Virus record (IMG/VR): IMGVR_UViG_3300032820_000040
Coordinates: 1-36,993 of that record
Length of the DNA: 36,993 nt
Direction: 5' to 3' (one strand)
Origin: a virus
The notes under the pieces are model-generated. The model saw nothing but the letters and a program-made list of their open reading frames with translations. It did not search any database and was not told the DNA's origin. Each line of letters opens with the position of its first letter. Position 1 is the stretch's first letter. Made by a program: the position numbers and the translations under genes. Positions 1 to 36,993 of this stretch are shown one piece after another.

Positions 1-75
1 AGTTGCATGCTCACCACTGCATGAAAAAATATATACTAATATGCCTAATAAGGCTATTCCTTTTATAGCTTTCAT
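1..75 (-). CDS. Lipoprotein, N-terminal part only (runs off the left edge)
   Basis: The reading frame starts with ATG at 75 on the minus strand and is still open at base 1. About 25 residues are visible. They begin MKAIKG, continue with a hydrophobic stretch (IALLGILVY) and end in a lipobox-like IFSC followed by SGEH, the pattern of a signal-peptidase II substrate. The product would therefore be exported and lipid-anchored. Its start overlaps the stop of the upstream gene as TAATG, which suggests translational coupling in one leftward operon. A phage lipoprotein in a late operon could be an outer-membrane spanin or a superinfection-exclusion protein. The visible part cannot decide this. Confidence 0.6.
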   Translation of the reverse strand, partial: MKAIKGIALLGILVYIFSCSGEHAT

Positions 76-305
76 TATAATACCTTTAAAAAACCATATA
101 GTTTCTCTTCTAAAATAGCTCTTTGTTCTTTATCAAACAAAGGTTTTACCTCTGGACCTCCTATAGATAGTCCTTGCATCAATAGATTTGCAGATCGCAT
201 TAGCATATCTCTATGAAATGCCGCTTGACGCATTTTTAACTCTTCTTCCTGCATTTCACCATTTGAAGTTTCCTGCACAGGAGGTGTTTGTACTGTAGTT
301 GCCAT
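75..305 (-). CDS. Small hypothetical protein, 76 aa
   Basis: I do not recognise this protein. The first 20 residues are polar and rich in Thr, Gln and Glu. The rest looks helical and charged, with two Met/Leu-rich stretches (MLMRSANLLMQGLSIGG) and a C-terminal helix with alternating Lys/Glu. There is no signal peptide, membrane span or cysteine. It lies between a 75-residue gene two bases upstream and the lipoprotein gene, whose ATG shares the last base of this stop codon. It is therefore almost certainly cotranscribed with both. Coding is supported by the tight packing with its neighbours. Confidence 0.6.
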   Translation of the reverse strand: MATTVQTPPVQETSNGEMQEEELKMRQAAFHRDMLMRSANLLMQGLSIGGPEVKPLFDKEQRAILEEKLYGFLKVL

Positions 306-307
306 AA

Positions 308-535
308 TTATGTTTGTTTATTTAAAAAATTTACTAATTCCTCTAATTCATTATATTTCTTTAACTCCCTCTGGAGTTCTTCCCAACTCTCTGTGATCGG
401 CATCTCATACCAATCTTCTATCATTCCCATTACTACGTATTTCTGTTCTCTTACCTTTGTTGTCCAATGGGCCTTAGCCTTTAATACCGTAATAATATTA
501 ATTACTTCTTTATTCTCTTTTGTCTTACCTGCCAT
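308..535 (-). CDS. Small hypothetical protein, 75 aa
   Basis: The protein is unrecognised. It is highly charged: a Lys-rich N terminus is followed by a central stretch with three Trp residues (AHWTTK, EDWYEM, SWEEL) and a Leu/Glu/Lys helix at the end (LQRELKKYNELEELVNFL) that could form a short coiled coil. There is no export signal. It overlaps the upstream HU/IHF-like gene by 34 bases and ends two bases before the next gene, so it belongs to the same leftward operon. The Trp content and regular helix pattern favour a real small protein. Confidence 0.55.
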   Translation of the reverse strand: MAGKTKENKEVINIITVLKAKAHWTTKVREQKYVVMGMIEDWYEMPITESWEELQRELKKYNELEELVNFLNKQT

Positions 536-798
536 AATTCTGCTAGTCTCTTCATTCCTTCATCACGTTTTACATGTCCCTTCTTTATTCTTTTAATTAA
601 GTTCTTTATTATATGATTAAGTCTTCCATTCTTTACTTTAAATCTTCCAAGACCATGTAATAAGACATCATGCATTTCTCCTTCCTGCATTACCTTCCGT
701 GCATAACCAAATTGAGCTCTAGCTGCAGCCTCTACAATATCTATAGGAGTACCAGTTTCTTCACTTATCTCTTTAATTACTTTCTTCATTATTTCCAT
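502..798 (-). CDS. HU/IHF-like DNA-binding protein, 98 aa
   Basis: Length and layout match the HU/IHF family (about 90-100 aa). An N-terminal helical pair (KKVIKEISEETGTPIDIVEAAARAQF) is followed by VLLHGLGRFKVKNGR, which resembles the family pattern V-x-L-x-G-F-G-x-F-x-V-x-x-R that leads into the DNA-bending arm. The C terminus is very basic (IKNLIKRIKKG, RQKRIKK), as expected for binding DNA. Family members bend DNA and act as architectural proteins in packaging, replication or transcription. The arm region is shortened and diverged, so this may be a phage-specific branch. The start at 798 gives MEIMKK; the second Met (789) is an alternative. It overlaps the upstream gene by 26 bases. Confidence 0.7.
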   Translation of the reverse strand: MEIMKKVIKEISEETGTPIDIVEAAARAQFGYARKVMQEGEMHDVLLHGLGRFKVKNGRLNHIIKNLIKRIKKGHVKRDEGMKRLAELWQVRQKRIKK

Positions 799-1159
799 GA
801 TCTATTCTAAATCGAAATACTAACTCTATCTCTTCTTCCCCATTTGGAACAGATACTACCTTATTCATCTCCAGTAATCCTGTTTGATCGTTCTTTACCA
901 ATATTCCCTTTGTTTTAAAGTACTTTATATAATTATCTATATTAGAATGTGTCTTGAAACCAAACTTATTCCTTATAAGCCTCCTGGCTTCAGTGCCAAA
1001 CCTATTGCTTTCAACTAAATCACCCTTGAGTTCCATGAATGCACTTAACACCTCTATCTCTTTTTGAGTTAAAGGTTCAGGTAAGATCACATTTATAAGT
1101 TTTAAGTACTTAGGATAGAAGTCAGCTCTTTTGACTATCTCATTCTTGACTCTTTTCAT
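773..1159 (-). CDS. Hypothetical protein, possible winged-helix, 128 aa
   Basis: This is the first gene of the leftward operon, 25 bases downstream of a good promoter -7 box. Residues 28-45 (EPLTQKEIEVLSAFMEL) and 55-90 (a helix with RRLIRNKFG, then SNIDNYIKYFKTKGIL) look like the helices of a winged-helix or replication-initiator-like fold: a first helix of the 'TxxExxVLxAF' type, a recognition-type helix, then a strand pair ending in VVSVP. The C terminus ends in an acidic/Asn tail. A DNA-binding or regulatory role for the downstream late genes is plausible but is an inference from pattern only. No catalytic motif is visible. Confidence 0.6.
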   Translation of the reverse strand: MKRVKNEIVKRADFYPKYLKLINVILPEPLTQKEIEVLSAFMELKGDLVESNRFGTEARRLIRNKFGFKTHSNIDNYIKYFKTKGILVKNDQTGLLEMNKVVSVPNGEEEIELVFRFRIDHGNNEESN

Positions 1160-1183
1160 AACATTTGCTATTATGCTCTGTCA

Positions 1184-1214
1184 CAAATATACAACATTTG
1201 GTCATAATAAGAAA
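1184..1214 (-). promoter_or_regulatory. Leftward promoter, Bacteroidota type
   Basis: Read on the minus strand, TATATTTG (complement of 1184-1191) matches the Bacteroidota -7 box TAnnTTTG. TTTC (complement of 1211-1214) lies exactly 19 bases upstream as a near-match to the TTTG -33 box. The start codon of the first leftward gene is about 25 bases downstream, so the leader would be short. This points to transcription by the host primary sigma factor. Confidence 0.6.
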
Positions 1215-1233
1215 TATTATCAAAAAATAATAA

Positions 1234-1320
1234 TTAACAACTTGCAAGGGCTGCTATGCAGATAATAAAAAATACTAATGCAGCCAACCTATCTAATAAT
1301 GTATTAAACTCTTTATTCAT
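1234..1320 (-). CDS. Possible 28-aa membrane or lipoprotein-signal peptide
   Basis: An ATG at 1320 opens a 28-codon frame. It has a short polar N terminus (MNKEFNTLLDR), a single hydrophobic segment (LAALVFFIICIAALAS) and a Cys as the very last residue before TAA. The end (ALASC) resembles a lipobox with nothing after the lipidated Cys. It lies upstream of, and in the same direction as, the leftward operon, but before its promoter. No clear ribosome-binding site is seen. It could be a tiny membrane peptide or a chance open frame. Evidence is limited to the hydrophobic pattern and the lipobox. Confidence 0.3.
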   Translation of the reverse strand: MNKEFNTLLDRLAALVFFIICIAALASC

Positions 1321-1650
1321 TCCCAAGAAGTCAGACCGCCTTATTCCCTCCCTCAAATTTTGCGGCCATGAATTTCCCAGAAACTCAACGACTCTTTCAA
1401 CTGCCGCTAAGAATCCACCAGGGATTTTTGTTTAAATAAATAGATCTGAGACGTAGTGGCCTCTCTTCATTAAACCATCTTATTTTCTTGGAGAGGTATC
1501 CTTGAATATATTTTCAAGTCATCAGTGGTTACTTCCGCAAGTTAAAACAAAAATAAATAATAAAAAAATAATGTTAATATTTTCGGTTGAGTAGGGGACC
1601 AGAAAAAACACTCCCTGGGTTCAAAACCAAATGAAAATCCCCCCCTTGAA
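1321..1650. other. Gene-free stretch with scattered hairpins
   Basis: No credible gene is seen here. Several short inverted repeats are present: CCTCTC/GAGAGG around 1460-1496, CTTGAATATATTTTCAAG at about 1501-1518, and ACTTCCGCAAGT near 1529-1540. After these comes an A-rich run (1543-1570) and an element resembling a degenerate -7 box (TAATATTTTCGG, near 1574). A run of seven C residues lies near 1639-1645. It may be the 5' leader of the RNA island downstream, or an intergenic control region between leftward and rightward transcription. Confidence 0.4.
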
Positions 1651-1653
1651 AGC

Positions 1654-1980
1654 TCACTGCGTTCACTCGTTCAGAACATTTAATGCACAATGCAAGCATT
1701 GGTAGCTCATCTCACTGCGTTCGATGCACACTACCACTCGCTTCGCTCGTTTGTGTGACGCTGCATTAAAGTTATTCACTTCGCTCACTTCGTTCGCTTG
1801 TCGCTCCTTCGTCACTCGTTGATGATGCTCATCACATATAAAGCACACAACAAGTTGTGAAGCTCAATGATCCTTCGGTCATTGCATGCTATACTCACTG
1901 CGTTCGCCGCATGTCGCTGCTTTACATCTGATTACGCATACATCACTCATTGACTCACTCGCTCATCGCTCACTGCGTTC
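1654..1980. repeat. Dispersed 11-base repeat TCACTGCGTTC, four exact copies
   Basis: Exact copies lie at 1654-1664, 1712-1722, 1895-1905 and 1970-1980. Between them are many related CGCTTCGCTCG-, CACTTCGTTCG- and CTCGCTCATCGCTC-like runs. The stretch has a base composition unlike the AT-rich genes around it. A hairpin with a CTTCG loop (CAATGATC...GTCATTG) lies near 1865-1884. Further related runs occur at 2655-2695 and 3578-3612, within the RNA island. No protein is supported in this stretch. Function is unknown; the pattern resembles decayed short palindromic repeats. Confidence 0.65.
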
Positions 1981-2016
1981 GCTCATGCTCCTCGCAAGCT
2001 CGTCGCACAGAACTCT

Positions 2017-2034
2017 AACTCCTACTATTCATTG
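2017..2034 (+). repeat. 18-base direct repeat, copy 1
   Basis: AACTCCTACTATTCATTG here recurs at 2726-2743 with one mismatch (C to T), and the flanks are also similar (GCACAGAACTCT versus GCACGCAGAGTTCA). The two copies bracket the isolated gene at 2158-2523. A shorter relative (GAGTTCCTACTATAGG) lies at 2532-2547. The arrangement suggests a duplication or insertion that brought the gene into the RNA region. Confidence 0.6.
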
Positions 2035-2157
2035 CACAAGCATTGGATTTGTGCCCACGGTCAGCCTTACGTGGAATTCGCCCTTTGCAGGGAAGGTCAG
2101 TGCCCCTAGTCGCCCGTTTGTGGTTGAAGGACAGTGCACGTAATTAAAGTTGTGCTC

Positions 2158-2523
2158 ATGCGAGATGCAGGCTTCCTTAAAGGTTCTGTAGTAGTTGGCA
2201 CGATTCGTTTCTTCATGGATGCTTCCTATGATAATGACGGTCAGGCAGTTAATGCCCCTGTTATTCTCACGGCAAAGAAGACGGGTAATCCTTATACGAT
2301 TATCAACTTCAAGCCCGATAGTGAAGGCTCCGTTGCAGAAGACGGCATCAAGGACTTAACGTCAGGATACAATTTGAGTATCTTCAACGTTGAGAGTATC
2401 CTCAAAGACCTTCGGGTCGGGGATAGAATTGCCATTGATGCGTCAGAGTTTGACTTCCTGAAAAAGGATGATGACTCTGCAGTCTCTGACGATGAAGACG
2501 AACCGTCGCCATTCAAGGGTTAA
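2158..2523 (+). CDS. Isolated small protein with SSB-like acidic tail, about 121 aa
   Basis: The gene stands alone within about 3 kb of non-coding sequence. I prefer the ATG at 2158, which follows an AT-rich leader; a GTG at 2134 would add eight residues. The core (GSVVVGTIRFF, then VNAPVILTAKKTGNPYTIINF) has the alternating hydrophobic pattern of a small beta barrel. The C terminus is strongly acidic (DDDSAVSDDEDEP) and ends SPFKG. This recalls the acidic tail ending in a Pro-Phe tip by which single-strand binding proteins recruit partners. An OB-fold ssDNA-binding role is therefore possible but not proven. Codon choice is richer in GC than in the replication genes, and an 18-base repeat flanks the gene, so it may have been acquired separately. 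Confidence 0.6.
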   Translation: MRDAGFLKGSVVVGTIRFFMDASYDNDGQAVNAPVILTAKKTGNPYTIINFKPDSEGSVAEDGIKDLTSGYNLSIFNVESILKDLRVGDRIAIDASEFDFLKKDDDSAVSDDEDEPSPFKG

Positions 2524-2546
2524 GGTCCTTGAGTTCCTACTATAGG

Positions 2547-2570
2547 TAGACGTGATGATACTGCGTCTAG
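2547..2570 (+). other. Hairpin downstream of the isolated gene
   Basis: TAGACG (about 2547-2552) can pair with CGTCTA (about 2564-2569) around an 11-base loop. It follows the stop codon at 2523 and precedes the stronger hairpin at about 2625. It is probably part of the 3' untranslated region or of the RNA island. Confidence 0.4.
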
Positions 2571-2621
2571 GTAAAGAACGTATTAGCGTAAGGCTCTCAA
2601 GCCCTATCCCTTAACCTTTTC

Positions 2622-2648
2622 CCGTGGCCATTCAGGTCACGGGGATTT
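2622..2648 (+). terminator. Strong GC hairpin, probable 3' end or terminator
   Basis: CCCGTGGCC pairs with GGTCACGGG (one wobble or mismatch) around a short ATTCA loop. It is followed by GATTTAAACATTTAAG, an AT-rich tract without a clean run of T. It lies about 100 bases after the stop of the isolated gene and most likely ends its transcript. The weak T run leaves room for a processing or stabilising role instead. Confidence 0.5.
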
Positions 2649-2725
2649 AAACATTTAAGCGGTTCCTCTGTGCGAGGCGACGCTACGCTTACGCCCGCTT
2701 CTCGTGCTAAAGCACGCAGAGTTCA

Positions 2726-2743
2726 AACTCCTACTATTTATTG
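2726..2743 (+). repeat. 18-base direct repeat, copy 2
   Basis: This is the second copy of the repeat at 2017-2034, with one mismatch, on the far side of the isolated gene. It follows a GTGC-TAAA-GCAC hairpin (about 2704-2715). Confidence 0.6.
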
Positions 2744-3740
2744 GCATGGTGTTCTTCCCATCATGTCGCCTTCAGACCGTTTACTCTTTCCCTGCTGATA
2801 ACAGGTGCGAAACAGTTAAACTTCGCCTTTTCGTTTTTGGGTCTGTGCCCTTCGGGGTTGGAAGAAGATATATAGCAGTGGATTTGGACTCTTATGAGTT
2901 GGGTTTCCTGAAAAGTATAGGCATGTAATGTGTCCATCGCTGCTAGTTTTTGATGTGTGTTATTAGAGCCGACAAAAGTGCGTAAGTCTCTAGTCCCTTG
3001 CCAAGAAGCCGTACTCCTACACAGGTAGGACAGGTCCAAGGGCACACGACATCAATCTATGGGTTAGGAGCTGGAAACAACATCAGACCCGTGGTTCGCA
3101 ACCACTAAAGCTCCAGACATAATAAGGTGTACACACTAAATCTAGGCAGCTGGTGTTGAAAGTTACTGCCCACCTTATCTAATACGCATTCACATCCCAC
3201 ATGTTGGCGTTAAACTAACGGGATAAATTCCAATGGACACTTATGTGATTCCATAAACTCATTGCTTATTTGCATGCCCGTGGGCAATGGGGGATTAATA
3301 GTGGCATGTAGGCACGTTGATAGATTGGCTTATAATCTACAGGGGTAGTCCCCACCAGAATTCGCATCCATAGTCGTGTAGCTAACGGGCATTCTCCATT
3401 CGGGCTTTAAAGTTCGAGGAGTACGTACCACTTGCAGATATACACGGATAGACTGTAAACCAAGTACAAAGCCACCACCGTGATACGTGGCACAAAACTT
3501 GGACTTTACTCATGACCCATTTGTGGTACTGACTAAAGATAACGGCTATGGGTAACGATTCTGTTTAAACATGGTGTCTCGCTACGCTCGACGAGCTTAT
3601 AGTTCGCTTCGCTCACTGGATTACGTGAAAGGGGGGAACGGTATCGGCAAATGTTCTTCAAGATGTAGCCGTGTCTCCGTTATCGTAAATGTTATGGCTC
3701 CCACAACCGCTGACGCTCACAGAAACAACACTCACTCTGG

Positions 3741-3774
3741 GCACACAGATCGTCTAACCCCTCCTATGAGATGG
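3741..3774 (+). repeat. Conserved RNA element, copy in RNA A1
   Basis: It begins GCACACAGAT, contains the block AACCCCTCCTATGA and ends in TGG. The RNA B copy is at 6277-6309; the 14-base block is identical and only about five other positions differ. The CCCCTCCT core resembles the CCUCC anti-Shine-Dalgarno end of 16S rRNA, which may or may not be meaningful. A flanking 5-bp helix closes around the element. Confidence 0.75.
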
Positions 3775-3835
3775 CAGGATAGAGTTCTGCACGTTCTTGG
3801 TGGTGTTTCCAAGAGTGTAAGGGAACTAACCCAGC

Positions 3836-4890
3836 CTATTTTTAAGGCGTTAAACACCAATGTATGTATTCCACTTAATGGGGACATATATAGCCAATTA
3901 TGGTAATTCAGAGGCGTTCACCTAATTGTTTTGGTGATGTAAGGACCGTAAAAGGAGCTAACAACTCAAGATCCTAGAATATGGGAGAGAAACATATTCA
4001 AGTGTTAGGTACGCACTATAAATGAGTCCATAGTGCACCAGATAGAGAAGATATAATCATTTAGTAATTCTTTGACTAGCATTCATGCGTAGGTTTAACT
4101 ACCTGCAGTCAGACGTTCACCCTTGAACAGGGACTGACCTTGAAAAGAATGAATGTGAAAGCCTATGATAGATCCATTTAATTAATGGGGACTGGGGTCA
4201 TTTGCAAGAAGAAAGAAAAAGATTTATCTTCACTCTATCTGTTAAAAGATAATGTCCAATCCAAGACAGAAAAAGGGAAAGTGCTGTGTCCTGAGTATGA
4301 CAGATGAGGAAAAACTACTCAAGAAATAGAGCCAAGCAAGACTGGAACAACACAAGTTATAAAGGTGGCTGTGAAAGGGATCGTGGGGAGTTACCTGAAA
4401 GGGGCTGCTAAAACGTCCAAGAGAAACAAGTTCTTTATAAATTGTGCCAGGTGCTCTTACAAAATAAAGTACTCATCGGTAGGCGGTTTGCGACTACAAT
4501 CTACAGTGGTAGTCGGTTGATACTTTATATAAAGTCCTATAACAAATAGGCAATCCTTCCAACATGTTACAGCCGTCTTGAGACACATAATGTCCGCCGT
4601 GCGTTGGGTTTAGTAGGGAGTATACCCGAAACTAATGTAACAAACATGCAGGATCACAGCAAGAGGCCTGCTTAATGATACAAACGCTGTTTATACGTAT
4701 CATTTATATCTATCACAACAGATAGAATTATATTCCTATCTAGATACTTGATTGTATACGATATGAAAATAATATCTGAGATAGACAAAGAGTTCCGTTA
4801 GCATAGGCGTATGGATAGCAAAGCCATACTGGGTAATGATTTCGCACTATTAACAACGGTACCAAAGTGTGTCTATGTCGGAACTTTTTG
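3836..4890 (+). ncRNA. Structured RNA region A2
   Basis: This stretch has no gene and contains many helices. GCACTAT/ATAGTGC pair at 4013-4019/4030-4036. CATTCAT/ATGAATG (4080-4086/4149-4155) encloses a GTAG/CTAC hairpin and a GTCAG/CTGAC arm that itself holds GTTCA-CCCT-TGAAC. TAAAGTA/TACTTTA (4465-4471/4521-4527) encloses GACTAC/GTAGTC. ATGATAC/GTATCAT pair at 4675-4681/4697-4703, and TCTATC/GATAGA at 4709-4726. The last domain, AGTTCCG/CGGAACT (4791-4797/4879-4885), encloses GTATGG/CCATAC and ends in TTTTT, a plausible terminator. I see no clear shared blocks with RNA B. It may be a separate RNA or the 3' part of one transcript with A1. Function is unknown. Confidence 0.6.
4791..4889 (+). 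terminator. Closing domain and T run at the end of RNA A2
   Basis: A 7-bp helix (AGTTCCG with CGGAACT) closes a domain of about 95 bases with an internal GTATGG/CCATAC hairpin. Its 3' strand runs directly into TTTTTG. This has the form of an elaborate intrinsic terminator and marks the likely 3' end of the RNA region before the small membrane-protein genes. Confidence 0.5.
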
Positions 4891-4906
4891 ATTTAAGCTA
4901 TAATGT

Positions 4907-5002
4907 ATGAACACAATAAGGAAGAGAATACTTTTAGGGATTATACTGTTAATTGATATACTGATATTAGCATATTTTCCGATTTATTATTTAATCTGTT
5001 AA
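4907..5002 (+). CDS. Tiny membrane protein, 31 aa
   Basis: The ATG at 4907 opens a 31-codon frame. A basic start (MNTIRKR) is followed by a continuous hydrophobic run to the end (ILLGIILLIDILILAYFPIY, then YLIC), consistent with a single membrane span with the N terminus in the cytoplasm. It lies 11 bases before the next membrane-protein gene and probably shares its transcript. No family is recognised. Small phage membrane proteins of this type include holins, superinfection-exclusion proteins and membrane toxins; nothing here decides between these. Confidence 0.45.
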   Translation: MNTIRKRILLGIILLIDILILAYFPIYYLIC

Positions 5003-5012
5003 AACTAATCAA

Positions 5013-5267
5013 ATGGCTAGAAGAAAGTCCGAAACCGCTTATGGTTTCAAATTTGTTTTATTGGTAATTTCTACTCCTTTCACTGTACTATTGCTAGGAA
5101 AGATATTTGCAGTAGCAAGTGCTATTTTATTTAATTGGGAAACTCACGATGTATTACTCCAACAAATCCCTTTATGGGTTCTTTGGACATTTGTAGTAAT
5201 ATTTTGTAATATATATTGGGGAACTTGTATTAATGAGGATAGACTATATGGGGAAAGAGATTATTAA
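5013..5267 (+). CDS. Small two-span membrane protein, 84 aa
   Basis: A basic N terminus (MARRKSETAYG) is followed by one hydrophobic segment (residues about 12-36, FKFVLLVISTPFTVLLLGKI and on), a short polar loop (NWETHDVLLQQ) and a second, Trp-rich span (residues about 52-70, PLWVLWTFVVIFCNIYW). The tail is charged (NEDRLYGERDY). It starts 11 bases after a 31-residue membrane protein gene and ends six bases before the tmRNA-like RNA, so that RNA may be cut from the same transcript. The fold would suit a holin or a membrane-associated exclusion factor, but no specific family is recognised. Confidence 0.65.
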   Translation: MARRKSETAYGFKFVLLVISTPFTVLLLGKIFAVASAILFNWETHDVLLQQIPLWVLWTFVVIFCNIYWGTCINEDRLYGERDY

Positions 5268-5273
5268 AATGTT

Positions 5274-5356
5274 GGGGATGATACAGGCATTGACTGTCTG
5301 CAGGGCTTATTATGAGCACAGACAGGACGGTGGTTCGAATCCGCCCATCTCCACTA
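5274..5356 (+). ncRNA. Minimal tmRNA-like RNA: tRNA-like domain without tag reading frame
   Basis: The acceptor stem GGGGATG (5274-5280) pairs fully with CATCTCC (5346-5352) and keeps the G3-U70 pair that marks alanine tRNA and tmRNA. It is followed by discriminator A (5353) and CTA where CCA is usual. Next comes ACAGGCATTGAC, which aligns without gaps to the E. coli tmRNA D arm (CUGGAUUCGAC type, with GG and GAC kept). The 3' half, GGAC then GGTGG-TTCGAAT-CCGCC (5325-5345), has the same layout as in tmRNA. Where tmRNA continues into P2, the tag frame and the pseudoknots, this RNA has only CTGTCTG/CAGACAG (5294-5300/5319-5325) capped by GCTT-ATTAT-GAGC. There is no anticodon arm and no tag frame. 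It should be chargeable with alanine and able to bind SmpB, but cannot encode a degradation tag. Loss of the mRNA-like part is known for some mitochondrial tmRNAs; I know of none described in a phage. Confidence 0.85.
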
Positions 5357-5399
5357 CCGTAATTGGCTTAATATTTAAACAATATTCAATTCAATTTCG

Positions 5400-5407
5400 T
5401 ATTTTTG
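5400..5407 (+). promoter_or_regulatory. Possible -7 box for RNA B
   Basis: TATTTTTG fits the Bacteroidota -7 consensus TAnnTTTG. The upstream -33 element is weak (TTTA, 22 bases away). A start about six bases downstream would place the hairpin ACGTTTT-AGTA-AAAACGT (5410-5427) at or near the 5' end of RNA B. Confidence 0.4.
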
Positions 5408-6276
5408 TAACGTTTTAGTAAAAACGTAGGTTGATCAGCATTGCTGAAACTCCTTACAATTAGTTAAAATATGTGGGGCTTGGCCCGATAACTCTCGTGA
5501 GAGAGTATAAAGATGTGTTAGGGGGATTAGATCCCTAACATGTTGCCATCGTAAGATGGTCAATCCAAGCACACGGACAACAGAACTGATGGAGAAATCT
5601 TTGAGGTTCTATTCTGCATTCCCATGCAGAGTTGAGTCAGAAATGGCAATAGGAAAATTCGTAGGCATAGTTATGAACTATCTTCTTCAGGTAGATAATA
5701 GTATGTGTCAGTTTTATATGGTGCTTTTGCGAGTATGCGTATATCACCGTGATGTGGAAGGCATTGCAGACTGTAGTATAGTATTTTGTGCTCCAAAAGA
5801 GTATGAAGCTGTCCTGTAAGGACTACAGTTAAATATGGGAAATCTGGATTTATGGGTTTTGCGACCTACTAAAGAAAGAAAGCAAAAGACTTGCAGCGTC
5901 AATCATCGAAAGGTGACTAATTCTCTACACTTCGGTGAATAGAGAGTCTTCAGATCCCGCAAGGTCTGTTGGTTTAAATAAGAAAATACATTTTAGGGAT
6001 GGCCGTCTTTAAAGTGCTATGAGTACAATTTGAGTAGATGATGACGATACGAATGGTAAACGCAAATTACCGTCACTGGAGAAATACTCTATGCAAATAG
6101 AGTGGATAAAGGGGTAACCGACTAGGAACTAATCTGATGGATTTCAGATTGGGGAGTTGGAACTAGCCTACGAAAGATTCTCTAATTAAAAGCCGTAATC
6201 TCAGGCTTTTAACCTCTTCGGGGGATAGTATCCTCGCCCAAAGCCAGGGCCAATACCGATACCATACCTGTTCAAA

Positions 6277-6309
6277 GCACACAAATGTCGAACCCCTCCT
6301 ATGACGTGG
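6277..6309 (+). repeat. Conserved RNA element, copy in RNA B
   Basis: This matches the element at 3741-3774: GCACACAAAT, then the identical block AACCCCTCCTATGA, then TGG. Here it is enclosed by CCATAC/GTATGG, while in RNA A1 the closing helix is CAGAA/TTCTG. The pairing is kept although the paired bases differ, which supports a real structure. Confidence 0.75.
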
Positions 6310-6351
6310 GGAAAAGGTTAATAACAATTAAGTAGTATGGTTGGAATCCCA

Positions 6352-6379
6352 GGAGATGATAGTTAAGGATGTCATCTCC
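6352..6379 (+). terminator. 3' hairpin of RNA B
   Basis: An 8-bp perfect stem (GGAGATGA with TCATCTCC) and a 12-base loop are followed by AAAATTATTTTAAC. It is probably the 3' end of RNA B, by termination or by protection of a processed end. The T run is interrupted. The next gene starts about 70 bases further on, after an A/T-rich leader. Confidence 0.5.
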
Positions 6380-6450
6380 AAAATTATTTTAACACGCAAA
6401 AACAATTTTAACAACTTTTAACAATTTTAATAATGGAAAATAGATAAATT

Positions 6451-6990
6451 ATGAGTACTATAAGTGAAGACGCAAAACTAAAATTGACATCCATGAGATT
6501 GTCAGCAAATCCTGAAGCAACTACTGTAGAAGATACAGATGGTATTGAGGGTAAATTAAATTTAACTAAAGATGGAAGGAAGTATTACATCGCAACTTTT
6601 CAGGATCCGACTAATCCTTTTGGAGTTGAAAGATACCGAGTAATTAGTCAACAAACGGACTCTGCAGGTAATGCCGTTTGGAGATCTGGAAATCCTGCAC
6701 AAATAAAACAATTCGTTGGTAAATTGATACCAGGCGATATTGTATCTAATGAAGTAGAAGAATACACTGTAGGAGATAATACAGTAAATTTCTATTCATG
6801 TGTTGTTCTTAAAGGAGAAAATATCGAGACAATTTTCAAACAACAAGGACATGAAATAGGTGGAACATCTGATGAAGATTATGATGCTATCCTAGATGCT
6901 ATAGACGAAGATGAGTCTAGCGAACAGGAAGAGACTGCCGATACTACTGAAACTGCTGAAGCGACTGCACCTGCAGGAGCTAAAAGCTAA
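6451..6990 (+). CDS. Acidic-tailed hypothetical protein, possible OB-fold, 179 aa
   Basis: This is the first gene after RNA B and ends at a strong terminator, so it forms its own unit. Residues about 30-125 alternate hydrophobic and polar positions (GKLNLTKDGRKYYIATFQDP, then ERYRVISQQ, IPGDIVSNEVEEYTV and FYSCVVLKGENI), as in a beta-barrel or OB-fold domain. The last 40 residues are very acidic and rich in Ser, Thr and Ala (DEDYDAILDAIDEDESSEQEE and on), likely disordered. The pattern of barrel plus acidic tail suggests an ssDNA-binding or DNA-mimic protein, but there is no Pro-Phe tip and no family is recognised. A short upstream ATG (6433) terminates after four codons, so 6451 is the start. 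Confidence 0.65.
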   Translation: MSTISEDAKLKLTSMRLSANPEATTVEDTDGIEGKLNLTKDGRKYYIATFQDPTNPFGVERYRVISQQTDSAGNAVWRSGNPAQIKQFVGKLIPGDIVSNEVEEYTVGDNTVNFYSCVVLKGENIETIFKQQGHEIGGTSDEDYDAILDAIDEDESSEQEETADTTETAEATAPAGAKS

Positions 6991-7014
6991 AATAAATCTG
7001 TCTCATAGATTTTT

Positions 7015-7058
7015 GAAATCCACTTAACTTAATAGAGTTGAGTGGATTTCTTTTTTTT
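7015..7058 (+). terminator. Strong intrinsic terminator
   Basis: A 15-bp stem (GAAATCCACTTAACT with AGTTGAGTGGATTTC, one T-G wobble) and a TAATAG loop are followed by eight T residues. It ends the 179-residue protein gene transcript cleanly. Confidence 0.9.
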
Positions 7059-7088
7059 ACTTACTAACTGACATAAATAAAAACAGAT

Positions 7089-7442
7089 ATGTTACAATTT
7101 GACCATTCCAAAGCTGATATCTGGACTGCAATGGGTTATGACGCTGCTGTCACTCATGATTTTATATCTAAAATGACTGACTTTAGTAAATTATATTTTA
7201 CTAATGATAGATTTAGGAATTCTTTTTCCAAGACTCCTAACTCTTACCAGATTCAATTCATATTGAATGATGTATTAGTTATAGACCAAGATAATAGTGC
7301 ACATATGTTCCTCGCAGGACATTTAATAGGTGCATTCTTTTATATGCAGAAAGACCTTGAACGAGCTACTTTATCGGAAGATGTAAAGAGTTTTGTCAAG
7401 GATACACTAGATAAAATGAAAGATGATTCTGATGACTTTTAA
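7089..7442 (+). CDS. Hypothetical protein, 117 aa
   Basis: No family is recognised. The protein appears to be a mostly helical soluble domain: FDHSKADIWTAMGYD, then aromatic-rich segments (FISKMTDFSKLYFTNDRF), a central hydrophobic helix (AHMFLAGHLIGAFFYMQ) and a charged C-terminal helix ending in DDSDDF. The central segment is short and contains His, so a membrane span is unlikely. It follows a strong terminator by about 30 bases, so it must have its own promoter or be read by read-through. It precedes two further small genes in the same direction. Confidence 0.6.
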   Translation: MLQFDHSKADIWTAMGYDAAVTHDFISKMTDFSKLYFTNDRFRNSFSKTPNSYQIQFILNDVLVIDQDNSAHMFLAGHLIGAFFYMQKDLERATLSEDVKSFVKDTLDKMKDDSDDF

Positions 7443-7518
7443 TTGCAAAAGTCATTAGAATTACTTAAATTGATCTATCTAGGTAAATGTTTTTTATTAT
7501 ACTTAAATCATTTATAAA

Positions 7519-7977
7519 ATGACAAATAAACTAAAATTAGATGTAAACAATTTTAGTCATGTGAAAAAAGACATGAAAAGAATTGAAAATACACTACAAC
7601 GTATTCAAAAATACGAGAACTATAAGAAAGTTCTTGATGATATTGCCATAAAGGCTTTAGAAAATGAAGATGCGGAAGTGAAAATGAATTTAAATGTTCA
7701 GATAACAAAAAAGATAGAAGTAATAGAAGGAAAAGAATCTCCTAAACAAATCTTAGATCGTATAAAATCTGCAGATAGTGCTGATTCTTTTATGAAAGCT
7801 ATTGGAGACATTGAGAAAGTATTAGAAGGAGGAGCAACAGGTACAAAGAAGAATCAAGGATTTTTTCTTGATACAGATATTAGTGACCTTACAAATGTTA
7901 CCTTTTTAGCTATGCTTGAAGCAATGCAAACTGTTTTGGAGAAACAGATCAAGAAATTACATAATACTATTAAATAA
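7519..7977 (+). CDS. Hypothetical helical protein, 152 aa
   Basis: A Lys/Glu-rich, mostly helical protein. The first 60 residues (HVKKDMKRIENTLQRIQKY and on) have heptad-like spacing compatible with a coiled coil. A central part (KESPKQILDRIKSADSADSF) and a short Gly-rich linker (EGGATGTKK) lead to a C-terminal domain with FLAMLEAMQTVLEKQIKKL. There are no cysteines, catalytic motif or export signal. Its last codons overlap no gene, but the next gene begins seven bases after its stop. It could be a structural or regulatory oligomer; function unknown. Confidence 0.6.
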   Translation: MTNKLKLDVNNFSHVKKDMKRIENTLQRIQKYENYKKVLDDIAIKALENEDAEVKMNLNVQITKKIEVIEGKESPKQILDRIKSADSADSFMKAIGDIEKVLEGGATGTKKNQGFFLDTDISDLTNVTFLAMLEAMQTVLEKQIKKLHNTIK

Positions 7978-7984
7978 CTGTTAT

Positions 7985-8716
7985 ATGGGCATGGATATAT
8001 ATGGGGCAAATCCTGTCCCACTTAAGGGAAAGGAAACCCAAGGATTGGCTGCTGAAGAGGCTTTTATACAACTTCGTAGTAAAATAGGACTTGTAGATGA
8101 AAATGGTAACCTCATGGAAGAATGGTGGGAAGCATTTAATAATTTACATGATGAACAAAAGAAAGCTGTTAGAGAATTGGAAACAATAGTAGATAACTAT
8201 AATCCAGGTAAATATTTTAGAGCAAATCTTTGGTCATGGAGACCTATTCATATGTTATGTGAAACTATTATAAGAGAGAAAGATCTTAAAATACCTACTG
8301 AGGGGTGGGGAGAGAATAGTGGATATGGCATAATAGAACAGGAGAAATGTGATGCTTTAGCTAAAGAAATAGATATATTTCTAGATATGCTAGAAACAGC
8401 ATTGCTAGTGAGTCCTGAACAGAAAGTTGAAGATTTAAGACTATATATTAATATGATGGTATTAAATGATGACTATTCTAAACCTTATGGTATATGTTAT
8501 ACCGATGGGAAATTTGTTGCTGCCCAGGATTGGACAGAACATACAGCAAAAGAGTATAAGAAATATTTAAATGGTAAAGCAATAACACATAGTTTGCTTC
8601 CATCAGAATTTAAACTAAATGGTAAAGCAATTTATTCAAGCTATTCTGTAGGTTATACTCACATTAAAAAATTCTCTACATTCTTAAAGCATTGTGGAGG
8701 ATTTAATATTTACTAA
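7985..8716 (+). CDS. Conserved phage protein with 'MDIYG' start, 243 aa
   Basis: I choose ATG 7985 (or 7991), because homologous phage proteins begin with MG(L/M)DIYG-x-NP. A further upstream ATG (7916) would overlap the previous gene by 60 bases. The family pattern is visible: the start motif, the central KYFRANLWSWRPIHMLCE (compare YFRNNVWWWRPL in relatives) and the C-terminal FLKHCGGFNIY. The middle is acidic and helical. The function of this family is unknown to me. It is common as a single small gene in phage accessory regions and sometimes in bacterial genomes. A structured RNA or terminator follows directly at 8720-8833. Confidence 0.7.
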   Translation: MGMDIYGANPVPLKGKETQGLAAEEAFIQLRSKIGLVDENGNLMEEWWEAFNNLHDEQKKAVRELETIVDNYNPGKYFRANLWSWRPIHMLCETIIREKDLKIPTEGWGENSGYGIIEQEKCDALAKEIDIFLDMLETALLVSPEQKVEDLRLYINMMVLNDDYSKPYGICYTDGKFVAAQDWTEHTAKEYKKYLNGKAITHSLLPSEFKLNGKAIYSSYSVGYTHIKKFSTFLKHCGGFNIY

Positions 8717-8719
8717 TAT

Positions 8720-8833
8720 ATAGAGGTGTCGTGAAGACTCAAATTAAAACCAATCACCAATAGATTAACCGCAGGTAGCTTAGGAGTTACGTGATGGGTT
8801 CCTAATCATTGTGGTTTGAGCCTCTATTTTTTT
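8720..8833 (+). ncRNA. Small structured RNA or complex terminator
   Basis: ATAGAGG (8720-8726) pairs with CCTCTAT (8821-8827), which leads into a run of seven T. Inside, CTCAAA/TTTGAG (8738-8743/8815-8820) continues the stem and ATCAC/GTGAT (8753-8757/8791-8795) closes an inner arm. The result is a branched RNA of about 110 nt with terminator character. It may be the 3' end of the upstream message or an independent small RNA. A similar arrangement occurs at 22665-22749. Confidence 0.65.
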
Positions 8834-8846
8834 CAATAATTTAAAT

Positions 8847-9509
8847 ATGAACAATAATAATAATCTAATTGAGATCATCTTAAAGGTGCTCCAATTAAAA
8901 GAAGATTCAGAAAGTGGTAGCCCTCTTTCGCATTTAAACGAATCACAATTTAAAGGGCTACTAGAAAGCTTAAATGTTAGACTTAGTAGTGTAGAAAAAG
9001 CTTTTGAAGGATTATCAGAACTAATATTACGTATAGATAGACTGGAAGATACATATAAAACCTATGATTACTGGAAACAGACGAAGCCACACCTTGAGAA
9101 TGAAGGATCTGATTCTGATATAGATAAACCAAAAGAAACTTTAGGGGAAGGTCCTTTAAAAGATCTTAAGAAAGCTTTATCTAAAAGGGGACCTTATAAG
9201 AAGAGTAAGAAGAAAACTACTAAAGCCAAGGAAGAAGGTACTGTAGTTTTACAGCATGGACCACCTACTACAGATAATGGTAGTAATGTATTTGGTGCCA
9301 AGACTACTAGTAAGTATAATAAGGCTATAGCAAGAGCTTTAAACTCTTTACATTTTACCAAACAGGAAATAATAGCTGAAGTAAGAGCTAAACATGCTAA
9401 AATTCATAGGTTTCCTGGAAAAGAGTTAGTGTATCAAATACGTAAAGCTAAATGGAGATTAGATAGTAGAAGAAGACAAAAGGCAGGGCTCGTAAGAAGA
9501 AAACGATAG
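8847..9509 (+). CDS. Basic, probably DNA- or RNA-binding protein, 220 aa
   Basis: The N-terminal 70 residues are helical with Leu spacing (LIEIILKVLQL, then LLESLNVRLSSVEKAF), compatible with oligomerisation. An acidic linker (NEGSDSDIDKPKE) follows. Residues about 110-130 hold a strongly basic patch (KRGPYKKSKKKTTK) reminiscent of nucleic-acid-binding tails. The C-terminal 65 residues resemble a small helix-turn-helix region (YNKAIARALNSLHFTKQEII) and end in RRRQKAGLVRRKR. A nucleic-acid-binding role is inferred. The gene ends four bases before the next, zinc-finger gene, so the two are probably translated together. Confidence 0.6.
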   Translation: MNNNNNLIEIILKVLQLKEDSESGSPLSHLNESQFKGLLESLNVRLSSVEKAFEGLSELILRIDRLEDTYKTYDYWKQTKPHLENEGSDSDIDKPKETLGEGPLKDLKKALSKRGPYKKSKKKTTKAKEEGTVVLQHGPPTTDNGSNVFGAKTTSKYNKAIARALNSLHFTKQEIIAEVRAKHAKIHRFPGKELVYQIRKAKWRLDSRRRQKAGLVRRKR

Positions 9510-9513
9510 CTCT

Positions 9514-10275
9514 ATGGTAAAGAAAAAAAGAAAAGAAAGAAGTAAATACACATTTAAACGGGTTAAGGCCGCTATTACAAAGGCATCTAAATATAGAAGT
9601 ATTAAAAATGGAAACTGGCCTAACTCTTTTGGATACAGATTTACTTATAGACATGAAACAGCTGAAATATTAGGATGTGCGTATAAACATGTAGATAAAT
9701 TAGTGCGTAGGCTTGGATTAAGGTATTGGGTAGATGAAATGAATAAACGGGAAAGAGCTAAACATATCAAAAAAGTTAATGATCAGTCTCCAAAATTATG
9801 TACCTTATGTAGAGTTAAAAAGCCTTATTATGAGTTTGGTAAATTTGGTAAATTGTTTGCAGGGAAGAGAAAAATGTGTAAAGCATGTTTAAAAGCACGA
9901 GATGAACATTTGACGCATAAGCAAACATTTAAATTTAGAAAACCAGAATCTTTTGCTAGAACTCTTTTAGTTCAAGATATTAGAAGAGCTCATGGTATAA
10001 TTGTAGATAAATCAGAACTTTCTGAAGAGATGGTAGAAGAGAAGATGAGAGCTCTTGATTTACATAGAGAAATAAAAGCAATTAGGAAGAAGAAACAAAA
10101 ACAAGAGCCAGATAGGGAATGCAGTTTTTGCGGAGAAGTTAAACCTCGTACTGATTTTAGATCTGATTACGATAGACTTCCTGATAGATTTAGTCCTAAT
10201 ACGAGAGTTGCTCGTAGTTTTAAATGTTCTGCTTGCAGAAAACAATGGTATAAAGATTATAAACTTAAAAAATAA
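9514..10275 (+). CDS. Zinc-binding protein with two CxxC...CxxC modules and an HTH, 253 aa
   Basis: After a very basic start (MVKKKRKERSK) comes a helix-turn-helix-like segment around residue 50 (HETAEILGCAYKHVDKLVRRLG). Then there are two zinc-ribbon-like modules. The first is CTLCRVKK...FGK...RKMCKAC (residues about 95-130). The second is CSFCGEVKPRTDF...KCSAC (residues about 202-245). This C-x2-C plus C-x2-C layout with KP-x-x-x-F is typical of zinc domains attached to phage HNH or endonuclease VII-like proteins. However, no HNH or DHxxP catalytic motif is visible here, so it may be a binding protein only. It follows a basic protein gene by four bases and precedes an HTH gene by eight. Confidence 0.65.
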   Translation: MVKKKRKERSKYTFKRVKAAITKASKYRSIKNGNWPNSFGYRFTYRHETAEILGCAYKHVDKLVRRLGLRYWVDEMNKRERAKHIKKVNDQSPKLCTLCRVKKPYYEFGKFGKLFAGKRKMCKACLKARDEHLTHKQTFKFRKPESFARTLLVQDIRRAHGIIVDKSELSEEMVEEKMRALDLHREIKAIRKKKQKQEPDRECSFCGEVKPRTDFRSDYDRLPDRFSPNTRVARSFKCSACRKQWYKDYKLKK

Positions 10276-10283
10276 ACTATATA

Positions 10284-10553
10284 ATGAAAGGTAAACCATT
10301 AACACCAGAAATAAAAGCTAAAATAGTAGCAGAGTTTAATGGCTCTGGAGAGACTATGAAGAATATAGCAGCTAAATTTAATTTATCTTTGACTGCTGTA
10401 GGAAATACTTTAAGTGAATACTTTGAATCAAAGCATCCTGGTGATGGCCAAGAGTTTGATCAATGGAAACACACAATAGAAAAGGAAGCTGAAAAAATAG
10501 AAAAAGCTTTTGGATCTTTAGATTCATTTCTAAGTATATTTAAAAGACGATAA
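10284..10553 (+). CDS. Small helix-turn-helix protein, 89 aa
   Basis: Residues 5-45 form a clear HTH of the transposase/resolvase type: LTPEIKAKIVAEF, then GETMKNIAAKFNLSLTAVGNTL, where KNIAAKFNLS is the turn and recognition helix start. The second half is an acidic/basic helix (EFDQWKHTIEKEAEKIEKAF) that could dimerise, ending FKRR. There is no catalytic domain, so this is likely a DNA-binding regulator or adaptor. It sits in a run of four small plus-strand genes with nucleic-acid-binding features and touches the next gene (one-base gap). Confidence 0.65.
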   Translation: MKGKPLTPEIKAKIVAEFNGSGETMKNIAAKFNLSLTAVGNTLSEYFESKHPGDGQEFDQWKHTIEKEAEKIEKAFGSLDSFLSIFKRR

Positions 10554-10554
10554 A

Positions 10555-10911
10555 ATGACGGAAGAAAATAATATAGATTGGATGTGCAAAGATTGTGGAG
10601 AAGATCGCCTCAAAGAATGGCAAAAAGAGAATTCTGAAACTCTTGTTAAAGAGAAAGACTATGTTAAAATAGCTTTTACTTGTTACATGGAAGATGGAGA
10701 AGAGAATAAAGAGTGGATGTGGATAGAAGTAGAAGAAGTAGGAATTAATAATAGTCTTATACGAGGTAGAATAGATAATGAAGCTATTCATAAATTAAAG
10801 CATAATCTTAAGTACGGTGATTCAGTATATTTTGGAAGAGATAAAATAGCTGATCATCTTAAGTATAAAAAATTAGAAGGGAGTCAGACAGTTCAAACCT
10901 ATAGAGGCTAA
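10555..10911 (+). CDS. DUF2314-like protein, 118 aa
   Basis: Residues about 35-110 match the DUF2314 pattern: KEKDYVKIAFTCYMEDG, then EWMWIEVEEVGINNSLIRGRI, HNLKYGDSVYF and IADHLKYKK (compare VKVxF, HMWVxV, GxLxNxP, GDxVxF and a terminal IxDW/H). The N terminus carries a CKDC pair that might bind metal with another partner. The biochemical function of this family is unknown; it occurs in bacteria and phages. The gene is the last before RNA C, which begins within a few bases of the stop codon, so RNA C may be cut from the same transcript. Confidence 0.65.
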   Translation: MTEENNIDWMCKDCGEDRLKEWQKENSETLVKEKDYVKIAFTCYMEDGEENKEWMWIEVEEVGINNSLIRGRIDNEAIHKLKHNLKYGDSVYFGRDKIADHLKYKKLEGSQTVQTYRG

Positions 10912-11825
10912 AGCTCAACTATTCAAATCCGATCCTAGATTGGTGTGGCCTGTTGAGATATAGGTATTGACGACCCGTGACTCCTTTTTAAAATAACTTT
11001 GAGTTCTGTGAAGATACAGGACACTGAGGGGATGGAGAAAGAATAAATAAACTAAGGACTACGTCAAAAAGTCACATAGGAGGGCACACTGCTCTGGTCT
11101 TTAGATACAAAGTAGGTAAATGTGGTCATAACCAGGCACTACACTCGGTAATAGAGAACTGGTAACGAAATATAGACAGCTCTTTTGTTAATAATAATAG
11201 AAAGGTTTTGGTATTTGCCATAGTCAAGTACCATTAAAGCCAAACAAAAGGGGATTAGGAATGCAGTTGCGTCATCGGCCGACACTCTGCACATTGAAGT
11301 AATACCTGATGCATTAGGTATAAGCTCCGTGGGCTGTCTTTTTATAGGTAAGTTATATTCAGTTACATCTTCTAGAGGATGTGCTGAATGTTCTTATCTT
11401 TATTGTATAAATATTGAATAGTATAAGACGTAGGAACAATGTCTGCATATAAGTCATGAATGTAGAACAAGGTCCTACGTAATGCTATTCAGATTAAATT
11501 CTAGGATTGTAATTGGAGGAAGATAAAACAAACGTCCATACACAAATTACGCCAGGAGAAGGAAGCAAAGTTAACCTGGATAAAGAAGTAACTAAGGAAG
11601 CAATCAGGGAAGGGCAAGGATCATAGATTTATTTATACTACGCATACTCTTCGAAGTCCCTCTAGGTTATCTAAATTATCATCGCTTGACCCTCCTGTAC
11701 GCTTAAATAGACAGTGCATAACTTTGTGGAAAATAGCTATATTTTGGTTTGGAAACCGTAACTATTTCTACTAACTTTGAGTTAGTGTGTGATAAAAAAT
11801 TAAAGGATATGTAAATCCTTTTTAT
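10912..11825 (+). ncRNA. Large structured RNA C, about 910 nt
   Basis: There is no gene between 10912 and 11860, but many helices are present. CTCAAC/GTTGAG (10914-10919/10952-10957) encloses CCGAT/ATTGG. GTTCTGT/ACAGGAC pair at 11003-11022, and ATACCT/AGGTAT at 11302-11321. TTCAG plus ACATC pair with GATGT plus CTGAA (11358-11388). A 15-bp two-part helix is TGAATAG + ACGTAGGA with TCCTACGT + CTATTCA (11415-11435/11473-11491). GTAATT/AATTAC pair at 11509-11550, CCAGG/CCTGG at 11552-11579, and ACTAACT/AGTTAGT at 11770-11786. AGGAGGG (11078-11084) can pair with CCCTCCT (11690-11696), 9 bp with flanking pairs, across 600 bases; this would fold the RNA into one domain. The 3' end is the hairpin at 11802-11823. 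The CCCTCCT/AGGAGGG pair recalls the CCCCTCCT core shared by RNAs A1 and B, but overall similarity is not obvious. Function is unknown. Confidence 0.7.
11802..11823 (+). terminator. Terminator at the end of RNA C
   Basis: AAAGGAT (11802-11808) pairs with ATCCTTT (11815-11821) around a 6-base loop, and the T run reaches 11823. It separates RNA C from the small membrane-protein genes that follow. Confidence 0.65.
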
Positions 11826-11860
11826 CTATCTTCCCCCACCTCACCAAGGGCTCGCTGTAA

Positions 11861-12010
11861 ATGAAAAATATACTATCCAACATAAGATCCATATTGTATG
11901 TACTATATTATAGTGTATCTATTCTTTTGTGGATAATATTTTTACCTGCTATTGCCCTACTAACTTTTTGCAAATATTTAATTTTAAACATTTTTAAATG
12001 GAAAACATAG
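11861..12010 (+). CDS. Small membrane protein, 49 aa
   Basis: The ATG at 11861 follows a short AT-poor leader. The product has a polar start with one Arg (MKNILSNIRS) and then an almost unbroken hydrophobic run (SILYVLYYSVSILLWIIFLP, then AIALLTF) long enough for one span or a re-entrant pair, ending in a basic tail (LNIFKWKT). The last four codons overlap the next small membrane-protein gene. The overlap and hydrophobic pattern support coding. The family is unrecognised; a holin-like or exclusion role is possible. Confidence 0.5.
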   Translation: MKNILSNIRSILYVLYYSVSILLWIIFLPAIALLTFCKYLILNIFKWKT

Positions 12011-12120
12011 ATCACATTGCTCTGGCAAGTGTCTCAATTATATTTATGTTTGGACTGCTCATATTAGCAGCATATATGACATATAAAGACGCTCAAGAGA
12101 AAGACTTAAAAAAGAAATAA
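11998..12120 (+). CDS. Small membrane protein, 40 aa
   Basis: A short N terminus (MENIDHIAL) is followed by one membrane span (ASVSIIFMFGLLILAAYMTY) and a charged cytoplasmic tail (KDAQEKDLKKK). By the positive-inside rule the C terminus is cytoplasmic. It overlaps the preceding gene by 13 bases and stops two bases before the next ATG, so these are translated as a unit leading into the replication operon. The function is unknown. Confidence 0.55.
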   Translation: MENIDHIALASVSIIFMFGLLILAAYMTYKDAQEKDLKKK

Positions 12121-12121
12121 C

Positions 12122-12460
12122 ATGAATAATTTTATCACCACTGATTTGAATAGAAGAATAAAATCCTACCTAGTAAACTATCCTATGTTAAGAGATAGTG
12201 ATAATATGCTGATGGCAAGAATATGGCATGATGAAATAGAAGCCTCAAAAGGGCTTATAGAAAATGCCACTGAATTGTTAATAGCAATAGCTAAAAGACA
12301 ATTAACTCCTTGGGAATCTGCTACAAGATGCAGAAGAAAAGTTCAAGAGAAATACCCTGAATTAAGAGGACAGCAATATAATAAAAGGCAAGGAAAGGCT
12401 AAACAAGTCAATAAAGAAATGAAGAGGAAGACTCCTTTTCAACAGGGAAATATTTTTTAA
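12122..12460 (+). CDS. Hypothetical basic protein, 112 aa
   Basis: The protein is mostly helical. Residues about 20-55 form an amphipathic pair (LRDSDNMLMARIWHDEI, then LIENATELLIAIAKRQL). Residues 56-80 contain LTPWESATRCRRKVQEKYPELRG, a pattern (aromatic, Ser, Arg-Cys-Arg-Arg-Lys, Gln-Glu-x-x-Pro-x-Leu-Arg-Gly) that recurs in small phage proteins of replication regions. The tail is basic (GKAKQVNKEMKRKTPF). A nucleic-acid-associated role is plausible. It lies 15 bases upstream of the ribonucleotide reductase gene and likely forms an operon with it. Confidence 0.6.
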   Translation: MNNFITTDLNRRIKSYLVNYPMLRDSDNMLMARIWHDEIEASKGLIENATELLIAIAKRQLTPWESATRCRRKVQEKYPELRGQQYNKRQGKAKQVNKEMKRKTPFQQGNIF

Positions 12461-12475
12461 CAAAATCAAAGGGAC

Positions 12476-14335
12476 ATGAAAAAGAATAACCAAATATTAA
12501 GTGACATTGTAGTATTTAATAAATATGCAAAGTTTATCCCAGAATTAGGAAGAAGAGAAACATGGGATGAGATATGTAATAGGTATGAAGATATGATGAT
12601 AGATAAATATCCTAGCTTGACTGAAGATATAAAAGATTTCATGCCCTTTATAAGAAAGAAACAAGTACTAATGTCCATGCGAGCTGCTCAATTCGCTGGA
12701 CCTGCAATAAGAAAATCTGAGTCACGGATTTATAATTGTGCATATTTACCAGTCGATGACTGGAGAGCATTTTCAGAGATTATGTTCCTTCTATTAGGAG
12801 GGACAGGAGTTGGTTACTCTGTTCAATATCACCATGTTGATAAGTTACCTGAAATACGTAAACCATTAGATAAACAAAAATATCTTATTAGTGATTCCAT
12901 TGAAGGATGGGCTGATGCTATAAGACATTTAATGGCTGCATATTTTGGAGAACGCAGAACTAAACCAATGTTTGATTTCTCTGATATAAGAACAAAAGGT
13001 TCAAGGCTAGTAACTGCGGGCGGGAAAGCTCCAGGCCCTGATCCTTTAAAGAAATGTTTATTCAATTTAGAACTAATATTAGATAGCAAAAATGACGGAG
13101 AAAAACTTACACCGATTGAAGTTCATGATATTGTATGTTACATTGCTGATGCTGTTCTGGCTGGAGGTATCCGAAGGGCTGCTCTCATCTCTCTTTTTAG
13201 TGCTGATGACGAACTAATGTTATCAGCTAAAGCAGAAGCTTGGTGGGAAACAAATCCTCAGCGTGGAAGAGCAAATAACTCAGCAGTTATATTAAGACAT
13301 AGAGTAACTAAAGACTTCTTTAGAGATATATGGAGGAGAGTGCTTCGGAATGGATCAGGAGAACCTGGCTTATATTTCTCTCATGACCGAGAATGGGGAA
13401 CCAATCCTTGTTGTGAGATCGCACTCCGTCCGTTCCAATTTTGTAATCTTACTGAAATAAATGTTGGAAATATTAAGAATCAAATGGACCTTAATATGAG
13501 AGCAACAGCTGCGGCATTCTTTGGAACACTGCAGGCAGGATTTACAGACTTTCATTACTTAAGACGTATATGGCAAACTACAACAGAAAAAGAAGCACTT
13601 ATAGGTGTAGGAATGACTGGTATATGTAATGGTGTTATATGTCAATATGATTTAGAAGTAGCTGCGGCGGCAGCAAAAGTAATAAATGAAGTGGTTGCTA
13701 TAAAAATTGGTATAGCACCTGCTGCAAGAGTAACCACAATTAAACCATCAGGAACGACGAGCTGTGTAGTTGGAACCTCTTCAGGCATTCATGCATGGCA
13801 TTCAAAGTATTATATACGTAGAATGCAGTGCACTAAAGATGAACCTTTATATAAATATTTGGTTAAACATCATCCTGAATTAGTTCAAGACTATAAAGCT
13901 ATACCAAACACTGCAGTTATTGAGATACCTCAAGCTGCACCTGAAACAGGTATATGTAGAGAAGACGAAACATCATTAGATCTATTAGAGCGAGTCAGCA
14001 CATTTAATAATGACTGGGTCAAAACTGGACACAAGGAAGGTTCTAACAGAAATAATGTATCTGCTACTATATCAGTAAAAGATGATGAATGGGATGAAGT
14101 TTTTGATTGGATGTGGAAAAATAAAGACTGCTTTAACGGCTTATCTGTTTTACCGTGGGACGGTGGAACGTATGAGCAAGCACCTTTTGAAGCTATAAGC
14201 AAAGAAGAATTTGATAGACGTTATGAAGAACTACAAAAAGTAGATCTAACTGCTATTAAAGAGACTGATGATAATACATCATTAAGTCAAGAAATAGCTT
14301 GTTCAGGAGGTTCATGTGAAGTAGTAAATGTATAA
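12476..14335 (+). CDS. nrdJ: Adenosylcobalamin-dependent (class II) ribonucleoside-triphosphate reductase
   Basis: This enzyme reduces ribonucleotides to deoxyribonucleotides for phage DNA synthesis, using coenzyme B12 to make a thiyl radical. All key cysteines expected of the monomeric class II enzyme are present. C88 (in SRIYNCAYLP) and C323 (in FQFCNL) correspond to the redox pair. C312 with E314 in NPCCEI is the radical site, and N310 is the conserved Asn. The C-terminal relay pair is C609 and C614 in ACSGGSC, with the exact spacing of the Lactobacillus enzyme. KPSGTTSCVVGTSSGIH is the phosphate-binding loop. At 619 residues it is shorter than the about 740 of the Lactobacillus protein, consistent with a compact phage form without an ATP cone. 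It requires B12 from the host; note the CobS/CobT-like pair at 26089-28612. The start at 12476 follows AAAGGGAC. Confidence 0.93.
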   Translation: MKKNNQILSDIVVFNKYAKFIPELGRRETWDEICNRYEDMMIDKYPSLTEDIKDFMPFIRKKQVLMSMRAAQFAGPAIRKSESRIYNCAYLPVDDWRAFSEIMFLLLGGTGVGYSVQYHHVDKLPEIRKPLDKQKYLISDSIEGWADAIRHLMAAYFGERRTKPMFDFSDIRTKGSRLVTAGGKAPGPDPLKKCLFNLELILDSKNDGEKLTPIEVHDIVCYIADAVLAGGIRRAALISLFSADDELMLSAKAEAWWETNPQRGRANNSAVILRHRVTKDFFRDIWRRVLRNGSGEPGLYFSHDREWGTNPCCEIALRPFQFCNLTEINVGNIKNQMDLNMRATAAAFFGTLQAGFTDFHYLRRIWQTTTEKEALIGVGMTGICNGVICQYDLEVAAAAAKVINEVVAIKIGIAPAARVTTIKPSGTTSCVVGTSSGIHAWHSKYYIRRMQCTKDEPLYKYLVKHHPELVQDYKAIPNTAVIEIPQAAPETGICREDETSLDLLERVSTFNNDWVKTGHKEGSNRNNVSATISVKDDEWDEVFDWMWKNKDCFNGLSVLPWDGGTYEQAPFEAISKEEFDRRYEELQKVDLTAIKETDDNTSLSQEIACSGGSCEVVNV

Positions 14336-14679
14336 AAGATGCAAAGAAGGAGAAGAAAAGGTCGCTGTAAGCCCTTAAGGCTTGTAATTTCACAAGAGCA
14401 TGCATGGCCGAGAAGTTCTCCTTCTGATATAAAAGGTGTTGAAGAGCGTAAGTCCAGACGTGGTAGAACCAACTTAATAGAGAGCAAACCAATTGCGGTG
14501 CTCACTTTCTGCCTTACAAAATAGGGAATGCTGTTCTTTTGACTGTTTCAATTTATTGAAATTAATTGCAGTGTTCCCTTTAATACAGAGACTCATAGTT
14601 TATGATTGGTTTTACTATGAAACAGAGGGGGGCTAGGTCCCTCCTTTGCTCTGTTTTTTTAAAAATTAAATGTAAAAAA
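14336..14679 (+). other. Gene-poor stretch with hairpins after the reductase gene
   Basis: Most of this stretch is probably untranslated. A basic 61-codon frame (14339-14524, starting MQRRRRKGR) is open but has no domain pattern. The same bases form an AAGCC/GGCTT hairpin near 14369-14384, so I do not call a gene. Then AGGGAA/TTCCCT (14523-14528/14574-14579) encloses TTTCAA-TTTA-TTGAAA (14546-14561), and a strong terminator follows at 14620-14660. It could be a small RNA or a processed 3' region. Confidence 0.45.
14620..14660 (+). terminator. Intrinsic terminator
   Basis: AAACAGAG (14620-14627) pairs with CTCTGTTT (14649-14656), with inner GAGGG/CCCTC pairing and a T run to 14660. It ends the transcript from the reductase region. 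It also argues against any start codon upstream of it for the next gene. Confidence 0.85.
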
Positions 14680-15234
14680 ATGCAAGAAGGATATGAAGAA
14701 TTTAAATTAAAGGTACTGCATAAAGTAACAAGCAAGTATCTTGAACATCATGACCTTCCTCCTATTATATGTTTTCAAGGAGAGAAGGGTCAAAACAAAC
14801 TTTTAGTGCTTCCTCCACAAATGTTTGCTACCAAAGCATATAAAGAATATCTTCCTCAAATACTTACAGACCTTTTAGCAAAAACAGGATCAAAATATTT
14901 CTGTTTTATTATGCAATGTACTGTAACACAAATAGATATAGGAGATGGAAGAGAAAAATTAAAGCAAACTGCAATAGGAAGACAAATACTTGAAAAGTTT
15001 AAAAAATATAATGAAGATGGAGTATCTGAACCTCATTTTGATGATCAAGAACATAAATTATTAACAGATACTCTAGGAGAAGATAGAGTAGTTTTTATGT
15101 TTCAAGCTAAAAAAGGAAAAGATACTATGATGTCTTTTACACTGGAAGAAGAAGGAAAATTAAAACCTTCTCTCTCTTTCGATGAAGAGAAAGGAAACCA
15201 AATGGGAGGATTATTTGGAAGATTATTTAAATAA
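14680..15234 (+). CDS. Hypothetical protein, 184 aa
   Basis: I set the start at ATG 14680, just after the terminator and an A-rich leader. An in-frame ATG at 14602 would put the terminator hairpin inside the gene. The product begins MQEGYEEFKLKVLHKV. The N-terminal half contains PPIICFQGEKGQNKLLVLPPQMF and a helix KEYLPQILTDLLAKTG. The central strand KYFCFIMQCTVTQID is followed by a charged region, and the C terminus ends MGGLFGRLFK, which could be a short partner-binding peptide. No family is recognised. It ends six bases before the DNA polymerase gene, so a role connected with replication is likely from context only. Confidence 0.6.
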   Translation: MQEGYEEFKLKVLHKVTSKYLEHHDLPPIICFQGEKGQNKLLVLPPQMFATKAYKEYLPQILTDLLAKTGSKYFCFIMQCTVTQIDIGDGREKLKQTAIGRQILEKFKKYNEDGVSEPHFDDQEHKLLTDTLGEDRVVFMFQAKKGKDTMMSFTLEEEGKLKPSLSFDEEKGNQMGGLFGRLFK

Positions 15235-15240
15235 AATTTT

Positions 15241-17142
15241 ATGATTTATTATTTAGGACCTCCAGGGCTAACACCTGATGGCTTTGAGGTTTGTACTATG
15301 GAAGATATTGTAAAATATTGTTCCCAACAGGCAGTTTTAGGTGTAGATACTGAAACTGAAGGACTTGATTTCCTGTCCAAGAAACTTATAATGTTTCAAA
15401 TAGGAAATCAACATAATCAATATGTAATTGATACACGTATATATTCTATAGAAGCTTTAAGAGATATTCTAGAATCTAGAACAGTTCTTAAAATCTTCCA
15501 TAATGTTAAATTCGATTATAAATTTATTAAGCAATGGGCTGATATAACATGTGAAAATATATATGATACAATGATTGCTGAAAAAGTTATTCATTGCGGG
15601 AGGCAAAATAAAAGCTATAGCCTCACAAGCCTAACTGAATACTATTGTGGTGTAGCATTGGATAAAGAGGTAAGAAATAAGTTTGTTGGCATGACTGGAG
15701 AACCATTTACAAAATATCAAGTAGTATATGGAGCTCAAGATGTAGCATATCTTCCTTTAATAAGAGATGATCAGATGATACAAATAAATAATCATAGTTT
15801 AGAAAATACTCTCAAATTGGAAAATGATGTCGCACTGTCATTTGCTGATATAGAATTTAATGGCATAGATATAGATCTTCAGAAATGGGATGAAATAGCA
15901 GATATATCAGGAGAAGAAGCTTTTAGAATTCTTGATAAGCTAGACGCATATATAGAAAATGATATACTTTTTGAACCATTTAGATCTAAATCTATTCAAA
16001 CTGATTTATTTATGCCCGTGGAAGAGTTACGGCGTGTAGATGTTAAATGGACCAGTCCGACACAAGTTCTTAAGGTTTTTAAAACTTTAATAGCTGATTT
16101 AGAAGATGTCAATGGAAAGAATCTATATAAGCATGCTTACTCTAATCCTATTATAAAAGACTATATAGAATTTAAGGAGAAGATGAAGCTATTTACATCT
16201 TATGGGCGTGAGTTCTTTAAGTTTGTTAAATCAGATGGTAAAGTACATACTTCTTTTAATCAAATATTAAATACAGGAAGAGTATCTAGTAATAGTCCTA
16301 ATATGCAACAGATTCCAAGTGATAATAAATATAGAAATTGTTTTATTACTCCTGGAGAAGGTTGGGTATTTGTTAGCTCTGATTATAGTTCTCAAGAATT
16401 ATGTATCATTGCTGAAGGAGCAAAGGATCCTGTTTGGCTAAAAGCATTGAATGCAGGAGAAGATCTGCATAGTATATGTGCAGAACTTGTATATGGAGAT
16501 GAATGGAAGAATGTCGCTGAAGACAACTGTGCATTCTATTTGCACAACAAGCAAAAATGTAATTGTAAAGCCCATAAAAGCTTACGTACCAATGTGAAAA
16601 CTATCAATTTTGGTTTAGCTTATGGAATGAGTGCAATGAAGTTATCTGAAACATTACAGATAACCTTTCAAGCCGCAGAACAGTTAATTGATAAATATTT
16701 CAAGGCTTTTCCTGCTATTAATAAATTCCTTAAAGCATTGGGCAATTATGGTAAGCATTTTGGTCATATTAAAACATATTCTCCTTTTAGTAGGATAAGA
16801 TGGTTTGATGACTGGTCTCCACGACTTAAGTATCAAAAGACTTCTATGAAAACGCTCGGACGTATAGAGCGTGCTTCTAAAAATACTCCGATCCAGGGAA
16901 CTGGAGCAGATATGACTAAGAAAGCTCTTATACTTATCAGAGAAGAGATTCAAAGAAATTGGCAAGATAAGGTTAAGCTAGTTATGACTGTACATGATCA
17001 AATAGATACTGTATGTATAAAAGAATGTGCAAATGAATGGGCAAATAAAATGACAGGGCTCATGGAAGATGCCGCTAAAGAAATTCTACCCAGTGGATTA
17101 CTTAAAGCTGATACAAATATTACAACATGCTGGGAAAAATAG
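15241..17142 (+). CDS. polA: Family A DNA polymerase with 3'-5' exonuclease
   Basis: The main replicative polymerase of the phage. Exonuclease domain (residues about 1-190): Exo I DTETEG (37-42), Exo II NVKFDYKF (about 89-96) and Exo III YGAQDVAYLP (about 170-180) give the full DEDD set, so proofreading should work. Polymerase domain: motif A DYSSQELCI (about 380), motif B RTNVKTINFGLAYGMS (about 447-463) and motif C VMTVHDQID (about 581-589). Two details stand out. Motif C reads HDQ where most relatives have HDE, keeping the catalytic Asp. An insertion just before motif B carries a KCNCKAH cluster that may bind zinc. There is no 5'-3' exonuclease domain. At 633 aa it fits the compact phage polymerases. 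It is followed directly by two small genes and a helicase gene. Confidence 0.93.
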   Translation: MIYYLGPPGLTPDGFEVCTMEDIVKYCSQQAVLGVDTETEGLDFLSKKLIMFQIGNQHNQYVIDTRIYSIEALRDILESRTVLKIFHNVKFDYKFIKQWADITCENIYDTMIAEKVIHCGRQNKSYSLTSLTEYYCGVALDKEVRNKFVGMTGEPFTKYQVVYGAQDVAYLPLIRDDQMIQINNHSLENTLKLENDVALSFADIEFNGIDIDLQKWDEIADISGEEAFRILDKLDAYIENDILFEPFRSKSIQTDLFMPVEELRRVDVKWTSPTQVLKVFKTLIADLEDVNGKNLYKHAYSNPIIKDYIEFKEKMKLFTSYGREFFKFVKSDGKVHTSFNQILNTGRVSSNSPNMQQIPSDNKYRNCFITPGEGWVFVSSDYSSQELCIIAEGAKDPVWLKALNAGEDLHSICAELVYGDEWKNVAEDNCAFYLHNKQKCNCKAHKSLRTNVKTINFGLAYGMSAMKLSETLQITFQAAEQLIDKYFKAFPAINKFLKALGNYGKHFGHIKTYSPFSRIRWFDDWSPRLKYQKTSMKTLGRIERASKNTPIQGTGADMTKKALILIREEIQRNWQDKVKLVMTVHDQIDTVCIKECANEWANKMTGLMEDAAKEILPSGLLKADTNITTCWEK

Positions 17143-17148
17143 ATAATT

Positions 17149-17322
17149 ATGATAGAAGTATTAATAGTAATGTTCAGTATCATATTGATATCTATATATT
17201 TATTTGCATTATTTAAGTTGGAGACGTATGGAGATAATGTTTTAAGAAGATTAGGTCATATGGAATATAGCCTTAATAAGATATTAGAAACAGTAGAAAG
17301 ATTAGATAATAAAAATAAATAG
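17149..17322 (+). CDS. Small single-span membrane protein, 57 aa
   Basis: It starts six bases after the polymerase stop. A hydrophobic segment from residue 4 to 22 (VLIVMFSIILISIYLFALF) forms one membrane span. A charged helical tail (KLETYGDNVLRRLGHMEYSL, then NKILETVERLDNKNK) could form a short coiled coil in the cytoplasm or periplasm. It ends two bases before the next ATG. A tether or spanin-like role is possible but unproven. Its place between polymerase and helicase genes suggests it may link replication to the membrane, which is an inference. Confidence 0.55.
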   Translation: MIEVLIVMFSIILISIYLFALFKLETYGDNVLRRLGHMEYSLNKILETVERLDNKNK

Positions 17323-17324
17323 AT

Positions 17325-17507
17325 ATGTCATATATGAAATGGATTTCAGCTCTCGATGACTTTGAAGTAGCGTATTTAGAAAGAGAGGTTGATAGAGAAA
17401 CTAGAATCATAGAACTGCAAGGACAGGAGTATGAACTAGAATTTATTAAAAGTGTTTTAAAAATTAAAAACAATAACAATGAAGATGAAAAAAGCGAACC
17501 TCAATAA
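17325..17507 (+). CDS. Small acidic protein, 60 aa
   Basis: A highly charged helical protein: MSYMKWISALDDFEVAYLER, then EVDRETRIIELQGQEYELEF, then a basic patch (KSVLKIK) and a polar tail (NNNNEDEKSEPQ). It overlaps the SF2 helicase gene by 29 bases. There is no known family. The close packing (two bases after one gene, overlapping the next) supports a genuine gene, possibly a small partner of the helicase. Confidence 0.55.
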   Translation: MSYMKWISALDDFEVAYLEREVDRETRIIELQGQEYELEFIKSVLKIKNNNNEDEKSEPQ

Positions 17508-18672
17508 AGACGAGGAACAGCAAGCTCATTTAGAATTGTGGAAAAAATCGGGGTGCAAGGGAACTTCGATAGCTGTTACTGGCTTAGGAAAGACTCGGAT
17601 GGGTCTTTTAGCTATTGCAGAAACCCTTGAAGACCACCCCGACAGAAGAGCATTAGTTATAGTTCCAACAGAAAATCTCAGAGATAATGAATGGATCAAT
17701 GAGTTTTATGCATGGAACTTAATGCATCTTTTGGGCCAGGTAGAATTTGAATGTATCCAAACTGCATATAAGATGTCTAATAGACATTGGAATGTAGTAG
17801 TAATAGATGAAATTCATACTACCTTATCGCCTGAGTATCGTAAATTTTATCAGAATAACACCTGGAATAGAATTTATGGCTTAACAGCAACTGTACCTGA
17901 GAATGAAGAGTATAAAATATTATTAGGTAAGATAGCTCCTATTATATATACTACTAATACTAAAGATGCACTTAATTTGGGACTTATTTCTCCTTATAAA
18001 GTGTTTAATCTGGGTATTAGTTTTACAGCAGAAGAAGCAAAAGCTTATAATAAGATAGATACTATGTATAATGCTGCTGTTTCTAAGTTAGGAGGAATCT
18101 TTGAAGCATTTAGAAATGCTACTATTTATAGGAACAAGGGAAATTCTGAACAAAAGAAATGGGCAAATATATTTTATGTAATGATGCAGAAAAGAAAGCA
18201 ACTATGCTATAATGCTCAAAATAAAATAAAAACTATTAAACAAATAATAGAAAAATTTCCTGATCGTAAAGGTCTCGTTTTTAGTGAATCTATAGATTTT
18301 GCTGAAGGAGTCCAAGAAGCGATAGGAGATGAGTGTGTAACATTTCATTCTAAGCTTAAAGCTTCAGATAGAAAGACAGTTCTTACTGCATTTTCTTCTG
18401 GATATAAGCGTATTATAAGCTCTGTAAAAGCTTTAAATGTAGGATTTAATGTTCCAGACTGCTCTTTAGGTATTTGTGCTGCAGGAAGTTCTAAAGCTTT
18501 GGATAATATTCAACGCCGTGGAAGAACTGTTAGAATGCAAGAAGGTAAGACCGCAATTTATGTGAATTTGTATGTAAAAGGAAGTCAAGAAGTTAAGTGG
18601 GTTAGGAAGAGAACTCAAAGTGATTATAATACCCAATGGGTAGATAGTATTGATGAAATTAAACTAAAATAA
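17479..18672 (+). CDS. Superfamily 2 DNA helicase
   Basis: An ATP-driven DNA translocase with a complete SF2 set: motif I TGLGKTRMG (residues about 33-41), motif Ia LVIVPTENL (about 72-80), motif II DEIH (about 111-114), motif III GLTATVP (about 134-140), motif IV/V region GLVFSESIDFAEG and SSVKALNVGFNVP, and motif VI NIQRRGRTVRM (about 343-353). The DEIH box and compact size (397 aa) place it near the phage UvsW/ResIII-type helicases, which remodel forks and recombination intermediates. It starts 29 bases inside the previous gene and ends two bases before the next. Confidence 0.88.
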   Translation: MKMKKANLNKDEEQQAHLELWKKSGCKGTSIAVTGLGKTRMGLLAIAETLEDHPDRRALVIVPTENLRDNEWINEFYAWNLMHLLGQVEFECIQTAYKMSNRHWNVVVIDEIHTTLSPEYRKFYQNNTWNRIYGLTATVPENEEYKILLGKIAPIIYTTNTKDALNLGLISPYKVFNLGISFTAEEAKAYNKIDTMYNAAVSKLGGIFEAFRNATIYRNKGNSEQKKWANIFYVMMQKRKQLCYNAQNKIKTIKQIIEKFPDRKGLVFSESIDFAEGVQEAIGDECVTFHSKLKASDRKTVLTAFSSGYKRIISSVKALNVGFNVPDCSLGICAAGSSKALDNIQRRGRTVRMQEGKTAIYVNLYVKGSQEVKWVRKRTQSDYNTQWVDSIDEIKLK

Positions 18673-18673
18673 A

Positions 18674-18964
18674 ATGGCTAAGAAAAGTGTTCGTCTTATA
18701 GACGTTAAATTAGTTTCTCCTGATGGAGAAGAAAAAATAGTAAAAGTTGATGCGGAGCGTCAATTAGAGGAACTCCAAGCCTTGGTAAAAGGATACATAG
18801 AAGTTGTGCCCTGTACTGAAGTTGGATTAATAATGATTGTTAACGAAGAAGGTAAGCTACAGAATCTACCACTTAATATACCAGCTACTAAACTTATGGA
18901 ATATAAGGGATGTGACTTTATATGCGGTAATGCAGTTCTTGTAGATGCTAACGATTTTAATTAA
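18674..18964 (+). CDS. DUF3846-like small protein, 96 aa
   Basis: The sequence LEELQALVKGYIEVVPC, then VGLIMIVNEEGKLQNLPLNI, then ATKLMEY and DFICGNAVLVD matches the DUF3846 pattern (LQxxVGGYIEVV, then NEEGKLxxLPxN, then A-x-x-L, then I-x-G-x-xxV). Proteins of this family are widespread in phages and plasmids near replication or recombination genes; their activity is not established to my knowledge. The protein is mostly beta with no catalytic motif. It lies between the SF2 helicase and a replication-organiser-like gene with gaps of only two to six bases. Confidence 0.75.
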   Translation: MAKKSVRLIDVKLVSPDGEEKIVKVDAERQLEELQALVKGYIEVVPCTEVGLIMIVNEEGKLQNLPLNIPATKLMEYKGCDFICGNAVLVDANDFN

Positions 18965-18969
18965 ATAGT

Positions 18970-19638
18970 ATGATAGCAATAGGAAAACCAATGGTTTCAA
19001 TCCTAATAGAAAATGATTTATCCTTTGAGGAATATTGTATTCTATATTGCTATGTCTATAATAAAGTAGATGTCTTAGTAGAATATTGTAAAAGCAACAA
19101 ACTTGTAAGTAAGAAAGGAGGTATTCTCTTATCTTTACGAGATAAGGGCTATTTACATATTAAACCTGAAGACTTTCGCATTGATGAACTTAAACCTACT
19201 AATAAAGGAATAATGTTTATTAAAAATTTAGTTGATAGTTATACTGATCAAAAAGCAGACAATCCACTTTTGGCAGACGAGAATCTTCTCGATCTGGCAG
19301 AAAATATTTATGGTGAGGAATTTAAAAAGTTCTTTGCCGCCTATCCTGTTAAAGTAAGAAGAATAAATGGAAGAGAAGATAATCTAAGAGAAGGAAAGAA
19401 AGAAATTAAACAACTATATCTAAATATTATACAACGAAATAAAATAAGTCCACAACGTCTGCAAAAAATATTAGAAGTATACATACAAGAAAAGAAAAGG
19501 ACAGGAAGTGCAGCTTATCTTAAAACTTTAAGAAACTGGCTGAAACAAGATATATGGAAGGATGTTATTGAATGGGTAGCTAATAAACAATCTACTAACA
19601 ATAATAAAGACATAGATTATGGAGGAAAACTTATCTAA
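18970..19638 (+). CDS. Replication-initiator-like hypothetical protein, 222 aa
   Basis: The N-terminal half (residues about 12-110) looks like a small winged-helix domain (SFEEYCILYCYVYN, then LVSKKGGILLSLRDKGYLHI, then PTNKGIMFIKNLV). The C-terminal half contains FFAAYPVKVRRINGRED, then KKEIKQLYLNIIQRNKIS and GSAAYLKTLRNWLKQDIWKDV. The arrangement F-x-x-YP-x-K...Y-x-K-x-L-x-x-WL resembles the tail of phage replication organisers that recruit a DnaB helicase. The next gene encodes exactly such a helicase and overlaps this one by 20 bases. A helicase-loader or initiator role is therefore likely but inferred. Confidence 0.65.
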   Translation: MIAIGKPMVSILIENDLSFEEYCILYCYVYNKVDVLVEYCKSNKLVSKKGGILLSLRDKGYLHIKPEDFRIDELKPTNKGIMFIKNLVDSYTDQKADNPLLADENLLDLAENIYGEEFKKFFAAYPVKVRRINGREDNLREGKKEIKQLYLNIIQRNKISPQRLQKILEVYIQEKKRTGSAAYLKTLRNWLKQDIWKDVIEWVANKQSTNNNKDIDYGGKLI

Positions 19639-20629
19639 GGGTAATCCACTATTATTGGATTACAAGCATATCAGCAAAGCGGCTGATGAAATTATAGAGT
19701 ATATAGATCTTAGAAGACAAGGTAAAATTAGATCCCTCCATACAAGGTGGGATAAATTCAATAGATGTGCTGCAGGTGGTATTGACTGGAATACAGTTAT
19801 GACTATTGCTGGTATGTCTGGATCAGGAAAATCATCAATAGCAAACGAAATGGAAACAAGTTTGTTTGATATGAATCCTAGTGAGAATTTTGCCGTGCTG
19901 TCTTTTAATTTTGAAATGCTCGCTATGAAACAGGTTGGTAGAAAATTATCATCTAAAGTAGAAAAACCTGTTTCTGAATTATATTCAAGTCATAAAATGC
20001 TTGAAAACCCTGATTTTGATTCTTTGAAGAAGATAAAAGAAGAAATAATCAGTAAATATGGTATATATTATATAGATGTTCCTGGAAATATTGAACAAAT
20101 ATATTATACCATTAAAAAGTTTTACTTTGAACAAAAAGCTCTAAAAGGCGATGACTTTGGTGTTGTTGTTTTTCTAGATCATACTTTGTTAACTAAAGGA
20201 AAACAAAGAGAATCAGAAAGAGAAATGTTGTCTAGATTATATAGGGCTTTTATGGTCTTAAAGAAGGAAATAAAGTGTATCTTTGTAATACTAAGCCAGC
20301 TAAATCGTGACATTGAAAGTTCGGATAGATTATCTAATCCAACACTACAGTATCCTATGAAGAAAGACATTTTCGGATCAGATGCAGTATTTCACGGTTC
20401 TGATTATGTTTTAATAACGCATAAACCTTATATGCTAAATTTACAGGCTTATGGCCCACATAACTTACCAGTTGTCAACCCTAAAAATTCACAACAAGCC
20501 ATGATATATTGGCATTTAATAAAGAATAGGGAAGGAGCACCTGGAGTAGTGATGTCCATGCTTGATAATTTAAAGTTTAATAAGGTAGATGAATTTTTTG
20601 ATTCAGGAAGAATCGAATTTAATAGCTAA
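19619..20629 (+). CDS. dnaB: DnaB-like replicative helicase (RecA-type core only)
   Basis: A ring helicase that would unwind DNA at the phage fork. Visible motifs are Walker A GMSGSGKSS (residues about 64-72), Walker B VVVFLDH (about 181-187), SQLNRD (about 225-230, the DnaB H3 pattern) and a C-terminal DYVLITHKPY region. The 336-residue length is well short of bacterial DnaB (about 470). The N-terminal collar domain that contacts primase is missing or much reduced; only about 45 residues precede the core. The primase is encoded separately at 22767. The start lies 20 bases inside the initiator-like gene. Confidence 0.85.
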   Translation: MEENLSKGNPLLLDYKHISKAADEIIEYIDLRRQGKIRSLHTRWDKFNRCAAGGIDWNTVMTIAGMSGSGKSSIANEMETSLFDMNPSENFAVLSFNFEMLAMKQVGRKLSSKVEKPVSELYSSHKMLENPDFDSLKKIKEEIISKYGIYYIDVPGNIEQIYYTIKKFYFEQKALKGDDFGVVVFLDHTLLTKGKQRESEREMLSRLYRAFMVLKKEIKCIFVILSQLNRDIESSDRLSNPTLQYPMKKDIFGSDAVFHGSDYVLITHKPYMLNLQAYGPHNLPVVNPKNSQQAMIYWHLIKNREGAPGVVMSMLDNLKFNKVDEFFDSGRIEFNS

Positions 20630-20640
20630 AATAAATATAT

Positions 20641-21327
20641 ATGGCTCAAGAAATTTTAATTATAGGAGAAAGCGGTACAGGTAAAACCACTTCCTTCAGA
20701 ACATTAGATCCTAAAGAAACTTTCATATTAAACGTAGCAAAAAAACCATTACCATTTAAAGGTTGGAAAACAAATTACACAACTATAAGCAAAGAGAATG
20801 CACAAGGAAATTATTTTTCTAGTGATAACGCTGATGCTTTAGTAAGAACCATGAAACATATTAATGATAATATGCCTCATATTAAGGTTGTTATTGTAGA
20901 TGATTTTCAATATTTAATGGCAAATGAATATATGCGACGAGCAAATGAAAGAGGATTTGATAAATTTACCGATATAGGAAAACATGCTTGGGAAGTAGCA
21001 CATGCAGGTAAAAGCTTGCGTGATGATATTACTTTTATCATGGTAGGACATGCTGAAGAGACTACAGATTTTAAAGGCACTAGAAAATTGAAATTTAAAA
21101 CAATTGGAAAGCTTGTAGATAATGTAATCACTATGGAAGGTCTATTTACTGTTGTTTTATTTACTGATATAAATATGAATGGAGATAAAGAAGTTCAATA
21201 TAGATTTCAGACTAATCAAACAGATGGTGGAAATACTTGTAAATCTCCAATGGGAATGTTTTCAGAAACCTATATACCAAACGATATGGGTTCGGTTATA
21301 GAAACAATTAATAACTATTATAAATAA
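20641..21327 (+). CDS. RecA-fold ATPase, Sak4-like
   Basis: Walker A is GESGTGKTT (residues 8-16) and Walker B is VVIVDDFQ (about 83-90). A mid-region conserved segment IGKHAWEVAHAGKSLRDDIT is followed by FIMVGHAEE (sensor-like) and a long beta-rich tail. These match the small phage P-loop proteins grouped with Sak4, which stimulate single-strand annealing with the phage SSB. An SSB-like gene lies 1.4 kb downstream in the same operon, as often seen for Sak4 genes. It could also be another AAA_24-type ATPase; the motif order does not separate these. The length (228 aa) is typical. Confidence 0.75.
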   Translation: MAQEILIIGESGTGKTTSFRTLDPKETFILNVAKKPLPFKGWKTNYTTISKENAQGNYFSSDNADALVRTMKHINDNMPHIKVVIVDDFQYLMANEYMRRANERGFDKFTDIGKHAWEVAHAGKSLRDDITFIMVGHAEETTDFKGTRKLKFKTIGKLVDNVITMEGLFTVVLFTDINMNGDKEVQYRFQTNQTDGGNTCKSPMGMFSETYIPNDMGSVIETINNYYK

Positions 21328-21332
21328 TAATT

Positions 21333-22046
21333 ATGAGATTAATAGGAAAAAGGGTCGAAAGACAAAACAAGTTTGGAGATGACTATTGCATAGAAGTTCT
21401 AGAGAACGGAAAGCTTAAACTATCTCCTGCACTGATTTCTATATTAGGAATCAATGCAACTTCTAATAAGATTGGATTTGCATATCCTGATACGGAACAT
21501 GAGAAACTTTATATATATAAATCTCTCGATAAAGATGGCGTAGCTGTTAATAAACAGGGATATGTAGTTAATCTTCCTCACTGGAGAGATCTTAAAAGTC
21601 ATTTTAATGTAGCAGAAGAAGGAGAAAAATTATATATTTCTTCTACAGAAACTATTATAAATGATTTTCTTGATTATAGATTTTTTGAAGTAAGTCAAGG
21701 TAAAGATTCTTTTGGATCTAAAGAATGGGTCGAACAAGGAGGAGATGTAGATGGATTAGTTACTGAAGTAAAAATTACATCAACAGCTGAACCTATAACA
21801 GAAGATGAAACCTATTCTGAACAGGAAGCTACGATACAAGAAGAAAATGATCATAAAACAAGAATCGAAGAAGGTTTAGACCATAAAGGAGGAGAGTTTG
21901 ATGATGTGCCAGGAGCGGAAGAACTCCAAAAAACGTATTATGATATTGAACAAGGCAAAGTTCAGAAAAATATTGTTAACAATGAGGTTGAACATGTGGA
22001 GGGACCTGAAAAGGAACCTACAGGTGATTCAATGGATATTTTCTAA
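21333..22046 (+). CDS. Hypothetical replication-region protein, 237 aa
   Basis: The N-terminal 125 residues form a mixed beta domain (IGKRVERQNKFGDDY, then LENGKLKLSPALISILGI, then YIYKSLDKDGVAVNKQGYVV and YRFFEVSQG). The remaining 110 residues are very acidic and low in complexity (ITEDETYSEQEATIQEENDH and on), likely disordered, ending in GDSMDIF. The final D-x-F end after an acidic stretch recalls SSB-type partner-binding tips. No family is recognised. It sits five bases after the Sak4-like gene and 24 bases before the SSB-like gene, so it probably takes part in recombination or replication. Confidence 0.65.
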   Translation: MRLIGKRVERQNKFGDDYCIEVLENGKLKLSPALISILGINATSNKIGFAYPDTEHEKLYIYKSLDKDGVAVNKQGYVVNLPHWRDLKSHFNVAEEGEKLYISSTETIINDFLDYRFFEVSQGKDSFGSKEWVEQGGDVDGLVTEVKITSTAEPITEDETYSEQEATIQEENDHKTRIEEGLDHKGGEFDDVPGAEELQKTYYDIEQGKVQKNIVNNEVEHVEGPEKEPTGDSMDIF

Positions 22047-22070
22047 TTTTTTAATTTAAAATTTTTAAAC

Positions 22071-22649
22071 ATGTTTGAAATAAATTCAAATTTAGAAGTG
22101 AGGGAAACCTCGTCCACTCCCACAATACCTGTTGGTATTAATGACAATGTAACATTGGTAAGTGTTACAAAGGAGCAGGACAAAAATTCTAATCCTTACC
22201 TTCAATTCTTATTTAAGAGTGAAGATGGATCTGAATTAAAACACAATGAATTTAGTGTTAATCCTGATTATGTCACGCCTAAGCCAGGTGAGTCTACAGA
22301 TCAGGCTGTAAGCAGAAAGGTTAATTCTATGTTAATTAGAATTAAGCATATATGTACTAAATTCATACCTGCTGAATCTTTTACTGTAAAAGCGGATTCT
22401 TTTGGGGGATTATGTGACATAATTTCTGAAAAGGTAAATGCTGCTGATTTAAGTAAAAAGGTAAGGCTAAAAGTGGTATATAATTATAGGGATTATGCAT
22501 CAGTACCAAACTTTTGTCCTTTCGTTGAAGATATGACAGTTCCAGTAAGTGGATTAAAAATAAATCCTACTTATGATAAAATGGAAAAAGCTGCTGTAGC
22601 TACAAATGGAGAGGTTGAAAGTACAGATGATACCCAATTACCATTTTAA
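22071..22649 (+). CDS. Single-stranded DNA-binding-like protein, 192 aa
   Basis: Residues about 20-150 have an OB-fold-like strand pattern (NDNVTLVSVTKEQDKNSNPY, then LQFLFKSEDGSE, then VRLKVVYNYRDYASVPNF). The C terminus is acidic and ends STDDTQLPF, closely similar in design to the DDDIPF tip of bacterial SSB that recruits replication proteins. It lies between the Sak4-like and primase genes, the usual context of phage SSBs. No direct similarity to E. coli SSB is claimed. The transcript probably ends in the structured element at 22665-22749. Confidence 0.75.
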   Translation: MFEINSNLEVRETSSTPTIPVGINDNVTLVSVTKEQDKNSNPYLQFLFKSEDGSELKHNEFSVNPDYVTPKPGESTDQAVSRKVNSMLIRIKHICTKFIPAESFTVKADSFGGLCDIISEKVNAADLSKKVRLKVVYNYRDYASVPNFCPFVEDMTVPVSGLKINPTYDKMEKAAVATNGEVESTDDTQLPF

Positions 22650-22664
22650 ATGAATAGAAAGAAG

Positions 22665-22749
22665 AGGCTGTAAACTCTTATATTATTCCCGTAAGCCTGG
22701 AAAAATAAGCAGGGAAATAAAACGATAACAGCCTTTTCTTTTATTTTTT
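22665..22749 (+). ncRNA. Small structured RNA or complex terminator
   Basis: AGGCTGT (22665-22671) pairs with ACAGCCT (22728-22734), which leads into TTTCTTTTATTTTTT. An inner helix TTCCC/GGGAA (22686-22690/22712-22716) surrounds a CCTG/CAGG alternative. The layout, an outer helix closing about 65 bases and running into a T tract, is the same as at 8720-8833. It may end the SSB transcript or act as an independent short RNA. Confidence 0.6.
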
Positions 22750-22766
22750 AACATAAACAAATCTAC

Positions 22767-23801
22767 ATGTATGATTTAAACGGAGTTTCTGATGGAACTG
22801 CTCTTAGTAAAGATGCAATTCTTGATAGAATATCTGAAGAAGAGATCATGAGACACTATGTAGGATTTGATTTTACAATCAATAGAGCATTTAAAAGTCC
22901 TTTAAGAGATGATGAGAGACCTTCTTTTGCTGTTTACTATAATGAAGGTAAACAATTACGGTTTAAAGATTTTAATGGTGCACAAGGCACATGCTTTGAT
23001 CTTGTTATGACGCTATATAACTTAAGTTTTATAGAGGCTATGGCAAGAGTTAACCAGGACCTATGTTTAGGTTTAGCTGGTTATGTAGGCAATGTGAACG
23101 ATTCACCAATAAGATATAATAACTTTAAACTTAATATAGAAAAGAAGAGTAATCTTATTCAATTCAAACCGCAGGTCTTTACAGATATAGATATTAGATA
23201 CTGGAAACAATATGGGATTAATACCGAAATGTTGAAATTATTTAATGTGTATTCTGCTAAATATGTTTATCTCAATAAGAAACCCACACTATTTTATAGT
23301 AGGGCTGAACCAATGTATTGTTATAAGTTTAACGAAGAAAGAGTTAAAGTTTACCGTCCTAAATCCAAAAGGATTAAATGGATGGGAAATGTAACTGCAG
23401 ATGATGTTCAAGGATATGAACAATTATCTACTACTGTTAAACAATTGGGAGATAAAACATTAATTATCACTAAATCTTTAAAAGATGTAATGTGTTTATA
23501 TGCATTAGGTATACCAGCTGTTGCACCTCAATCAGAGAATACTAGAACTCAGTATGAGATTCTAGCTACTTTGGTTCCACGCTTTGACACTGTCAAGATA
23601 TTATTTGACAATGATGAAGCAGGTAAGAAAGGAGCAACAGAATTACAAGCCTTTTTAGGCAATAATGGTATAGTATGTAAAGGAATGAAATGGGTAGAAC
23701 CTATTTTTATTCCTGGTGAACATAAAGATATTAGTGATCTAATCTGTGCGGAAGGATTTGAGAGTGGTCTTAAATTCTTAGAAAATGAGCAATTGGAATA
23801 A
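22767..23801 (+). CDS. DnaG-type primase with TOPRIM domain
   Basis: Makes RNA primers for replication. The N-terminal region (residues about 18-100) has the DnaG-type layout IMRHYVGFDFTINRAFKSPL, then RDDERPSFAVYYNEGKQLRF, then KDFNGAQGTCFDLVM, but only a degenerate set of zinc ligands, so the CHC2 zinc site is probably lost. The TOPRIM domain follows: LIITKSLKDVMCLYALGIPA (residues about 231-250) and KILFDNDEAGKKGA (about 278-291), with the DND metal-binding motif. TOPRIM Glu appears replaced by Lys-Ser (TKS where many have TEG), a difference from most DnaG that also occurs in some phage primases. It overlaps the RusA gene by 17 bases. Confidence 0.82.
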   Translation: MYDLNGVSDGTALSKDAILDRISEEEIMRHYVGFDFTINRAFKSPLRDDERPSFAVYYNEGKQLRFKDFNGAQGTCFDLVMTLYNLSFIEAMARVNQDLCLGLAGYVGNVNDSPIRYNNFKLNIEKKSNLIQFKPQVFTDIDIRYWKQYGINTEMLKLFNVYSAKYVYLNKKPTLFYSRAEPMYCYKFNEERVKVYRPKSKRIKWMGNVTADDVQGYEQLSTTVKQLGDKTLIITKSLKDVMCLYALGIPAVAPQSENTRTQYEILATLVPRFDTVKILFDNDEAGKKGATELQAFLGNNGIVCKGMKWVEPIFIPGEHKDISDLICAEGFESGLKFLENEQLE

Positions 23802-24381
23802 CGGAAAGATTTGGAAAGTAGTCATTCCAAATTATGAAAGCAAAGTTCCTATAAGTAATAGGAGAAGAGCTAAATTCTATAAGAAAGGAGAAACTAAAGT
23901 AGATACTTTAGCTAAAAAATATCAAATAGGATTACAAACAGGAAAGTATAGATGGGAAAAGAATGGATTTTTAGTAGATGATAAAAACAATAGAATAATT
24001 GCAAATCCCCTGGCTGCAGGGACCCCCAAATTTTGGACTATTAATGGTCAAAGAATCTATGATGGATCTTTACATTATACAGCACGGTCTAAAGTAGCTA
24101 GGTGGGTACATGACTATCTAAGAGAGTATATAAAAGAATTACCAGAAATCAAAGTTCCAAAAGGATGTCACTTGCGTGTTTGGCTAGACATGTATAGGAT
24201 ATCAGAGAATGAACGATGGGATGTTGATAATCAATGGCCCTGGATGAAATGGTTCTTAGATACTATGGTAGAAGAAGGTAAAATTGAAGAAGATAGTGTT
24301 GCAGTTGTTAGATCGTCAGGTCAAATAACTTATATCGAATCTGAAGAAAGAAAACTTGTATTTAATATTCAAATAATATAA
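23785..24381 (+). CDS. rusA: RusA-like Holliday-junction resolvase
   Basis: The C-terminal half carries the RusA signature: RWDVDNQWPWMKWFLDTMVE then EGKIEEDSVAVVRSSGQITY. The acidic residues of D-x-D-N and of E-E-D are those that bind the catalytic metal in this family. RusA cuts four-way DNA junctions, needed to resolve branched phage DNA before packaging. The extra N-terminal 85 residues (basic, with KVPISNRRRAKFYKKGETK) precede the usual 120-residue core and may help bind DNA. It starts inside the primase gene and ends two bases before the exonuclease gene. Confidence 0.85.
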   Translation: MSNWNNGKIWKVVIPNYESKVPISNRRRAKFYKKGETKVDTLAKKYQIGLQTGKYRWEKNGFLVDDKNNRIIANPLAAGTPKFWTINGQRIYDGSLHYTARSKVARWVHDYLREYIKELPEIKVPKGCHLRVWLDMYRISENERWDVDNQWPWMKWFLDTMVEEGKIEEDSVAVVRSSGQITYIESEERKLVFNIQII

Positions 24382-24383
24382 TA

Positions 24384-25466
24384 ATGGAAATTAAAGAAAC
24401 CACAACACCCAGAACACTGAAAGACCATACTGTCAGTTTTTCTGGATTAAATAAACTGGCGTATAGTCCTTTACTATACAAAAAGCATATACTTGAACCA
24501 GTATCTGAAGATACTACATACTTTAGAAAGGGAAGCCTTTTAGATTGTATGTTAACAGAACCTGATAAAGAACTTGAAAGATTTGCAGTAGCAAATGTAG
24601 AAGTTCCTGGAGGAATGATGGAAGTATTTTGTAAGGTATTTGCGAGTTATCCAGGCGATGAAGATGAAGCTTTTGAAGTTGCATATGATACAGCTGGATT
24701 TAAACTTAAAAAAGATACTGTAAAAAAGAGGCTACAAGATCCTTTGTATGAAGCTTTTATTACCTTCCTGAAAACTAATAAAGATAAACAGGTAGTTAGT
24801 ATTGCAGAACATGCTGAGGCTAGACAAATGGCTGATATGCTAAAATATGGTACTTATACTGAAAAGTATTTTAAAGAATCTTCTGAAGTGGTAGAAGTTC
24901 ATAATCAATTAAAGATAGATTGGGAATATGAAGTTATAGATAAACGAGATGGTAATACTATAAGACGATATAACTGTAAAAGTATATTGGATAAAGTTAT
25001 CATTGACCATCTGGACAAAACTATTCAACCTATAGATATTAAATCTACTGGTAAATCTGTTTATGATTTTGAATCGAGCTTTAAACGCTTTGGATATTTT
25101 AGACAGGCTGCATTTTATATGACAGCCATAAGATATTGGGCCATCCTTAATGGGTATGGTGAATATCAATTATTGAATTTTATATTTATAGTAGCTGAAA
25201 CTGATTGTTATAATCTTCCTATGGTTTACAAAGTATCTGGACAAGATATACATTGTGGCATATATGGAGGAAAATATCAGAATGGTAATAGACGTATAAA
25301 AGGATTTAACTGTTTATTGAACGATCTCGATCATCATCAATATACTGATAATTGGGATTATAGAGCTGAACATTATGAAGAGTATCAAAGGGATGGTAAT
25401 ATTATTACTAGAGTCTTTGAAGGCAATTCTGGAAGAAATGTAGAAAAGCTATTTGAACAAACTTAA
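24384..25466 (+). CDS. PD-(D/E)XK exonuclease (RecB/DUF3799-like)
   Basis: The nuclease core is complete in outline. SILDKVIIDH contains the first acidic residue (about 203), IDIKST is the D-x-K motif (about 217-219) and FRQAAFYMTAI is the Q-x3-Y helix (about 240-247). The N-terminal part, SFSGLNKLAYSPLLYKKHIL, resembles the start of the phage exodeoxyribonuclease VIII-like family (S-x-S-x-L-x-x-L-x-x-SP-x-x-F). Such enzymes resect DNA ends and act with a single-strand annealing protein, for which the Sak4-like ATPase is a candidate. It ends 16 bases before the next gene. Confidence 0.82.
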   Translation: MEIKETTTPRTLKDHTVSFSGLNKLAYSPLLYKKHILEPVSEDTTYFRKGSLLDCMLTEPDKELERFAVANVEVPGGMMEVFCKVFASYPGDEDEAFEVAYDTAGFKLKKDTVKKRLQDPLYEAFITFLKTNKDKQVVSIAEHAEARQMADMLKYGTYTEKYFKESSEVVEVHNQLKIDWEYEVIDKRDGNTIRRYNCKSILDKVIIDHLDKTIQPIDIKSTGKSVYDFESSFKRFGYFRQAAFYMTAIRYWAILNGYGEYQLLNFIFIVAETDCYNLPMVYKVSGQDIHCGIYGGKYQNGNRRIKGFNCLLNDLDHHQYTDNWDYRAEHYEEYQRDGNIITRVFEGNSGRNVEKLFEQT

Positions 25467-25482
25467 ATAAATTAATAAGCTT

Positions 25483-26043
25483 ATGAACTCTAGTAAAATA
25501 GAAAAAAGGATCAATACTTATACAACGACATTTTTAATGCCGATGATTATAAATATTTTCCCTAACCGTTCTAAGCTGGGATTTATTAATGCGTATCTCG
25601 GAGATCACGGTCACACAAGGCAATATAAAGAAGCCTTATATGTATTATTTAATCCAAGATTCACTGCCGAATATATGAAATTTGAAAGTGTTCTTGAACA
25701 GCATCCTCTTCATTTAGCAACTTATGATGTTAAACGAGGGTATGTAATGCATGTAATTAGTGTACCACCGAAATACTTGAATGATTACTTTAATTTTCTT
25801 GTAGGAGAATATTCCAAGTTTACTCCCGAATATAAAGCTTTATTTAAAAAAGGAACTAATGCACATATGGTTGTGCATAAAGCCGATACTTTAAAGAAGT
25901 ACTGGGAAAAACGACTTGAAATGGAGCTTACTGCAGACAAAGAGTTATATTCTATCTGGAAACCAGAGAAAGAAATATACCGATTTGATGCAGAAACTTA
26001 TTATAAAGAAGAAAGTAATCAAGAAGAAAACGAACGGGCTTGA
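25483..26043 (+). CDS. Hypothetical protein, 186 aa
   Basis: The protein is unrecognised. It has an aromatic-rich mixed alpha/beta pattern: LMPMIINIFPNRSKLGFINA, then YLGDHGHTRQYKEALYVLF, then HPLHLATYDVKRGYVMHVIS. Two acidic/aromatic helices follow (YLNDYFNFLVGEYSKF, then LKKYWEKRLEMEL), and it ends in a charged tail (YYKEESNQEENERA). The His-rich middle (GDHGH) is not a known catalytic motif. The stop codon TGA lies inside a hairpin at 26039-26056. It sits between the exonuclease and MoxR genes, in the same operon. Confidence 0.6.
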   Translation: MNSSKIEKRINTYTTTFLMPMIINIFPNRSKLGFINAYLGDHGHTRQYKEALYVLFNPRFTAEYMKFESVLEQHPLHLATYDVKRGYVMHVISVPPKYLNDYFNFLVGEYSKFTPEYKALFKKGTNAHMVVHKADTLKKYWEKRLEMELTADKELYSIWKPEKEIYRFDAETYYKEESNQEENERA

Positions 26044-26056
26044 GGGAAACCTCAAG
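26039..26056 (+). promoter_or_regulatory. GAAA-loop hairpin over a stop codon
   Basis: CTTGAGG-GAAA-CCTCAAG is a perfect 7-bp stem with a GNRA tetraloop that covers the TGA stop (26041-26043). There is no T run, so it is more likely a processing or stability element between the upstream gene and the AAA ATPase gene than a terminator. Confidence 0.55.
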
Positions 26057-26088
26057 TCTGAATTATTAATTTTTACAAAACCATAAAA

Positions 26089-27207
26089 ATGGAAATTAGA
26101 AACGTAATTACAAAACTAATAGGCAAAGACGATATATTTAAAATCTTAGCATTAGGGGAAGCTACTAAGCTTCCAGTTCTCTTATTAGGAGAACCAGGGA
26201 CTGGCAAAACCCAATCATTATTAGACTATGCCGCTGCTAAATTTGGTTATAGCAGAGATCTTGTTCGTAAGAACACCTTTGTTATTGAATTAGATGAAGG
26301 AACTAAGACTTCCGAAATTAAAGGAAGAGTTAATATGAAGAGCTTACTTGAGGATAAAAAGTATGAAGTAGATGCTCCTATAGTTAATGCTAAGTATGTA
26401 TTGATAAATGAAGTTGATAAAGGAACTTCAGGAGTCAGAAATACTTTGTTATCAATTATGAGGGAGAGAGCTATTTTCTATGGATCTGAAGTAAAGAAAT
26501 GTCAATGGGATGTATTAGCAGGAAGTTGTAATACAATACCCGATGATGAACTTGAAAATCCTTTTTGGGATAGATTTGTATTAACTGTAAAAGTAGACAG
26601 AGTAGGTGTAGATGGTATTAAGAATATTTGGGCACAAAAAGGACCCAAACATTTAGATATCAAAGTTCCTACACTTGATGAAATATGTGCTGAAGTAATA
26701 GAAAAAGGGAAAGCTTTTAAGTTCCTGGACTCCATTTATGATGCCGTATCTGATAGGACTGCCACATTTGCTCCTATAATAGCTAAAGCTATTAAACTTA
26801 TCTATGATGTAGATGATAATGAAGCTCTAATGAAAGCTTGTGAACTTATTGCTCCAAGTAAACTTACTGAACTAGCTACCAAACTAGAAAGTAAAAGAGA
26901 GAATAATTTAAGAACTTCTATTAATGAACTTGAAGGAGTCATAGAAGGAGGGAATGAATCTTATACTCAAACCTACGTTGGACAAATCATAACTGATTTG
27001 AAAGAAATGGGAGGAATGAGGTCTTATAAGAATAAATCTCAAGAGCTAGCTGCTATATTAGTTGATACTGTTATAAATCTAGATGACAGTACTGATGAAC
27101 TAATTGCATTTGTTAAGGAAAAATTCTGTAATAATACAGATGGATTATTTCCTGATGCATGTCAGCAATTAGAAGAAGCACTTGTCGATGCAACAATAGA
27201 AGAGTGA
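26089..27207 (+). CDS. MoxR-family AAA+ ATPase (CobS-like)
   Basis: A AAA+ ATPase with Walker A GEPGTGKTQS (residues about 35-44), Walker B VLINEVDKGT (about 103-112), sensor 1 AGSCNTIPDDE (about 143-153) and an arginine-finger-type segment ENPFWDRFVL (about 154-163). The order and spacing fit the MoxR group, which includes CobS, the AAA subunit of aerobic cobaltochelatase. MoxR proteins act with a von Willebrand A protein to remodel or load metal into partners. The next gene, 70 bases downstream, encodes exactly such a VWA protein. The C-terminal region is helical and ends in an acidic segment. Whether the target is B12, a phage protein or a host complex cannot be told from sequence. Confidence 0.85.
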   Translation: MEIRNVITKLIGKDDIFKILALGEATKLPVLLLGEPGTGKTQSLLDYAAAKFGYSRDLVRKNTFVIELDEGTKTSEIKGRVNMKSLLEDKKYEVDAPIVNAKYVLINEVDKGTSGVRNTLLSIMRERAIFYGSEVKKCQWDVLAGSCNTIPDDELENPFWDRFVLTVKVDRVGVDGIKNIWAQKGPKHLDIKVPTLDEICAEVIEKGKAFKFLDSIYDAVSDRTATFAPIIAKAIKLIYDVDDNEALMKACELIAPSKLTELATKLESKRENNLRTSINELEGVIEGGNESYTQTYVGQIITDLKEMGGMRSYKNKSQELAAILVDTVINLDDSTDELIAFVKEKFCNNTDGLFPDACQQLEEALVDATIEE

Positions 27208-27220
27208 AGGTTAAAAAAGA

Positions 27221-27257
27221 GATAAGGGGGACCATTCCCTCTTATCCTTTATTTTAT
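27221..27257 (+). terminator. Hairpin between AAA and VWA genes
   Basis: GATAAGGGGG (27221-27230) pairs with CCCTCTTATC (27237-27246; one G-T wobble) around ACCATT, followed by CTTTATTTTAT. Since the two genes form a functional pair, this may be a partial terminator or attenuator that lowers VWA expression relative to the ATPase. Confidence 0.6.
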
Positions 27258-27277
27258 AAACAAATAAATACACAAAA

Positions 27278-28612
27278 ATGGGACAATTAGATTTTAATTG
27301 GGATCGCTATTCTGGAATTCTAGGAAAAAGAGGGCTAGACTGGCTAACAGGAGGTAAATATATATTTACTCCTTATAAGGATCCGCAAAAAGCAGGAGTG
27401 TTTCAAACAGACATTGCTAAAGATACTTCAAAAGATATTACTAAAAAGATTAAAGAAAATGTAGGATCACATACTTATGAAAGAATTCTTGAAAATGAAG
27501 ATAAGGAATGGATGGTCACTGATGCATTTAAGACTTTCTTTAATGAAAAGAATAAACTTAAAATTACACCTGATAAATATTGGTGGCATCATCTTACTAC
27601 TAAGATGAATAATCATTTGTTAAAATTAGTTACTAAAGAGCATAAAGGATACAGTTATATAGCTATGAAAGCTATTATGGAAAGAATTATCAAAGTTTTA
27701 GATTCACTACGAGATGAAGAGCGAGAAGATATGATAAATAAAGCTAATGAAGCTATTGGAAAAGGACAAGCCCCAGATCTAAGTGCTTTAGAACATGCCG
27801 TTAATCTTGGGTTAAATAAAGCTCGTAAAGATATTAAGAATGCAGAGGAGAACTTTGGTAAAAATGCAGGAAAAGGATTAAGAGATGATCTGGACTTATG
27901 TGAAATTGCTGTAGATCCTCAAGTATCTAAAGCTTTATCTATAAATAGGAATGAAATTAACAGATTTGTTAAGCATGTTGCGGATCGTGCAATAGAGGCT
28001 ACTTATGGCATACCAGAAGTAATAGAAGAAAGTTTCTTTGATTCTGATACAGCTGAAGTGGATGATATTATAAATATGGAAGATTTTTCGCACGCAGCTT
28101 TATTAACTGATGTTAGTGTGAGAAGAAAACGTTATGCTATCAATTTTGATATATATTTAGATGATTCTGGTTCTATGACCAGTACTATTAATATAGGAGG
28201 GAAATATATAAAAATGAGTACCTTAGCAAGAATATTAGGACTTAAGTTACATCTTATGGGACTAGTTAGAGATATATATCTATTTTCTAATTCATTAAAA
28301 AAAGTTACTATAGGACAACTATTTAAAACCAGGTTTGGTGGAGGAACTAATATTGAATGTTGTATAACTAATGCTAAACAGTTAAAAAGAGCTTCTATTA
28401 TTATTACAGACGGATGGGATACTATCAATACATATTTTGATAAGTGCTATTTTATTGGATTAGGTATGAATCAAACATCTGATTCATTTGCTACTTATGC
28501 TAAAAAAGGAAAATTTCATTTTTATGATGATGGTAAATTTAAAGAGTCTAAACTTGTTACAGAGACTGGACCTTATGGAGATCAAACATATGTAAGAGCA
28601 AAAGGAACTTAA
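27278..28612 (+). CDS. VWA-domain protein, partner of the MoxR ATPase (CobT-like)
   Basis: The C-terminal third is a von Willebrand A domain with a full metal site (MIDAS): DDSGSM (D-x-S-x-S, residues about 293-298), the Thr of GGGTNIECC (about 353-361) and the Asp of IIITDGWDT (about 375-383). The N-terminal two thirds (about 270 residues) are helical and charged, with a segment rich in Asp/Glu before the VWA domain (SFFDSDTAEVDDIINMEDF). This layout, a long acidic helical part and then VWA, resembles CobT and other MoxR partners. In the CobN/CobS/CobT enzyme the pair feeds cobalt into B12; no CobN is in this window. With a B12-dependent reductase at 12476 the link is suggestive only. Confidence 0.82.
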   Translation: MGQLDFNWDRYSGILGKRGLDWLTGGKYIFTPYKDPQKAGVFQTDIAKDTSKDITKKIKENVGSHTYERILENEDKEWMVTDAFKTFFNEKNKLKITPDKYWWHHLTTKMNNHLLKLVTKEHKGYSYIAMKAIMERIIKVLDSLRDEEREDMINKANEAIGKGQAPDLSALEHAVNLGLNKARKDIKNAEENFGKNAGKGLRDDLDLCEIAVDPQVSKALSINRNEINRFVKHVADRAIEATYGIPEVIEESFFDSDTAEVDDIINMEDFSHAALLTDVSVRRKRYAINFDIYLDDSGSMTSTINIGGKYIKMSTLARILGLKLHLMGLVRDIYLFSNSLKKVTIGQLFKTRFGGGTNIECCITNAKQLKRASIIITDGWDTINTYFDKCYFIGLGMNQTSDSFATYAKKGKFHFYDDGKFKESKLVTETGPYGDQTYVRAKGT

Positions 28613-28628
28613 TAATAAAAAACCAATC

Positions 28629-28832
28629 ATGAGTAATAATCTAGTAATTAAAGTTGTTGTTAGAGATGGGGCAGTAACAATAGAAGACAGAATTCCTAAA
28701 GGTGTCATAGTCATAGTAGTTGACTATGATACTGAAGGATGGAATGGAACTGATACTATTCAAAAAGACGACGAAGGCAAAGAGTATATAGTGAGTATTT
28801 ATGATAATAATCATAAGTATAAACAGCTCTAA
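28629..28832 (+). CDS. Small hypothetical protein, 67 aa
   Basis: Beta-rich with short strands: LVIKVVVRDGAVTIEDRIPK, then GVIVIVVDYDTEGW, then an acidic loop (QKDDEGKEYIV) and a polar end (YDNNHKYKQL). No motif or membrane segment is present. It follows the VWA gene by 16 bases and precedes the next small gene by 24. Similar short beta proteins occur in phage early regions, but I do not recognise a family. Confidence 0.55.
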   Translation: MSNNLVIKVVVRDGAVTIEDRIPKGVIVIVVDYDTEGWNGTDTIQKDDEGKEYIVSIYDNNHKYKQL

Positions 28833-28856
28833 TTATTTAACATAAATTTATTAAAA

Positions 28857-29078
28857 ATGGCAATTAAAAAACCAAAAATAAGTACAGCAGAAGAAGCACG
28901 AGAAAATTTACTAAGTGCTGCTGAAATATTACATGAGGATTTTGAAAAAACTGGAGATCTAAAAGTTATTACACAGGCTTTAAAAGCTTATAATATCGCT
29001 TTGAACACTTCTAAAATTCAAATTGCTTATCAAAAAATGACAGGTAATGAAAACAAGAAAATAAACTTTTTGGAATAA
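28857..29078 (+). CDS. Small helical protein, 73 aa
   Basis: All-helical: STAEEARENLLSAAEILHED, then LKVITQALKAYNIALNTSKI, then QIAYQKMTGNENKKINFLE. The pattern A-L-x-A-Y-x-x-A...Y-x-K-x-T-G-x-x-x-K-I-x-FL-E recurs in small proteins of phages of Bacteroidota, usually of unknown function. Its stop overlaps the next start (TAATG), showing that the pair is coupled. Confidence 0.6.
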   Translation: MAIKKPKISTAEEARENLLSAAEILHEDFEKTGDLKVITQALKAYNIALNTSKIQIAYQKMTGNENKKINFLE

Positions 29079-29257
29079 TGACTGGCTATGAACGAACAAT
29101 GCATGAAGCACACATACCAGAAATTGTAAGGTCATTAAGATCAATTTCAGAATCTTTAAAGAAACTTGTTGATATACATGAAATTATAATCTCTGATCCA
29201 GGAGATGAAATAGAACATATTATAAGTTCGACAGAAGGACCTATAGAAATGGATTAG
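29078..29257 (+). CDS. Small hypothetical protein, 59 aa
   Basis: It starts at 29078 inside the stop codon of the previous gene (TAATG). The protein is helical and acidic: MTGYERTMHEAHIPEIVRSL, then RSISESLKKLVDIHEIIISD, then PGDEIEHIISSTEGPIEMD. Such small proteins with a helix of alternating Leu, Ile and Ser may form a short coiled coil. A strong terminator begins 14 bases after its stop, so it is the last gene of this transcript. Confidence 0.6.
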   Translation: MTGYERTMHEAHIPEIVRSLRSISESLKKLVDIHEIIISDPGDEIEHIISSTEGPIEMD

Positions 29258-29270
29258 TGTTTTTCATTTG

Positions 29271-29307
29271 AAAAGGGCTCTACAAGGTTGTAGGGTCCTT
29301 TTTTTTT
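29271..29307 (+). terminator. Strong intrinsic terminator
   Basis: AAAGGGCTCTACA pairs with TGTAGGGTCCTTT (13 bp including two wobble pairs) around AGGT, followed by a run of at least seven T. It ends the AAA/VWA operon. Confidence 0.9.
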
Positions 29308-29326
29308 ATTTATTAAATGTAAACGA

Positions 29327-29506
29327 ATGACTGAAGAACAATTTATAGAAGAACAATTTATAGAAGTTGTAAACTTAACTAAGAACTTATTAGATGCTTT
29401 ACAACAACATGAAAGAAATATGGGTTGGTATAGAGGAGTGAGAACTGTAGACTATACAGAAGAAGCGGCCCTTTTAACAGATTTTATAACAAAAATAAAA
29501 AAATGA
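29327..29506 (+). CDS. Small hypothetical protein, 59 aa
   Basis: It begins at 29327 shortly after a terminator and ends in an ATGA overlap with the ligase gene, so it is translated together with ligase. The first residues contain a direct peptide repeat (EEQFI, EEQFI) followed by EVVNLTKNLLDALQQHERNM, then GWYRGVRTVDYTEEAALLTD and a basic end (FITKIKK). It is helical with no known motif. The repeat is also present at the DNA level (29331-29360), showing a recent short duplication. Confidence 0.6.
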   Translation: MTEEQFIEEQFIEVVNLTKNLLDALQQHERNMGWYRGVRTVDYTEEAALLTDFITKIKK

Positions 29507-30582
29507 ATTATAGTAAAACTATATATAAAATAGATTCTAAAGGTAAAGCTAGATTTCTGCATGTATATGCTGAAGGAGCTTGGCTGATCCAAGAATCTGG
29601 ACAGGTGGGTACTGAGAATGTTGTAGAACATCGCAGTGAGTGCACACCAAAGAATGTTGGTAGATCAAATGCTACCACGGCGGAAGAGCAAGCCGTATCT
29701 GAAGCAGAGAGTAAAATAGAAACTAAAATGAGTACAGGTTACTTTGATTCTATAGAAGCTGCTAAAGGAACTACTGTTTTATTGCCTATGTTGGCAAAGA
29801 GTTATGATAAAGAAGCTCATAAAGTAGAATATCCGTGTTATGTACAACCTAAGTTAGATGGGATGAGAGCATTAGGCTATTCTGATAAGCTAATATCTAG
29901 AAAAGGTAAAGAGATCTTAAATATGGATCATATACTTGAAGAACTGGCTAAAATGAATCTAAAAGCACCATTGGATGGTGAATTATATGCTCATGGAAAG
30001 AGTTTTCAAGAGAATATGCGACTTATTAAAAAGTATAGACCTGGAGAAACAGAGGAAGTAAAATATCATGTATATGATTATGCTGACCCTGATATGTCTT
30101 TTAATGAAAGACTAACAATCTTAGATAATATAGAAAAAAAGTATATATGCTTTAAGGGAGGGTTAAAACATATTGAGATAGTATCCACTGTAACTATTCA
30201 CAGTGAAGAAGATCTTAAGGAGTTTCATGTAAAATCATTACGACTAGGCTATGAAGGCTCAATTCTTAGATGGGGTGAAGCTGGCTATAAGTCAAAGAGC
30301 AGAAGTAGTAATTTACTGAAGTATAAAGACTTTCAAGATCTGTCTTGTAAGATTATAAATGTATTGGGTATGGAGAAAAGGCCTGAACATGGACAATTTA
30401 TATGTGAGTATAAAGGAACACAATTCGGATGCGGCATGAAGTTTTCTCACGAAGAGAGAAAAAATATATTAGTTAATGCAACTGATTACATTGGCAAAAC
30501 TGCTGAAATCAGATTCTTTGAATATAGTGAAGATGGTATACCCAGATTTCCTGTATGTGTAGGTATAAGGCTGGACAAATAA
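29503..30582 (+). CDS. lig: ATP-dependent DNA ligase with N-terminal WGR-like domain
   Basis: Seals nicks in phage DNA. The nucleotidyltransferase motifs are clear: motif I VQPKLDGMRA with catalytic K117, motif Ia LISRKGKE, motif III APLDGELYAHG, motif IV GYEGSILRWG and motif V NLLKYKDF. An OB-fold C-terminal part contains FICEYKGTQFGCGMKFSHEE. Residues 1-80 resemble a WGR domain (FLHVYAEGAWLIQESGQVGT, then AEEQAVSEAESKIETKMSTG), a fusion also seen in other phage and bacterial ligases and in PARP proteins, thought to bind DNA. The length (359 aa) is normal for such ligases. It overlaps the preceding gene by four bases. Confidence 0.9.
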   Translation: MNYSKTIYKIDSKGKARFLHVYAEGAWLIQESGQVGTENVVEHRSECTPKNVGRSNATTAEEQAVSEAESKIETKMSTGYFDSIEAAKGTTVLLPMLAKSYDKEAHKVEYPCYVQPKLDGMRALGYSDKLISRKGKEILNMDHILEELAKMNLKAPLDGELYAHGKSFQENMRLIKKYRPGETEEVKYHVYDYADPDMSFNERLTILDNIEKKYICFKGGLKHIEIVSTVTIHSEEDLKEFHVKSLRLGYEGSILRWGEAGYKSKSRSSNLLKYKDFQDLSCKIINVLGMEKRPEHGQFICEYKGTQFGCGMKFSHEERKNILVNATDYIGKTAEIRFFEYSEDGIPRFPVCVGIRLDK

Positions 30583-30660
30583 GGGACCTTTTTGGTCCTT
30601 TATGGGCCACTTTTGGGCCAAAATGCAATATAACTATATGATCCCCAGGAGGATGGACGT
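30583..30660 (+). promoter_or_regulatory. Short alternating hairpins after ligase
   Basis: GGACC-TTTTT-GGTCC (30584-30598) can form a hairpin. Alternatively TTTTGGTCC can pair with GGGCCAAAA (ending 30623), so two folds exclude each other. This looks like a terminator or attenuator, or a short regulatory leader for the next gene. Confidence 0.4.
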
Positions 30661-30700
30661 GTTATAGCTAACTTTAATTTTATTAACTAAATATATTATT

Positions 30701-31006
30701 ATGAGTACTAAAACTTTTACAAAAAGAGATACAGAAGTTATTTCTGAATTTATGCAATTTTATTCTACTAGAATATCAAAACAACCAATTAACGTAGAAC
30801 TTTTAAACCGTTTATATTGGGATGATATAATGCTTGTTATAGCAGCATGCAATGAATGTACTAAAGATGGCAAACTAGATACTGCATACGAGTATGCATT
30901 AGAAGATTTAGATACTGCTATTTATAGTGATGATATCACAGGAGCATGGAAAGCTATTATGCCTTTTATGGAGTATGCGGTGTCTTTAAAAATAAATATA
31001 AATTAA
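30701..31006 (+). CDS. Hypothetical protein, 101 aa
   Basis: A soluble helical protein: KTFTKRDTEVISEFMQFYST, then PINVELLNRLYWDDIMLVIA, then ACNECTKDGKLDTAYEYALE, then DLDTAIYSDDITGAWKAIMP. The C terminus ends FMEYAVSLKININ. There is no catalytic motif; the two Cys in ACNEC might form a metal or disulfide pair, but one pair alone is weak evidence. Its stop overlaps the start of the next gene (TAATG). No family is recognised. Confidence 0.55.
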   Translation: MSTKTFTKRDTEVISEFMQFYSTRISKQPINVELLNRLYWDDIMLVIAACNECTKDGKLDTAYEYALEDLDTAIYSDDITGAWKAIMPFMEYAVSLKININ

Positions 31007-31188
31007 TGAAACATTGGGATATAACAATAACCAAAAAGTATGATGAAACAAGCTATTCAGATCCTTATGAAGCTAAAGCACAATTTATTGAAGATATTGT
31101 TAATAACAATTTTGATATAGAGATAGAGGAATGGGAAGATGATGGTGTTAATGATGATTTATATGAACTAAAAAAGAGTAAGACTTAG
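31006..31188 (+). CDS. Small acidic protein, 60 aa
   Basis: I start it at ATG 31006, inside the stop codon of the previous gene (TAATG). A longer frame from 30946 would overlap that gene by 60 bases and has no leader of its own. The protein, MKHWDITITKKYDETSYSDP, then YEAKAQFIEDIVNNNFDIEI, then an acidic run (EEWEDDGVNDDLYEL) with a basic end (KKSKT), is likely a small helical acidic protein. It is the last gene of the rightward region; the terminator at 31174-31205 overlaps its end. Confidence 0.6.
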   Translation: MKHWDITITKKYDETSYSDPYEAKAQFIEDIVNNNFDIEIEEWEDDGVNDDLYELKKSKT

Positions 31189-31205
31189 GTCTTGCTCTTT
31201 TTTTT
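31174..31205 (+). terminator. Terminator of the rightward region
   Basis: AAGAGTAAGAC pairs with GTCTTGCTCTT (one wobble) around a 4-base loop, followed by a run of T to 31205. The 5' side has a run of A, so it can also act in the leftward direction. It separates the early/replication genes from the leftward late genes. Confidence 0.88.
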
Positions 31206-31225
31206 ACCTACCGATCTGCATAAAG

Positions 31226-31350
31226 TGTTCAATTTTTGAACAGTAGTGTCAATTTTTGATACACTTTCATACGAAATGAAATTGCAATCGCCTTTGCAAT
31301 TTGACCTGTGCAAATAGATTGCACACCAACAATGCAAAAAAAATTGCATT
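31226..31350. repeat. Array of five tandem inverted repeats at the convergent junction
   Basis: In order: TGTTCAATTTTTGAACA (31226-31242), AGTGTCAATTTTTGATACACT (31245-31265, imperfect), a 24-base repeat with arms AAATTGCAA and TTGCAATTT (31279-31302), GTGCAAATAGATTGCAC (31308-31324) and AATGCAAAAAAAATTGCATT (31331-31350). The arms share the cores TTCAA/TTGAA, GTCAA/TTGAT and TGCAA/TTGCA. Loops are short and AT-rich. The last repeat covers the stop codon of the spanin-like gene. The array may terminate or insulate opposing transcripts, or serve as a protein-binding site. Confidence 0.8.
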
Positions 31351-31606
31351 ATCTTTTACGTCCCCCACGCCGCTGAACTGCATCGTATCCAGGTTCACAG
31401 CTTCTTAAGTGGTCTTCATACCTATCTCTGCACTTGTTTGCTTCTTTCTTTAGCTCTTTAATAGTCTGTCTTTGCTCATTTATTTGTGTTTCATAAGCAC
31501 CTTGTACATCCCAATATAGATATCCAACTGCAACTAGAGCTATAAATAACATAGCTACTATAGGGTTTTTAGAAAACTCTTTAAATACTGTTAATTGTTT
31601 TTGCAT
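31349..31606 (-). CDS. Membrane protein with coiled coil, spanin- or holin-like, 85 aa
   Basis: The short cytoplasmic N terminus (MQKQLTVFKEFSKN) is followed by one membrane span (PIVAMLFIALVAVGYLYW, residues about 15-32) and a long charged helix (YETQINEQRQTIKELKKEAN, then KCRDRYEDHLRSC) that would be periplasmic. The tail is basic (VQRRGGRKR). One span plus a periplasmic coiled coil is the layout of inner-membrane spanins (Rz type). The lipoprotein fragment at 1-75 could be its outer-membrane partner if the genome is circular, but that is speculative. It is the last gene of a leftward operon; its stop lies in an inverted repeat. Confidence 0.65.
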   Translation of the reverse strand: MQKQLTVFKEFSKNPIVAMLFIALVAVGYLYWDVQGAYETQINEQRQTIKELKKEANKCRDRYEDHLRSCEPGYDAVQRRGGRKR

Positions 31607-31725
31607 TTGTCTCTAATTTTAATTTGCATCCTACATATCTTAATATTAATCTCTACATTTTTTCTTTGCCATGCCCAGATACAAGGAGCATTTTCTAATT
31701 GTACTATTAACTTCTCTAGATACAC
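31591..31725 (-). CDS. Small hypothetical protein, 44 aa, GTG start
   Basis: A GTG at 31725 overlaps the stop of the 1233-residue gene (TAGTG) and opens a 44-codon frame. The frame ends 16 bases inside the next gene. The product is basic and helical: VYLEKLIVQLENAPCIWAW (first residue Met in the protein), then QRKNVEINIKICRMQIKIRD, then KCKNN. Tight overlap at both ends supports coding. No family is recognised. Confidence 0.5.
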   Translation of the reverse strand: MYLEKLIVQLENAPCIWAWQRKNVEINIKICRMQIKIRDKCKNN

Positions 31726-34700
31726 TACTTGTAATAATAATTAACCACATCTGCTAAATGTTCATGTCTTGTACCGTGCTTCCAAAAAGGAATTACATCT
31801 TGTATACTCTTTGATATTTTGGATTTACCTTTTCTGGTACCTGATTGATAGGTTTCCCATTCTCCTAAATTCCAAAAGACATCTTCAACCAGTTGAGAAA
31901 CCAACATTTTAACCCTTTCTATCATTGTTATAGTAGCCATAGGAGACTGTAATATTCTCATCATTTCTGTAATACTCACATAAGCATATAGTTCTGTATA
32001 TAATCTATTTGCTTGAAAACTTAAATAATATAGATATGCATTATCTTCATCGTCCTCTGCTTCTCCTCTTAATACAGAGCCTAATGTAAATAATACTACA
32101 CCAAATCCTAATTCACTGACAGTTTTTATAATATTGGCCCTTTCATGCTTGCTGAGCTGAGACCATTCTGTTCTTTGCAGATCCCGCTGCATCTTTGTAA
32201 GGTCTTTTACAATAGCTTTTAATAGTTTAGGTATGGTTCTAGCTGCTGTTACATACATACCTTCTGCGTAAGTTTGAGTTCCTATTCTATATCTCTTTGT
32301 AGGTTCATAAAGTTCCTCCTCTTTAACTGACCATCTATTATGTATATACGCTAATCCTCCTCCAAATCTTCTTAATACTGACGGGGCTAAGAATTTTCTA
32401 AGCATTAAAGCCATCGCTCCTATCCATAGTCTTTGGAAAGGAGGCATATTTCTTAAAGAGTACGCACCGTGGAGATCATAGTTAATCTGCTGCATAGCAT
32501 TTGTTAACTTTATCTGAGCTTTTATTCTATCTTCTTTACTTTTATACTTTAGTTTACCAAATACAGGAGACCATATACTTTCTATATCTGAAGCTACTGT
32601 TAGTTTTCCATTTTTTGCACTATACGCTTCATCTAAACTCATGGCTTCTCTCACATTGGTGGTCACTCCCCCTCCCCTGGTAATATACTCCCCTTTACTA
32701 TTCATAACTTTCGTACCATTTAAAACTGCGTACATAGTTAGGTTTTGCACATTGTGCTCCGCCATATTGTTAAGAAAGTGTGCACTACTTAAATTCATAA
32801 GTCTTTTTAGCCTAGTGTTATCTGAATAGTTGTACTGATTAAAATTAAAGTCGTTTAAAGGGTCAAATATCTCACCTAATAGATTTGTTTTTGATTTAGG
32901 TCTTATGGCTCCAACATCTCCAAAAATGTCCATAAGGTCCATTGTATACTTCTTTTCAGCATTTGCAACATCTTTAGCTGAATAAAACTCACTGCCGAGA
33001 CCTTCCATCCAAGTCATTACTTGAGCTAAATTCCAGTTAGCTTTTGCACTTAGATAGTTTCCTCCCAGAGTAACTAAACCTACATATGTCATCCAGGCAT
33101 TTACTACTTTAATAAAATTCACTCCTCCCAGTTCCCATCCAGGATCTATTTTGCCCACGCCATAAATTCTTTGTTCTATATAATCTATAAAGGCATCATA
33201 AGCATTAGAATACTCTCCCTTTTGTGTAACTCTGACATCGCCCGTTAGTCCACGTGCAAATAATTCTTTAAATCCCTTTGTCTTTGTTGAACCCCTTTGC
33301 TTCATATGATATTTAAGCATTTCTATATAAGGAAGTAACTGATTAAGATAATGGTAGTTAGTAGCAGTATAGTATGTAGCTAGCAACTCAGTCATAACCT
33401 CATAAGTCTGATGTTCTTTAGGATCTCCTCTAAAATGTAGTGGTATAAACTGTCTTTCTTCCATTTCAGAATTAACTGATACTAATTCTTTCTTTTCCTG
33501 ATCAGCTTTTAGCATTTTCTCATCTACATCTCCAAATTCTATATCCTCTTCTGTTACACTCACTATTTCTTTAATAGTAGGTTTAATCCATTTATACCAT
33601 ACATCTGTAAAAGTTTTAACAGCAGAGAATTTTTCCCAAAAGGTATTTCTAATACCTCCCATTCTTTGCTTTAGCTTATAACTATCAGGAACTCTTTGAT
33701 CTGAAAGATGTTTTGTTTCTAGGGCTTTCAGCCAAAACTTATAAAGAGGATTATTTTTATCTTCCTTTCCTAGCTTCATCAATTCTGTATATCTAGGATT
33801 TAAGAATTTACTTACTATTCTATCAGAAGGAACATAAAATTTTTGTCCTCTTTGTTCTAATACTCTTTCTATTCTTCTTTTAATCTTTTTAGCTTCTGCC
33901 TTATCTCCTCTTGCATTAGCTGATTTATATGCTTTATATAAATTTAGTCTTCCTCTTTTTGCAGTATCTTGATATATCTCTTTAGCATCTGGATTAACTC
34001 TTCTGTACTTTTTCTTCCAGGCTTCCCAATATGCTATTCCAGCATCTTCTCCTTGTTCTTTAGCAATTTCTCTGGATTTAGAATACTGTTCATCTGATTC
34101 TATATAGAAGTTACTATAATACTGCATAGTATAACTCTTGGTAGGATTTCCTTCCAGATCTTTTTCTAATATAAGATCATATAGTTCTAAAGGGTTTTTT
34201 ACTTTTACGCCCTTCTTCTTTTGATATTCTATTAATTTTTCCCAAAATTCATGTAGTTCTGCAGCTTTCTGCTGAAAGTCCAATCGAGCTCTATCGCTTT
34301 GTGCATTCACTTCCTGGGCAACTGTTTTTAAAATAAAGTCATTAGTTTCAGCAGCATTTAACATCCATCTCTGTAAAAAATCTATATCACCTTTAACAGA
34401 ACTTAATTGCTCTTCAAGCATTGTCTCTGCATTTTCTAGAATAACTCCGTCATCTACAGCTTTCTGTACTTCTTCATCTACATACTCCTTTACCCTATTA
34501 TCAAATTCAGTAATTGATTCACCCTTTTCAATAGGATTATCTTTTTTATACCTCTTTTCAGTCTGCATTCTATAGAGAGCTTGGGCCTGTCCATCAGTAG
34601 GAGCAAATCTATCAGTTATAAATTCTACAGTCATTGTTTTATACTCAGTTTCTATAACATCTCTTAACTTGGCAGTTTCTTTTAAATCTGCAAGTACCTT

Positions 34701-35426
34701 GGCATCTAATTTTATATACCCTGCTTCAGCCTGAGCTATTATTTCATCTATATTAGAAAAGGATTTAGCATATTCATATATATCCTGAAGCTGTCTTGCT
34801 GTTAGTTTTGATAATTTATCATTAGGAACTATCTTTTTATTTGCATAAAGCTCTCTTAAGATCTTCAGCATTTCTTTAGTTTGATTTAAAGCGGTCTCTG
34901 CATATACAAGAAGTCCTTTCTCTTCTTTTTTATCTCTTAATTGCTCCAATAAATCATTTCTTAACTTCTCCAGTCCTGCAGTCATTTCTGCTTTCCCCTT
35001 CTGTTTTCTAAATACTCCTAATTGTTTCTCAATAGAATTAATAGCATCTTTTAATACAGACATTTTCTTGGTAAGAGGTGTTTTCTCTCCTAAATTCTGA
35101 GGCTCTCTCATAAATTTATCCAGTCGATAAAACTCTAGAGCCGCTTTAACAGTAGGTTCACCATTTTGATCAGCTGGGCCCTGATAGCCTTCGGGATTCT
35201 TTTCTTCATCCCAAGGGCCTTTATAAGGATCTCCATGCATATTAATGAAATCTCCTACAGGTCCCATTATTTTACGATATAGAAGATCTGCTTCTTTCTC
35301 AGACTTAAGTGCTTGCCTTAGTCCATCCCATAAAGCACTCCTTACAGTTTTAGTACCATTCTTATCTATATAGGTACTTTTGTCTTCTCTTTCTGTTACT
35401 TTTATGTCCCAATTACATGTTGCCAT
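31725..35426 (-). CDS. Very large virion-associated protein, 1233 aa
   Basis: A 1233-residue protein in the leftward late block. The first two thirds are highly charged and helical, with long coiled-coil-like stretches (KQKGKAEMTAGLEKLRNDLL; QKAAELHEFWEKLIEYQKKK; GRLNLYKAYKSANARGDKAE). The last third has hydrophobic segments: WMTYVGLVTLGGNYLSA (about residue 780), RLWIGAMALMLRKFLAPSVL (about 1000) and LGFGVVLFTLGSVL (about 1105). A region follows (YLYYLSFQANRLYTELYAYV, then MMRILQSPMATITMIERV) resembling the C-terminal domains of large phage polyvalent or internal virion proteins. Such proteins are packaged and injected with the DNA. No protease, polymerase or lysozyme motif is visible. Its ATG immediately follows the TAA stop of the upstream gene. 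Confidence 0.75.
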   Translation of the reverse strand: MATCNWDIKVTEREDKSTYIDKNGTKTVRSALWDGLRQALKSEKEADLLYRKIMGPVGDFINMHGDPYKGPWDEEKNPEGYQGPADQNGEPTVKAALEFYRLDKFMREPQNLGEKTPLTKKMSVLKDAINSIEKQLGVFRKQKGKAEMTAGLEKLRNDLLEQLRDKKEEKGLLVYAETALNQTKEMLKILRELYANKKIVPNDKLSKLTARQLQDIYEYAKSFSNIDEIIAQAEAGYIKLDAKVLADLKETAKLRDVIETEYKTMTVEFITDRFAPTDGQAQALYRMQTEKRYKKDNPIEKGESITEFDNRVKEYVDEEVQKAVDDGVILENAETMLEEQLSSVKGDIDFLQRWMLNAAETNDFILKTVAQEVNAQSDRARLDFQQKAAELHEFWEKLIEYQKKKGVKVKNPLELYDLILEKDLEGNPTKSYTMQYYSNFYIESDEQYSKSREIAKEQGEDAGIAYWEAWKKKYRRVNPDAKEIYQDTAKRGRLNLYKAYKSANARGDKAEAKKIKRRIERVLEQRGQKFYVPSDRIVSKFLNPRYTELMKLGKEDKNNPLYKFWLKALETKHLSDQRVPDSYKLKQRMGGIRNTFWEKFSAVKTFTDVWYKWIKPTIKEIVSVTEEDIEFGDVDEKMLKADQEKKELVSVNSEMEERQFIPLHFRGDPKEHQTYEVMTELLATYYTATNYHYLNQLLPYIEMLKYHMKQRGSTKTKGFKELFARGLTGDVRVTQKGEYSNAYDAFIDYIEQRIYGVGKIDPGWELGGVNFIKVVNAWMTYVGLVTLGGNYLSAKANWNLAQVMTWMEGLGSEFYSAKDVANAEKKYTMDLMDIFGDVGAIRPKSKTNLLGEIFDPLNDFNFNQYNYSDNTRLKRLMNLSSAHFLNNMAEHNVQNLTMYAVLNGTKVMNSKGEYITRGGGVTTNVREAMSLDEAYSAKNGKLTVASDIESIWSPVFGKLKYKSKEDRIKAQIKLTNAMQQINYDLHGAYSLRNMPPFQRLWIGAMALMLRKFLAPSVLRRFGGGLAYIHNRWSVKEEELYEPTKRYRIGTQTYAEGMYVTAARTIPKLLKAIVKDLTKMQRDLQRTEWSQLSKHERANIIKTVSELGFGVVLFTLGSVLRGEAEDDEDNAYLYYLSFQANRLYTELYAYVSITEMMRILQSPMATITMIERVKMLVSQLVEDVFWNLGEWETYQSGTRKGKSKISKSIQDVIPFWKHGTRHEHLADVVNYYYK

Positions 35427-36993
35427 TTATGTACATTTTTTTTCAGGTTTCATCCTATTTTCATCTTCAAAGAGACCCAATTGAGGTCCTTTATAGTTGT
35501 TAGGTTTGATTACCCAAACTTGTTTAGTAGGATTATAAGGATTTTTAACTAACTCTATTACCTTAGTACTATTAAATTTAGTTCTATTTATTGTATTAAC
35601 AAAATTCCTTTGCTGTCTGAACTTGTCAATAACTGGTGAGGCCATAGCCATATTTCTAATTCCAAAAGAAAATAATCTAGTTCCCGCAGAATTTCTTGCT
35701 TTGCCTAATTCTTCTTTAGCAGTTTTAAATATCTTATCTGCATTTACTTGGAAATATAGAGAATCTGTAGGATCAGGCATTTCCATAATCTCTGCTTGTT
35801 CTGCAGGTGTTGCATCAAACATGCTTTCTGATTGCTCCGTTCTTTCTACTACAGCTTCTAATTTAGTTTGTATAAGATTAACCCAATTAACCATCGCAGA
35901 AGAATAAGGAGCAACTGCTTGTGGTTTAGTATCAGCATTCTTTGCCATTATACTATCAGCTATAGCACCTGCTTCAGAATATAATTCAAAATAAGACCAT
36001 CCTTTAAATAAGTTAAAAATGTGGTCTATAATTTCCCTTACCTGGGCGTAGAACCAATTCTTCTTCTTGGCATCCCATTTCTGCACTATTACTTCTGAGA
36101 TCAATTGGGCCACGGCTTCTTTTTTTATCCTACCCATATCGGTATTACCGTTATCATCAGTATATAGTCCTTTATATCTTTCATAGATAGCATCAAACTT
36201 ACTCCATCCATTTATCTTAATTATAAGGTTATCTAAAACCTCATTTTTCCCTAGCATTGTTTCTACAACTACATGGGCAGTTTCTTCTGGAAGTGTTTGA
36301 ATGTTTCTTCCCTCCTTCGCTACCTTTATTATCTTATTGAAAATATCAGCAACTCCTATCGCATCTACCCCATATTCTTCTTTTATACTAGCTAAATCTA
36401 CTTCTTTTACATCAAATCCTCCTTTCTTTAAGAACTTTATAAGGGCTCTATCTAATTCCAGATCCGCTTCAGGGTATCCTTCAAAGCCTTGAGCTAATTG
36501 AAATGGAGCCTCTCTCCAGAATGCAGTTGTATCCACAACTTGCTGCGTTGCATAATATACTTCTGTTATAGCTTGTTTAGCTAATTCTTCTACATCTTTT
36601 CCTTTATAAGCAGGTCTTTCTACCCATTGTCCGTCTGAATTTTTAATATTATAGCTTTCTATATCTCTAGTTCCTATACCTGCAAAGTTTTTAGTTAGTA
36701 TAGGAGTATTTTCAGTTTTTAAAAATCCTAAATCCTCTGTATATTCATACCAGGCTTTAGACTTTAAATCAAATACATAAACTGGTTTTCCTGCTGTAAT
36801 AGCCATTTGAACAGCAGCATTAGTTCCTCCTTTTACTGCCCAATTTCCTGGAGTAGTTATAGGTACTTTTGCTCCTGAATGCCATTTTTCAACTACGTCA
36901 AACTCACCAATAGCAAATACAGAATCTGCATTCTTAACTTGTAACCAATTTCTTGCTAATAGATCATTATTTCCTCCTCTATTAAATTTCTTA
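35427..36993 (-). CDS. Large polyvalent-type virion protein, C-terminal part (runs off the right edge)
   Basis: The frame ends at 35427 and is still open at 36993; the Met at 36806 is internal. About 520 residues are visible. Near the upstream end, ARNWLQVKNADSVFAIGEF and then a Gly-rich loop (GGTNAAVQMAITAGKPVYVF) match the SLOG/DprA-like nucleotide-binding fold often found in phage polyvalent proteins. Next, around visible residue 235, LPEETAHVVVETML has the form of a zincin-like site (E-x-x-H-x-x-x-E), although it is not a full HExxH. Helical regions follow, ending in KKCT directly before the next gene. This combination of SLOG and peptidase-like parts fits proteins injected with phage DNA to counter host defence. 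Whether the peptidase is active is doubtful. Confidence 0.7.
   Translation of the reverse strand, partial: KKFNRGGNNDLLARNWLQVKNADSVFAIGEFDVVEKWHSGAKVPITTPGNWAVKGGTNAAVQMAITAGKPVYVFDLKSKAWYEYTEDLGFLKTENTPILTKNFAGIGTRDIESYNIKNSDGQWVERPAYKGKDVEELAKQAITEVYYATQQVVDTTAFWREAPFQLAQGFEGYPEADLELDRALIKFLKKGGFDVKEVDLASIKEEYGVDAIGVADIFNKIIKVAKEGRNIQTLPEETAHVVVETMLGKNEVLDNLIIKINGWSKFDAIYERYKGLYTDDNGNTDMGRIKKEAVAQLISEVIVQKWDAKKKNWFYAQVREIIDHIFNLFKGWSYFELYSEAGAIADSIMAKNADTKPQAVAPYSSAMVNWVNLIQTKLEAVVERTEQSESMFDATPAEQAEIMEMPDPTDSLYFQVNADKIFKTAKEELGKARNSAGTRLFSFGIRNMAMASPVIDKFRQQRNFVNTINRTKFNSTKVIELVKNPYNPTKQVWVIKPNNYKGPQLGLFEDENRMKPEKKCT

Follow-up and report, generated by a model that had tools for sequence, protein, structure and literature searches.

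The locus at positions 5274–5356 of the window, by which we mean the whole of a virus record from IMG/VR (36,993 bases), raises the question of whether a virus can encode a tmRNA reduced to its tRNA-like domain (TLD), with the alanylation signal kept and the message gone, as held in the original prediction, and of what use such an RNA might be.

A tmRNA Reduced to Its tRNA-Like Domain

An Rfam search of the whole record bore out this identification: model RF00023 matches at 5274–5356 (+) with 51.8 bits (E 9.7e-18), above its gathering cut-off of 47 bits, in an alignment that spans model positions 1–374 with 310 of them deleted. The tRNA-like acceptor, the D region and the T arm expected of the family are all present (Table 1), as is the alanylation determinant G3-U70, evident in both the sequence and the fold. 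The element therefore has in common with full-length tmRNAs, which also occur in phages, the TLD with G3-U70, the D region, the GGAC motif, the T arm and the start of P2, but it lacks the ~310 consensus positions of the tag frame and pseudoknots, in whose place stands the segment 5294–5325. The insert from GAC to GGAC is 30 nt long and folds into P2 plus a hairpin, leaving no space for pseudoknots PK1–PK4; there is no mRNA-like domain (tag frame plus stop), and reading from either GCN triplet of the insert meets no in-frame stop within the RNA.

The minimum free energy (MFE) fold of 5274–5356 (−29 kcal/mol, z −2.3) has an acceptor and a P2 of 7 bp each, the former with G3-U70; beyond P2, a 4/1 internal loop leads to an apical hairpin of 5 bp, and the T arm consists of 5 bp with a 7-nt loop. 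Several details of the original prediction needed adjustment. The perfect P2 helix is there, although the small hairpin said to close it is an internal loop followed by a second stem; the T arm is standard in its dimensions, with U-G at the third pair of its stem; and the 79 bases assigned to the element become 80 nt ending at A73, after which CUA is encoded in place of CCA. The switch from C-G in E. coli to A-U at acceptor pair 5 was correctly described.

Table 1. Features in and around the tmRNA-like element of the window.
Feature	Coordinates	Strand	Basis or remarks
TLD-only tmRNA, 80 nt to A73, then CUA	5274..5356	+	RF00023; conservation in L117
Acceptor stem, 5′ strand GGGGAUG, contains G3	5274..5280	+	Fold; relatives
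D-like region without stem, tmRNA type, GG..GA	5281..5293	+	RF00023 alignment; family alignment
P2 plus cap	5294..5325	+	Fold; covariation; cap architecture in relatives
P2 helix, 7 bp	5294–5300 paired with 5319–5325	+	Fold; covariation
Apical hairpin inside P2, beyond the 4/1 internal loop	5305–5317	+	Fold
T arm, 5 bp, 7-nt loop UUCGAAU	5329..5345	+	RF00023 alignment; consensus; fold
Acceptor 3′ strand CAUCUCC (U70), discriminator A73, encoded CUA	5346..5356	+	Sequence; fold
84-aa ORF	5013..5267	+	Stops 6 nt ahead of the TLD; homologue downstream of the TLD in L002
GOLLD RNA region	5466..6379	+	RF02032, 201.8 bits; start from L117 conservation; terminator scan

Of the two kinds of search proposed beforehand, the covariance model thus succeeded, whereas ARAGORN made no call on the window. 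An ordinary or D-armless tRNA was rejected, both for want of an ARAGORN call and because the apical loops differ among members of the family described below, in length as well as in sequence, with no constant anticodon triplet. A permuted or two-piece tmRNA, with the missing tag segment lying elsewhere, was also sought, and RF00023 at this locus is the sole tmRNA-family match in the whole record. The element at 5274–5356 is a complete tmRNA TLD with the message gone and P2 capped by a hairpin, that is, a TLD-only phage tmRNA of the DS6A type, phage-encoded and consisting of the TLD only.

A Family with a Capped P2 Helix and an Invariant Charging Signal

A strict pattern scan retrieved 3 viral contigs and a looser pattern 90 stretches; altogether, 89 viral contigs besides the window share the design, with inserts of 15–45 nt. 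Because the scans demanded a 5′-terminal GGGG as well as several bases of the TLD, the sample covers only variants that have these. Deduplication of the scan stretches, the window and two genome matches left 68 distinct true sequences; L100, the 69th sequence of the stem analysis, is a chance match and is left out of the 68. When the 5′ end was free to move by one base, all stretches completed an acceptor of 7 bp or nearly so, with the exception of L059, another chance match. The pattern had left the 3′ strand of the acceptor free, requesting neither U70 nor A73, and G3-U70 and A73 are present in 68/68 distinct true sequences.

Covariation in relatives, named in advance as a check, was found in the acceptor, P2 and T stems. 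Pairs 1–5 of P2 form in 90–99% of the sequences, compared with ~40–46% in shuffles, and each of them is represented by no fewer than five pair types. An independent RNAalifold consensus contains the same P2 and T helices, and changes on both sides support 9/12 of their pairs (17–38 changes per pair); the MAFFT alignment misplaces the 5′ strand of the acceptor where the D region varies in length, and counts for the acceptor were taken from the anchored analysis instead. Inside P2 the same elements recur: on the 5′ side a loop rich in purines, often AAAG; then a short C-C..G-G hairpin; and on the 3′ side a single A or two. The CAGG / A internal loop of the window is a divergent member. Counts of loop length are approximate, as the insert of phage Shaeky was mis-split and P2 is disrupted in some of the minimum-energy folds computed for the insert by itself.

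Two candidates for a residual message were discarded. In 46/68 sequences the 5′ internal-loop region contains stop triplets, a number not significantly different from the 40 expected from column composition, and the 5′ internal loop of the window has none; a short frame running from GCN to a stop exists in 18/71 sequences only.

The intact acceptor and T arm, together with the invariance of G3-U70, would also suit a decoy that soaks up AlaRS or EF-Tu, with no part in trans-translation. Nevertheless, an AlaRS decoy would have no need of the P2 helix that covariation shows to be conserved, and the tmRNA-specific D region and GGAC occur in all matches, both having been demanded by the scan. Moreover, AlaRS and EF-Tu are abundant in cells, and we consider such a decoy improbable.

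Insert sizes counted with the same anchors fall into 90 stretches of 15–45 nt, 14 of 46–76 nt, 2 of 120–150 nt and at least 120 of 270–300 nt, the last being the class of full-length tmRNAs. Judged by these sequence counts, the short-insert class is separate from full-length tmRNA and not the tail of a continuum of decay. As a separate observation, the inserts of 46–76 nt (or 120–150 nt; L103–L116, L242, L243) make up a second class of reduced phage tmRNAs, and acceptor and T stem are kept in 14/14 members of the 46–76 nt class.

Distribution and Annotation

Among 84,980 bacterial and archaeal genomes there were 11 pattern matches, two of which (L098 and L101) pass the stem test, and L098 sits amid phage head genes. 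The remaining matches fail the acceptor or T-stem test or are due to chance (L100), and L097 resembles a truncated full tmRNA. The element is nearly restricted to phages. It is present in five Streptomyces phage isolates (Shaeky, LuckySocke, GiJojo, Alone3, and pSt2308); in the three Streptomyces phages examined it is unannotated and set among tRNA genes, and the annotation of GiJojo draws a hypothetical protein over its site. In LuckySocke, acceptor pair 4 has become U-A with G3-U70 retained. A blastn comparison of the TLD-GOLLD region of the window against phage isolates gave no match.

ARAGORN made a call within 3 kb at 24/82 fetched loci, several of these being false tmRNA calls. The "full tmRNAs" that it placed over five TLDs (L006, L008, L010, L028, and L050) have tags unlike one another and are artefacts, which arise because TLD-only genes were joined to upstream sequence. 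Such false calls may sit in phage annotations.

Comparison with Known Reduced tmRNAs

A phage example had been thought undescribed, which was wrong: mycobacteriophage DS6A is listed as "TLD only" in PMC4131195 (citing Mao 2009, RNA Biol 6:355; see also PMC11915505). The DS6A tmRNA is similar to that of the window in being phage-encoded, with little beyond the TLD and no tag frame. The window phage is apparently not a mycobacteriophage: its DNA polymerase has distant relatives only (~28–31%), from a Leptolyngbya phage and crAss-like phages.

Frame-less tmRNAs are also found in organelles (PMC11915505). Those from jakobid and oomycete mitochondria and from Mallomonadaceae plastids are, like the window RNA, TLDs without a reading frame, but the mitochondrial gene is usually permuted and the organelle's own cell supplies SmpB. 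Likewise, the tmRNAs of Melnitz-type phages, full or two-piece, derive from a phage-borne ssrA as in the window, but they keep the message whereas the window RNA cannot tag (PMC9004378). The tmRNA database holds 79 phage tmRNAs (PMC11915505), and a literature search covering few subscription journals returned no survey of TLD-only phage tmRNAs. The TLD-only phage tmRNA is already known as a kind, and what is new is the breadth of the family, the conserved capped P2 and the invariant alanylation signal; a single oddity from 2009 becomes a broad family of 68 distinct sequences on otherwise different contigs, plus complete Streptomyces phage genomes.

A Probable Competitor of Host Trans-Translation

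Fifty records, many of them fragments, were searched for partner genes, and a TLD is confirmed in 48 of these; the other two are L118, which lacks one, and L059, the chance match mentioned above. Neither SmpB nor a second over-threshold tmRNA was found in any of the 48 TLD-bearing records (0/48 in both cases) and therefore, to the extent that records often fragmentary can tell, the RNA must use the SmpB of the host.

We think it probable that a message-less, charged TLD competes for host SmpB and stalled ribosomes, jamming or short-circuiting trans-translation. The TLD transcript would be trimmed and provided with CCA, the host AlaRS would load it with alanine by virtue of G3-U70 and A73, and host SmpB and EF-Tu would bind it. 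The alanyl-TLD-SmpB complex would then vie with the tmRNA of the host both for SmpB and for ribosomes that have stalled on broken messages and, with no tag frame, the nascent chain would stay untagged and host trans-translation would be jammed or short-circuited during infection. In support of this competition are the identity of the element, the covariation, the invariant charging signal, the near restriction to phages and the lack of SmpB and full tmRNA in the TLD records; for the phage in the window, we infer charging, SmpB binding, timing and benefit. The reading also draws, by analogy, on a similar molecule: a DS6A-like RNA is reported to strongly inhibit tmRNA in E. coli, whether chargeable or not, perhaps by titrating SmpB (PMC4131195 and PMC11915505, citing Mao 2009).

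In the reported inhibition charging was dispensable, yet G3-U70 is invariant here, which pure titration of SmpB does not explain. The invariant charging signal exceeds what titration would need, a pattern that favours a charged TLD able to enter ribosomes; entry would end either in a blocked ribosome, and hence in inhibition, or in untagged release. In the second case, alanyl-TLD and host SmpB would enter the stalled ribosome, accept the nascent chain and free the ribosome without a tag, so that phage proteins would be spared and ribosomes recycled, a mode already proposed for mitochondrial tmRNAs that lack a frame. In favour of such tagless rescue are the invariance of G3-U70 (68/68), which pure SmpB titration fails to explain, and the frame-less mitochondrial tmRNAs, which are found together with SmpB and have been suggested to work on incomplete messages (PMC11915505). 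Additionally, the record of L004 (G004) carries, on the same phage contig as its TLD, a 115-aa ORF of the RF-1 family (L247:257-604(-)) with a GGQ motif, resembling a rescue release factor. Nevertheless, RF-1-family ORFs are found in just 1/49 records searched, the RNA has no stop codon and hence no obvious release step, and the comparable molecule is described as an inhibitor in E. coli (PMC4131195). We regard tagless rescue as rather unlikely, and retain competition with host trans-translation as the preferred reading.

A broader proposal is that of a widespread, phage-specific family of message-less tmRNAs with a capped P2, missed by annotation, that would serve as a charging-dependent counter to host trans-translation in many unrelated lineages; we put this forward tentatively, with reservations that slightly outweigh our confidence. 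Provided that the RNA does block ribosome rescue in the host, many phages would disarm trans-translation, while others carry a full tmRNA of their own, and the invariant G3-U70 poses the question of why a decoy must be charged.

Conservation and Neighbourhood of the Element

The TLD in L117/L002 is 97.6% identical to that of the window (2/84 nt differ), while the GOLLD-containing block is 75% identical and the 84-aa ORF has no DNA match, with its homologue lying on the opposite side of the TLD. The TLD has been kept while its neighbours diverged or moved, a pattern that points to purifying selection acting on the RNA and to a mobile position. This bears on the idea that the element is what is left of a full tmRNA, either as a degenerate relic or as the remnant of an attachment site; the idea gains some appeal from tmRNA genes being frequent targets of phage integration. 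A relic, however, would hardly keep both ends and P2 intact amid diverging neighbours, is already contradicted by covariation over 68 sequences and does not agree with a separate insert-size class; we find it scarcely credible.

The TLD ends ~110 nt upstream of the GOLLD region, which has its Rfam core at 5769–6207 and a terminator-like hairpin at 6352–6379. GOLLD RNAs are frequently near tRNAs (PMC12286853), and the TLD could accordingly be part of the GOLLD RNA, as a processing signal, a primer or a tRNA-like anchor in a position often taken by tRNAs. Against this, GOLLD is absent from the other TLD-bearing records searched, its co-occurrence being limited to the phage group of the window, and in L002 the TLD lies ~1.2 kb upstream of GOLLD with other genes intervening. 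A role within GOLLD is thus very improbable, and the earlier suggestion of a priming element for the RNA downstream is disfavoured on the same evidence; GOLLD is a neighbour that belongs to a known class of giant RNAs, and not part of the TLD family.

Two other regions of the window deserve mention. The non-coding stretch 4557–4888 (+) is conserved in L117 and L119 (76–90% by blocks in L117), has a fold z of about −1.9 and gave no Rfam match; it lies directly upstream of GOLLD in L002 and is a candidate for an unlisted structured RNA near GOLLD. Finally, 26089–28612 (+) of this phage contig encodes a MoxR-type ATPase and, after it, a protein of 444 aa that contains a DDSGS stretch and is possibly its VWA partner.
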